Origin: a virus
IMG/VR virus record: IMGVR_UViG_3300021513_000009
Location: 1 to 41,984 of that record
Length of the DNA: 41,984 nucleotides
Strand: one strand, 5' to 3'
The notes under the pieces are model-generated. The model was not told the origin of the DNA. It made no database searches and was given only the letters and a program-made list of their open reading frames with translations. Numbering within the stretch: position 1 is the stretch's first letter; every line of letters starts with the position of its first letter. Shown here piece by piece: positions 1 to 41,984 of this stretch. Position numbers and translations under genes: made by a program.

Positions 1-29
1 AGCGATATCTGACCTGGAGGATCGATCCG

Positions 30-434
30 TTGACTTCGACGGCGGATCGGTTTTTGGAGGAAGGATTATTCCTCAATGACGACGACGAAAAGACTCTCTC
101 CCGTATTGTATTCCGCTTGCGACAAGGAAAGGATGCGCAATACCGGGAACAATATGTGGGGCTGGTTCCCTTGGAAACTGGTTCCTATGGTGCATTAGCC
201 GGAGGTCTCTACTTGTGGGCCTTCGGAGATACGCGGGAGACTCTGGCGAAAAGGCGGGAGGAAATTCTTGGAGCCTATCGTGCCTTGAGCGAGCCCTACG
301 AGTTAGTGGAAGCACACAAAGAAGATATCGAGGAGGCCCTAAGCTATGGTATGCTTCCCCATGTGACTATTTCCGAGACCGAATTCCAGGAAATTTTTGA
401 GAAAGTTCGGACCTGGTTCGAAGGCGAAGAGTAG
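30..434 (+). CDS. Hypothetical phage protein, possibly 5'-partial
   Basis: This 134-residue acidic protein has no family I recognise. It is soluble, with no signal peptide or membrane segment, and mixes helical stretches with a glycine-rich patch near residues 50-60. The chosen start is a TTG preceded by GGAGG with a 9-base gap. The frame stays open upstream to the first base of the window, so the real start may lie outside it. It is the first of six small, GC-rich rightward genes that end at the terminator at 1769-1799. It resembles the short unknown proteins of phage early or accessory regions, but nothing indicates a specific job. Confidence 0.65.
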   Translation: MTSTADRFLEEGLFLNDDDEKTLSRIVFRLRQGKDAQYREQYVGLVPLETGSYGALAGGLYLWAFGDTRETLAKRREEILGAYRALSEPYELVEAHKEDIEEALSYGMLPHVTISETEFQEIFEKVRTWFEGEE

Positions 435-454
435 ACTATTTATAGGATACGGAT

Positions 455-484
455 GACAACGACAACGACAGCGACAACGACAAC
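455..484 (+). repeat. Five GACAAC-type hexamers forming a threonine-rich mini-ORF
   Basis: Five tandem hexamers (four GACAAC, one GACAGC) fill the gap before the next gene. An ATG at 453 reads through them as ten threonines in 14 codons and stops at TGA 495-497, inside the ribosome-binding region of the gene that starts at 499. It could be a coupling or leader minicistron. It could equally be a simple-sequence expansion that happens to be open; the sequence does not decide. Confidence 0.5.
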
Positions 485-498
485 GAAAGGAAGGTGAA

Positions 499-786
499 AT
501 GGACCTCAAACGAAACGTGCGAATTTATATCGGGTTGGAAGATTCGGAAGGGGAAAAGTACTCCCCTGAACAAGTAAAAAAACTTGCGGATCGGTTCCTG
601 TCGGAAGGATATACTTTCTTCCTCGGGGAGGGAGCCTGGAAGGGAACGCGGGAACCCGTTGCGGTGATCGATTGGGCCGGAGATATGCCAGGAAGAATTT
701 TTGACTTCGCGAAAGAAGCGAAGCGTATTCTCAATCAGGAAAGTATACTTGTGACTCTTGGACCTGTGGAAATACTGTTTTTCTAA
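499..786 (+). CDS. Hypothetical small phage protein (95 aa)
   Basis: This 95-residue protein starts at ATG after a strong AAGGAAGG ribosome site. The predicted pattern is an N-terminal strand (RNVRIYIGLED), a helix with SPEQVKKLADRFLSEG, then strands with a central GEGAWKG turn, and a hydrophobic C-terminus. The alternation suggests a compact alpha/beta fold with a ferredoxin-like topology, possibly a nucleic acid or small-ligand binder, but this is inferred from pattern only. It sits between two other unknown genes in the rightward GC-rich cluster and shares a near-identical ribosome site with the next gene, suggesting similar expression levels. Confidence 0.75.
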   Translation: MDLKRNVRIYIGLEDSEGEKYSPEQVKKLADRFLSEGYTFFLGEGAWKGTREPVAVIDWAGDMPGRIFDFAKEAKRILNQESILVTLGPVEILFF

Positions 787-805
787 AATGAAAGGAAGGT
801 GACTC

Positions 806-1012
806 ATGAAACCCACGAAGAAGACTAGGCTCGATGGAAAGGAAAGCCTGATTCTCACGAACCCCGAAACTGGAGCACGTATTTCCCTTTCCCTTTCCCT
901 TTCCGCGTATTCGGAAGAGGAATTTTCCAGGCTCGCGAAGGTGCTGGAATCTCTCCCGCTTACCCTGGAGGGGGAAGGTTTCGAGAGAAAGGAACGAAAG
1001 CCGCGATCCTAA
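806..1012 (+). CDS. Hypothetical small phage protein (68 aa)
   Basis: This 68-residue protein starts at ATG after AAGGAAGGTG, the same ribosome site as the upstream gene. The N-terminus is basic (MKPTKKTRLDGKESL). A serine/leucine stretch (SLSLSLS, residues 27-33) comes from a TTTCCC repeat in the DNA, and the C-terminus is charged (GFERKERKPRS). No family is recognised. It is the last gene before a structured RNA and a strong terminator, so it probably closes the first transcription unit of the cluster. Confidence 0.65.
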   Translation: MKPTKKTRLDGKESLILTNPETGARISLSLSLSAYSEEEFSRLAKVLESLPLTLEGEGFERKERKPRS

Positions 1013-1028
1013 CCTGGGAAATTTCCTT

Positions 1029-1168
1029 CCCCCGGGGTCGTAGGCCGATCCACGAACCTTAAAAAGGTTCCGGCTCCTAAGGCGGGGGCAGGGGGGAGGA
1101 TGCCTAAGTAGGACGGGCCCGGGGCGAGAGCCTGTTTCATACTGGAACAGGCTCTCGCCTTTCTTTTT
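1029..1168 (+). ncRNA. Candidate structured RNA ending in an intrinsic terminator
   Basis: Nested complementary segments can be paired by eye: CCCCCG 1029-1034 with CGGGGG 1083-1088, TAGG 1041-1044 with CCTA 1076-1079, CCG 1045-1047 with CGG 1071-1073, and GAACCTT 1054-1060 with AAGGTTC 1064-1070 around an AAA loop. These form one long interrupted helix. A G-rich joint and the terminator hairpin at 1123-1168 follow. The region contains no convincing reading frame. It could be a small phage RNA or a structured 3' UTR of the gene ending at 1012. I match it to no known RNA family. Confidence 0.35.
1123..1168 (+). terminator. Intrinsic terminator, 14-bp perfect stem
   Basis: GGCGAGAGCCTGTT at 1123-1136 pairs perfectly with AACAGGCTCTCGCC at 1146-1159 around a 9-base loop, followed by TTTCTTTTT. 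This is a strong rho-independent terminator for rightward transcription. It separates the genes ending at 1012 from those starting at 1254. Confidence 0.92.
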
Positions 1169-1253
1169 CATGGAAATTTCCTAAAGATTCCTGGGGAAAA
1201 GCCGATATTATAAGGGCGGGGAAGGGATCGAAAGGGAAACGAAAGGGGATAGA

Positions 1254-1331
1254 ATGAGCCGCAACGGAGCGAAAGCGTTTTTCTACGGGATCGGGATCGT
1301 TTTCATTCTGGTTTTGTGTTTCGGACTCTGA
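1254..1331 (+). CDS. Tiny single-pass membrane peptide (25 aa)
   Basis: This 25-residue ORF starts at ATG 1254 after GAAAGGGGAT. It has a short polar N-terminus (MSRNGAKAF) and then a hydrophobic run, FYGIGIVFILVLCFGL, long enough to span a membrane. The stop is followed 11 bases later by the next ATG, whose ribosome site (AAAGGGA) overlaps the gap, so the two are probably coupled. Function is unknown; short membrane peptides in phage early regions are often host-interaction or lysis-related, which is only an analogy. It could still be a chance ORF. Confidence 0.5.
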   Translation: MSRNGAKAFFYGIGIVFILVLCFGL

Positions 1332-1342
1332 AAGGGAAATTC

Positions 1343-1555
1343 ATGGAAGAAAAGACCTACCGGGAAATTTTAACGGAAATTCTGGACCGGGAAGGTTTCG
1401 ACGGAACCCTTTGCCTATTGCGGGAAGTTATCCTCGAACGGGTTGCGGAAGACCGGGCCACCTATTGGGACGGAGACCGATATGACCCAATGGAGGAAAC
1501 CCTTTTGGGGTTCGCAGAAATTCTCGAAAGGATCCAGAAAAAATTGAGGCGTTGA
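1343..1555 (+). CDS. Hypothetical small helical phage protein (70 aa)
   Basis: This 70-residue acidic, largely helical protein starts at ATG 1343, chosen over an in-frame TTG at 1316 because AAAGGGA lies at correct spacing and the upstream peptide ends at 1331. It has a distinctive middle (DRATYWDGDRYDPMEE) and a basic C-terminus (RIQKKLRR). No family is recognised. Its place in a tight operon with ribosome sites at each gene supports expression. Confidence 0.65.
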   Translation: MEEKTYREILTEILDREGFDGTLCLLREVILERVAEDRATYWDGDRYDPMEETLLGFAEILERIQKKLRR

Positions 1556-1567
1556 AAGGGGACACCG

Positions 1568-1747
1568 ATGGAAACGACTTGGATTGAGGCAGTAAGGGAA
1601 CGGATCGGGAGGGAGGCCCGGGCTTACAGGAAGGGGACTTTCTGGACTATCGCCTTGAGGAGGGAAGGGCGGAAGGCGCGACGGATGCGGAACCGGGCAA
1701 CGCGCGCGGTGATCGGAGCGAAAAAGCGCTTATGGGGGATTGAATAG
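1568..1747 (+). CDS. Small arginine-rich phage protein (59 aa)
   Basis: This 59-residue, strongly basic ORF starts at ATG 1568 after GAAAGGGGACACCG and ends at TAG 1747, just before the terminator at 1769. Arginine and lysine are dense from residue 31 onward (RREGRKARRMRNRATR), which suits a nucleic acid or RNA-binding role, although composition is the only evidence. It is the last gene of the rightward cluster. Its start lies 13 bases after the previous stop, consistent with one transcript. Confidence 0.55.
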   Translation: METTWIEAVRERIGREARAYRKGTFWTIALRREGRKARRMRNRATRAVIGAKKRLWGIE

Positions 1748-1768
1748 GTTCTCCCAGGGAGAAGGGCC

Positions 1769-1799
1769 GGGCCGGGGATTATCCCGGCCCTTCTTTTTT
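1769..1799 (+). terminator. Intrinsic terminator ending the rightward cluster
   Basis: GGGCCGGG at 1769-1776 pairs perfectly with CCCGGCCC at 1783-1790 around GATTAT and is followed by TTCTTTTTT. It lies 22 bases after the last rightward gene. The same 8-bp stem sequence is reused in the opposing terminator at 2047-2068. Confidence 0.93.
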
Positions 1800-1821
1800 G
1801 TGCGGGGGATTCTCAGATTGA

Positions 1822-1871
1822 GACATGACTCATTCTGGCGCTACGTGCGATTTCGCTCGAAAAGTCATGTC
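1822..1871. repeat. 9-bp perfect inverted repeat in the convergent gap
   Basis: GACATGACT at 1822-1830 is the exact reverse complement of AGTCATGTC at 1863-1871, separated by 32 bases that include a smaller GCG/CGC palindrome near 1847-1856. There is no T-tract, so it is unlikely to be a terminator. A protein-binding site or part of an origin is possible. Confidence 0.6.
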
Positions 1872-1908
1872 CACCCACTTAAAAAATATCCGGCGGAAAA
1901 ATTCGTCC

Positions 1909-2051
1909 GGGCCGGATTAAAAGTCGGGCCAATTTACGAGGGGGTACCGGGCCAATTTACGAGGGGGTACCGGGCCAATTTACGAGGGGGTACCGGGCCA
2001 ATTTACGAGGGGGGTTTTTATTTTTTACCGGGCCAGATTAAAAATCGGGCC
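1909..2051. repeat. Four 23-bp direct repeats flanked by a diverged pair
   Basis: Units beginning GGGCCAATTTACGAGG start at 1926, 1949, 1972 and 1995, an exact 23-base period; the last runs into an AT-rich tract (2014-2026). A 22-bp GGGCC-bounded element at 1909-1930 recurs at 2030-2051 with two differences. The six GGGCC boxes are spaced 17, 23, 23, 23, 35 and 17 bases. With the inverted repeat at 1822-1871, this accounts for the 329-bp non-coding gap at 1748-2076. Iteron-like origin repeats, transcription factor sites or recombination-prone DNA are all possible. Confidence 0.85.
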
Positions 2052-2068
2052 GGGAATTTACCCGGCCC
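2037..2068 (-). terminator. Intrinsic terminator of the leftward operon
   Basis: Read on the minus strand, GGGCCGGG (2068-2061) pairs with CCCGGCCC (2054-2047) around TAAATT and is followed by GATTTTTAAT. It sits 9 bases after the ferredoxin stop and closes the leftward transcription unit. Confidence 0.85.
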
Positions 2069-2076
2069 TAAAAAAC

Positions 2077-2304
2077 CTACTTCGGAATTTCAATGGCTTC
2101 CGCAGGACAAATGTCCATGCACACCCCGCCACAATTTTCACAATACTCACATGCCTCCTCATCAACCTGATAGCGCATGTATCCATTTTCGTCCTCGTAT
2201 GCTTCAATGATCGCCCCGAAAGGGCACTCATCGGCACACATCCCAAAACACAACTCGATCTCGCATTTCTCCTGATTGATGCGTGGCTTCTTACACTGGC
2301 TCAT
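2077..2304 (-). CDS. Small ferredoxin-like protein with two [4Fe-4S] motifs
   Basis: This 75-residue protein carries two cysteine-rich iron-sulfur motifs of the bacterial 2[4Fe-4S] ferredoxin type. The first (CEIELCFGMCADECP, residues 14-28) has a longer C-x4-C-x3-C-x3-CP spacing, and the second (CEYCENCGGVCMDICP) has C-x2-C-x2-C-x3-C-x3-CP. Each is followed by a typical AxxI segment (FGAII, AEAIEI). Ferredoxins carry electrons to reductases or nitrogen, sulfur or nucleotide metabolism enzymes, but no redox partner is encoded in this window. It is the last leftward gene, with its own AAAAGGAG ribosome site, followed by a strong terminator. The spacing is not classical, so a structural Fe-S or zinc role is possible. 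Confidence 0.85.
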   Translation of the reverse strand: MSQCKKPRINQEKCEIELCFGMCADECPFGAIIEAYEDENGYMRYQVDEEACEYCENCGGVCMDICPAEAIEIPK

Positions 2305-2318
2305 GTTTTTCTCCTTTT

Positions 2319-2350
2319 ACAAGAACTTCTACAAGAACTTCTACAAGAAC
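2319..2350. repeat. 12-bp tandem repeat at a stop codon
   Basis: ACAAGAACTTCT occurs twice in full (2319-2330, 2331-2342) and once in part (2343-2350). On the minus strand each copy reads TTC TTG TAG or TAA, so the expansion repeats the stop codon of the upstream YopX-like gene and lies just before the ferredoxin ribosome site. Confidence 0.8.
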
Positions 2351-2664
2351 ATAGTTACCATATTGCCCACAACTTCATATTGCGAAAGATCTCCTAAGGA
2401 AGCCCAACAGCCTTCTTCCATTTTAGGAACAATCATGCAATGTTCCCACAAGATTTCACCGTCTGGACTTCTTTGTGAAACTAGAATATCGTGTTCATAA
2501 ATTTCAGTATCTTTTTTATCTTTTTGTTGAATATAGAGACCCACAGTAGCGGGAAGTACCTCTTCCCCCTCAATCAAGACCGTTTCATCTTCTTGATAAT
2601 CAATAGAATCTCCATAAATGGGCTGCATATCAGCCTTTTTAATTCCCCTAAATTTGTAAGCCAT
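2341..2664 (-). CDS. YopX-like phage protein
   Basis: This 107-residue protein matches the layout of the YopX family (named from phage SPbeta). The N-terminal MAYKFRGIKKADMQPIYGD is followed by a V-P-ATVGLYIQQKDKK segment and an IYEHDI motif, where the family usually has a conserved T-G-x-KD-x-x-G-x-x-IYEGDI pattern. YopX proteins are common in phages of many hosts and have no established function. The start ATG follows AAAAGGAGG. The stop lies in a 12-bp tandem repeat whose later copies restate in-frame stops. Confidence 0.8.
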   Translation of the reverse strand: MAYKFRGIKKADMQPIYGDSIDYQEDETVLIEGEEVLPATVGLYIQQKDKKDTEIYEHDILVSQRSPDGEILWEHCMIVPKMEEGCWASLGDLSQYEVVGNMVTMFL

Positions 2665-2768
2665 TTTTCCTCCTTTTTATCGCACTCTTTACCACAAGTT
2701 TTCTTCGTCGTCTTCTAACCAACCTCCTCCATTATCCCAGTCTTCGGAATCAAAGAAGATTCTGTAAT

Positions 2769-2852
2769 TGGTAGGGAGGGCGGGACTCGAACCCGCACGC
2801 CCGAAGGCGAGAGATTTTAAGTCTCTTGTGTCTACCATTCCACCACCTCCCC
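2769..2852 (-). tRNA. tRNA-Leu (anticodon UAA), CCA encoded
   Basis: On the minus strand the acceptor GGGGAGG (2852-2846) pairs with CCTCCCT near the 3' end, allowing one G-U pair, and is followed by the discriminator A and an encoded CCA. The D-arm GGTGGAATGGTAGACAC, anticodon arm AGAGA-CTTAAAA-TCTCT with anticodon TAA, long variable arm with TTCG, and T-arm GCGGG-TTCGAGT-CCCGC are all present, as in class II leucine tRNAs. It would read UUA (and UUG by wobble). It lies inside the leftward operon, so it is probably processed from the polycistronic transcript. Confidence 0.96.
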
Positions 2853-2865
2853 ATTGCGCCCACCG

Positions 2866-3066
2866 CTACTTTCGCTTTCGCCGCTTTCGCTGCTGTTCCT
2901 GCCGCTTCTTCGCCTTTTTCTTTGCCTTATTTTTTCTCGAATCCCAAACCCCATTAGCGACAGCGTAACGCTGTTTAGGATCCGGATAGGTCTGCTTCGC
3001 TTCCTCCGAAGCCATATAGCGAGCTACAAATTCCTTTTTCTTCTCACCTTTTCTTGGTCTGGGCAT
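2866..3066 (-). CDS. Small basic phage protein with a KGE...PDPKQRYAVA motif
   Basis: This 66-residue protein begins MPRPRKGEKKKEFVARYM and continues YPDPKQRYAVANGVW before a lysine/arginine-rich tail. The pattern of a short basic start, KGE, a central helix, then P-D-x-KQR-x-A-x-x-x-x-W is a recurring small phage protein or domain that also occurs near prohead proteases; no biochemical role is established. The ATG at 3066 follows GGAGG at 7 bases and is preferred over the upstream in-frame start at 3084. It overlaps the end of the DUF1353 gene, so the two are coupled. Confidence 0.75.
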   Translation of the reverse strand: MPRPRKGEKKKEFVARYMASEEAKQTYPDPKQRYAVANGVWDSRKNKAKKKAKKRQEQQRKRRKRK

Positions 3067-3415
3067 GATAATACCTCCCTCCAAACAGTCTCACAGCAGC
3101 CCACATGACCCACCGACGCCATCCGACGCCTTCCTCCCGCATCACCCGACGGAAGATCCCATCGGCCTCCTTGCGCGGCATCATATCGGCCCTAATCCGG
3201 TAGAACCAATCGTGCAGGACCGCCGCTCGGGTATACCGCCCATATGGGGGAATCAACCACCAGATTAACCGGGGAGTTGAGGCGAAGTCCGTGACGAATC
3301 CCTGGGGCACTTGAAAGGTCTCCCACTTGCCCCTGTAAATTAGAGGAGAAAGAAGTTCCCAAGCATTTGGGTTTTTTAAATCCTCTCTTACTTCTAAAAA
3401 ACTAACAAAGCCCAT
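3044..3415 (-). CDS. DUF1353 family phage protein
   Basis: This 123-residue protein carries the DUF1353 signature: VPQGFVTDFASTPRLIWWL (residues 36-54), PP-GRYTRAAVLHDWFYR (57-72), then KEADGIFRRVMREEGVGWRR and an AAVRLFGG end. The family is widespread in phages and prophages, often near holin and endolysin genes. The conserved D, H-D-W and charged residues suggest an enzyme, but no activity is established that I can rely on. It overlaps the following small basic gene by 23 bases and follows the HAD gene by 3 bases. I treat a lysis-related role as a weak possibility only. Confidence 0.85.
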   Translation of the reverse strand: MGFVSFLEVREDLKNPNAWELLSPLIYRGKWETFQVPQGFVTDFASTPRLIWWLIPPYGRYTRAAVLHDWFYRIRADMMPRKEADGIFRRVMREEGVGWRRWVMWAAVRLFGGRYYHAQTKKR

Positions 3416-3418
3416 TTT

Positions 3419-3991
3419 TCAACCTTTCTCTGTTCCATGAACAAGGTCCCACAAAATTTTTCCAATTGGAATATCGTCTCCATCCTTACCAATAAAAACC
3501 CAGTTATTATTAGTGATCGCAGGCCATACAACGGCTTTTCCTCCCAGAAGTTCCCACTGCCGGCAAGTATCCTCATTATCATCAATCAAGACCCGACCTG
3601 GTGCAGCCAGGCGGTGCTTTAGCTCCGATGAAATAAAGATCGTCCGCCCGATGTATTGTGGGAAGTGCTTGCGCAGCCAGGCCATGCGCCCGGCTAGGGC
3701 TTCGGGAAAAGGCGCGACCGCAGTTGCTAGGACGATATCGAAGTGCCGCCTGTAGACCCTCTCCAGGGTCTTGACCAATATCCTGCCGGACTCCAGGACC
3801 TCTAGGTTTTCCCAGAATTTCTGCCCAGCCTTGTGAATCTTATTCCAGAAGGAAGTGTCCGTCAAACCCCAATCCCGATAAAAGTGCCAGTTAGATTTTT
3901 CCGTGCGGGGGACCTGGCGCTTGAAGAGGCGCTCACATCCGCCCAGGAAGTCCGCTAGCACGCCGTCAACGTCCAAGTACAAGTAAGTCAT
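3419..3991 (-). CDS. HAD-superfamily 5'(3')-deoxyribonucleotidase-like protein
   Basis: This 190-residue protein has the HAD motif I LDVDGVLADF with nucleophile and acid Asp7 and Asp9. A cap-like helical part carrying WGLTDTSFWNKI follows, then motif II in VLATAV, a motif III lysine in SSELKHRL and motif IV in RVLIDDNEDTCRQW. This order and length fit the NT5C-type nucleotidases, which remove phosphate from deoxynucleoside monophosphates and so adjust dNTP pools in infected cells. A polynucleotide 3'-phosphatase-like role is an alternative, given the phage RNA ligase elsewhere in the operon. The ATG follows GGAGG at 7 bases. Confidence 0.82.
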   Translation of the reverse strand: MTYLYLDVDGVLADFLGGCERLFKRQVPRTEKSNWHFYRDWGLTDTSFWNKIHKAGQKFWENLEVLESGRILVKTLERVYRRHFDIVLATAVAPFPEALAGRMAWLRKHFPQYIGRTIFISSELKHRLAAPGRVLIDDNEDTCRQWELLGGKAVVWPAITNNNWVFIGKDGDDIPIGKILWDLVHGTEKG

Positions 3992-3992
3992 T

Positions 3993-5168
3993 TTAGGGCC
4001 TCCGTCGTTTAAAATAAGGACCCACAGGCCGGTCTAAGCCTGCAACGAGATAAATAGGCATGTCCACGACCGGGCCCGGATAGGTCGGGGTCCAGAGCTG
4101 GAGCCGCTGCATCGGGAGCGAGCACGAGGCCATCTGCTCCAGGGCGAACTCGTTGTCGCTCTCCAACGTGCCCGAACAATACCAAAGCCGGTTGTTCCAG
4201 TCAGCCGAAACATACTGGTGAAAGTGCCCGAAGTAAGCGTTATGCCACTCCTGACCGATGGAGTCGATCCATCCGGCGATCTTCTTGCCGACTCCGTACC
4301 AGGGAAAACCGTTGTAGCCTCGGATGTTGTCGCCGTGGAACAACAAATTCTTGTGCCCTACCAGGTCGTCTACGACGTGGAAGCCCCGGCCCACCTCCAG
4401 CTCATACTTGCCCCATGTTCTTCCATTTTTCTTCTTCTTCTTCGCTTCCACCAGGGCTTTCTGAACCAGTAGATCCATCACCCGGTAGACGATCAGGTCC
4501 CAGTTGGTCTCCCGAGCGAAGCCGTCGCTCTTGCGCCCCACACGCCCGTGGTTGCCTTTCACGGCTACGACACGGACTTTCTTGAACCTCCGGAGGAAGG
4601 TCAAGATCATCTCCGCCAGGGCCGCTGGAGCCCGATAACAAGCTTGCTCGAAGACCGAGGAGTCGATCTGGTGAGCCTGGTGGGGGAAGATGTTCTCGGC
4701 TTCGACCATGTCACCTGTTAGGTAAACTCGGATCTCCTGGACGTTCTGGTCTTTGTGGTGGACCGTGATGGCCTTGAGGACCTTCTTAGTCAGCTCCTGG
4801 AGACGGGCTTCAGCGATGAACACGTCGTACGTCGAAGTTACCTTACCAAAATGTAGGTCGGTTAGGTGGACGAGCGCCACCGACTTCGGGGCGGACCGGG
4901 GGCGGTCCGAGGACGAAGGGAGGGCCACCGGCTTCAACACCACCGGCACGTCATCCAGGATGTTGCGCATGACGCTCTCGATGATGGAGGCAGAAGCCTC
5001 GTGGTGTCGGAGCTTCTCGCGCAACCGGTCCAGCTCCTTCTGAAGTAGCCGCACGTCGGCGGATGCGGCCTGGGCCTGGGCAGCTTCTAGGAGGCGCTCC
5101 AGCTTCTTAATGCGGGCCTGGTAGGAACGAGCGTTCCAGCCCTTCCATGGATCATCTTTTTTCTTCAT
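3993..5168 (-). CDS. Metallophosphoesterase with N-terminal coiled coil
   Basis: This 391-residue calcineurin-like phosphoesterase has all the metal-binding motifs in order: DLHFGK (Asp104, His106), TGDMVE (Asp153), KGNHGR (Asn206, His207), FHGD (His278) and GHFH (His315, His317). Residues 15-60 form a heptad-rich coiled coil, and residues 60-98 are a proline/serine linker. Enzymes of this fold hydrolyse phosphoesters, including nucleic acids (SbcD/Mre11) and phosphoproteins. In phages such genes often sit near the terminase, as here, where a DNA-end or packaging-associated role is attractive but unproven. No SbcC-like partner is seen in this window. Confidence 0.88.
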   Translation of the reverse strand: MKKKDDPWKGWNARSYQARIKKLERLLEAAQAQAASADVRLLQKELDRLREKLRHHEASASIIESVMRNILDDVPVVLKPVALPSSSDRPRSAPKSVALVHLTDLHFGKVTSTYDVFIAEARLQELTKKVLKAITVHHKDQNVQEIRVYLTGDMVEAENIFPHQAHQIDSSVFEQACYRAPAALAEMILTFLRRFKKVRVVAVKGNHGRVGRKSDGFARETNWDLIVYRVMDLLVQKALVEAKKKKKNGRTWGKYELEVGRGFHVVDDLVGHKNLLFHGDNIRGYNGFPWYGVGKKIAGWIDSIGQEWHNAYFGHFHQYVSADWNNRLWYCSGTLESDNEFALEQMASCSLPMQRLQLWTPTYPGPVVDMPIYLVAGLDRPVGPYFKRRRP

Positions 5169-5176
5169 ATTTTAAT

Positions 5177-5395
5177 CTACCCTGTGTTTTGGTTGTTGTC
5201 CGGTTTTCTTTCTTCTCGTTCGAGTTTTTTAGCGACTTTGTAAGCTCCACCGTATTGTTCTGAATCATACAAAATCGACGTGATGGTGAATCGACGACGG
5301 CAATAAGGACACCAGCCGGATTGGACCCTGCCCCGTTTCCCGCCGGAATAGGTGTGGGTAATCTTTATTTTTTGTTTACAATAAGGACAAATCAT
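5177..5395 (-). CDS. Small zinc-ribbon protein
   Basis: This 72-residue protein has two CPYC knuckles (Cys3/Cys6 and Cys29/Cys32), the layout of a zinc ribbon, followed by a charged helical tail ending in DNNQNTG. The core residues between the knuckles (KQKIKITHTYSGGKRGR) are basic, suggesting nucleic acid binding. It lies 11 bases downstream of the terminase gene in the same operon. It may act as a transcription or DNA-binding accessory, but the evidence stops at the zinc ribbon. Confidence 0.78.
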   Translation of the reverse strand: MICPYCKQKIKITHTYSGGKRGRVQSGWCPYCRRRFTITSILYDSEQYGGAYKVAKKLEREERKPDNNQNTG

Positions 5396-5406
5396 TCTAC
5401 ACCTTT

Positions 5407-6846
5407 TTATTCCGCATCGTCATCGTATTGGGGTCCGAGTTTTTTGTGATGATCAATATTGGCGATCTGCCCCAGCACGGAAGTGCGACGATAAAAGGCC
5501 ATAACTACGGCATCGGCTCGATCTGGGGAATCGCCTACACGTTTCCTATAAACCTTTTTAGATTCCAATTCCATCTGACCCTTTTTATTGTAGTTATATT
5601 TTCTTGAGCTGAGTTGTGCGATTAAAATGTCATCATCTGGTAAATGAACGACGCCTTCCTTTAATAAATTAGCTAATTCGAAATAGGCTTCAGTAATTTT
5701 ATTGGCATACATTCGAGAGGCGGGGATGCCATGGTTGTGAAAAGTGAAAACTTTACGATCTCCAACTTGAGCCCGTTTGATCATAGCTTGGCCGATGCCG
5801 GTAGCGTCAATAACGAACTCACACTCATTATTTTTCCAGCCCATTTGGCGTTGTCTATCGAAAGCGTATTGTAAAGCATCGTCAGGCTCGCACCGGGCTT
5901 TAGCCCAAAGATGTATCAAAGACCAGCCAATCCGTTGAGCCACTACGTTTTCGTCTCCGCCCATACGAGCGAAGTCGATGCCGATAGCTTTGGTGTAGCC
6001 TCCAATTTCAGCACACACGAGAGAATCAGCTTGAGTAGCGGTCACGCACCATTCCGGGTCAATAACCACGTCTGGATCTTTACTAGGAAAGAGCCCTAAA
6101 ACACGAATTCGATAAATGTCGGATTCTTCTCCATAAGAATCTTTCATTTTATGAATATGATCTTCGCTGACGAGTGGGGTATCCAAGGCGGAGAACGTGA
6201 GGCAATGCCAGTGCGGACGGTTCTTGGAGAAACAGGCTCCAAAATCCGTGTTGCTGGCGGTCGGGTTGGAAATCGCTAAGGTCAAGTTATCGTCTCCAGA
6301 CTGCGTGCCAATCAAAGTCTCCCAAATCCCAGTTTCAATACCCGTGGCCTCTTCAACGATGATGTATTGGTGGTCTGCATGACGTCCGGCAATAGCTTCC
6401 ACCTTCGAGGCAGTCACCAATCGAATAGCCCAGTCAGGATTTTTCGTACCGAACTGGACGGAAGTCTTAGTGGTGTGGATAAATTTTTGCAAGAAAGGGT
6501 GGGCGTTTTTGAAAGTGCGTCGAAATTCTGCCAACCACACTTGCTTCGCATGGTGCATAGCCGGAGAAGTGACGTAACAGATTGCGCCCGGCCAGCGCAG
6601 GGTCCACCAGGCAGCGGCCACGTTCGTGATCGTGGTTTTTCCGCAACCTTGTCCGGACTTGATGGCGATTTGCTTCTTGTATTTAAATCCGGACGGGCGG
6701 AGGGCTTCGTTTTGAATGAGTCGTAAAGCCTCTTTTTGTTGTTCAGTAGGTTCAAAACGAAGACCCTCCCGACAGAACAGAAAAATATCATTTCTGATCC
6801 GTTCGTAAAAGCCCGCCCACAGATTTAAATAGTCTTTTACAACCAA
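5407..6846 (-). CDS. terL: Terminase large subunit (packaging ATPase-nuclease)
   Basis: This 479-residue protein is the ATP-driven motor that moves DNA into the prohead and cuts the concatemer. The N-terminal ATPase shows Walker A SGQGCGKTT (64-72), Walker B YIIVEEA (161-167) and a SNPTAS coupling segment (193-198). The C-terminal RNase H-like nuclease shows GIDFARMGGDEN (Asp291), FVIDATGIG (Asp347) and SPDRADAVVMAF (Asp442/Asp445). It starts at TTG 6846 inside the end of the upstream membrane protein gene, suggesting coupling; no ATG is available nearby. Unusually, it lies downstream of the lysis-type genes and about 25 kb from the portal. Confidence 0.95.
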   Translation of the reverse strand: MVVKDYLNLWAGFYERIRNDIFLFCREGLRFEPTEQQKEALRLIQNEALRPSGFKYKKQIAIKSGQGCGKTTITNVAAAWWTLRWPGAICYVTSPAMHHAKQVWLAEFRRTFKNAHPFLQKFIHTTKTSVQFGTKNPDWAIRLVTASKVEAIAGRHADHQYIIVEEATGIETGIWETLIGTQSGDDNLTLAISNPTASNTDFGACFSKNRPHWHCLTFSALDTPLVSEDHIHKMKDSYGEESDIYRIRVLGLFPSKDPDVVIDPEWCVTATQADSLVCAEIGGYTKAIGIDFARMGGDENVVAQRIGWSLIHLWAKARCEPDDALQYAFDRQRQMGWKNNECEFVIDATGIGQAMIKRAQVGDRKVFTFHNHGIPASRMYANKITEAYFELANLLKEGVVHLPDDDILIAQLSSRKYNYNKKGQMELESKKVYRKRVGDSPDRADAVVMAFYRRTSVLGQIANIDHHKKLGPQYDDDAE

Positions 6847-7094
6847 TGCGCCAAAGCCGCTCCCAAAATAGTCAAACCCAAGGCTCCTAGCATAGAAAAG
6901 AGAATCTTGAGTTTTACACTATTGACCTTTACTTCAGCTTTGAGCCCCGGACGTCCGTTGCCGGACAACATCTCATGAATATCATCTACTCGATTGGCAA
7001 CGTCTTCAAAACGAGAAGTGAAAGCGGCTAAATGGACTTCAACGTTTCGTCCAATGGGGCATTCACTCCATTCAATTTCTATTTTATCAGTCAC
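6837..7094 (-). CDS. XhlA/holin-like membrane protein
   Basis: This 85-residue protein has a soluble, helical N-terminal part (RFEDVANRVDDIHEMLSG, residues 29-46) and one C-terminal membrane segment (FSMLGALGLTILGAALAHWL). This resembles the XhlA hemolysin/holin-associated family. Here the order is soluble domain first, then a membrane anchor. It overlaps the lipoprotein gene by 8 bases and the terminase start by 10 bases. A role in lysis, perhaps partnering the holin-like protein at 7311-7502, is inferred from the topology and neighbours. Confidence 0.6.
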   Translation of the reverse strand: MTDKIEIEWSECPIGRNVEVHLAAFTSRFEDVANRVDDIHEMLSGNGRPGLKAEVKVNSVKLKILFSMLGALGLTILGAALAHWL

Positions 7095-7314
7095 TCGCGG
7101 CCTCCTTAAGCAGTTTGCGCAGCAATTCGCTGGTCTTCAAGTAAACCTGACGAACCAAATCCGAAAGAGTCTTGTCAGCCTTGACGTAAGCGTCGTGACG
7201 GTCAAGAACCTTAATCAGCGGAGACTGAATCGCTTTTACGGAAATCATATCAGTCTTGCAACCAGAAAAACTCAAAGCACCCAGAAACACGAAACCCATG
7301 AAAAACTTTCTCAT
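7087..7314 (-). CDS. Small lipoprotein, candidate outer-membrane spanin
   Basis: This 75-residue protein begins MRKFFMGFVFLGALSFSGC: a basic start, a hydrophobic core and a lipobox-like FSGC with Cys19 as the lipidation site. The -3 residue is Phe rather than the preferred Leu. The mature part is a charged helix (VKADKTLSDLVRQVYLKTSELLRKLLKEAA). Between a holin-like gene and an XhlA-like gene, a role as an o-spanin that helps disrupt the outer membrane is plausible, and it implies a Gram-negative host. Its ATG overlaps the previous stop as ATGA. I prefer this start over the upstream frame, which would bury the signal peptide. Confidence 0.65.
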   Translation of the reverse strand: MRKFFMGFVFLGALSFSGCKTDMISVKAIQSPLIKVLDRHDAYVKADKTLSDLVRQVYLKTSELLRKLLKEAASD

Positions 7315-7502
7315 TTCTTGTTGATCTCCTTTCCGAGGTCCGCAAAACCCTGGCCGAAAATATAAACCAGCAACGGTGCAGCCGCCGCCAGGGCTTTCCA
7401 ATACTCAACATCATAACCCCACTGAGCTACAACACAACCAACCGTAGTGGCAAGAGCCGTAACAAACTTTTTGGACGCAAACAAAGCCTTAAGTACCTTC
7501 AT
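7311..7502 (-). CDS. Holin-like small membrane protein
   Basis: This 63-residue protein has two hydrophobic segments (about residues 12-27 and 36-52) separated by a short acidic turn (WGYDVEYW), and ends in a charged tail (GFADLGKEINKK). The size, two-pass layout and charged tail match class II phage holins and related membrane proteins ending in a GxADxGKE motif. Holins time lysis by opening the inner membrane. It has a clear AAAGGAG ribosome site and shares an ATGA overlap with the downstream lipoprotein gene. No endolysin was found beside it, so the assignment rests on topology and context. Confidence 0.65.
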   Translation of the reverse strand: MKVLKALFASKKFVTALATTVGCVVAQWGYDVEYWKALAAAAPLLVYIFGQGFADLGKEINKK

Positions 7503-7514
7503 ATTTTTTCTCCT

Positions 7515-7802
7515 TTATTGCAATAGTGCAGCAGCGGTACGTAAAATACTCTTCAAAATCAAATAGAATGTCTTTTTTGATTTTTTATTAAGTCGTAAAC
7601 GATAAATTTCTAGAATGATTGCAACTTGATCAGCTAGCTCATCCGTTAAACCGGCATGGTTTTTCTGCACTGCCTTAGTTCCCAAAGCAGCAATTTCTTT
7701 TAACGCAATCATTAAATCTTCTGGCGGATTTTTTACTTCTTCTTTAATGAATTCACTTAAAATATTTGTAATTTCTTTTTGTAACTTTTTTAAATCACTC
7801 AT
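7515..7802 (-). CDS. Hypothetical helical protein (95 aa)
   Basis: This 95-residue, almost entirely helical protein has a lysine-rich start (MSDLKKLQKEITNILSEFIKEEV) and a C-terminus that becomes hydrophobic (FYLILKSILRTAAALLQ), possibly an amphipathic or membrane-associated helix. No family is recognised. Its ATG overlaps the end of the upstream gene by 8 bases and follows GAGG, so it is coupled. It lies between a possible small terminase gene and the holin-like gene, so either a packaging or a lysis accessory role would fit. Confidence 0.65.
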   Translation of the reverse strand: MSDLKKLQKEITNILSEFIKEEVKNPPEDLMIALKEIAALGTKAVQKNHAGLTDELADQVAIILEIYRLRLNKKSKKTFYLILKSILRTAAALLQ

Positions 7803-8688
7803 CAGTTGGGGCCTCCTCTTTTTCTTCGGTTGGGATGGCTTCGGCTTCTATAATGTCTTCCATCTTTTTTACAAAATCGTCACCTTCTTGAATGGCTAAT
7901 GGTACAGGCTTATTTAGACCCAGCAATTTATTCAATGTCTTGATTGCCATAAGTTCTGTACGAAAATTTTGATCTAATTTACAACGACGAATTAGATCTT
8001 CCAATCGTAAAACGCTAATAGCACGAAGCACTTCCTGGGGAGCCATGGTTACTGGAAGTGCTAAAGATTGTGCCATATTTATTAGCTCAAACGACTCCTC
8101 TAAAGTCAAGTAATATTCTTCTTGCAAACGATTTGCCGCCGTTTTAAAATTACTATCAATTAGCCAATCTAAAACATCCTGAATAATTGTTTCTTCCCAA
8201 AGCATGAGCGTGTCTGGAGCAGGCCAATATTCTTCTGGTACATTAAGAAGAGCTTCCAGAGTGTAACGATTTTTTACTTTTTCATGCATCGCCAATTTAT
8301 AGCCGATCAGTCTCATGACAGCCACCCAATTGCTTCTCTCGGCCGGGACTTCCGGGGGCTGGAGGGGGGCAGGGGTGATCTGGAGGCTCCGGAGGGCCAG
8401 ATCATGGACCTCAGGAGCCCCCTGGAAGCTCTTGACGGGACGTTCCCACGGCGAAGGGTCTATGTTGGTAGCGGCTCGCAACAGCTCTCCATGGCGCAAT
8501 ATGCCCTTTAGGTGAGCCAGCTTGCGGGTCAAGCGCCAAGCCATAGCAACCACCGCTTCGTTGTTAGGACGGGGAACTCCAGCGAAGAGGTCTACAAAGA
8601 ACTCGTGGATCTCCTGATCCCGCTGATAGGACTCTTTTTTCCGTTCAATATTTTCGGGAAAATCAAACATGTCCTTGTTACGCTTCAT
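7795..8688 (-). CDS. Unknown phage protein, possible small terminase subunit
   Basis: This 297-residue protein has no recognised motif. The N-terminal part is charged and helical (residues 1-70), followed by a proline-rich linker (APLQPPEVPAERSN, about 106-119). A helical body carries WLIDSNFKTAANRLQEEY, then RLEDLIRRCKLDQNF and KTLNKLLGLNKP, and the tail is acidic (EEKEEAPTDE). A helical DNA-binding-type region followed by an acidic tail, five genes upstream of the terminase large subunit, makes a small terminase subunit possible. The ribosome site at 8688 is weak, and an alternative ATG lies at 8670. The function is therefore an inference. Confidence 0.6.
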   Translation of the reverse strand: MKRNKDMFDFPENIERKKESYQRDQEIHEFFVDLFAGVPRPNNEAVVAMAWRLTRKLAHLKGILRHGELLRAATNIDPSPWERPVKSFQGAPEVHDLALRSLQITPAPLQPPEVPAERSNWVAVMRLIGYKLAMHEKVKNRYTLEALLNVPEEYWPAPDTLMLWEETIIQDVLDWLIDSNFKTAANRLQEEYYLTLEESFELINMAQSLALPVTMAPQEVLRAISVLRLEDLIRRCKLDQNFRTELMAIKTLNKLLGLNKPVPLAIQEGDDFVKKMEDIIEAEAIPTEEKEEAPTDE

Positions 8689-9497
8689 CCTTTATATTGT
8701 TTGATCATTTCTAGGATAAATTTGGCCGGAACTGCAAAGCCGATTCCATCGCCCTGCATCCCAGCATTTGTTTGTCCAATCAGTTCTCCATTGCGATCAA
8801 ACAAACCTCCCCCAGAATTACCCGGATTGAGCGGGGCGTCAAATTGCATCATCTCTATCATTTCCACGGCTCCCGGCGGAGGTGTGCCCCCCTTTCGTAC
8901 TCGAATCATTACCAGCCTCCTACGAGGGAAAGTTTCCAGCCGTAGGTAGAAACTTCTCCCCAGGGCGGAGAGAATTCCCGAAGAGACAGAATGCCCCAGG
9001 GCGAAGGGGTTTCCGGCCACCATGACGGACTCACCAACCAGAGCCTTTCGGGTGGAGATCTTCACGAAAGAGTAAGGGGTTTTTCGTTTAGGAAGCTGTC
9101 CCAGGGCTAGATCGTGTTCTTTCCACAGGCGCACTACCTTGAGCTGAGTCTTGGTCCCATCGGAGAATGTAACCGTGACCTTGACGGTCCAATCAGGGCA
9201 CGCCAGGACGTGATAGGCGGACACCACGAGGCCGTCGGGGGAAACAACGATTCCAGACCCCCACCAACGTTGCGGTCGTTGAGGGACGTCCTCGTCGTTC
9301 TGAGGCGGTGGCGGGAAGGCATCCATCTGAATCTGGACGACGGCAGGCAGGACCTTCTTCGCCAAGGAGATTGTCCAAGTACCTCGCAAATCCAAAGGCT
9401 CAATCGTGCTTACTATCCAAGCCAATAGACTAAATACCGTGATAGCAATGGCTATACTAATGCCCCAATCTTTCAAACCCTTTAGAAAGTTTCGCAT
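8685..9497 (-). CDS. Membrane-anchored HtrA/Deg-like serine protease
   Basis: This 270-residue protein has an N-terminal membrane anchor (about residues 11-32) and then a trypsin-fold protease of the HtrA/Deg family. The catalytic triad is visible: His96 in SAYHVLA, Asp129 in EHDLALGQL and Ser228 in NPGNSGGGLF. A proline-rich stretch (FPPPPQ) precedes the protease. There is no PDZ domain, unlike most bacterial HtrA proteins. The topology puts the catalytic part on the periplasmic or outer face. It may act on host envelope proteins, on phage lysis or superinfection factors, or as a stress protease. It starts at ATG after GAGGAG and precedes the lysis-type genes. Confidence 0.9.
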   Translation of the reverse strand: MRNFLKGLKDWGISIAIAITVFSLLAWIVSTIEPLDLRGTWTISLAKKVLPAVVQIQMDAFPPPPQNDEDVPQRPQRWWGSGIVVSPDGLVVSAYHVLACPDWTVKVTVTFSDGTKTQLKVVRLWKEHDLALGQLPKRKTPYSFVKISTRKALVGESVMVAGNPFALGHSVSSGILSALGRSFYLRLETFPRRRLVMIRVRKGGTPPPGAVEMIEMMQFDAPLNPGNSGGGLFDRNGELIGQTNAGMQGDGIGFAVPAKFILEMIKQYKG

Positions 9498-10151
9498 CTA
9501 ATTCTCCTCAAAATCTTTGGTTTTCATCTTGGTGATAATTCTCCGACCCATTCGATCCAACAATTCAAATTGGGGACGAAGCACCATGCCCTCAGCTTTA
9601 GTTCCTGGTTTTGCTCCTTTTAAACACGATTCAAAACCGTTCTCTACAATTTCCAAAGCACGCCATAGAGTTCCTCTTCCCAGACACGGAGCCACTTGCA
9701 CGTTAAAATATTGTGCAAATAATTCTACTTGTTCGCGCTTCAACCAAACCGGACCAATTCTTACATCGAAAAGAACAAATTGATAAGTGGGAGATAGATT
9801 TCCTCCTTTCTGGATTTTTGGTCCCAACCCTTCACCAAAAAGAACAACTTCATCTGGTTTAGTATCGTGGCCGGAAAGAATAGTCAATTCGTTACTGGAG
9901 AAGTGTCGATCTAAAAATTCTAATAATTCAGGTCTCAATTCGGCTTTGTCAGTACGACCTTTAAAGATTGCTTCTTTACCATCGGGAGAAAAAGAGACTC
10001 GAACATTCATTCCATCTAATTTTTCGTAGCAAACCCAAAAGTTATCGGCCAAATATTCAAATTCTGGGCAAGACCACTTTTCAAAAATAAATTTGTGAGT
10101 CTTTGGATCGCGCTTCCACGGCGAATGAATTTTAGGATATTCAATCATCAT
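9498..10151 (-). CDS. RNA ligase (nucleotidyltransferase family)
   Basis: This 217-residue protein carries the motifs of ATP-dependent RNA ligases: motif I YEKLDGMNVRV with adenylation Lys44, motif IIIa LFGEGLG, motif IV KAEGMVLRP and motif V IITKMKTKDF. It is a compact adenylyltransferase domain without an evident C-terminal domain, close to the small Rnl2-like enzymes. Phage RNA ligases repair host-nicked tRNAs or seal RNA. No polynucleotide kinase partner is recognised here, although a HAD-type phosphatase gene lies downstream in the operon. The ATG at 10151 follows AAGGA at 8 bases and is preferred over longer frames. Confidence 0.88.
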   Translation of the reverse strand: MMIEYPKIHSPWKRDPKTHKFIFEKWSCPEFEYLADNFWVCYEKLDGMNVRVSFSPDGKEAIFKGRTDKAELRPELLEFLDRHFSSNELTILSGHDTKPDEVVLFGEGLGPKIQKGGNLSPTYQFVLFDVRIGPVWLKREQVELFAQYFNVQVAPCLGRGTLWRALEIVENGFESCLKGAKPGTKAEGMVLRPQFELLDRMGRRIITKMKTKDFEEN

Positions 10152-10230
10152 TGCGATTTTCCTTGAAAAGAAAATATCCATAAAGAGCAACGGCTGCTAC
10201 AATCATCCAAGCAAGAATATCAAGCACCAT
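10141..10230 (-). CDS. Tiny single-pass membrane peptide (29 aa)
   Basis: This 29-residue ORF starts at ATG 10230 after GGAG at 7 bases and ends in TGA 10141. It is a single hydrophobic span (ILAWMIVAAVALYGYFLF) followed by a charged tail (KENRNDD). It overlaps the end of the coiled-coil gene by 11 bases and the start of the RNA ligase gene by 11 bases, which fits translational coupling and supports its being real. It could be a lysis or envelope peptide; size and topology are the only clues. Confidence 0.6.
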   Translation of the reverse strand: MVLDILAWMIVAAVALYGYFLFKENRNDD

Positions 10231-10462
10231 TTTCAGTCTCCTTTTTAGTGGCTTTATCTTCTTCAGTTGTCGCATCTTTTTTAGAAATTTTATTTTTCAT
10301 ATTCTTTTCATGCAAAGAAACAATAACCTTCAAAAGAGCGCGTAATCTTTGAACTTGCTTAATGAGCTTTTGACGATCTTCGTTATACCGATCAGCTCTT
10401 TGTCGAGCCTCAATTAATTGCCTGCGAAGATCGGTAATTGTTTTTTCAAGTTCATCTTTCAT
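10220..10462 (-). CDS. Small coiled-coil protein (80 aa)
   Basis: This 80-residue protein is predicted to be one long heptad helix (LEKTITDLRRQLIEARQRA... to about residue 55), followed by a lysine/glutamate/threonine-rich tail (KKDATTEEDKATKKETENGA). The ATG at 10462 shares its A with the previous TAA (TAATG) and follows GGGGG at 6 bases. Coiled coils of this kind often mediate oligomerisation. Nothing indicates a specific partner. Confidence 0.7.
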   Translation of the reverse strand: MKDELEKTITDLRRQLIEARQRADRYNEDRQKLIKQVQRLRALLKVIVSLHEKNMKNKISKKDATTEEDKATKKETENGA

Positions 10463-10731
10463 TATAACCCCCAAGATTTTAAATCAATGTCTGCCGTGTT
10501 TACGAGAAGAAAACATTCTCCAGGTTTGATACCTAGGGCAGTTACCATTCCCCTAGAGAGTCGCGTTTTGTTAGAAACATTTTTAGTTCTCCAGAAATAC
10601 CACTGTGGGCGATTCTTGGCTCCCTTCGGTCCATAGTACCCCTTTTGCGGGATCTCATCTCGCACAATGTACGCCTCACAAAAATGGTCGGGATGTTTCT
10701 CCCGCACGATCCAAAGACGGGTCTCAACCAT
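10462..10731 (-). CDS. Hypothetical phage protein (89 aa), first gene after a promoter
   Basis: This 89-residue protein starts at ATG 10731, where GGAG lies 7 bases upstream; an in-frame TTG and ATG slightly upstream are less well placed. It has aromatic-rich segments (RLWIVREKHPDHF, RPQWYFWRTKNV) and no known motif. It is the first gene downstream of the near-consensus promoter at 10759-10786, giving a leader of only about 20 bases. It therefore probably leads the lysis and packaging transcript. Confidence 0.7.
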   Translation of the reverse strand: MVETRLWIVREKHPDHFCEAYIVRDEIPQKGYYGPKGAKNRPQWYFWRTKNVSNKTRLSRGMVTALGIKPGECFLLVNTADIDLKSWGL

Positions 10732-10758
10732 GAACATTCTCCCTTCTGTCAATACTAT

Positions 10759-10786
10759 ATTATACTACAAATTTAAGAAAAGTCAA
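10759..10786 (-). promoter_or_regulatory. Sigma70-type promoter for the leftward lysis/packaging operon
   Basis: On the minus strand TTGACT (10786-10781) is separated by 16 bases from a perfect TATAAT (10764-10759). The predicted start is near 10752, about 20 bases before the first ATG. It is the best promoter I can see in the window and lies exactly between the tail genes and the downstream module. I see no clear terminator for the tail operon ahead of it, so read-through is likely. Confidence 0.85.
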
Positions 10787-10808
10787 GTGATTTTTTAGAA
10801 AATCTGTA

Positions 10809-12533
10809 TTAAAAGAGGTCATCATGATTGTCAGCAACTGCGGTGCCGTTCAGGACGTAGGAACCGTGGACCTTGGCCCATTCTTTTACAATCGCATCTC
10901 CATATACTTTTGCACTTTCATAGACTTGACCTTCATCAAAAACTTGACCATTTCCATAAATTTGTGCAGTTCCATAAACACGAGCTGAACCATAAACTTG
11001 AGCATGTTGAGTAGTATATGCTGTGTCATAAAGACGAGCATTCCCAAAGATTTTAGAATATCCCATCGCTAAAGCTCCACCATAAACATTAGCGTTACCA
11101 TAAATTTTAGCATAATCCAAAACTCTAGCTTGAGAAGAAATACGAGCGTTCTCAAAAACTTCTGCATAAGAATAAACCGCAGCAGAGCTGTAAACTTTGG
11201 CATTGCCATAAATCTTAGCCCAACCATAAATCTTAGCTGCATCAGAAATTTCGGCTTCGTCATAAATTTGAGCATTTTGATAAATATAACCACTAGTGTG
11301 AACTAAAGCAGAGCCATAGATTTTGACATTATCTTGGATATGCGAACCGCCATAGACTTTAGCTTTTCCATAAATTTGAGTATTGGCAAAAGCACTGGTA
11401 TTTTCAAACACCTCGGCCTCTTCAAAAACTTGAGCATTTCCGTAAATTTTGGCGCTACCATAAATTTTAGCTGAATCATAAATGCGAGCGGTTCCGTAAA
11501 TTTCAGCACTACCAAAGACTTCAGCATTGTCATAAACTGTAGCCGTTTCATAAACCTCAGCATCGTCAAAAACTTTAGCCGAACCATAAATATCAGCAAA
11601 GCCATAAACTTGAGCTGAACCATAAACTTTAGCATTCTCAGAGATAGTGACGTTATCTTTAATCTGGGTTGAGCCATAAACTTCAACAGAGTTTTTGATT
11701 TCTACCGCCCCAGACAAATTAGCTGAGCCATAAATTTTAACATCATCAGAAAGTTTAATGTCAGAGCCATTAATTACCACCGTATCAAAAACTTGAACTT
11801 TATCTGATAGGAGGGCTGTGCCGGAAATGCTACTATGTCCATAGACGGAAACTTCATTGGAAAGTTTAAGTGTGCCACTCAAATTAGCATAATCATAAAT
11901 TTTAACATCATCACGGGCGGTAATCGTGCCACTCATTGTGGCATGACCATAAACTTTTACAGAATCCCAAAGAACTACGTCTCCATAAATTTCAGCATCA
12001 CCAAAAACAGAAACATGTTCATGGAGTTGCGCATTTCCATAAATTTTAGCATTTCCTGAAATAGAAACATGGGCTTCTATTTCAGCATTTTCAAATATTG
12101 AAGCAGTGCCACAGACTTTTACATATCCATGTACTTTTGCATTATCAAAGATCTTGGCCTCTTCATAAATTTCTGTCTGGCCAGAAACGATAGCTGCGCC
12201 TTTGATCTCCGCAGAACCATTTACTTCAGCATCATCGAAAATTTGAGCATTGCCGGAGATACGAGCTTCTCCATGTACTTTTGCTTTACCAAAAATCTTG
12301 GCGTCTCCAGAAACGTGAGCCGCACCAAAGATTTCTGCCTCGTCTGAAATAAGGGCGTTCCCAGAAACGCGAGCATCTCCATAAACCTTGGCATTGCCTT
12401 CGATCCAGCAATCTCCGGTTTCACTCAAATTCTCTTTGTTTTCCACCCAGCCGCCAATAGCGCCATCGGAAGTGCGGCGAATTCGAAACAATCCAAAAGG
12501 ACCAACAGGTTTGATGAGTTCATATTGTACCAT
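10809..12533 (-). CDS. Long left-handed beta-helix (hexapeptide-repeat) protein, candidate tail fibre or chaperone
   Basis: This 574-residue protein is almost entirely hexapeptide repeats of the form [AV]-x-[IV]-x-G/D-x, for example AKIYGNAQVFEEAEVFEN. These are the hallmark of left-handed parallel beta-helices. Regular repeats run from about residue 48 to 560, or about 28 coils of 18 residues, which would make a rod near 13-14 nm at the usual 4.8 angstrom rise. The N-terminus (residues 1-45, GGWVENKENLSETGDCWIEG) resembles YdcK-like hexapeptide proteins. As the last tail gene after a beta-helix fibre, a receptor-binding or fibre role is likely. No acyltransferase catalytic loop is seen, though an enzyme cannot be excluded. 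Confidence 0.8.
   Translation of the reverse strand: MVQYELIKPVGPFGLFRIRRTSDGAIGGWVENKENLSETGDCWIEGNAKVYGDARVSGNALISDEAEIFGAAHVSGDAKIFGKAKVHGEARISGNAQIFDDAEVNGSAEIKGAAIVSGQTEIYEEAKIFDNAKVHGYVKVCGTASIFENAEIEAHVSISGNAKIYGNAQLHEHVSVFGDAEIYGDVVLWDSVKVYGHATMSGTITARDDVKIYDYANLSGTLKLSNEVSVYGHSSISGTALLSDKVQVFDTVVINGSDIKLSDDVKIYGSANLSGAVEIKNSVEVYGSTQIKDNVTISENAKVYGSAQVYGFADIYGSAKVFDDAEVYETATVYDNAEVFGSAEIYGTARIYDSAKIYGSAKIYGNAQVFEEAEVFENTSAFANTQIYGKAKVYGGSHIQDNVKIYGSALVHTSGYIYQNAQIYDEAEISDAAKIYGWAKIYGNAKVYSSAAVYSYAEVFENARISSQARVLDYAKIYGNANVYGGALAMGYSKIFGNARLYDTAYTTQHAQVYGSARVYGTAQIYGNGQVFDEGQVYESAKVYGDAIVKEWAKVHGSYVLNGTAVADNHDDLF
10860..12390 (-). repeat. 18-bp coding repeats of the hexapeptide helix
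   Basis: The DNA shows dense imperfect 18-base repeats; on the plus strand ATAAATTTTAGC and ATAAACTTGAGC variants recur dozens of times. They encode the hexapeptides. The identity is high enough that slippage or recombination could change the number of coils. Confidence 0.8.
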
Positions 12534-12545
12534 TGTTCTACTCCA

Positions 12546-15143
12546 TTAGGTATAAATAATAGAATTTTTATTTCCTACAGTATCTTGAGTAGGAGAAAAG
12601 TTTGTACCATTATTAGAAACAGTAGCCCCACTGGAACTTACGATTCCTACTCCATAAGCATAAATTCCATAAGTGGTATTATATCTAACTATTGTATTTA
12701 AAAGAGAAAATGTTGAAGAATTTATTGCATGCGCCCCATCAGCAGTATTATAATTAAAATTTCCGCTATTTGCCATAATTAAAGCATCATCGCGAGCAAA
12801 GAGTCCATATTTACAATTACATGCAATACCATGATTTGCTACAATTTCTCCTTTTGTTTCTGCTAAAAATCCTGTTCCGTTATTTGAAATTCTACAGCTG
12901 GCAGAATAATCGCCTAAACTAATTGCACTACTATTACTAGCTTTAATTCCTCCATAATTTCCACAATAAGCAACTGCAATACTCCCAGCATTAACGTTGC
13001 AATTAAAATAAATATTAATTCCTCCTTGAAAATGGTGAATTAAAATATTATTTCCTGTAGGCAACGTTGCCCCATAAGCTAAAAAGATTCCAACTTTACC
13101 ATTAGTATCTCCACTTCCTTTAAGTTGAAATCCATCAAATTGTCCTAAACTATGATTGATTAACTCAATTCCAGCCTGCGCAGAACTACTAAAATCTAAA
13201 ATTACTCCCATGTTATAGGAACGTAAAGTGCCATCTACTGTGCTATCTTGAATGGTTTCATTTACTACAATAATAGTGTTTCCCCCACTGTAGGAAGATG
13301 AGGAAACGGTATACATATTATCATTAAGGGTGGATCCATAAACTTTTAAATAGGCTCCAGTTGGAAATTCTGAAGTATGATTTCCAGCAATAGTAAACTG
13401 TTTACTTCCAGTATTTACAGCCGTGATCGCATAGCCAGAAAAAGTAGAAGTATCTCCTAAAATTTTTATTTTTTTAGCATCCGGATGGGTAATGGTTAAC
13501 GTTGAAGTAGTGTAGGTACCATTTGCTACTTGAATAGTAGCGGTCACTCCATCCAAAATTCTTTTATTGGCTAGCCAATCTAAAGCATGTTGAATAGAAT
13601 CGAAAGGAGCTTCTTCGGACCCATCTCCATTTGCATTTCCATTAGAATTAACATTTAAAGTAATGTCGTTAGAGATCCATTGAGTAGTTTCTGGTAAATT
13701 CTTGGTGTAATAAATAACTAAGTATTCATTTTGATTGTTGCTATTGTTTCCCCAATCTTTACGAGCAATACTACTCTTATTTAAATCAAAAGCGTACCGT
13801 ACAGCATTCGGTTGGGTAAACCAAAACGGGTGGGCATAAAAATAATTATCACTCGTGTTATAATTAGTTCCCCAGACCCAAAGAATAGTATCAGCATCGT
13901 TTAGGGCCAGGGCAATAGCATCAGAAGTATTATTAGGGAGAGTTCCTAAATTGATCACCTTCTTGAAAATATATTTTCCATCTGTCCATTTAGTTTTAGT
14001 GTTGACTTCCTTTCCAATCTGAAAATCTCTCCCGAAAGTAGTTTCAGGAGAAGGGACTTCATCATCAGTTTTAGTATACCATAAGATAGCATGGCCTACC
14101 GTGTGACCGGTCCAATTTGTGGATTCCGTAGCATATTCTATATAGGTTCCATTCATTTTCTGATACGTGAGGCGGTGATAACTTCCGCTATTATCTGCAA
14201 CGCCATTCATTGGAGCTTTCCAGGTGCTGGTATTACCATAATAAGTTTCCATACGAACAACATCTTTTAGATTGGAAATCCCATGAGCAACTTGTGTTGA
14301 AGTAGACCCATTGGGTCCCACCAAATCTTTGAGGACTTTACAATAGATCGGTCGCCCATCAATCCAGTTTAGACCTGTGCGTTGTTCAGAAGTGGAGAAG
14401 CTAAAGAAATTATCATCCGTGCTACCCGTAGCCGATTTGGTATACCAGAGTACCACAGTGCCAGTAAAATTACTTGCATTAAAACCATTACAACGAAGAT
14501 AAACATTGGTATTGTTAGCAGAAAGACTTACTTCTTCTCCAGAAGCACTGTCAGATTTATGCATGTAAGGCAAAGGCACCCTCCGCCCATCGGTATGTTC
14601 AGCCCATCCCCAAATGCGCACAATTTCAGAAAGACCAGAAATACTATGGGCAACCGTTTTTAAAGTAGATCCAGAAGAGCCATCGGGAAGAGCCCCCAAA
14701 CTAATCACTTTGGAATAGATTTTCTTGTTGTCGTGCCAAACCATTCCCATGTCTTTTTCAGACGTGGAAAAGTCGGTATAGAACTCCCGAGAAATATCTT
14801 CTCCAGAAGCCATGGAAACAAACTCCAGGGCGTTCTCTGCTGAGTTAACTGCTGGGACCTTTCCAGCTTGTCCGGTGAAGGCTGAGGGCGTATCAGCTAG
14901 TGCTAAGAAAGTTGAAGCACCTCCCAAAAGTGCCCACGTGCTTCCATCGGAGATATAAGCTTGGTCGGTGTCTTGAGCGATAGCAATGCAGTCTTCGTAG
15001 GACGCCGCCGAAGGGAAGGCGGAGACGCTACTATAGACAGCGATAGGAATGGGAGTATCAAAGATCAACGAAAAGTTGTCATTGATGGCGGTGTCCCACG
15101 ACTCCGCTCCATGGTTTACAGTATTCTTACTCGGACGTGCCAT
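12546..15143 (-). CDS. Tail fibre with three internal repeats and a beta-helix domain
   Basis: This 865-residue protein has a short N-terminal part with NDNFSLIFD and a segment that looks like a fibre attachment (residues 1-110). Three tandem domains of about 110 residues follow (roughly 124-238, 247-359, 371-482). They share a pattern of F-x-S-x-SE, W-x-DGK-x-IY-x-KV, VAH-x-IS and a closing VLWYTK. From about 490 a right-handed beta-helix of the pectate-lyase type begins (GDGSEEAPFDSIQHALDWLA), rich in Asn, Gly and short strands to the end. Such fibres bind or degrade surface glycans. It is the last but one gene of the tail operon, directly downstream of the tail hub. Confidence 0.85.
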   Translation of the reverse strand: MARPSKNTVNHGAESWDTAINDNFSLIFDTPIPIAVYSSVSAFPSAASYEDCIAIAQDTDQAYISDGSTWALLGGASTFLALADTPSAFTGQAGKVPAVNSAENALEFVSMASGEDISREFYTDFSTSEKDMGMVWHDNKKIYSKVISLGALPDGSSGSTLKTVAHSISGLSEIVRIWGWAEHTDGRRVPLPYMHKSDSASGEEVSLSANNTNVYLRCNGFNASNFTGTVVLWYTKSATGSTDDNFFSFSTSEQRTGLNWIDGRPIYCKVLKDLVGPNGSTSTQVAHGISNLKDVVRMETYYGNTSTWKAPMNGVADNSGSYHRLTYQKMNGTYIEYATESTNWTGHTVGHAILWYTKTDDEVPSPETTFGRDFQIGKEVNTKTKWTDGKYIFKKVINLGTLPNNTSDAIALALNDADTILWVWGTNYNTSDNYFYAHPFWFTQPNAVRYAFDLNKSSIARKDWGNNSNNQNEYLVIYYTKNLPETTQWISNDITLNVNSNGNANGDGSEEAPFDSIQHALDWLANKRILDGVTATIQVANGTYTTSTLTITHPDAKKIKILGDTSTFSGYAITAVNTGSKQFTIAGNHTSEFPTGAYLKVYGSTLNDNMYTVSSSSYSGGNTIIVVNETIQDSTVDGTLRSYNMGVILDFSSSAQAGIELINHSLGQFDGFQLKGSGDTNGKVGIFLAYGATLPTGNNILIHHFQGGINIYFNCNVNAGSIAVAYCGNYGGIKASNSSAISLGDYSASCRISNNGTGFLAETKGEIVANHGIACNCKYGLFARDDALIMANSGNFNYNTADGAHAINSSTFSLLNTIVRYNTTYGIYAYGVGIVSSSGATVSNNGTNFSPTQDTVGNKNSIIYT

Positions 15144-15154
15144 AATTTCAACTC

Positions 15155-17821
15155 CTAAATTTTTGAAACAGTCAATTCAGTATAGCTGCTTTCTTGTCCA
15201 CCTCGAACATTATATACCCTAATCTTGAAAGAAGAGGGCTCACTACCAAAATCTGATACCAAATTGGCATTAGTATAAGTATACGTAGGTGACTCAATAT
15301 TAGTCACTTCCCGTTTTACATTATTAAGACTATCTAAAATTTCTACTCTAAAATTTCCATCGACTTCAGCTTCTCCGCAGACCTCTCCATAGCCCTGCAT
15401 TCCAGCCCCAGAACCTACTGCCAAGGTAGACAAATAGCACCACTGGAAAGTAATATTATTTCCTGAAGAATAAGCTGGAACATTTTTTACTGGAGCTGTA
15501 ACTCGCAATGTTTCTGGAGGCATTGGAACTACACCTTTACCATACAGAGTTTTTTTAATTTCAGGCACTAAATCCAATGGAAGTTCTCCAGCGAAGCCGA
15601 TCGGCTGGGGTTTTAAATATAGATCTTCTCCAATTCCTAAAAGTAGATCCATAATAGGATTGAAAGCTTCATTGGTAAATATAAAAATGCCATCGCCGAT
15701 AGCGTGAGTTTCTTGGCGAGTATCATACCGGGCTCGTAGCAATCCATCCAGTCGATAGGTATTACCTCCCATAGCCGTTACTTTCTTTAAGAAACAGAGT
15801 TCTTCTCCTATCAGACACAACTGCCTCCCTTTTCGCCATTCAGATTCACTTCCAGAAAGATCTAGAACTTGAGAAATATCTGGTCCGCTTACTGTAAAGG
15901 TTGGACCTTGTTCAAGATAAAAGATTCCATTATTCGGAAGCGCACTGTCTAATACTCCTCCAGCAACAAAATCATCGTATTCTCCAAAAAGAGTATAACT
16001 AGTTCCATCATCGGAAAGATACAACATTTCATTAAAGGTTTGATAATCGGCACGAACAATTGGAGCAATAATTTTTAAATCTAAAGATTTTCCCACAATG
16101 AATTCTGGAATTTCGATAAAAGTTTGTAAAGGATTGAGTTGAGTAGCGGATTCATCAATTACATCTTTACCAGGTCGATTTTCAAATGTACTATCTTCAG
16201 CACCATAAAAGTCAGCCATAAGATGTAATTCAATTATCCCTGAATCCGGATTTAATTCCAGTTCTACCACTCTGAAAATTTCCTCAAACCCCTCAACGGT
16301 TAGGGCTTCTCCTGGAACCAAAGTTCGTGTACTACGATTAGTTTTTAATCGTAATAGTGCTCCATTTCCTAATTCTTCTTGACTGCGTCGCTCTGCAATT
16401 TTTGCCGCCATATCAAAAAAATCTGCTAAAGTAATGGTACTTTGAGTGGCATTTTGATAATCTAAAAAGCTTGCCTGACCATCGTCGTCAATAGTGATGG
16501 TCATAGGGCGATAACCTAATTCTACATCTTTATAAGAATAGATTACTTTTTTAGCTTTTACTGCATCCATCACTGATTCTACTTCCGGTAATGGAGGTAA
16601 AATCATATCTTTATCAATATTAAATAAAGTTCCTGTAGCTTTTCGTAAAGCTTTAAAAGTTAATAATCCAGTAATAGGATTTTGATAAACGACAGCTCCA
16701 ATATCTTGTAGTGCTTCTCCTAAAAGATCTTTTGCGGTTTTTCCTTCTGTTGCTTCCCAATGAGTAAACCAATCTTCATCCTCTAAAAGAACTCCCAGAT
16801 CTTCTAAAGAATCCATATCCCAATATTCTTCCTTTTGACTGAGACCATAAGGCCAAGATTCAAAAAGAAGATCTGCTATTACATGAGCGGGATTCGCTCC
16901 CATATCTTCTCCACGAGCATACACTTCAACGTTACCAGTTTCGACACTGACGGAAGTACTAACTCCTCCTTCAGGATAAACTTTAACCCACAATTCTCCA
17001 TTATGACTATAATAAAATTCTTCTACTTTTACAATTTCATAATCTCCATCAGAAAGCGCAGTCAATCCAGTTGCTTTAAACTTCCCTAGAGGTTCAAACT
17101 CTCCGTGGGCTACTGCTTGAACAGTAATATATCCTACTCCCTCAATTCCCATATGGGCATCATACACCAGATGGGAAACTCCAGATAAAGTAAAAGTCGG
17201 ATTTCTCCAAGCATCAGAATTAGAAAGATAATTTCCAGTAGGTCTACGTTCAATCCAATATTCTAACATCGGCCAAATAGGACTTTCTCCCAGTCGCTTC
17301 TCTTCCCAATGGATATAACAAATTCCCGGCCAACGACTAGAAATACCAACTCGACTACTATCGCCTAAAACAGTATTTACTGGCTGTGTCGTCTCTCCCC
17401 AATAAATTCGAGCTTGTCCTTGTTTACCAAGATCTAAAAGGCTTCCTGAAGGATGGCTTTCGGGAGTTAATACTCCTTCAAAAAGAGCCCTTTTTCCTTC
17501 ATAAATTCCATATAGCGCAGTAACAGGACCTATAGATAAAATATGCCAGCCCTCTTCATAATAAATTTTTATCTTGGGCTTAAACATACTTCCACCTTTT
17601 CCGGAATGGGCTCTTTCTCGTCTTCGAAATCGGTGTCCAGCCCATCCAAAAATAGGTTTAACTCGGCACCGTCCCATAATCCATGGGATATAAGCACCTC
17701 GAACAGAAAGGGCCGTCGGAGGAGCATCTTGAGATTTTATCTTAGGTCGCAATAGATAGGCGGCCAACAAAGATAACCCTACTCCCAGAGCAAAAAGCCC
17801 TAAAGAAACTAAGCCCAGCAT
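15155..17821 (-). CDS. Tail tip hub / host-specificity protein (J/GTA gp15-like)
   Basis: This 888-residue protein has a hydrophobic N-terminus (residues 1-24), followed by RGAYIPWIMGRCRVKPIFGW, an opening typical of lambda J-like and GTA-like tail hubs. The middle contains a VEARGE-like phage-tail segment and ITVQAVAHGE regions, and the C-terminus has a fibronectin-like stretch ending FKIRVYNVRG-GQESSYTELTVSK. It lies after NlpC/P60 and DUF2163 genes, the standard order for this tail tip. The hub closes the tail tube and contacts the host receptor. It overlaps the NlpC/P60 gene by 13 bases. The assignment to the hub class is strong from context and moderate from sequence. Confidence 0.85.
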   Translation of the reverse strand: MLGLVSLGLFALGVGLSLLAAYLLRPKIKSQDAPPTALSVRGAYIPWIMGRCRVKPIFGWAGHRFRRRERAHSGKGGSMFKPKIKIYYEEGWHILSIGPVTALYGIYEGKRALFEGVLTPESHPSGSLLDLGKQGQARIYWGETTQPVNTVLGDSSRVGISSRWPGICYIHWEEKRLGESPIWPMLEYWIERRPTGNYLSNSDAWRNPTFTLSGVSHLVYDAHMGIEGVGYITVQAVAHGEFEPLGKFKATGLTALSDGDYEIVKVEEFYYSHNGELWVKVYPEGGVSTSVSVETGNVEVYARGEDMGANPAHVIADLLFESWPYGLSQKEEYWDMDSLEDLGVLLEDEDWFTHWEATEGKTAKDLLGEALQDIGAVVYQNPITGLLTFKALRKATGTLFNIDKDMILPPLPEVESVMDAVKAKKVIYSYKDVELGYRPMTITIDDDGQASFLDYQNATQSTITLADFFDMAAKIAERRSQEELGNGALLRLKTNRSTRTLVPGEALTVEGFEEIFRVVELELNPDSGIIELHLMADFYGAEDSTFENRPGKDVIDESATQLNPLQTFIEIPEFIVGKSLDLKIIAPIVRADYQTFNEMLYLSDDGTSYTLFGEYDDFVAGGVLDSALPNNGIFYLEQGPTFTVSGPDISQVLDLSGSESEWRKGRQLCLIGEELCFLKKVTAMGGNTYRLDGLLRARYDTRQETHAIGDGIFIFTNEAFNPIMDLLLGIGEDLYLKPQPIGFAGELPLDLVPEIKKTLYGKGVVPMPPETLRVTAPVKNVPAYSSGNNITFQWCYLSTLAVGSGAGMQGYGEVCGEAEVDGNFRVEILDSLNNVKREVTNIESPTYTYTNANLVSDFGSEPSSFKIRVYNVRGGQESSYTELTVSKI

Positions 17822-18321
17822 TGACGATTCCCCTTTCTAAAGACCTTAAAAACCTTTTGATAATGCGTAGCTAAATGAAAACCAGTTCTACACACCTTAG
17901 CCGTCCCTGCATGCATTAAAACATTTTTCCACGGAGTTACAATCATGGCATGGCCTGGTCCGCCGTTTGCTGGTCCCACAACTAAGATATCTCCAGGTTC
18001 TACTTCTTGGCTTGAAATTTCTTTTATGGGCTGTAAGAGATTTAAAATATATTTCATAACTAATATTGCCCCACTTCGATTATGCATGGCAGCATCTGGA
18101 GGTAATAGTTTTATAGTGTCATTGTCTAATGGATCTCCTTCCAGCTCTTTAAACACCGCGCACACAAACCGTACGCAGTCAACGCCAGCCTGCTTTACAG
18201 CAGATCCAGAGAAATATGGCGTGTTCTCCCATTCTAATAAAACTCGTTCTAGCGCGGCATTTTGTTTGCTCAATTCTGGAGGCATCGGACACCATTTAAA
18301 ATCAATTTTGTAAAACTGCAT
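17809..18321 (-). CDS. NlpC/P60-family tail tip peptidase
   Basis: This 170-residue protein shows the NlpC/P60 catalytic cysteine in KQAGVDCVRF (Cys49) and histidine in GPGHAMIV (His124), followed by LMHAGT (His137). NlpC/P60 enzymes cut peptide bonds in peptidoglycan. At this position in GTA-like and lambda-like tails they probably help the tail cross the cell wall. The ATG follows AAAGGAAG. It overlaps the hub gene and lies 11 bases after the DUF2163 gene, forming the conserved DUF2163-NlpC-hub cassette. Confidence 0.9.
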   Translation of the reverse strand: MQFYKIDFKWCPMPPELSKQNAALERVLLEWENTPYFSGSAVKQAGVDCVRFVCAVFKELEGDPLDNDTIKLLPPDAAMHNRSGAILVMKYILNLLQPIKEISSQEVEPGDILVVGPANGGPGHAMIVTPWKNVLMHAGTAKVCRTGFHLATHYQKVFKVFRKGNRQCWA

Positions 18322-18332
18322 GAGGTCTTCCT

Positions 18333-19205
18333 TTATGCTTCGAAATTAGGATTGTAAGGCGGGATCGCATATCCTAGCCCACAAAAATTGGCTTCTTGTC
18401 CCCATCGAGCTCGACAAGTTTCAATCGTTTTATCACAACCGCCAGAAATGGCAACTCCTTTTCCTACCCACCTTTGAGGAAGTTGACGCAATACATAAAA
18501 AGTGGTAGGATTAGCTTTACGCCATTCTCGAATTCCAACCTGATAATTCCCCTCAGTTCCCCCACCCCCACTTTTGATTCTTAAAAATCCTCGATGAAAA
18601 TAATAATCATCATAAGAAGCTAAAGTACCGGGCGTGTTTTCATTGACAATTACTTTCTTGCCGGTAATAGAAGCAATAGAAAATCCATGTAAAGCAGAAA
18701 CTAAAGCCTGACAGGGAGCTTTCCCCAGCGTCCAAATACAATGATGGTTCGCTGGCACCCCTAAAGCAATATCAATTCGATGTTTTGCCAATCTGCCCTT
18801 TAGTTCAACAATTCCCTCTCTTCCATTTTTATTTCTAATTATTCCCAATATCGGTCCACGAAACAAAAATAATTCTTGTCCTCCCTGACTAGGATCTGCT
18901 GCCAATGAGAATTCCCAGATTTCCATAATTACAGTTTCATGAGGTAGACCGCTAGAGAGTTCTTTTAAAAAGTCATCCATTGGTAATCTTACGGCAAAAT
19001 CTTTTTCCTGTAAGGTACCCTCAATCGTGGGAAGATCTATTTCCATTTCTGGAGTTGAAATAAATCCATCAGAACTTAAACCGGCCAGATCCATTGACCA
19101 ATTAGTATATTCATGATAGACAGGAAAATTATGAGCTTGATCCTGCCAATAAGTAAATCGTACTTTATAAAAAGATTTTTTACTTGCTTGATCAAAAACA
19201 GCCAT
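18333..19205 (-). CDS. DUF2163-like tail tip assembly protein
   Basis: This 290-residue protein ends in a DUF2163 C-terminal signature: GCDKTIETCRARWGQEANF (about 258-276), then GLGYAIPPYNPNFEA. The N-terminal half has beta-rich segments (WSMDLAGLSSDGFIS, PTIEGTLQEKDFAV). In gene transfer agents and many siphophages DUF2163 sits between the distal tail protein and NlpC/P60 and forms part of the baseplate hub. The same arrangement occurs here. Its start overlaps the upstream stop. Confidence 0.87.
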   Translation of the reverse strand: MAVFDQASKKSFYKVRFTYWQDQAHNFPVYHEYTNWSMDLAGLSSDGFISTPEMEIDLPTIEGTLQEKDFAVRLPMDDFLKELSSGLPHETVIMEIWEFSLAADPSQGGQELFLFRGPILGIIRNKNGREGIVELKGRLAKHRIDIALGVPANHHCIWTLGKAPCQALVSALHGFSIASITGKKVIVNENTPGTLASYDDYYFHRGFLRIKSGGGGTEGNYQVGIREWRKANPTTFYVLRQLPQRWVGKGVAISGGCDKTIETCRARWGQEANFCGLGYAIPPYNPNFEA

Positions 19206-20476
19206 TATTGATTCACCTCTTTTAGCAGTTCAATAAAACTTGCTTGAGTTCTAATAACATTATCAGTAACATATTCTTGTTCAAGTGCATCTTTAAAAAA
19301 TCTAGACTTTCTAGCCCTGGCACAATGAATAACTTCATCCGCTGAAAAAGTAAAGCTAGAAGTTAAATTAAATCTCCAATCTCCATCGTGTACTGTTACT
19401 GAACCCACTTCTCGAACTTCAGAGCTCCCATCTTCTTTTGTGATTCCGATATATTTTACTTCATTTAAATAACTGGTACTACCTCTCGAATAAACATCAA
19501 TGTATCCAGAACCAATCGCCTTTACTCTCCACCCTCCTTGAGCATCAATTACCCAAAGAGGAAGAAGCCGTCCACGTCGAGAGTCAAAAAGTTTAAGAAA
19601 TTTATACCCCTCTTCGCGATCTTGAAGAAGATTAATAGACGTTATTCTTTTCGGGGCATCTCCCCAGGTTTCGGTGTAGATTCCACGACCAGAAGCACTT
19701 TGAATTCCAGCTCGTTGATCTTGAATCTTTAAAGTCCCAACCCAATTATGTAAATAAAAGGGATCAATAATAGGAAGATCTTCAAAAGTATTCCAGCCCA
19801 GAGGTAATCCGGTCCAAGCAGGCGGTAAAGCATATTTGCTAATAGCTTCTTTAAGGGTAATAGAAATCTGACTAACTTCATCGGTGATCAAATTCATGTC
19901 ACTATCTAAAAGCTGTTCCGCAGTTATACAGGGACAAATTTTTAACGTTCCGGCATCACCACTCCAGGGCAGAGCAGAATCTATCTTTATGCCATCCTTA
20001 GTGAAACCTGTCAATCGACGAAAAGCTAATTCACCTTCTTTTTCCACACAGACATAACCATTGATAAAATATCTACAATTTTTTGTTTCTACAGCAACGA
20101 CTAGTGGGGTTGCACCTCCGTTATCATAATCTTCACTATTAAAGTTTATATCTGAATAAATTGGCACCAAGAATCGTTCCTCATTCATATAACGCATGAG
20201 GTGTAACATCTTTTCCAGATCTTCAGTAGGAATAGAAGTCCAGTTTACTTTTAGAGTTCGAGTCGGTCGTCCGAATAAAGCTCGACGCTCTTCAGTTTGT
20301 TTATCTTTTGCGATTGTTACATCGGTATGGTAAGCCGTTTCTATAGAGAAAGACTGTACCCAATCATGGGGAAGTAATTGGTCTTGCCAAGAAGGTTTAG
20401 AGATATAAGCTCGTAAAATGTCTTCAGCTCTTTTTAAGACCTGAATCGTAAACTGAGCTACTCGAATCTTAGCCAT
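19205..20476 (-). CDS. Distal tail / tail tip structural protein
   Basis: This 423-residue protein is beta-rich with no enzymatic motif. An N-terminal patch, RRALFGRPTRTLKVNWTSIP (about 67-86), resembles the start of distal tail and GTA gp12/DUF2460-like proteins, where a TxxRRxxLGRP-type segment precedes an immunoglobulin-like fold. It lies between a lectin-like protein and the DUF2163 gene, as expected for a distal tail or baseplate component. It may join the tape measure end to the hub. The family assignment is an inference from position and a short motif. Confidence 0.65.
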   Translation of the reverse strand: MAKIRVAQFTIQVLKRAEDILRAYISKPSWQDQLLPHDWVQSFSIETAYHTDVTIAKDKQTEERRALFGRPTRTLKVNWTSIPTEDLEKMLHLMRYMNEERFLVPIYSDINFNSEDYDNGGATPLVVAVETKNCRYFINGYVCVEKEGELAFRRLTGFTKDGIKIDSALPWSGDAGTLKICPCITAEQLLDSDMNLITDEVSQISITLKEAISKYALPPAWTGLPLGWNTFEDLPIIDPFYLHNWVGTLKIQDQRAGIQSASGRGIYTETWGDAPKRITSINLLQDREEGYKFLKLFDSRRGRLLPLWVIDAQGGWRVKAIGSGYIDVYSRGSTSYLNEVKYIGITKEDGSSEVREVGSVTVHDGDWRFNLTSSFTFSADEVIHCARARKSRFFKDALEQEYVTDNVIRTQASFIELLKEVNQ

Positions 20477-20478
20477 TT

Positions 20479-21432
20479 TTAATCCTTCTCAAATCCATGA
20501 GTTGAAGGCAAAGCGGAATCTGTTTTAATTTCGCTTTTATGCTCCCAAGAAGTTGAAGTAATAGTAAAAGAACTTCCATCAATAATATGCATGTCTTCTG
20601 ATCCAGCAGCATCTAGTTCCGCAAAAATATCTAATTGATATCCTTCTAATTCTTCATGGGTTTGAATTTCTTGAGCCAATCCAAAAACTTCTTTTTGTCC
20701 TGCAGTATCTTCTTCTAGATAATTATTTGTAGGAGTAGAACTTGGCTCTATGTCTTTATAGTGGTCACTGTTTGGATTGGACCCTCCGGGAGACCACTGA
20801 TTCGGACTGGCATCAGAAACCATCTCAATTCCTTCAACGATTTGATCGCCAAGAAATTCTTTTCCAGTACATAAATATATATCATCAAGGTAGCTACTAT
20901 TTAAAGTAAAACCTATATTATCTACTCCAGAGGAACTATCGGCTTGAAGGTCTTCTCCAGAAATTACAATGTCTGGAAAACCATCAATTCTCAATTCTAG
21001 ATCTCCATTATCTGTAGCTTTAAAATAAATTTCGATATAGTGCCAGCCTTCTAAATTATGGATCTCTTTTGTACCAGAGGCAATTTCTGTTGAATCCCTT
21101 AAGATGGCATAAACAAATGAACTATTAGTTACTCTTTTAAATTTTAAAGTAAATTGTTCTATTCCCGCTTTACGAAAGGCAATGTAATTATTTGGTTCGT
21201 AAACATCTGTAGGATTTGCACTAAAGCCTTGTTTTATTGCAAATCCAATTGTCCACTCATCATTTACTGAAAAAGGACGAAAAGAAAAAACAGGTTGATG
21301 AGCTGATTTTCCAAAATATCTTCCAGTTCCTACTGAAACATTTTGACTACTATTGAAAGTAGTATATTTTGCTTGAAAAAAAGCATCATTTCCGTGGAGA
21401 AACTCAAACCCTTCTACCCACTTTAAAACCAT
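20479..21432 (-). CDS. Tail protein with lectin-like (LamG/concanavalin) fold
   Basis: This 317-residue protein contains a carbohydrate-binding-like beta-sandwich. It begins KWVEGFEFLHGND and has the typical order FGKSAHQ...FSFRPFSVNDEWTIGFAI, then GWHYIEIYFKATDNGDLELRIDG (about 131-153) and DNIGFTLNSSYLDDIYLC. This is the LamG/concanavalin layout seen in phage tail proteins. The C-terminal part (residues 200-317) is polar. It follows the tape measure with a TAATG overlap. It may be an exposed tail tip or tail-tube-associated adhesion domain. Confidence 0.75.
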   Translation of the reverse strand: MVLKWVEGFEFLHGNDAFFQAKYTTFNSSQNVSVGTGRYFGKSAHQPVFSFRPFSVNDEWTIGFAIKQGFSANPTDVYEPNNYIAFRKAGIEQFTLKFKRVTNSSFVYAILRDSTEIASGTKEIHNLEGWHYIEIYFKATDNGDLELRIDGFPDIVISGEDLQADSSSGVDNIGFTLNSSYLDDIYLCTGKEFLGDQIVEGIEMVSDASPNQWSPGGSNPNSDHYKDIEPSSTPTNNYLEEDTAGQKEVFGLAQEIQTHEELEGYQLDIFAELDAAGSEDMHIIDGSSFTITSTSWEHKSEIKTDSALPSTHGFEKD

Positions 21433-24400
21433 TATTTTAAAGCCTCCCTAATTTTCGCGGAGTGCTTGTTCAAGAAACGAAGGAAAGCTCCTTTTCCTCC
21501 TGTCAGGAGTCGATCTAGAGCTTCATCGTTTGCTACGATGATCGCTGGAGTAATGGTAGCTTCTTTTTCGGTTTTTGCAGGCTCTTTACTGTCTGCCACG
21601 GTGGCAACCACACCGCCCTCGGCATAGCCAGGTCCCTGAGGCGTGCGCAGGATCCGAGAAGTGTTCCCTAACATCGACCTAAGGGCCACTGGATTCAAGA
21701 GCCCACGGTTGATGGCCTCTAGGGCTTGGACTCCATATTGGCGGACGGCCTCTCTGCGGACGATATACTCGCCTGGAGCCACCCAGATCGGGATGGTATC
21801 GGAAGGGTGGATGCCCGCCGGGCGTCCGCCCTGAGCGAAGCCTGAGGCTCCTAGATGAGCGAGAGTCGGTCGAGCCCGACTTTTAGAAACTCCATCAATT
21901 AAACCACCTCGCCATTTGCTTACACCCCCACCTCCAACATTCAAATTAACTCCAACCCCTCCACCCAAAGCTGAAGAAATAGCTTTAGCAATTGCCATCT
22001 TGATAGCAAATCGCATAATCATCCTGGCTAAATCTTGAAGGAATTCTCCAAATCTTTCTTTAATGGGTTTATCTTTGGTAGGATCAAAAGCATCAACGAT
22101 AGCGTCGGAGATGAAATTAGCTAATTTTTCCGTCATATCTTGCATGAGATCAGAAATCATTTTGATCTCATCTTTATACTTATCGGCAAAGAGTTTTAAA
22201 CCATTTTCTGCGGCGGCAGGAATTCCTCCTTCATAAACTTCTGCGACCCGTTTAATTTTTTCATCTTGTTTATCATATTCATCGTTGATTTTTTGTTCAG
22301 TAGCTAGGCGCTTTAAAGCAATCTCATTTAAAGTTTCTGCTGTAGCTCCATGTTCTCGTGCAAATTTTTCTTCTGCTTCATAGTACGCAGCTACAGCTTT
22401 TAGTTTAACTTCTCTTTCAGCAGTGAGCAAGTTTCTTTTTGCTTCTAACAATTCAATTTCTGATATTTTTCCTTGTTCAAAATTCATTTGTGCAGCCATT
22501 TCTTTATGGCTCAACAAGGAAAGTTTGTACTCCTCCCGAATTTTAATAGAACTTTCTTGTTCTCGTAATTGAGCTTGTTCTTTTTGGAATTGTAACTTGG
22601 CATTAGCTAATTCATGTTTAGCATCCATGTCCGCCAATTTGGCACGCCATTTCAATCGAGTCTGTTCAACTTCAGTGTCTAAAGCCCCCTTAGCGCGAAG
22701 ATCGTCTAACTCTTTCCGTCCTTGTTTAATAAGGGCAGTGCGCTCTTCTCGTTGTTTAATGAGTTGAAGATTTAATTCTCGTTGTAACTTAACACTCCGT
22801 GGGAGAGCGGAAGATTCAGTTTCACTACGCAATAAATTTAAAGTAGCTTCAAGATGGTTTTTGGTAATTTCCAATTCATTGTTCAATAATTGTTGCGAAG
22901 TTAAAACCGCCTGCTGTCTACGGTGAAATTCTCCTTCTTGTTTTGCCATTTTCTCGATTTTATTCTTGGCAGCATCCGCAGCTCGATCATATTCATCCAT
23001 AGCCCGAGCGGCATTTTTAGAGATGTCCATTGTATCCAACATCTTTTTACGTTGAATCTCCCAAGCAGCAGTTATTTTAGTTAAAGTTTTGGTGGAAATC
23101 AAATGCAAAGGATACAATAATTCAGCACTCTTTTTAGCCATAGTAGCAATCGAAAATAAAATTCGATTGGTTACCGCCTCAATGGTGGCCTTTAAGAGCT
23201 TCCAGGCATAAGTAAGTTGATAGGCAACAGAAAAACTAGTTCCAATTAAAGATTGAGTTGCTTCATTAATACCATATGTAAGCGCCATTACGCCCATAGC
23301 AGAAATGATAATAGATTTAAAACCACTAGCCAAAGCTTTTGTAGAAGAAACTAAAGAAGTAAATGTAAGACCTCTTAAGGCGATAAAGGCTGTCTTGATT
23401 TCTTTAGCTGTAATCGCTAATGCTCCCCATACTTTTTTCAACCGCAATGCAGTAAAGACAGCAAGCTTTTGGCCGATAACAATTAAACCCAAAATTTGAA
23501 AAATATTTTTTGCTTCAATTCCAATTAGTTGAGCGACTGAAGTAATAACTTTTAAAAGTTTAGCAATGATATTTAAGGAGTTTACTACAACAATAAAACC
23601 GCCCACAAAGTAGTGTCCAATAAGTCTTCCAGCTTGCAGTAACATGGTAATAATTCTAGCCATGCCTGCCAAGAAATCTCCCTGAGCTAAATCATGCAGA
23701 TCTTTCAAAATTAATTCGAGCTGCTCAAAGATGAGTTTGAATGCCTGTACAGCTTTCTGAGACGGGCGAATGAGCCCACCCCTCATCTGCAAACCCGACT
23801 TGATGATGTCTGCCAGGTAGCCCTTGAGACGCTTGAAGAAGCTCTCTCCGGCTTCTCCAGCCACCACTTGACCAAAATCCTTAAGCCGCTGAATTAAGCC
23901 ATGGAGAGTACCTGCGGCAATATCTTGCGTCTGCGCAAAAGCTTGAAATTTCTTATTTAAGAATTCGTAGAGCTTCCCCGCCTCTTTGGCGTTGCGGATG
24001 TCCTCATTGGTAATCCCTAAGGCCGCAGCAATTCGGGTCGTACGGAGCTGGATGGTCCCGGCCAGAGTAGATCTAATTTCTTCAGCCAGCTGATTCATGG
24101 GAAGCCCAATAGCCGCCGCTGCCTGGGCGATGCGCAAAGAGAACTTCCTAATTTGATCTGGATTCAACCCTGCCTGAATGCCTGGAGCGATGGCAACCTG
24201 ATAAGTTTCAACCAATTGCTGAAAAGTAGCCGTAGACTTCAATGCATCCAACCGAAGCTGTTGCATCTGACGTTGTGCTTCTTGCAGAGCCAGGGGGAAG
24301 CGCTGACTCTCTTCGACCAATTTACCGGTCTGATCAGTCATCTCCGAAGTTGCCATGAACAAAGTAGCAATCCCAATTCGGGCTTGTTCAATATTAGCAT

Positions 24401-25385
24401 TGAAAGCAATCGAGCTTTTGATCAGACCGAAGAAGCCCGCCACAGCGTAGCGAGCGGCGGCGAATGCAGCCAAGATGCCAAACAATCTACGGAAGGTGAA
24501 AGAGATTCGATTCATCTCTTGATCGCCTGCTTTCATTCCAGCGATCATAGCTTTCCAACGAAGCTGCACTTTAGCGAGTGCTTCAGAAGTAGCGGTTACA
24601 GGCGTACGAAGCGCTCGTAACCTTGCGATATTGGTTTGAATGCCTTTCGAAAAAACAGTACTTTTCGCAGCTGCAAACTGTGCATTTACTCCAAATTGAC
24701 GCAATTGCTGAATCGGCAACCCTGACAATTCAGAACGAAGTTTTTTAACGGTGTCAACAGCCTTTTTGATTCCTTTAGTAGTTTGAGGAGAAGATAAGGC
24801 TTTAAATTGTAAATTGGTTTGAAGTGCTTTTTCTTCGTCTGCTGTAAGCTCTCTAGCTCCTGTCCAGATATTTCTTCCTGCTCCCCGTGTAATGGGCTTC
24901 CCCGCTGCAGCGGAACGCTCTTTGGCAATAGCCGCTTCTCGGGCTGCCGCCGCTAAACGTTGGTATTGAGCCGCTTGAGCTTTGAGGAGCTGGGAAAGAT
25001 TTACTTCTTGACTCGCCAGCCGTTTTGAAAGAGCTTCTAAATTGACGAAAGCTTTACCGAGTTTACTGGTAGCCCGAGAAAAAGAACGAAGCTCGTTATT
25101 GGCAACTTTGAGATTGTTTCGTAAACTTCCAAAAGATTGGGTGGTTCCACGCACCTGAGCAGAAAGTGCAGCCTGGGCAGCTTTTAATTTGCCCATTCCG
25201 GCGGCGGTTGAGTTCATCACTCGATTGAAAGCTCGGAGATCAGTAGCCGCAGATTTAAAATTATCCTTAAACGAATTGAGAACAGAAGTCAAGCCCTTGA
25301 TCTGTTGATCTAATCGTTTTAAAGTTTTAGAGAACAAGTCACGAATGACTAGTTCAATTTCTAACCTATCTTTTTTATTTACCAT
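21432..25385 (-). CDS. Tape measure protein
   Basis: This 1,317-residue protein sets tail length by spanning the tube lumen. It has coiled-coil regions at the N-terminus (residues 1-150) and around 800-1050, hydrophobic segments near residue 310 and 560-630, and a C-terminus ending in glycine-rich and GG-x-PAG-IHPSDTIPIWV (about 1195-1220) patterns typical of tape measure proteins. At about 1.5 angstroms per residue it would measure close to 200 nm, though the usable length depends on processing. The ATG at 25385 follows GGAG at 9 bases and is preferred over a TTG at 25400. It overlaps the chaperone frameshift product. Confidence 0.93.
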   Translation of the reverse strand: MVNKKDRLEIELVIRDLFSKTLKRLDQQIKGLTSVLNSFKDNFKSAATDLRAFNRVMNSTAAGMGKLKAAQAALSAQVRGTTQSFGSLRNNLKVANNELRSFSRATSKLGKAFVNLEALSKRLASQEVNLSQLLKAQAAQYQRLAAAAREAAIAKERSAAAGKPITRGAGRNIWTGARELTADEEKALQTNLQFKALSSPQTTKGIKKAVDTVKKLRSELSGLPIQQLRQFGVNAQFAAAKSTVFSKGIQTNIARLRALRTPVTATSEALAKVQLRWKAMIAGMKAGDQEMNRISFTFRRLFGILAAFAAARYAVAGFFGLIKSSIAFNANIEQARIGIATLFMATSEMTDQTGKLVEESQRFPLALQEAQRQMQQLRLDALKSTATFQQLVETYQVAIAPGIQAGLNPDQIRKFSLRIAQAAAAIGLPMNQLAEEIRSTLAGTIQLRTTRIAAALGITNEDIRNAKEAGKLYEFLNKKFQAFAQTQDIAAGTLHGLIQRLKDFGQVVAGEAGESFFKRLKGYLADIIKSGLQMRGGLIRPSQKAVQAFKLIFEQLELILKDLHDLAQGDFLAGMARIITMLLQAGRLIGHYFVGGFIVVVNSLNIIAKLLKVITSVAQLIGIEAKNIFQILGLIVIGQKLAVFTALRLKKVWGALAITAKEIKTAFIALRGLTFTSLVSSTKALASGFKSIIISAMGVMALTYGINEATQSLIGTSFSVAYQLTYAWKLLKATIEAVTNRILFSIATMAKKSAELLYPLHLISTKTLTKITAAWEIQRKKMLDTMDISKNAARAMDEYDRAADAAKNKIEKMAKQEGEFHRRQQAVLTSQQLLNNELEITKNHLEATLNLLRSETESSALPRSVKLQRELNLQLIKQREERTALIKQGRKELDDLRAKGALDTEVEQTRLKWRAKLADMDAKHELANAKLQFQKEQAQLREQESSIKIREEYKLSLLSHKEMAAQMNFEQGKISEIELLEAKRNLLTAEREVKLKAVAAYYEAEEKFAREHGATAETLNEIALKRLATEQKINDEYDKQDEKIKRVAEVYEGGIPAAAENGLKLFADKYKDEIKMISDLMQDMTEKLANFISDAIVDAFDPTKDKPIKERFGEFLQDLARMIMRFAIKMAIAKAISSALGGGVGVNLNVGGGGVSKWRGGLIDGVSKSRARPTLAHLGASGFAQGGRPAGIHPSDTIPIWVAPGEYIVRREAVRQYGVQALEAINRGLLNPVALRSMLGNTSRILRTPQGPGYAEGGVVATVADSKEPAKTEKEATITPAIIVANDEALDRLLTGGKGAFLRFLNKHSAKIREALK

Positions 25386-25764
25386 CCTTCTTAACTCCAA
25401 ACTTTCGTATCATTAAATCGTGCGGATTTTTTTGTCGTCTAAACTGTTTTAAATAATATTTAGACAGCTCAGAAATAGATTCTCGGGTTCCTTGAGATCC
25501 CACCAACGTGATCTGGAGCAATTCGTAATGTTCTCTGGCCTGGACCCGCACGAAACTGCCCATAAGGCGGTCGAAAGAAGGAAGAGGAAGATCTAAAAGG
25601 AATTCTAAACAGAAACCACCCGATGAAACCAAATAAATAATAGCTTCTCGCAGTTCTGTCCAGAAATTTTCAGAGACTACTCCGCTTTGGGAGCCTCTTC
25701 GTCCTCCTTGACCTCTTCGGTCACCAGATTGTTGAGCCCGTCCATCAACGGGAGGCCGCTGACT
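25375..25764 (-). CDS. Tail assembly chaperone extension, read by -1 frameshift
   Basis: This -1 frame encodes 129 residues that complete the long tail chaperone, like the T part of lambda gpG-T. A Gly/Arg/Gln-rich linker (PPVDGRAQQSGDRRGQGG) precedes a folded part that begins VSENFWTELREAIIYLVSSG and continues to FGVKKDGK. The folded part begins upstream of the only possible internal start (TTG 25632), so an independent start would truncate it. Slippage at 25764-25770 would give a 291-residue fusion. The gene overlaps the tape measure start by 11 bases. Such chaperones coat the tape measure during tail assembly. Confidence 0.8.
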   Translation of the reverse strand, partial: SQRPPVDGRAQQSGDRRGQGGRRGSQSGVVSENFWTELREAIIYLVSSGGFCLEFLLDLPLPSFDRLMGSFVRVQAREHYELLQITLVGSQGTRESISELSKYYLKQFRRQKNPHDLMIRKFGVKKDGK

Positions 25765-26249
25765 AAAGGGCCAAAAATGCCTCCGTTGGCTTTCGCCAAG
25801 CCCATCAGCATTTCCTTAAGGGTGTCGAGGTCCATTGAACGAACGAATTCGAGAGCATCCTTGTTGGTGTAGTTTTCAGGACGAAGATCTCTCAAGGAAT
25901 CAAAAAGAAGTCTACCAATCACCATAGCGGTATCCTGATTGGTCAAAAGATCCATGAGCTTCCCCAGAGCCTCCTCGCGCCCTTTAGCGAGCTGTTCAGA
26001 TAGCTTAGGGTCAATGGCCTGGATGCGGATTTCCGACCGCTCACCGTCCTGAATTTGCTCCTGAGCCACGTCTTTCGACGAATCCCGAAACAAGACCGAA
26101 AGCGCCTTGGCAAGGGTTCCGGTCAAGGAACGCAGGGAAAAAAGAGCGCCCATCGAGAGCGGATAAAAACGAAGAGTCTGTCCTTTGATTTCCTTTTCGT
26201 AAACGTCGCTCGGTTCGGAGAGAAATGCGAAAGAATCTTTCCAGCCCAT
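25677..26249 (-). CDS. Tail assembly chaperone (short form)
   Basis: This 190-residue protein sits between the tail tube protein and the tape measure, the position of tail assembly chaperones (lambda gpG). It is helical, with a compact N-terminal part (YEKEIKGQTLRFYPLSMGAL) and an acidic tail (EEVKEDEEAPKAE). A slippery heptamer at 25764-25770 lets a minority of ribosomes make the longer form. The ATG follows GGAGG at 6 bases. The identity rests on position, length and the frameshift pattern rather than on a motif. Confidence 0.83.
   Translation of the reverse strand: MGWKDSFAFLSEPSDVYEKEIKGQTLRFYPLSMGALFSLRSLTGTLAKALSVLFRDSSKDVAQEQIQDGERSEIRIQAIDPKLSEQLAKGREEALGKLMDLLTNQDTAMVIGRLLFDSLRDLRPENYTNKDALEFVRSMDLDTLKEMLMGLAKANGGIFGPLVSGLPLMDGLNNLVTEEVKEDEEAPKAE
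25737..25770 (-). promoter_or_regulatory. -1 programmed frameshift signal (CCCTTTA plus hairpin)
   Basis: In the reading frame of the short chaperone the codons GGC CCT TTA form C_CCT_TTA (25770-25764), a canonical X_XXY_YYZ slippery heptamer. A hairpin (CCCGT 25752-25748 with ACGGG 25741-25737, loop TGATGG) begins 11 bases downstream. The -1 frame is open from the heptamer to the tape measure start. Confidence 0.75.
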
Positions 26250-26291
26250 GTTTAACCTCCAGTTAAGATGTTTAGAAATGAAACAGTCAAG

Positions 26292-26315
26292 GCTCGGGGG
26301 AGAGGTCCCCCGAGC
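26292..26315 (-). terminator. Hairpin after the tail tube gene, possible partial terminator
   Basis: A perfect 9-bp stem, GCTCGGGGG with CCCCCGAGC (26292-26300 / 26307-26315), loop of 6, lies just after the tail tube gene. On the minus strand no clean T-tract follows (CTTGACTGTTTCATTTC). Partial termination or transcript stabilisation fits better than a full stop. Confidence 0.55.
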
Positions 26316-26347
26316 TTTGATCTATTATACATCAAGCTGTTGGAGAA

Positions 26348-27211
26348 TTAAGCATTTTCATGAGTGATAATCGTAAAATAGGGGCTGTCAGGATCGGCCG
26401 TCGAAGCTTTCTGAACCACTCCCTTAAAGGAGAAAGTAGACCAATCATCTCCGATCAACGCCAAGTCACCATCAGCCTGGAGCCGAACAAGGTGAATCTG
26501 ATATTCGACCTTCACCCCATTAGAGGCAGGATTCTCAGCGATAAACTTCAAAGCGCCTTCGATACTGCTGAGACTCATGGCCTGCACCCGATCCAAATTA
26601 GCAGCAGCACTACCATTGGCCGCAATATCCAAATCGTAAGCAATACCAGAACTCGAACCGGTGATAGATCCCCCATCGATCACGAAAATTCGGCCCATCA
26701 CGGAATCGACAGTATAATCCGTACCTTCCACGAAAGCGGACCCACCGCCCGAGGGCTGAATCGTCACTGTACCGATGTCATAAATCCGATCTCCCTGAGG
26801 GTCGGTCGTAGGCCGCCCACTAGCATCGCTATAGAGATCATACCAACGCCCCTGTTCATAGACAACAAAGTTATCACTACCAGTAAGAGCACTTCCACCA
26901 GCATTGGTCCTCTGATTCGCTTCACCACTCATGAAGAGGGCAAGATTCTCGAAGTTTAACTCGTCCAGGGTAAAAGAGACTTCCCACTTCTCCGAGAGCG
27001 TCACCTCTTTATCGGTAACCTTCAGGCCGGTCCGAGAAGACTTGTGCTCCAACGTCTCCACCGTAGGAGTCAGTTTGAAGTCGGTGACGTTCCCCAGATC
27101 ACGATAATCCATGGGAACCTGATTGGAATCCACAGGAGCAAAATAGAGAATTCCTCGACCCAAATTATAATCATTTACATTGTTCGTTCCAGCTTCATTA
27201 ATACCAGGCAT
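26348..27211 (-). CDS. Major tail tube protein
   Basis: This 287-residue protein has the common tail tube start (NLGRGILYFAPVDSN, residues 16-30), then NVTDFKLTPTVETLEHKSSR and VSFTLDELNFENLALFMSGE. The latter pattern recurs in siphophage and T4-like tube proteins. A later beta-rich part (SGGGSAFVEGTDYTVDSVMG) may carry a decorating domain. The tube protein assembles around the tape measure to form the tail. It lies directly upstream of the chaperone, with AAGGAGG before ATG. Confidence 0.85.
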   Translation of the reverse strand: MPGINEAGTNNVNDYNLGRGILYFAPVDSNQVPMDYRDLGNVTDFKLTPTVETLEHKSSRTGLKVTDKEVTLSEKWEVSFTLDELNFENLALFMSGEANQRTNAGGSALTGSDNFVVYEQGRWYDLYSDASGRPTTDPQGDRIYDIGTVTIQPSGGGSAFVEGTDYTVDSVMGRIFVIDGGSITGSSSGIAYDLDIAANGSAAANLDRVQAMSLSSIEGALKFIAENPASNGVKVEYQIHLVRLQADGDLALIGDDWSTFSFKGVVQKASTADPDSPYFTIITHENA

Positions 27212-27220
27212 GTTTCCTCC

Positions 27221-27661
27221 TTATACGGGACCTAAAGTCGCATGAAAAGTTAAAGTTACTTGTGTTCCATTAGCCGGTTCTCTTTTAACCGGATGAGTAT
27301 ATTCTGAATCCACCAATTCCAAAGTTACTTGTTGTAGTTTATTTTCTTTATCGTAAGGCAAAATAATTGCTTGTTCGATCAATTCCTTTTCAAATGCCTC
27401 GACGATTACTTCTTTATCAAAAGCCAAATACAATTGCCAGGTCCAGCCCGACCTTTCTCTTCGAGCATAACGCCGAAATTGCATTGGAATATCAAAACTC
27501 GCCGCAGTCTCATTCACCAGGACAGTTTTAGGAGCAACTCTATCGTCTTCATTCAAATCTCCCAACATTGTCCCATCGGACAAATAGCGCACTCGATAGA
27601 AGGATCCGCCTTTGCCCAATTGAAACAGTCTATTGTAGATGCGAGCTTTTTGTAGTTGCAT
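27221..27661 (-). CDS. Tail completion / head-tail junction protein
   Basis: This 146-residue protein has a beta-rich pattern (FYRVRYLSDGTM, FDIPMQFRRYARRE, WTWQLYLAFDKEVIVEAFE, QVTLTFHATLGPV). Its location between connector-type proteins and the tail tube gene is typical for tail completion or tail terminator proteins. No distinctive catalytic residue is present. It overlaps the previous stop as TAATG. The role is inferred from position and size. Confidence 0.65.
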   Translation of the reverse strand: MQLQKARIYNRLFQLGKGGSFYRVRYLSDGTMLGDLNEDDRVAPKTVLVNETAASFDIPMQFRRYARRERSGWTWQLYLAFDKEVIVEAFEKELIEQAIILPYDKENKLQQVTLELVDSEYTHPVKREPANGTQVTLTFHATLGPV

Positions 27662-27969
27662 TACTTGCGCTTCTTCCTGCGGGAAGTCTTAGGTTTTCTT
27701 GCCTCAGCTCGCTTTTTAAGTTCGGGAAACTTACGATAAACTGCCCGCCTTACCCGAGCCTCCAGAGCAGGATCATTCTGCTGCGCTGCCCGAGCTAAAG
27801 CATTTCTAGCATGGGCCAAATCTGGAATTGGATAGCTCCCATGTCCAGGAGCTTTTGACGGAACAGCAAAATTTGAAGACTTGTTCTTCTTAGCTAAACG
27901 CTTTCTCTGTTCAGTACTTAAGTGTTTCTGCTTTGGAGCAGATTTCTTAGGCTTCTTCCGAGCTGCCAT
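27661..27969 (-). CDS. Small basic protein with DUF6582-like segment
   Basis: This 102-residue, lysine-rich protein starts at MAARKKPKK (ATG 27969), 9 bases after GGAGG; the in-frame upstream start would overlap the previous gene. Residues about 38-80 (SNFAVPSKAPGHGSYPIPD-LAHARNALARAAQ) match a pattern of F-x-PxxxxxPI-DxxHARNALARxx seen in DUF6582-type segments of prohead proteins. The tail is strongly basic (RAEARKPKTSRRKKRK). In other phages this segment occurs on portal or protease proteins; here it stands alone. It may bind DNA or act in head assembly. The link is by short motif. Confidence 0.68.
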   Translation of the reverse strand: MAARKKPKKSAPKQKHLSTEQRKRLAKKNKSSNFAVPSKAPGHGSYPIPDLAHARNALARAAQQNDPALEARVRRAVYRKFPELKKRAEARKPKTSRRKKRK

Positions 27970-27970
27970 T

Positions 27971-28519
27971 TTATTCATCCTCCGAATTAAAAATACTAGT
28001 ACCACTCCGACCTGGAGTAGTCTTCGGTTCAATTAAAGTAATATTCCAATTGGAAGTATTTTCCATTTCCTGTTCACCACTAAGCACACGAAGAGCGCTT
28101 TCTACCTGAGAAGCTAACTGTAATTTGAGCTGCTCCAACGCTGCTCGGTCACTCTTTCTGAAAGTGCCTTCCGTGTTCCAGGCTTCTCCTTCTTCTCCAG
28201 AAGAGTCTTCAAAAAGAATCGGCAACCTATTCAGCAGCAACAATTTTACCCAACGGATTTCGGTAAGTTCTGCTAAATAGGCTTTATATTCAAGATCGGT
28301 GTTAGGATCTTCTACCAATTCCTGATTAGCATATGTAGAAATCAAAGTTGCCCCTAAGCGGCGATAAAATCCAACTCTGCACTCCCGCACAGCTTGATTA
28401 ATGAGCGCCTCAGCATCCGATTCTTCTGGAACCCCAGAAAGACGAAGCTCTCGCTTTAATACTTCTAAAGCAGTTAATGGAGCCTCAGCTCGAACAAAAA
28501 GAGGTTTGAGTGCAACCAT
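27971..28519 (-). CDS. Head-tail connector-like protein
   Basis: This 182-residue protein is mostly helical with a leucine-rich core (EIRWVKLLLLNRLPILFEDS) and a polar tail. The N-terminal half (TALEVLKRELRLSGVPEESDAEALINQAVREC) resembles phage head-tail adaptor proteins, which sit below the portal. It lies between the capsid cluster and tail completion genes. The adaptor assignment is plausible but weak. It ends at TAA 27971, one base before the next ATG. Confidence 0.6.
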   Translation of the reverse strand: MVALKPLFVRAEAPLTALEVLKRELRLSGVPEESDAEALINQAVRECRVGFYRRLGATLISTYANQELVEDPNTDLEYKAYLAELTEIRWVKLLLLNRLPILFEDSSGEEGEAWNTEGTFRKSDRAALEQLKLQLASQVESALRVLSGEQEMENTSNWNITLIEPKTTPGRSGTSIFNSEDE

Positions 28520-28520
28520 A

Positions 28521-28865
28521 TTACATCCTCAAAAAGGCAATAGCCTCTTCCACGGTTTCAAAAGGTTCCATTTCTGGATCCTTTTCTTTGACCAAAAGAT
28601 TTAATTCATCCAAACTTAACTTTTCATATTCTGGGGCTTTTACACCTTCTTCTTTTTCCATTTTCGATGATTTAAACCCAATTTTTTCATCTTCCACGGC
28701 TTCAACTTCTCCGACAGAAATGATTAAACCATGGTCAAATAACCATTCAATCGACTCACGAGGAAGTCGCTCAAGAGCCTGAATAGGTACTTCAGCGCCA
28801 GGAAGAAACAGTCTACCTTTCAAACAAAGTGATCCCTTATCTTTGGCAACAAAATATCTTTCCAT
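28521..28865 (-). CDS. Hypothetical head-cluster protein (114 aa)
   Basis: This 114-residue protein starts at MERYFVAKDKGS (ATG 28865), 7 bases after GGAG; the ATG six bases upstream is too close to the ribosome site. A compact N-terminal beta-rich part (residues 1-58, SLCLKGRLFLPGAEVPI, LFDHGLIISV) is followed by an acidic helical part (VEAVEDEKIG, SLDELNLLVKEKD). No family is recognised. It is the first gene after the capsid gene and its hairpin. Confidence 0.62.
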   Translation of the reverse strand: MERYFVAKDKGSLCLKGRLFLPGAEVPIQALERLPRESIEWLFDHGLIISVGEVEAVEDEKIGFKSSKMEKEEGVKAPEYEKLSLDELNLLVKEKDPEMEPFETVEEAIAFLRM

Positions 28866-28890
28866 AATCATTCTCCAGTAAAGGGGGTTC

Positions 28891-28916
28891 GCCCGGTCCC
28901 GTTTTTGGGACCGGGC
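28891..28916 (-). terminator. Hairpin after the major capsid gene
   Basis: A perfect 10-bp stem, GCCCGGTCCC with GGGACCGGGC (28891-28900 / 28907-28916) and loop GTTTTT on the plus strand, lies 16 bases past the capsid stop. On neither strand is a strong T-tract attached. It may stabilise the 3' end of the abundant capsid message or reduce downstream expression. Confidence 0.6.
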
Positions 28917-28932
28917 TTATGTTTAACCATCC

Positions 28933-29979
28933 TTAGGACGCCACCTCCATGGAAACAGTGGAATCAGGAAGGATGGGGACACAAAGGGGTCTAGTGTGGA
29001 CAAGAAGCTGCCGCACACTGGGATCCTTCTCCATCCAGCTCTTAGAAAACCGCTTCCCGACGAACTTCCTGCCTTCCAGGGCTTCAAAGTCAGGGATAGC
29101 GCCATACAGAGTCTCGAAACGGTTGCTGGGACCCTCCACCACGAATTCAGCATACTTGGGGCGAATCAAGTCAACCGCAGAACCGTCTTCCTTGAGCACC
29201 TGACGAGAATACTCCCAAACACGAATTCCGCTGAACCGACCCAGATAAAGTGCGCCCTGCGCAGAGAAGTCTCCAACTCGGGTCACGTTACCGACTTCGT
29301 AATTTCGAGTATCCAGCATGCTCTGCACCTTAGGGTTAGCAAGAAAAGCCGCAGAAGCATCAGATCCAAGATAAACATCAGACAACACCAGGCCCGTATC
29401 CTTATTCACAAGCCTCTTTGCAGCGAGGAAATCACTAGCCGGATCCCCACCCGAAGCATCCCACAGAGGCGAGGCAGTCACGCTATGACTAGCCTGGCGA
29501 GGGAAGGTGATCGTAAAGACTTCCTGGTCACTCACGGAATACGTGATCTCGCCCCGGAGCGCCATAGCCGCCATCCACTCTTCACGATTCTCGATCAGGT
29601 CCATCAGGTGCTTTGCATCACGAGCAATAGCCTGCTGGATAGCCGAAAGCTGTTCTCCAGTAGACGGGAAGATGACCGTGCCAGGCTGCCGACCAAAGAA
29701 AAGTTCCGACGGCGTCATGGGGCGCTTGATGCGAATATTGGGCATGGAAACCGTAGCGAATTTCTTTCCCAGACCCTCCACCATGACAGCCTCTCCGTTG
29801 ACCCGCACCATGGGAGCCATCTTCCGCCCACCGGTGAAGTATCCGATTTCAGCCGTTTCAGTAGAAAGAGTTCTTTCAGCCGCAAAAAGTCTATTTTTCA
29901 AAAAGCTCTGAGGCAGCTTGATCTCATTGACCATCGCCGTCAGAGTCTGCCATTTAAGTTCATCAACAGAATATGCCAT
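28933..29979 (-). CDS. Major capsid protein (lambda gpE-like, HK97 fold)
   Basis: This 348-residue protein follows the lambda gpE family (Phage_cap_E) layout. The N-terminus is polar, and a segment GRKMAPMVRVNGEAV (residues 51-65) is followed by PNIRIKRPMTPSELFFGR and a long helix (QQAIARDAKHLMDLIENREEWMAAMALRG). A YLGSDASAAFLANPKV stretch and a C-terminal part, FEALEGRKFVGKRFSK, complete it. The central helix, RP-x-TPSELF and late strand pattern are the strong points. It builds the icosahedral shell and is the most expressed structural gene. AAGGAGG precedes ATG. Confidence 0.9.
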   Translation of the reverse strand: MAYSVDELKWQTLTAMVNEIKLPQSFLKNRLFAAERTLSTETAEIGYFTGGRKMAPMVRVNGEAVMVEGLGKKFATVSMPNIRIKRPMTPSELFFGRQPGTVIFPSTGEQLSAIQQAIARDAKHLMDLIENREEWMAAMALRGEITYSVSDQEVFTITFPRQASHSVTASPLWDASGGDPASDFLAAKRLVNKDTGLVLSDVYLGSDASAAFLANPKVQSMLDTRNYEVGNVTRVGDFSAQGALYLGRFSGIRVWEYSRQVLKEDGSAVDLIRPKYAEFVVEGPSNRFETLYGAIPDFEALEGRKFVGKRFSKSWMEKDPSVRQLLVHTRPLCVPILPDSTVSMEVAS

Positions 29980-29993
29980 TTTTTATTTCCTCC

Positions 29994-30392
29994 TTATCGG
30001 ACCTCATCCAGGCCAGTAATCCACAATCCACGTTCCCGCACAGCATCAGCTCTCAAACTATCTTTCAGATCGGATTCGGTTTCACCCGACGGCAGGACAA
30101 TATCATCGTAATGAATCTCGCCCGCCATCATAACCACACCCAAAACTTCTTTGCCACTTACAAGCTGAATAGCTTCCGGATAAACAAAACCTCTGATTTC
30201 CCCCGTTCCATTGGCCCCGCCGGAGGTCCAAACCACCCACTGTTTAGTAGACGTATTAAAAGCCACAGGCGTCCCAACTTCCAACTTATCCGTTCCAGCA
30301 GCAAAAGTCTTAGGATACTGATGAACGGGTTTAATCCTCGGATAAGGATCATAGGAGCCCTGAGAAAAGAGCTGATTGTCGTCGTATGCCAT
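29994..30392 (-). CDS. Capsid decoration protein-like
   Basis: This 132-residue protein lies directly between the protease/scaffold and the major capsid genes, the standard place for a decoration protein (lambda gpD). It has a beta-rich core (LEVGTPVAFNTSTKQWVVW, GTGEIRGFVYPEAI, GKEVLGVVMMAGEIHYDD) and ends in a short helix. These trimeric proteins stabilise the expanded capsid. No gpD signature is unmistakable, so the call rests on length, composition and position. Confidence 0.75.
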   Translation of the reverse strand: MAYDDNQLFSQGSYDPYPRIKPVHQYPKTFAAGTDKLEVGTPVAFNTSTKQWVVWTSGGANGTGEIRGFVYPEAIQLVSGKEVLGVVMMAGEIHYDDIVLPSGETESDLKDSLRADAVRERGLWITGLDEVR

Positions 30393-30404
30393 TTTTTTAT
30401 CTCC

Positions 30405-31397
30405 TTATTTCTTCTTCTTTTCAATTTCTGCATTCACGGCCTTAGCCATTTTCCGACCAAGTTCCACCAATTCCAAATCGGCCTTGCTTAAAGAGACCAC
30501 CTTATCAGACTTCTTGAGATCCTCATCCTCCGGAGGCTGATTAGAGGCTTTTTGCAACTCCTCCAATTCCTTCTTCAGTTCGGCAGCCTTCTTGTCGGCC
30601 TCTTCTTTTTCCTTCTGAAGACGAGCCAACTTCTCTTCAGGGGTCTCTTTCTCGTCGCTCTTCTCATCCTTCTTCTGCTTCTCCAGCTCTTCAATTTTCT
30701 TCTTGAGAGCTTCCAGTTCTTTCTGCTTCTGCTCTTCAGCTTCCTTCTGAAGCTTTTCAAGAGCGGCCTTCTTCTCGGCCTCCAGGGCTTCCAGACGCTG
30801 GTTCATCTTGCTCAACATTTCTTTGATTTCATCCACGTCTACATCCTCCGTTTTTTGACCTAAAATCTTCTTTACTAAACTAAGAAGGGCATTCTCTTTT
30901 TCAACTTCCGCCACTTCTTCCATTTGCGCTGGTCCAAACATGGAAACTCCGTTCCACTGGCCCTCTCTGTAGAGCTTGCGCAGTTCTTCATCCTCAATTT
31001 TAATGACCATTCCCCAACCGCCGGTTACGTCTACCTTCTTTCCCGAATAGTCTCTGAAGTCTTTGAAACGTTCATCACCCTTATGAATAAGAAAAGATTC
31101 AGCCACAAATGCCTGTTCTTTACTCAACGGCTTTCCACTATGTTGAAGATCAATCTCTCCTCCCCGACGCAGAAAATCATAAGCCATCTCTTTAACTACT
31201 TTCGCATCGGCGAAGTCGCCCTGGGAATCTACGATCCCAGGAGCATAAACCACTGAGAGCAGTTCCCCTTCCTCTTGCATCTTGGTAAGGCTTCGGATCT
31301 CAATACTTCCATCTGCTTTGAAAAGAACAGGAAAGTTATTGGCCCCTTTAGGAACCAAAGAGATAAACTGAATCTTAGCTTTCTTGATCTTTCTCAT
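30405..31397 (-). CDS. XkdF-like prohead serine protease fused to a scaffold region
   Basis: This 330-residue protein has an N-terminal protease of the XkdF type (Peptidase_S78_2): GIVDSQGDFADAKVV (54-68), EIDLQHSGK with His86, and WNGVSMFGPA with Ser152. Residues 175-300 form a long Lys/Glu-rich coiled coil typical of scaffolding proteins, so one gene probably encodes protease and scaffold. Such proteases cut the scaffold and capsid N-termini during maturation. The ATG at 31397 is the plausible start; an upstream in-frame extension to 31559 would code through the leader hairpins at 31437-31485. It is the first gene of the leftward head operon. Confidence 0.85.
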   Translation of the reverse strand: MRKIKKAKIQFISLVPKGANNFPVLFKADGSIEIRSLTKMQEEGELLSVVYAPGIVDSQGDFADAKVVKEMAYDFLRRGGEIDLQHSGKPLSKEQAFVAESFLIHKGDERFKDFRDYSGKKVDVTGGWGMVIKIEDEELRKLYREGQWNGVSMFGPAQMEEVAEVEKENALLSLVKKILGQKTEDVDVDEIKEMLSKMNQRLEALEAEKKAALEKLQKEAEEQKQKELEALKKKIEELEKQKKDEKSDEKETPEEKLARLQKEKEEADKKAAELKKELEELQKASNQPPEDEDLKKSDKVVSLSKADLELVELGRKMAKAVNAEIEKKKK

Positions 31398-31436
31398 ATC
31401 TTCACGCCTCAATAATTTTTCACAAACTTTTTTGGG

Positions 31437-31485
31437 AAAAGTGCGTATCAAAGAGGGTTCGCACTTTGTTCCCCCTTGATACGCA
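31437..31485 (-). promoter_or_regulatory. Leader with two mutually exclusive hairpins
   Basis: On the minus strand TGCGTATCAAGGGGG (31485-31471) pairs with CCTCTTTGATACGCA (31456-31442): 15 pairs, two of them G-U. An alternative hairpin, AAAGTGCG (31467-31460) with CGCACTTT (31445-31438), uses the loop of the first and its 3' arm, so both cannot form together. The G-U pairs only exist in the minus-strand RNA, which points to a leader RNA of the head operon. This looks like an attenuator or translation switch. Confidence 0.65.
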
Positions 31486-31564
31486 AAAGGGCGAAAAAAG
31501 TTAGCGACTATTTTTTGATAGATGTATCTAATTTCCCCAAAATTTTGGCGAAAGGACAAAAATT

Positions 31565-32872
31565 ATGACTAAAGAAGAAAAAGAAATCTCGAAAGCTTCC
31601 GTGCTTGTTCGTGTAGACGCACCGGAGCTGTATCCCACCTTGGGGCGATCCTCGGAAGAATCCTGGACCACCTACATCTTGAAGGCGGCCACGCCCAGGG
31701 ACAGCAATATCCAGCTCCCCCATGGGAGGAAGACTCGCCCCTTCAATCTAGAGGCCACCAACAGCTTCAAGAATTTCAATGCCCACCACGCCAACTGTAT
31801 CGAGACCAAGAAATCCGCCCACGTAGGGCTCGGCATGAAGAACGACAAGATCGAAAGTCGCCTGGATCGCTATTGTGTGATCTCTTGGCAAGAAGTGATC
31901 TCGGCCATTTCCGAAGATTATCATGCCAATGCCAATGGGTATTTGGAAGTGGTGCGGCTGAAAAAGTCTGGCACAATTACCGGACTGCACCATATTCCCG
32001 CCAAAAATGTTTTCGTCAATCTTGAAGACGATAAAATGAATTATCATTACGAAGTCGTGGGAGCGCATGGGGTAACGCACTTTGCTAGGTTCGGTGATTA
32101 TACTCGTTTTAGTCGCACTTACAAACAATATGCTTCAAGTGGCCCTACTTATTCTGAAATTATTCAATTTAAAGAACCTGGAAATCTTAGCCGTTGGTAT
32201 GGAGTGCCTAGCTGGCTCTCTGCTACAGCGGCTATCGAACTGGTCCAATGTATGCATCAATTCTCTTATGATTTCTATTTGAATCGAGGTGTACCTGAGT
32301 TCTTGCTCTTCGCTCTTGGAAAACAGATCGACAAGAAAACTTGGGATACCTTAACGACGGCTTTACAAAATGGGATCGGGCTCGGCAACAGTCACAAAAG
32401 TCTCGCTTTAAATATTCCCGATGAGGCGGTTAAAATTCAGCTAGAAAAGCTTGCAGTAGAGAATTCTGATCGAGGTTTCTCAGATCGAATGACAAATCTG
32501 GCATTGGAAATCGTAACAGCTCACAGAGTTCCACCCGCCCTTGCTAATATCCAAATTCCTGGGAAGCTCGGAGCGGCCAATGAACTTCCGAATGCCATTC
32601 TTTCGTTCCAGACTTTGGTGATCGGTCCGGCCCAGCATTTGTTCCAGACTATTCTTGCCAACACCATCGGAAAGGCGCTTCAGCTTCGGCGGAAAGATTT
32701 TGCCTTCAACACGATTACCGATGAGATGGGAAAGCAATTCAAGAAGACTAAGCCTGCAGATACTCTTGCTCGAATGCGAGAACCTGCGGCGGCGGGCGGA
32801 AGAAATCCTGCGGATGGACTTCTAAATGATAAGGAGAAGCGGACCACGCAAAGAAATCAGACCAATGCGTAA
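31565..32872 (+). CDS. Portal protein (PBSX-type)
   Basis: This 435-residue protein matches the PBSX-type portal. NFNAHHANCIETKKSAHVGLG (about 75-95) is followed by a segment DYHANANGYLEVVR, which in portals forms part of the wing/stem, then HIPAKNVFVN, and a helical body ending in FGKQIDKKTWDT and HRVPPALANIQIPG. It forms the twelve-fold vertex that DNA passes through and where tail and terminase bind. It is on the plus strand, opposite to all other head genes, with AAAGGA at 8 bases before ATG. The C-terminus is polar. Confidence 0.9.
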   Translation: MTKEEKEISKASVLVRVDAPELYPTLGRSSEESWTTYILKAATPRDSNIQLPHGRKTRPFNLEATNSFKNFNAHHANCIETKKSAHVGLGMKNDKIESRLDRYCVISWQEVISAISEDYHANANGYLEVVRLKKSGTITGLHHIPAKNVFVNLEDDKMNYHYEVVGAHGVTHFARFGDYTRFSRTYKQYASSGPTYSEIIQFKEPGNLSRWYGVPSWLSATAAIELVQCMHQFSYDFYLNRGVPEFLLFALGKQIDKKTWDTLTTALQNGIGLGNSHKSLALNIPDEAVKIQLEKLAVENSDRGFSDRMTNLALEIVTAHRVPPALANIQIPGKLGAANELPNAILSFQTLVIGPAQHLFQTILANTIGKALQLRRKDFAFNTITDEMGKQFKKTKPADTLARMREPAAAGGRNPADGLLNDKEKRTTQRNQTNA

Positions 32873-33359
32873 ATACGTTCAAAACTACTTGCGCATCGCG
32901 GCGCGCAAAATTAAATTCTTAGCCCAGCGCGAGGTCCGTAGCCGGACCTTGCGCCGGGCTATGGCAATTGATGAAAGCCAAATTGGAAATGGGGTCATCA
33001 AAGTATACGTGCCGCACTACTGGGCCAGATTTGTCCACGATGGCACGGGACGAGTTCGTGGCGTGTCCATGGTCTGGTTTCCCAATCCCAAAGATGATCC
33101 CCGTCTGCGATGGGGACGACCGATCAAAAGGAGTCAGGTAAAACGGCTACGACTTAGTCGTCGAAAGTTTTACGCTCTAAAAAAGGCAGGAATTTTAGTG
33201 TGGTGTAAAAATCGCCGAGCGATCAAAGGCAATCCCTTTTTCAAAAAGGCCATTCTTAGATCAGGCCCAGCAATCGAGAAACTACTTGGAGATGTTTCAA
33301 AAAATCTTCAAATGGAAATCATTCGAACTTTCGACGGACTCCGCACTAAAGTGTCTTAG
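32865..33359 (+). CDS. HK97 gp10-like neck/minor head protein
   Basis: This 164-residue basic protein has a YVPHYWARFVHDGTGRVRG segment (about 53-71) and ends in a PFFKKAILRSGPAIEKLL region (about 124-141). Both fit HK97 gp10-type neck proteins, where YAxFVExGT and GxxFFxxA motifs recur. It probably helps to join head and tail. It starts with the overlapping ATG (AATGCGTAA) at the end of the portal gene; an alternative ATG at 32826 would overlap more. Its 3' end overlaps the convergent RuvC-like gene by 14 bases. Confidence 0.65.
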   Translation: MRKYVQNYLRIAARKIKFLAQREVRSRTLRRAMAIDESQIGNGVIKVYVPHYWARFVHDGTGRVRGVSMVWFPNPKDDPRLRWGRPIKRSQVKRLRLSRRKFYALKKAGILVWCKNRRAIKGNPFFKKAILRSGPAIEKLLGDVSKNLQMEIIRTFDGLRTKVS

Positions 33360-33894
33360 CGCCCCAAAGAGCCAAACCTATTCCATCCATAACCTGTTTC
33401 CACTCCCCAGGCTTGAAGTGTGCCCCCCGAGACCCCGTAGGGTAAGTATAGCCCTGCGTCCTCTTACAGGGCCATCCTAGGGCCCTACAGGTACGCTCCT
33501 GGTGGATGGGCTTCGGGACGTTGCCCTTCCATTCTCTGGGAGTAGGAATACGAACTAGAGACGGACCAAGAGCGGGTGTCGCTGCTCCAAGAATAGCTCC
33601 AGTAACATGCGCTAGCTTTAAAAGGTCGTTTGGGCGGGCCCGTCCTTTTCCCGTGTAAATTTGTTGACCCTCAATGATTAACAATTCACACTCGTCTACT
33701 AAAGAAATATAGCTCCAAATATATTGATCAAAAAACCACAACAGCTTATCGGCCATAGCAAGAACGGCATCTTTGCCTTTATATTTTTTAGAGACCGAAA
33801 TAATTCCATAATCATAGATATTCTTCGATTCTAAATTATAAAAACCAAACCCACAATCGTGTAGATCCGGATCAATTCCAAAAACATATTTCAT
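33346..33894 (-). CDS. RuvC-like Holliday junction resolvase
   Basis: This 182-residue protein has RNase H-like resolvase motifs: GIDPDLHDCGFGFY (Asp8), LLIIEGQQIY (Glu75) and a final QVMDGIGLALWG (Asp170). This order matches RuvC-type enzymes, which cut four-way junctions and in phages resolve replication and recombination intermediates before packaging. The ATG at 33894 was chosen over a far upstream in-frame start because it begins the conserved MKYVFGIDPD strand. It lies after the polymerase cluster. RuvC-like folds also occur in other nucleases, so the substrate is inferred. Confidence 0.85.
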   Translation of the reverse strand: MKYVFGIDPDLHDCGFGFYNLESKNIYDYGIISVSKKYKGKDAVLAMADKLLWFFDQYIWSYISLVDECELLIIEGQQIYTGKGRARPNDLLKLAHVTGAILGAATPALGPSLVRIPTPREWKGNVPKPIHQERTCRALGWPCKRTQGYTYPTGSRGAHFKPGEWKQVMDGIGLALWGAKTL

Positions 33895-33898
33895 GGTT

Positions 33899-34285
33899 CT
33901 ATTCTTTCTTTTCCTGGCCGGTATTTGGATCAAGTCGATTGTCCCGTCCAATTTTATATTTCGAATAGTGCAATAACATTGCCAAGTTGACGATAGCATG
34001 GGCAAGATGCGGTAGGCCCGACTCGGAATCAAGATCTTCTCCTCGGTGCCATGCCAAAAGATGCCGCATGGCTGAAGCGTAAGGCTGGAGCCAGGGGAGT
34101 CCCTTAGTCCAATTGTGTGATCCGTATTTTTGAGCCCCAAAAGTAAGTACTTTAGCGGCTTCGAGAATAAGAGCTGAGGGAACCAATTCGACTCTAGGTT
34201 TTCCTTCATCATACCGACAAGCCTCATGGGGATTATTAATATCGTGATTATATGGAGATTTAAAACGCGGATCTATTTCTGTCAT
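33899..34285 (-). CDS. dATP/dGTP diphosphohydrolase-domain protein (DUF5664-like)
   Basis: This 128-residue protein follows the phage dGTP/dATP diphosphohydrolase N-terminal (DUF5664) pattern: RYDEGKPRVELVPSALILEA, then VLTFGAQKYGSHNWTKGLPW (about 48-67), RHLLAWHRGEDLDSESGLPH (74-93) and NLAMLLHYSK. The acidic and histidine residues suit metal-dependent nucleotide hydrolysis. In some phages with 2-aminoadenine (Z) genomes this family supplies dGMP, but it also occurs in ordinary phages. The ATG at 34285 follows GGAGG at 8 bases. Confidence 0.82.
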   Translation of the reverse strand: MTEIDPRFKSPYNHDINNPHEACRYDEGKPRVELVPSALILEAAKVLTFGAQKYGSHNWTKGLPWLQPYASAMRHLLAWHRGEDLDSESGLPHLAHAIVNLAMLLHYSKYKIGRDNRLDPNTGQEKKE

Positions 34286-34515
34286 TTTACATGCCTCCAA
34301 GGTTTTCTTAAACTGACCAAAGCCTTTGTTAGATCTAAAGAAGCCCTACGCATTGCTGCACGCTTAGAAGAAACAAAAATATAATGTGCCTGTTTTTGAG
34401 CTTCTTTGATTTCTTTTTTATAGGCTTTTATTTTCTTTAGAAACCTATTTGTCTCATCAATTATTTCTTGTAAATGATTTATCTCTTGCTGAAATTCTTC
34501 ACGAATTGACATCAT
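34282..34515 (-). CDS. Small coiled-coil protein (77 aa)
   Basis: This 77-residue protein is one long charged helix (IREEFQQEINHLQEIIDETNRF...) with a basic C-terminus (RKPWRHVK). Its ATG overlaps the polymerase stop as ATGA, with GGAGG 7 bases upstream, and it overlaps the next gene's start by 4 bases. It probably serves as a small assembly or DNA-interaction factor coupled to the polymerase, but no function is known. Confidence 0.65.
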   Translation of the reverse strand: MMSIREEFQQEINHLQEIIDETNRFLKKIKAYKKEIKEAQKQAHYIFVSSKRAAMRRASLDLTKALVSLRKPWRHVK

Positions 34516-36539
34516 TTTTCTTCCTCCTCTTCCGGTTCCCAAACTTCTAACTTGCCACTCTTAAGTCGAATGGTTTCAGCCCGCTTGTCCCATCGGCGCA
34601 TCAGAGCAGGCTGGGCTTTGACAGGAATTTTTGACATTACCATCTGCATTCCTTCACGCCAAAGTTTAGCGGCCTCGTCCGCTACTTCAGTCATGTATTT
34701 GTTTTCCACAATCTCTAAAATAATTTCATCGTGGATAAACGCCAGAGGCCAAGCTTGATTGTACAGAATAGAATTTTGAGTCCAATCATAGCAAGCTCGC
34801 ACTAACTTGAAAATAGCAATCTTTGCCCCTTCTGCAGTACGAGACTGCAACCCCACGCCATTCGCCGCCGCACAATAGGAAGCTCCCGCTCGAGTCATCC
34901 CCAAAATGGTTTTATACGAAAATTCATCATTGATATCTCCAAGCTGATTAATGTATTGAAAATAATCTTGCATTTCAGGGAAGGTCATAAACCAGAGATC
35001 TTTTAAAGTACGAGCTTCATCTTCTGTTACTACAACACCATAAGTTGCTTTTGCAAACTTCACCATCGTAGCGGCTCCCAGACCGCCAGGATAACCTAGT
35101 CCAACGGGCTTAGCAAATTTTCTCCAATGCTTGTAGAATTTTCGCTCATCCTCATCGTCACTATGCTTCAATGCAACAAAAATTTTATACAATTCTTCAG
35201 AATCTTTATCCGCATATTTCTTTTTGAAATTTTCATCAAGATGAACAGCAAGATGCGCCCCCAAATAAGCGTGTGGATCTTTTCCCTGTTGTAGCAATTC
35301 CGCTAATTTTGAATATCCAAAAAGATCCAACAATGTTTGAGCCAAACTCACTAACTCTATAGCATCGTAATCAATTGAAACCAGAACTTTACCTTCCCGA
35401 GGAAGAAAGAGGTGGCGGGCCCGTGGATCTATTTGTTGAATATTAGTAGACGGATAGAGCTTGCCTCCGTAACTAGAAGTCCGACCGGTCTCCTTCAATA
35501 CATCATATTCTGGGAAGACTTCCGGTGCATCCAATTTTGGAAGTTCAGTAGTAATCAGACGATTCACTTTCTGCCGGTCTTGATATTGTTTTAAGACGGG
35601 AGAAAAGTCGGCCAATTCTCTGAGCATCTGCGCATCAGCAGAAACAGCTCCTTTATCTGTATACCGCAGTTCAACTCCATTGGCTTCCGCCACCTCTTTC
35701 ACAATTTCAATCAATCGCTTTTTATTAATAGAAGCAGGCTTCGGTTTAGTGAATTTATTCGGATTGGTTTTGTAAGGACGCGCAGGCACCGGCGGACGAA
35801 GAACGCCTTCCTCCACAAGCAAGGACAATTTTTCCGGGGCTATTTCTTTCTTAAGTTCTTCAAGGAGTTTTTCTACCCCTTCTTGATCTATTCTAAACCC
35901 TCGATCCGTCAGGTATTTCAAACAAAAATCAGCCGCCGTATGGAAGAATTCAGTTTTCAATGAGCCCGCATTCTGGACCCGTTCTGCTTGATTCTCGTAG
36001 ATATAATAAGTATATTTGGCGTCATTGATTGCATAACGTCGAGCATCTTCCGGATATTGGTCAGCAGAAAGTTCAGAAAGAAGATGATAATTTAATCTCC
36101 AAGTTTCTTCTCCTGATTTCTCTTCATCCAAGTTATCTCCTAGATGGTGTTTTACTAACTCCGCCAAATGATACTTCAGAGGTTTAGTGTCACCGTTGGG
36201 CAATACTATTTCGTCCATCCGCCCTGTAGTAGAAAGATTGAGAAGTTTCTCTCGAATTCTTGTATCGGTGATTCGCCCATCTTCAAGAGCTTGCCAAATC
36301 AAGGGCTCCAAAGCCGGAAAAGTATTTTTCAAGCAATGAAGATCATAACCTACATTATGTCCAACAAGAGTAATTTGATCATTGGCTAACCAAGAACGAA
36401 AAACTTCCTTCATGATCGACGGAGTAGCATCGGTCCAAATATGTTCTTGTCCTTCATAGTAAGCCGTTAGACAAACTACTTTAGGGAACCGAGCTTCCGC
36501 GCCAATCGGAAATGTTTCTGTATCAAAAGCCAAGATCAT
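34512..36539 (-). CDS. DNA polymerase, family A with 3'-5' exonuclease
   Basis: This 675-residue protein has a 3'-5' exonuclease start (MILAFDTETF, Asp6/Glu8; LVGHNVGYDLHCL, Asp106) and family A polymerase motifs. Motif A is LVSIDYDAIELVSLAQ, motif B lies in WRKFAKPVGLGYPGGLGA and motif C is AFIHDEIILEI. Motif B is altered: the usual R-x3-K-x6-YG region reads GLGYPGG, yet aromatic and glycine positions remain. There is no N-terminal 5'-nuclease. It copies the phage genome together with the helicase, nuclease and resolvase genes around it. It overlaps fmdB by 17 bases. Confidence 0.93.
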   Translation of the reverse strand: MILAFDTETFPIGAEARFPKVVCLTAYYEGQEHIWTDATPSIMKEVFRSWLANDQITLVGHNVGYDLHCLKNTFPALEPLIWQALEDGRITDTRIREKLLNLSTTGRMDEIVLPNGDTKPLKYHLAELVKHHLGDNLDEEKSGEETWRLNYHLLSELSADQYPEDARRYAINDAKYTYYIYENQAERVQNAGSLKTEFFHTAADFCLKYLTDRGFRIDQEGVEKLLEELKKEIAPEKLSLLVEEGVLRPPVPARPYKTNPNKFTKPKPASINKKRLIEIVKEVAEANGVELRYTDKGAVSADAQMLRELADFSPVLKQYQDRQKVNRLITTELPKLDAPEVFPEYDVLKETGRTSSYGGKLYPSTNIQQIDPRARHLFLPREGKVLVSIDYDAIELVSLAQTLLDLFGYSKLAELLQQGKDPHAYLGAHLAVHLDENFKKKYADKDSEELYKIFVALKHSDDEDERKFYKHWRKFAKPVGLGYPGGLGAATMVKFAKATYGVVVTEDEARTLKDLWFMTFPEMQDYFQYINQLGDINDEFSYKTILGMTRAGASYCAAANGVGLQSRTAEGAKIAIFKLVRACYDWTQNSILYNQAWPLAFIHDEIILEIVENKYMTEVADEAAKLWREGMQMVMSKIPVKAQPALMRRWDKRAETIRLKSGKLEVWEPEEEEEK

Positions 36540-36756
36540 TATTACGTCCCTTTTGTTTATCTTCTAGTTCGGCTCTGCGCCTCTCAATATCCGGCCAGCC
36601 CTTGCCTTTAAAAATTACTCCTCCTCCAGTGCCAATCAATCGAATCAGAGCTAATTTTCCACAAAAAGGGCATTTGCGTTTCTTTCCTTCTTTCATCATT
36701 TGAAAGATAGAAAATGTTCTGCCACAGGCTTTGCATTTATAATCATATGTAGGCAT
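36523..36756 (-). CDS. FmdB-family zinc-ribbon protein
   Basis: This 77-residue protein begins MPTYDYKCKACGRTFSIFQMM and has CKAC and CPFC knuckles, then the GTGGGVIFKGKGWPD ending that marks the FmdB family. FmdB proteins are proposed regulators, first described in formamidase operons; in phages the zinc ribbon may bind nucleic acid or a polymerase. It directly precedes the polymerase gene with a 17-base overlap and follows the structured RNA at 36773-36855 by only 17 bases. It starts with ATG after AAGGAG. Confidence 0.8.
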   Translation of the reverse strand: MPTYDYKCKACGRTFSIFQMMKEGKKRKCPFCGKLALIRLIGTGGGVIFKGKGWPDIERRRAELEDKQKGRNNDLGF

Positions 36757-36772
36757 CTAGTTCATCTCCTTA

Positions 36773-36855
36773 AATAAAAAACGAGTCCAGGTCTCCGTTG
36801 TGAAACGCCGCCCGCAGGCATCTGGCCGAATCAGATCAACGCAAGACCCAGACTC
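36773..36855 (-). terminator. Structured terminator-like RNA with three-way junction
   Basis: On the minus strand an imperfect long stem (GAGTC, GGTCT and CGTTG blocks at 36855-36837 paired with 36800-36783) encloses two short hairpins, ATCTG-CAGAT (36836-36820) and GCC-TGCG-GGC (36819-36810). The stem ends in GTTTTTTATTT. The reverse direction also has a T-run (TTGTTTTTT), so it could act both ways. It lies just before the fmdB and polymerase genes, so partial termination or a switch is likely. Confidence 0.7.
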
Positions 36856-36867
36856 ATTGTTTTTTAA

Positions 36868-37398
36868 TTACTCCTCACCTCTTACAGCAGCCCGGAGGGA
36901 GTCCAGCTCTTCAGGCAAAAGCGCTCGCTCCAGATTCTCGGGAGAAATCAGCTGAAACACCTCTTCCGGAGAGAGGGCCCGAACATAATTCACGAGCGTG
37001 AACGGCTGACCCGCCTTGGTAGTGATCTGGCGGTTGTTCACCTCAATCACAAGCCCAGCGGCGGGCTGAGTGTCGCTCACCACCATCTCTGCATCTGCCG
37101 CCGAAACGGCATCGGCATCCTCTCCGAACATCGCCCCAATCATCGCCTTGACGTTGCCCAAGAAACTGTCCTTGTCGCTCATGAGCAAGTGCGTAATCTG
37201 CTCCCCCACCCCATGCGGCTCCTCCACAGGATCGAGAGCAATCACCTGGAGAACCACCTTCTCCACGGCAATGAACTCGATTCCCTTCCGGTTCTTGTCG
37301 AGCTTCACCCGCCGAACATACTCATAATAGCGTCCAGCCCGCTCGTAGTTGCCGCCCTTGCTAGCCCGTGCCTTTTCAATTCCATCAAAGATTCCCAT
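36868..37398 (-). CDS. Conserved phage protein, MGIF N-terminus, unknown function
   Basis: This 176-residue protein begins MGIFDGIEKARASKGGNYERAG, then RYYEYVRRVKLDKNRKGIEFIAVEKVVLQVI (about 24-54), a strand-rich part resembling small phage ssDNA-binding-type proteins in general pattern. Later segments are acidic and helical. Its first residues (MGIFDxIxK) also appear at the internal start of the nuclease at 40221, hinting at a shared short motif. It sits between the helicase and the polymerase module, so a replication role is plausible. No family is firmly recognised. Confidence 0.65.
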   Translation of the reverse strand: MGIFDGIEKARASKGGNYERAGRYYEYVRRVKLDKNRKGIEFIAVEKVVLQVIALDPVEEPHGVGEQITHLLMSDKDSFLGNVKAMIGAMFGEDADAVSAADAEMVVSDTQPAAGLVIEVNNRQITTKAGQPFTLVNYVRALSPEEVFQLISPENLERALLPEELDSLRAAVRGEE

Positions 37399-37450
37399 GA
37401 TAGTGCCTTTCTGCCGCCCTGCGGCTCTAATGTATCAACGTCTAATCTAA

Positions 37451-39532
37451 CTATACGCCCTTTCCTGGAGATTGTGCTAAAAAATCTTGAAATTTTCCAA
37501 ATCTCTGTTGCATGAAGTGCCTGTCTCGTTGTGAGAGATCCCGGTTCTGCATCCCGTGTTCCTGGAGGAAATCTGGAGAATAGATCTTAGGCAAGGGAGC
37601 ATAGCTCCCAAAAACCAATTTCTGTCGATTACCCGTCGTTTGATGGATGTAGAGCGCATCCGTCAAACAGGCTGCAAACATAATATGGTCGAAGAGAAGA
37701 GTCCGATTCATCTCCACCACTAAGGTATCGGCTTTCTGTCCCTGGCGGTGAGTCCGTCCGAGAACCTGCTCCGCCACCTTGGCCGAGCGAGGCCACTGAA
37801 GGAAGTATTGCTCTTGGAAGGCTTGCAGATTCTTGCCCTCTCCATGGGCAGAGATGCTCGCTACGATGAGGCGACCTTGGTTTTTGGGATTTAGGATTAC
37901 CCGGTTTCCATGCGCCCCTGCGGGGGCGTAGAGCGGCTCTAGGCCCGCTTCTCGCATAGCCTCGACCAACCAGCGGCCCATCTCCTGATGGTAGATCCAG
38001 AGCAAAGCCCCGCCCTTCACCTGTTGCGCCCACCGAATCGCCTCCTGAATCTTGAAATCATCTATTCGAACCTGGGACTGGTCCCGCTCGGGTCGTCCCT
38101 CAAAGTCCAGGCTTTTCACCTTTCTCCATAAATTAGCCAAGGTCGAACCTACACGACGCCCCCCATTCTTGGAAATCTCCAGGCCCACCAACATTGGAGT
38201 ATCTGCTTCCGGATGAGGATTTTTTAGATACTCTCGAAGTTCCGCCGCATATTCTTGGGTAGCGGCATGGTGCTCCTTCGCTCGTTCTAAAATGCTTTTC
38301 GCTTCAGGCAAACTAATCTTTTTTCGTTCTGCCAGAGCTTCTTCACTCGGCCAGATTAACTGATTGTAAAAACCCGAGGACAACTCATAAAGCCACTTAA
38401 ATTTATGAATTCCAAAATCAATTTCGTCCCCGTTTGGAGTCTTCCAATCTTCTTCCACCTTTTTGATCAGCTCCATCAACGGCTCTCCCGGCTGTGGTGC
38501 TGGTTTATTGTGGAAAATTAAACTAGTTCCAATTCCGGATTCAAAAGAGGCCACGACTCCTGGAGCAGAATGTAAACGTTGTTTAAAACTTTTTCGCATT
38601 CCGGCAACCGTGAAAGGAAATGGTTCTGTTGGAAAATTTCGTTGCGCCCATTTTCTAAGTGGTTGCAAAATCTTTAATTGATTTTCTGACGGCTGGACTT
38701 CGGTATCTAGTATTCCTGCCCAGTCCTGAGCCATGGCAATAATACGAGGAACTGGAGAGTGCTCATCCAAAGCATATCGAATTAAATGTTGATAATCCAT
38801 AATGCTTTTTGAAGTGATCGTACCGGAGAGAGCCGCTAAAAGGGGCTGTTTATTTGTAATGTAATCCATCAATCGCCGTGTCCGTGCCGCTCTTCTATTT
38901 TTAATCCGATGCACTTCATCACAAATAATTAACTCTGGTTCAATTGTGTTGAGGAGAAAAGAGGTGTCGGTGGTGGAAAGATAGCTGTACGGCATGATGT
39001 AGCAACCCACCCTTTTTGCCGAAACAATTGCCTTACGTCGAATTTTTGATTTCCCTCCCAAAAAATAAAAAGGTATCGATAGACTGAGGTTCCACCGTGC
39101 CATCGGAATATCTACTTTTATCAATTGTTCATAAACTTGAGACGGAACGATAAGAAGTGATCTGGAAATGTCATTATGATAAGCCCAGTCTGCGATCTTT
39201 AACGTAATCAGCGTCTTTCCACCACCGACAGAAATTGGAGCAAATAATCCTCCATATTTAATAAAACTATTGATAGCTTCTACCTGAACATTAAACAAAC
39301 GGAAACCTTCTCGATATGCCCTAGCATCTACCCATTGATAATTAAGTCTTTCAATTTCTTTCTTTGATAATTTTTCTATCAAAGGAAGATCACAAATACG
39401 CGCCATTTCACTCTTGTGCGAGTCCACCCTAGTGGATTTTCTCGACTGGAGCTTCTCCGTCAAAGGGACAATCTTCGATTCCAATTGTTCCTTTTGTTGG
39501 AGTCTGGCGCGTATTTTATCCGAAAGACCCAT
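37451..39532 (-). CDS. SNF2/DEAD-like DNA helicase
   Basis: This 693-residue protein has superfamily 2 helicase motifs: SVGGGKTLI (Walker A, Gly103-Thr107), ICDEVHRIKN (DEVH, 205-208), ALSGTIT (motif III, 235-241) and, near the C-terminus, AEQVLGRTHRQGQK (motif VI). The first lobe follows the SNF2-like pattern. It would use ATP to unwind or translocate on DNA or RNA, probably in phage replication or recombination beside the Cas4/RecB-like nuclease. The start shares TAATG with the nuclease stop, so the two genes are coupled. Confidence 0.9.
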   Translation of the reverse strand: MGLSDKIRARLQQKEQLESKIVPLTEKLQSRKSTRVDSHKSEMARICDLPLIEKLSKKEIERLNYQWVDARAYREGFRLFNVQVEAINSFIKYGGLFAPISVGGGKTLITLKIADWAYHNDISRSLLIVPSQVYEQLIKVDIPMARWNLSLSIPFYFLGGKSKIRRKAIVSAKRVGCYIMPYSYLSTTDTSFLLNTIEPELIICDEVHRIKNRRAARTRRLMDYITNKQPLLAALSGTITSKSIMDYQHLIRYALDEHSPVPRIIAMAQDWAGILDTEVQPSENQLKILQPLRKWAQRNFPTEPFPFTVAGMRKSFKQRLHSAPGVVASFESGIGTSLIFHNKPAPQPGEPLMELIKKVEEDWKTPNGDEIDFGIHKFKWLYELSSGFYNQLIWPSEEALAERKKISLPEAKSILERAKEHHAATQEYAAELREYLKNPHPEADTPMLVGLEISKNGGRRVGSTLANLWRKVKSLDFEGRPERDQSQVRIDDFKIQEAIRWAQQVKGGALLWIYHQEMGRWLVEAMREAGLEPLYAPAGAHGNRVILNPKNQGRLIVASISAHGEGKNLQAFQEQYFLQWPRSAKVAEQVLGRTHRQGQKADTLVVEMNRTLLFDHIMFAACLTDALYIHQTTGNRQKLVFGSYAPLPKIYSPDFLQEHGMQNRDLSQRDRHFMQQRFGKFQDFLAQSPGKGV

Positions 39533-40221
39533 TAGTTCTGAAGCGCCTCCACGACAACTTTAGCCCGACTACGAAGGAAAGCGAGGACGGCCTTCTGAAG
39601 AGGAGTATTCTCTCGCCCAATTAAATGGGTAGGAATCTCATACATATCTCTTCGCAAAGCATTAATGACCAGTTCTCGCTTCTGATAAAAATCTAAAGCC
39701 TTAAATTTTTCTTCATTTTCCGCTTTGGCGTCCATCATGATCTCTTCGATCAAAACATCCAACATCTCCCCTTTCTTACCTTTTGTGGGGACGCAATTGA
39801 TATAAAGCGTAAATTTGTTGGACTCTTTCTTTTCCTTCTTTTCCTTAGAAGCAGTCTCCTCCTTGCGGGGCCTACCTCGTCCTCTCTTCTTCGGAGGAGT
39901 CGGAGCTTCAGTCGGTTTTTCATAATTGGTAACCTGCGGCGCATCGGCTTTCGGCTGAGGGGGAGAAGGGGGAGAAGACGGAGGAGTGGCCTTACCCCGA
40001 ATCTTGTAAACCTGCTGACAAATGCGGCAAGGCTTTCCCTTAGAATTATATCCAGTCCCCTCACAAGCTTTACAACCCGGCTGAGCCCACTCCGGCGGAG
40101 CCTGCGGCGTTGGCGCTTCTCCCTGCTGGGCCGGAACCTCCGGAGTCGCTGTTTCAGCTTCTTCCTTAACTTCGGCATCCTTAACTTCATTGTCCTTTTT
40201 GATCTTGTCGAAAATACCCAT
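39532..40221 (-). CDS. Probable nested in-frame product of the nuclease gene
   Basis: Within the nuclease gene an in-frame ATG at 40221 follows GGAGG (40234-40230) with an 8-base gap, an excellent ribosome site. Translation from it gives 229 residues starting MGIFDKIKKDN. The product carries the zinc finger, the AT-hook and the C-terminal domain but not the nuclease. The start MGIFDxIxK matches the N-terminus of the gene at 36868-37398, which supports a real start. It would supply a shorter DNA-binding partner of the nuclease, possibly by regulating or assembling with it. Confidence 0.6.
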   Translation of the reverse strand: MGIFDKIKKDNEVKDAEVKEEAETATPEVPAQQGEAPTPQAPPEWAQPGCKACEGTGYNSKGKPCRICQQVYKIRGKATPPSSPPSPPQPKADAPQVTNYEKPTEAPTPPKKRGRGRPRKEETASKEKKEKKESNKFTLYINCVPTKGKKGEMLDVLIEEIMMDAKAENEEKFKALDFYQKRELVINALRRDMYEIPTHLIGRENTPLQKAVLAFLRSRAKVVVEALQN

Positions 40222-41088
40222 TTTCTTGGCCTCCATTTGTTCTAGAATTTTTTTACCCATCCGCTCTAACCGAGCCTTACATCCTTCAAAAGTTTCTGAT
40301 CCAGCACAAAGTCGCTGAAATGCGCATCCTCCATAAGCATTACAGAGCGCTCCGGTACGAGGGATCTCTTCCCAGGTCTTCTTTTCTACTTTAATTTGTT
40401 TTTCTACTTCTAACATCTGTTTTACAATTGGAATAATTTCATCTTGCCAAAATGCTTCAACTTCATCTCTTGGTACTAGCACCGAACGCTCAAAGACTTC
40501 TGGGTTTTTGTGGTCTTTTATGAAGTAGTTATGTTTCAATCTTACATAATCTAGTCCAGGTACCTCATCGATCAAATACTTAGCGTAACTCATCATTTGA
40601 ATGTCTTTTCGCAAAGCTGCTTCAGAAAGAGCATAACGTTTTTTGGATGAAGTTTTGTGGTCCTCCACAATTCCAAATTTATAATTGAGATTGTCTACCT
40701 TGCCCACCATTTCAACTCCAGGAATAACTTGCATTTTAATCCAAGTCTCAATCATACGTCCCGGAGTGCGCTTAATTATGCCTTGGCTCACCGCCTTGGT
40801 AAAGAGCGTCCGCACTAATTCTTGATCCGCCGCATCCATGGCAAAGAAAGTACCTCGCTCTTCCCAGACCCACCACTTTCCAGCAAAAGGATCGACAGGA
40901 TTTCCCGCATTATCCCGCCCATTATCATTAGCTTTCAACCAACGTTCCATAATGCGGTGGAGAATACTTCCCCAAGCGAAGGCATCGCCCATAGGCAAGG
41001 ACAAGCCCCAAATTCGTTCGAGAGCCCATTTTCTAGGACACGCAAAAGCCTTAATTTGTGTTGCTGATATTCTCATTGGTTTTTCCAT
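39532..41088 (-). CDS. Cas4/RecB-like Fe-S nuclease with Zn-finger and AT-hook extension
   Basis: This 518-residue protein has an N-terminal PD-(D/E)XK exonuclease of the RecB/Cas4 type: ATQIKAFACPRKWALERI (Cys17), His44 in GSILHRIMERW, GKVDNLNYKFGIVEDHK (Asp132, Glu142, Lys145), then Cys249, Cys255 and Cys261, which with Cys17 can hold a 4Fe-4S cluster. From about residue 290 a second part starts with MGIFDKIKK. An acidic/proline-rich linker, a DnaJ-like zinc finger (Cys339, 342, 354, 357), an AT-hook (KKRGRGRPRK, 400-409) and a C-terminal helical domain follow. Single-strand end processing is probable. The second part may also be translated separately. Confidence 0.88.
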   Translation of the reverse strand: MEKPMRISATQIKAFACPRKWALERIWGLSLPMGDAFAWGSILHRIMERWLKANDNGRDNAGNPVDPFAGKWWVWEERGTFFAMDAADQELVRTLFTKAVSQGIIKRTPGRMIETWIKMQVIPGVEMVGKVDNLNYKFGIVEDHKTSSKKRYALSEAALRKDIQMMSYAKYLIDEVPGLDYVRLKHNYFIKDHKNPEVFERSVLVPRDEVEAFWQDEIIPIVKQMLEVEKQIKVEKKTWEEIPRTGALCNAYGGCAFQRLCAGSETFEGCKARLERMGKKILEQMEAKKMGIFDKIKKDNEVKDAEVKEEAETATPEVPAQQGEAPTPQAPPEWAQPGCKACEGTGYNSKGKPCRICQQVYKIRGKATPPSSPPSPPQPKADAPQVTNYEKPTEAPTPPKKRGRGRPRKEETASKEKKEKKESNKFTLYINCVPTKGKKGEMLDVLIEEIMMDAKAENEEKFKALDFYQKRELVINALRRDMYEIPTHLIGRENTPLQKAVLAFLRSRAKVVVEALQN

Positions 41089-41459
41089 TCTTCTCCTTCG
41101 TTGTCGTCTTCATCCTCATCATCTTCCTCCTCATCTTCCTCAAGATCTGCAAATGGATCTTCTCCATTTTGTTCAATTGAAACTATACACTCGTCAAAAT
41201 TAGTAACATATTTTCTCCATTGATGGTCACAATCTCGACAATGATAAAAAAGAATTACGCCGCTATCAACATCTAACTCTAATTTCTCTCTATCTACATC
41301 AAAAATTGAATTTCCCTCCATACCTCGTTTTAAATTAATATATTGAAAATGAAACTCTTTTACATATTTTGTGGGCAGGATGATTGCTACTCCTGCCAAT
41401 TGAACATTGCTTTGATTGCAAAGAGGACAAAACGTAAAATCGTGCGGCTCTAACTTCAT
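41073..41459 (-). CDS. Zinc-ribbon protein with acidic tail
   Basis: This 128-residue protein has CPLC near residue 11 and CRDC near 74 separated by a beta-rich segment, which is consistent with a zinc ribbon. A very acidic tail (EEDEEEDDEDEDDNEG, about 106-121) follows. Acidic tails on small phage proteins can mimic nucleic acid or bind basic partners; both are only analogies. It precedes the Cas4-like nuclease, overlapping it by 16 bases, so a role in the same DNA-processing group is probable. Confidence 0.72.
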   Translation of the reverse strand: MKLEPHDFTFCPLCNQSNVQLAGVAIILPTKYVKEFHFQYINLKRGMEGNSIFDVDREKLELDVDSGVILFYHCRDCDHQWRKYVTNFDECIVSIEQNGEDPFADLEEDEEEDDEDEDDNEGEEWKNQ

Positions 41460-41461
41460 AA

Positions 41462-41984
41462 CTATTCCTCTTTATTTGTTTTCTCTCGGTCTTCAAAGAT
41501 TTTCCAAATTTTATCTACATCTATACCTTCATTTCGAGCATATTTCTTACAAAGATCCTTATTTAAGAAATACCATCGACCCAATACCCCATTAATCCGT
41601 TTCCGATTTCGATAGGCAATTTCTTTTAATGCTTTTGAAATTTGTCTTAAATTAGACCATCTTCGACCATATTTAGTTTTTGTAAAATATTCATCTAATA
41701 CTGTTACAGTTAAACAAATTGTAGAATTAGCAAATTTAATTTTTGGATGTCCAGTTTTTGCATAAAATTGTAAAGCATCCATTACAGCCAAAACAAATTC
41801 TTCATTATTACCGACCTCTTCCTCCAAAAACTCTTCTTGCAATTCCATCATTTGTTCTGGAATTTCAACTTGAAATCTCTTGTCTTTTACGTAATCCACT
41901 GAATCTGCAAGGTACTGTAAATGCTTGGCTAAAATCTTTTTATCAATCCAGTCCTGCGTTAATTTCCAATGTCCATGTTTATCC
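41462..41984 (-). CDS. Hypothetical protein, 5'-partial at window edge
   Basis: The open frame runs off the window at 41984, so the start is not seen; an in-frame GTG at 41899 would give 145 residues. The visible 5' part reads DKHGHWKLTQDWIDKK and looks like coding sequence. The rest is mostly helical with a basic patch (KTKYGRRWSNLRQISKALKEIAYRNRKR) and a polar end (DREKTNKEE). No family is recognised. It may be a DNA-binding or replication accessory protein, given the basic patch and its neighbours. Confidence 0.6.
   Translation of the reverse strand, partial: DKHGHWKLTQDWIDKKILAKHLQYLADSVDYVKDKRFQVEIPEQMMELQEEFLEEEVGNNEEFVLAVMDALQFYAKTGHPKIKFANSTICLTVTVLDEYFTKTKYGRRWSNLRQISKALKEIAYRNRKRINGVLGRWYFLNKDLCKKYARNEGIDVDKIWKIFEDREKTNKEE

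Follow-up and report, generated by a model that had tools for sequence, protein, structure and literature searches.

A Cas4/RecB-like nuclease gene with a probable internal start

The window, the whole virus record of 41,984 bp analysed here, encodes on its minus strand a Cas4/RecB-like nuclease that continues into a C-terminal extension (39532..41088; 518 aa). The gene matches PDDEXK_1 (PF12705; 52.9 bits against a cut-off of 22, E = 6.5e-14) and phrog_69, exonuclease (9.9e-12). The next gene on the same strand encodes a SNF2-type helicase/translocase (37451..39532) and overlaps the nuclease stop in the sequence TAATG. Beyond it lies a small gene (36868..37398, minus strand) that adjoins the helicase in several relatives and whose product is possibly SSB-like. 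A family A DNA polymerase (34512..36539, minus strand) is a further member of this nuclease-helicase module. By eye, its motif AKPVGLGYPGG has a Leu where E. coli position 762 would fall, and the stretch KPVGLGYPG suggests a polymerase of the Leu762 type, which the cited passages of two virioplankton studies describe together with SNF2-like genes (PMC6302109, PMC9069017). The second half of an ORF at 33346-34227 (MKYVFGIDPDLHDCGFGFYNLES...) looks RuvC-like, and small genes like it are found close to the module in L010, L057 and L138. At 10809-12533 the window also encodes a 574-aa protein of short repeats (N/D-A-K/E-V/I-x-G/D...) that adjoins tail genes and resembles a left-handed beta-helix.

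The nuclease part spans residues 1-275 (40264..41088, minus strand) and is modelled by AF2 with pLDDT mostly above 90. It contains the catalytic residues expected of a PF12705 nuclease (H44, D132, D143-x-K145 and Y168), along with four cysteines (C17, C249, C255 and C261) predicted to be the ligands of an Fe-S cluster. All of these positions are invariant in 28-29 aligned full-length relatives, and Q164 is kept in at least 90% of relatives. Because the active site and the cysteines do not vary, the nuclease is complete and presumably active, and the full-length product also seems to be maintained. We rejected an assignment to the CRISPR-associated Cas4 proteins (CAS-Cas4): neither cas1 nor cas2 adjoins the gene, its neighbors being the SNF2-type helicase, the small gene and PolA. 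The PADLOC Cas4 match to the nuclease reaches only E = 2e-4. Similar phage nucleases of pfam12705, with a PD-(D/E)XK motif, four Cys and no CRISPR association, have been described; a text search of that paper for fusions and phage Cas4 turned up helicase fusions but neither the present extension nor an internal start (PMC5704561).

The preliminary description of this DNA had placed a second gene in frame within the nuclease gene, behind a GGAGG 8 bases ahead of an ATG. The minus strand does read CAAATGGAGGCCAAGAAAATGGGTATTTTC, with the Shine-Dalgarno (SD) sequence GGAGG at 40234..40230, a spacing of 8 nt and an ATG at 40221..40219. This ATG is Met290 of the 518-aa ORF (41088..39532) and lies in frame with it; the predicted nested product (39532..40221, minus strand) has the proposed length of 229 aa and the proposed start, MGIFDKIKK. 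Its N-terminus resembles that of the small gene product (MGIFDGIEK), as had been pointed out, and the helicase, which begins MGLSDKIRA, is alike too. Three neighboring products, with starts at 37398, 39532 and 40221, would begin in a similar way. In relatives, the helicase N-termini weakly resemble the internal-start peptide (PWM, compared with other N-termini, P = 0.009).

The mRNA around the site is no more folded than shuffled sequences (z = +1.2). Across the window, the 25 main ORFs contain 199 internal in-frame ATGs, of which 9 are preceded at 4-11 nt by a 5-nt SD match. By itself, the SD-ATG pair is therefore weak evidence, and the case for an internal start rests on conservation in relatives.

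Conservation of the predicted internal start among relatives

A scan with a helicase alignment returned only a near-identical contig. Instead, we gathered further relatives with a helicase motif VI pattern and a Cys-motif pattern, drawing on viral contigs and on bacterial genomes that include Myxococcus, Polyangiaceae and Labilithrix. One relative, ctsHD2 (MW202816), shares the nuclease-helicase-polymerase order with the window. The resulting sample comprises 51 non-redundant nuclease-extension ORFs, 18-31% identical to the window protein; in 51/51 the nuclease reading frame continues into the extension. The nearest contig, L002, is 99.6% identical to the window, with one base different within the gene, and is for that reason uninformative about conservation. 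In the close relative L029 (72..2810), the helicase ORF seems to be split near Walker A by an intein-like insert (...VYDLNVPGTESWVGNNIILHN then TLITLKAADHF).

We searched a zone of 56 codons past the last Fe-S Cys. An in-frame ATG or GTG with a 4-nt SD occurs there in 45 of the 51 relatives (88%), compared to 63% under a synonymous-codon null of 2000 replicates (P ≤ 5e-4). With a 5-nt SD and Ser, Gly, Ala or Asn as the second residue, the count is 31/51 (61%) against a synonymous null of 32% (P ≤ 5e-4). In the same rule-based test, 42 relatives selected more strictly give P values from 5e-4 to 1.5e-3. Seven control blocks score 16-41% under the first rule and 0-6% under the second, each close to its own null. 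The rule-based test with its control regions came after tests based on SD energy, and all are reported here. The best SD energy per zone does not differ significantly from synonymous shuffles (Fisher P = 0.20), and the per-site SD energy gives a mixed result against synonymous sequences (Wilcoxon 0.007, Fisher 0.77). Because these energy-based tests are weaker, part of the SD signal reflects the choice of amino acids (K/E/G).

The SD and the peptide behind the start also point to the same sites. When sites are chosen by the peptide motif only, their mean SD energy is -5.5 kcal/mol, with 396 other in-frame ATGs averaging -2.7 kcal/mol (P = 1e-8), and Ser stands second in 23/51 as against 6.3% after other Mets. 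When they are chosen by SD only, Ser, Gly, Ala or Asn follows in 41/51, compared to 24/73 of the other in-zone starts (Fisher 1.3e-7). Two independent pickers, one taking the best SD and the other the best downstream peptide, agree in 27 of 39 genes, where 15.1 agreements are expected (P = 9e-5). The peptides found behind internal starts include MSLLNRF, MSLRDKL, MNLIDRLK, MSSLLDRLK and MGIFDKIK; individual sites are illustrated by L073 (GGAGGtagaaaaaATG), L161 (AAGGAGGtcgtacctGTG), L039 (AGGAGGaatctGTG) and L022 (AAGGAGGttaccGTG). GTG takes the place of ATG in L039, L022, L161, L076 and L192, and the full-length product then has Val at this position.

The myxobacterial relatives have 67-70% GC, and GGA is nevertheless present at the SD in 17/17 aligned sequences, preceded in all but two by ACA or TCA to spell CAGGAG. 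In these organisms GGA makes up 15% of Gly codons, ACA 9% of Thr codons and TCA 4% of Ser codons. A convincing internal site is absent from the L030 lineage, L138, L125 and L108. Loss of the SD and ATG in relatives had been named in advance as an outcome that would count against the nested gene; the signal is instead kept, and the comparisons support selection on the internal start across the family.

An alternative reading has the full-length protein as the sole product. The peptide M[SGN][LI]..L.K would then serve as a docking helix within the tail, and the upstream Lys, Glu and Gly codons would account for the SD-like purines. This reading draws on the full-length AF2 model, in which a helix of residues 267-313 passes through Met290, on the already high synonymous null and on the weak or negative energy-based synonymous tests. 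However, an SD with a start codon exceeds the synonymous null in this zone only and not in the seven control blocks, and rare GGA, ACA and TCA codons are retained at the SD in GC-rich genomes. Several members carry GTG in place of ATG, the Ser at the second position is typical of N-termini, and in one phage, L093, the extension is a separate gene that starts at the corresponding spot. We consider it unlikely that the full-length protein is the sole product.

The site might also serve as a translational device that reloads ribosomes for the downstream helicase, with the short protein as a by-product. The TAATG overlap of the nuclease stop and the helicase start in the window speaks for such a device. 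Yet in many relatives the helicase lacks direct coupling, with gaps of 200-1600 nt, and the internal start is still kept; moreover, the start sits at the boundary between nuclease and tail, which in the window leaves some 690 nt to the stop. A role confined to reloading seems very improbable.

The tail and its occurrence as a separate gene

The tail consists of a zinc knuckle, an AT-hook-like motif and a C-terminal domain, with low AF2 confidence between them. The zinc knuckle (40018..40074, minus strand; residues 50-68 of the nested product) is a single DnaJ-like unit, CxxCxGxG-x7-CxxC. The central zinc domain of DnaJ is made of four CxxCxGxG repeats. The tail has one CxxCxGxG and one CxxC, and no match to Pfam DnaJ_CXXCXGXG was found. 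The unit appears in 5 of 51 relatives only, with L022, L030, L108 and L144 showing the same arrangement, so that the DnaJ-type zinc finger of the preliminary description stands as one such unit and is overstated as a domain. As for the AT-hook proposed there, the motif KKRGRGRPRK (39856..39888, minus strand) is AT-hook-like and scores 15.9 bits with Pfam AT_hook (E = 0.011), under the cut-off of 17.4. A GRP or GRK core is present in 28/51 extensions, compared to a mean of 5.8 in shuffled sequences, and from this core we infer that the tail may bind DNA.

The C-terminal domain (CTD; 39535..39831, minus strand) had been recognized correctly. AF2 models its 99 residues confidently as an alpha/beta domain (pLDDT 93.2, pTM 0.83). 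A CTD HMM matches 36 of 52 sequences at 1e-17 to 1e-34, namely 35 fused relatives and the separate L093 gene; 16 of the 51 relatives have no CTD detectable by this HMM. No Pfam, PHROG or PDB-sequence family is common to the members, and Foldseek gives no match at E 1e-3 or better in the PDB or in viral models. For a P-loop NTPase/CobU-like fold, the best structural match, 7tm8_A (Z 6.7, rmsd 4.2, 93 aligned), lies within the usual background; the structural matches are P-loop kinases with Z below 7 and are not trusted. By these sequence and model comparisons, the CTD is a new domain family.

The separate occurrence of the two halves was a comparison that the preliminary description had called for. 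In L093, the nuclease ends just past the Fe-S Cys; the extension has a gene of its own in another frame (TAAGGAGctaaaaATG), starting at the equivalent position behind TAAGGAG. The same split phage is seen in L239 and L240, which come from two assemblies and show 4 mismatches over 8,663 bp. A search with the CTD HMM for more split loci found only L093; the other matches outside nuclease genes start at the edge of a locus. The two halves therefore do occur as separate genes, in one phage, and this arrangement shows at the level of gene structure that the tail can exist and work as its own protein. In L078 (1501-2567), the nuclease stands alone; the gene after it overlaps it and encodes a coiled coil of 100 aa (MSDLANTINEMEKN), and there is no CTD.

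The split form bears on the other proposal of the preliminary description, a recent fusion of two once-separate genes, with the internal start as a relic. Besides the separate genes in L093/L239/L240, stand-alone, short-tailed nucleases occur in other modules, and L078 has the nuclease alone. The stand-alone nucleases L003-L006 are part of a different module, with Sak4-like neighbors. But about 50 highly diverged relatives are fused and a single phage was found split. Since the fused form is common to relatives only 18-31% identical to the window protein, the fusion is old. A relic, furthermore, would not hold its SD codons under synonymous constraint. We regard a recent fusion as highly unlikely.

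A two-product reading of the gene

Taken together, the comparative evidence in relatives supports the proposal of a full nuclease and a nested product. The internal start is likely real, the nested gene is probably real, and we consider it likely that one cistron gives rise to two proteins, the full nuclease and a C-terminal tail protein. Ribosomes starting at 41088 would make the 518-aa Cas4/RecB-like Fe-S nuclease with its long tail, and initiation at the internal GGAGG-ATG (40221) would give the tail alone, of 229 aa. The extra tail subunits could join the full-length nuclease through the shared CTD, engage DNA and the SNF2-type translocase, or both. They might raise the affinity for DNA or for a partner, or set the ratio of nuclease to adaptor, in the setting of a replication/recombination module with a family A DNA polymerase.

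Such a strategy has precedents. In two-polypeptide phage endolysins, an internal SD and start codon give the C-terminal binding part of the enzyme as a protein of its own as well, as predicted for the nuclease gene, and this part assembles with the full-length product, at full-length to C-terminal ratios of 1:3 to 1:5, with LysP7951 at 1:5 (PMC9430671). Endolysins, however, are cell-wall hydrolases whose two products were shown experimentally (PMC9430671), whereas those of the nuclease gene are predicted. In type I CRISPR-Cas, the small C-terminal subunit Cas11 is translated in frame within the gene of the large subunit, Cas8, and is a separate gene in some lineages, like the tail in L093 (PMC11899642, PMC13199841). 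The proteins and the complex are different, and the window has neither a crRNA system nor cas neighbors. By analogy with both systems, the C-terminal protein would probably assemble with the full-length protein or with its neighbors. It is possible, if doubtful, that in a widespread phage lineage the nested product is a DNA-binding adaptor with the new domain that forms an unequal heteromer with the nuclease and docks it on the SNF2-type translocase. Docking would perhaps use the N-terminal peptide M[GS][LI]..[DK].[LI], also present on the helicase and on the product of the small gene beyond it.

The coding strategy is known; the enzyme family to which it would apply here and the domain are new. 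In the literature searched, we found no description of a nested product of phage Cas4-like nucleases. Virioplankton modules resemble that of the window in placing a family A polymerase beside SNF2-like and 'RecB-like' genes, and they differ in that the cited passages list the RecB-like gene as a helicase and do not discuss nested products (PMC6302109, PMC9069017). If the two-product reading is true, annotations of a replication module common among environmental phages miss one protein, and a single gene would set the ratio of nuclease to binding partner, the strategy of endolysins and Cas8/Cas11. It would also offer a testable handle on the roles of the SNF2-type translocase and the RecB-like nuclease beside phage family A polymerases. 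Cultured strains of Myxococcus, such as the M. xanthus strain of contig NZ_JABFNS010000115 (L224), also have the module, which puts the claim within reach of ordinary proteomics. Myxococcus genomes contain the nuclease-extension-helicase module in several copies (L202, L219, L220, L224, L227, L231 and L238), where they are probably prophages or phage remnants.
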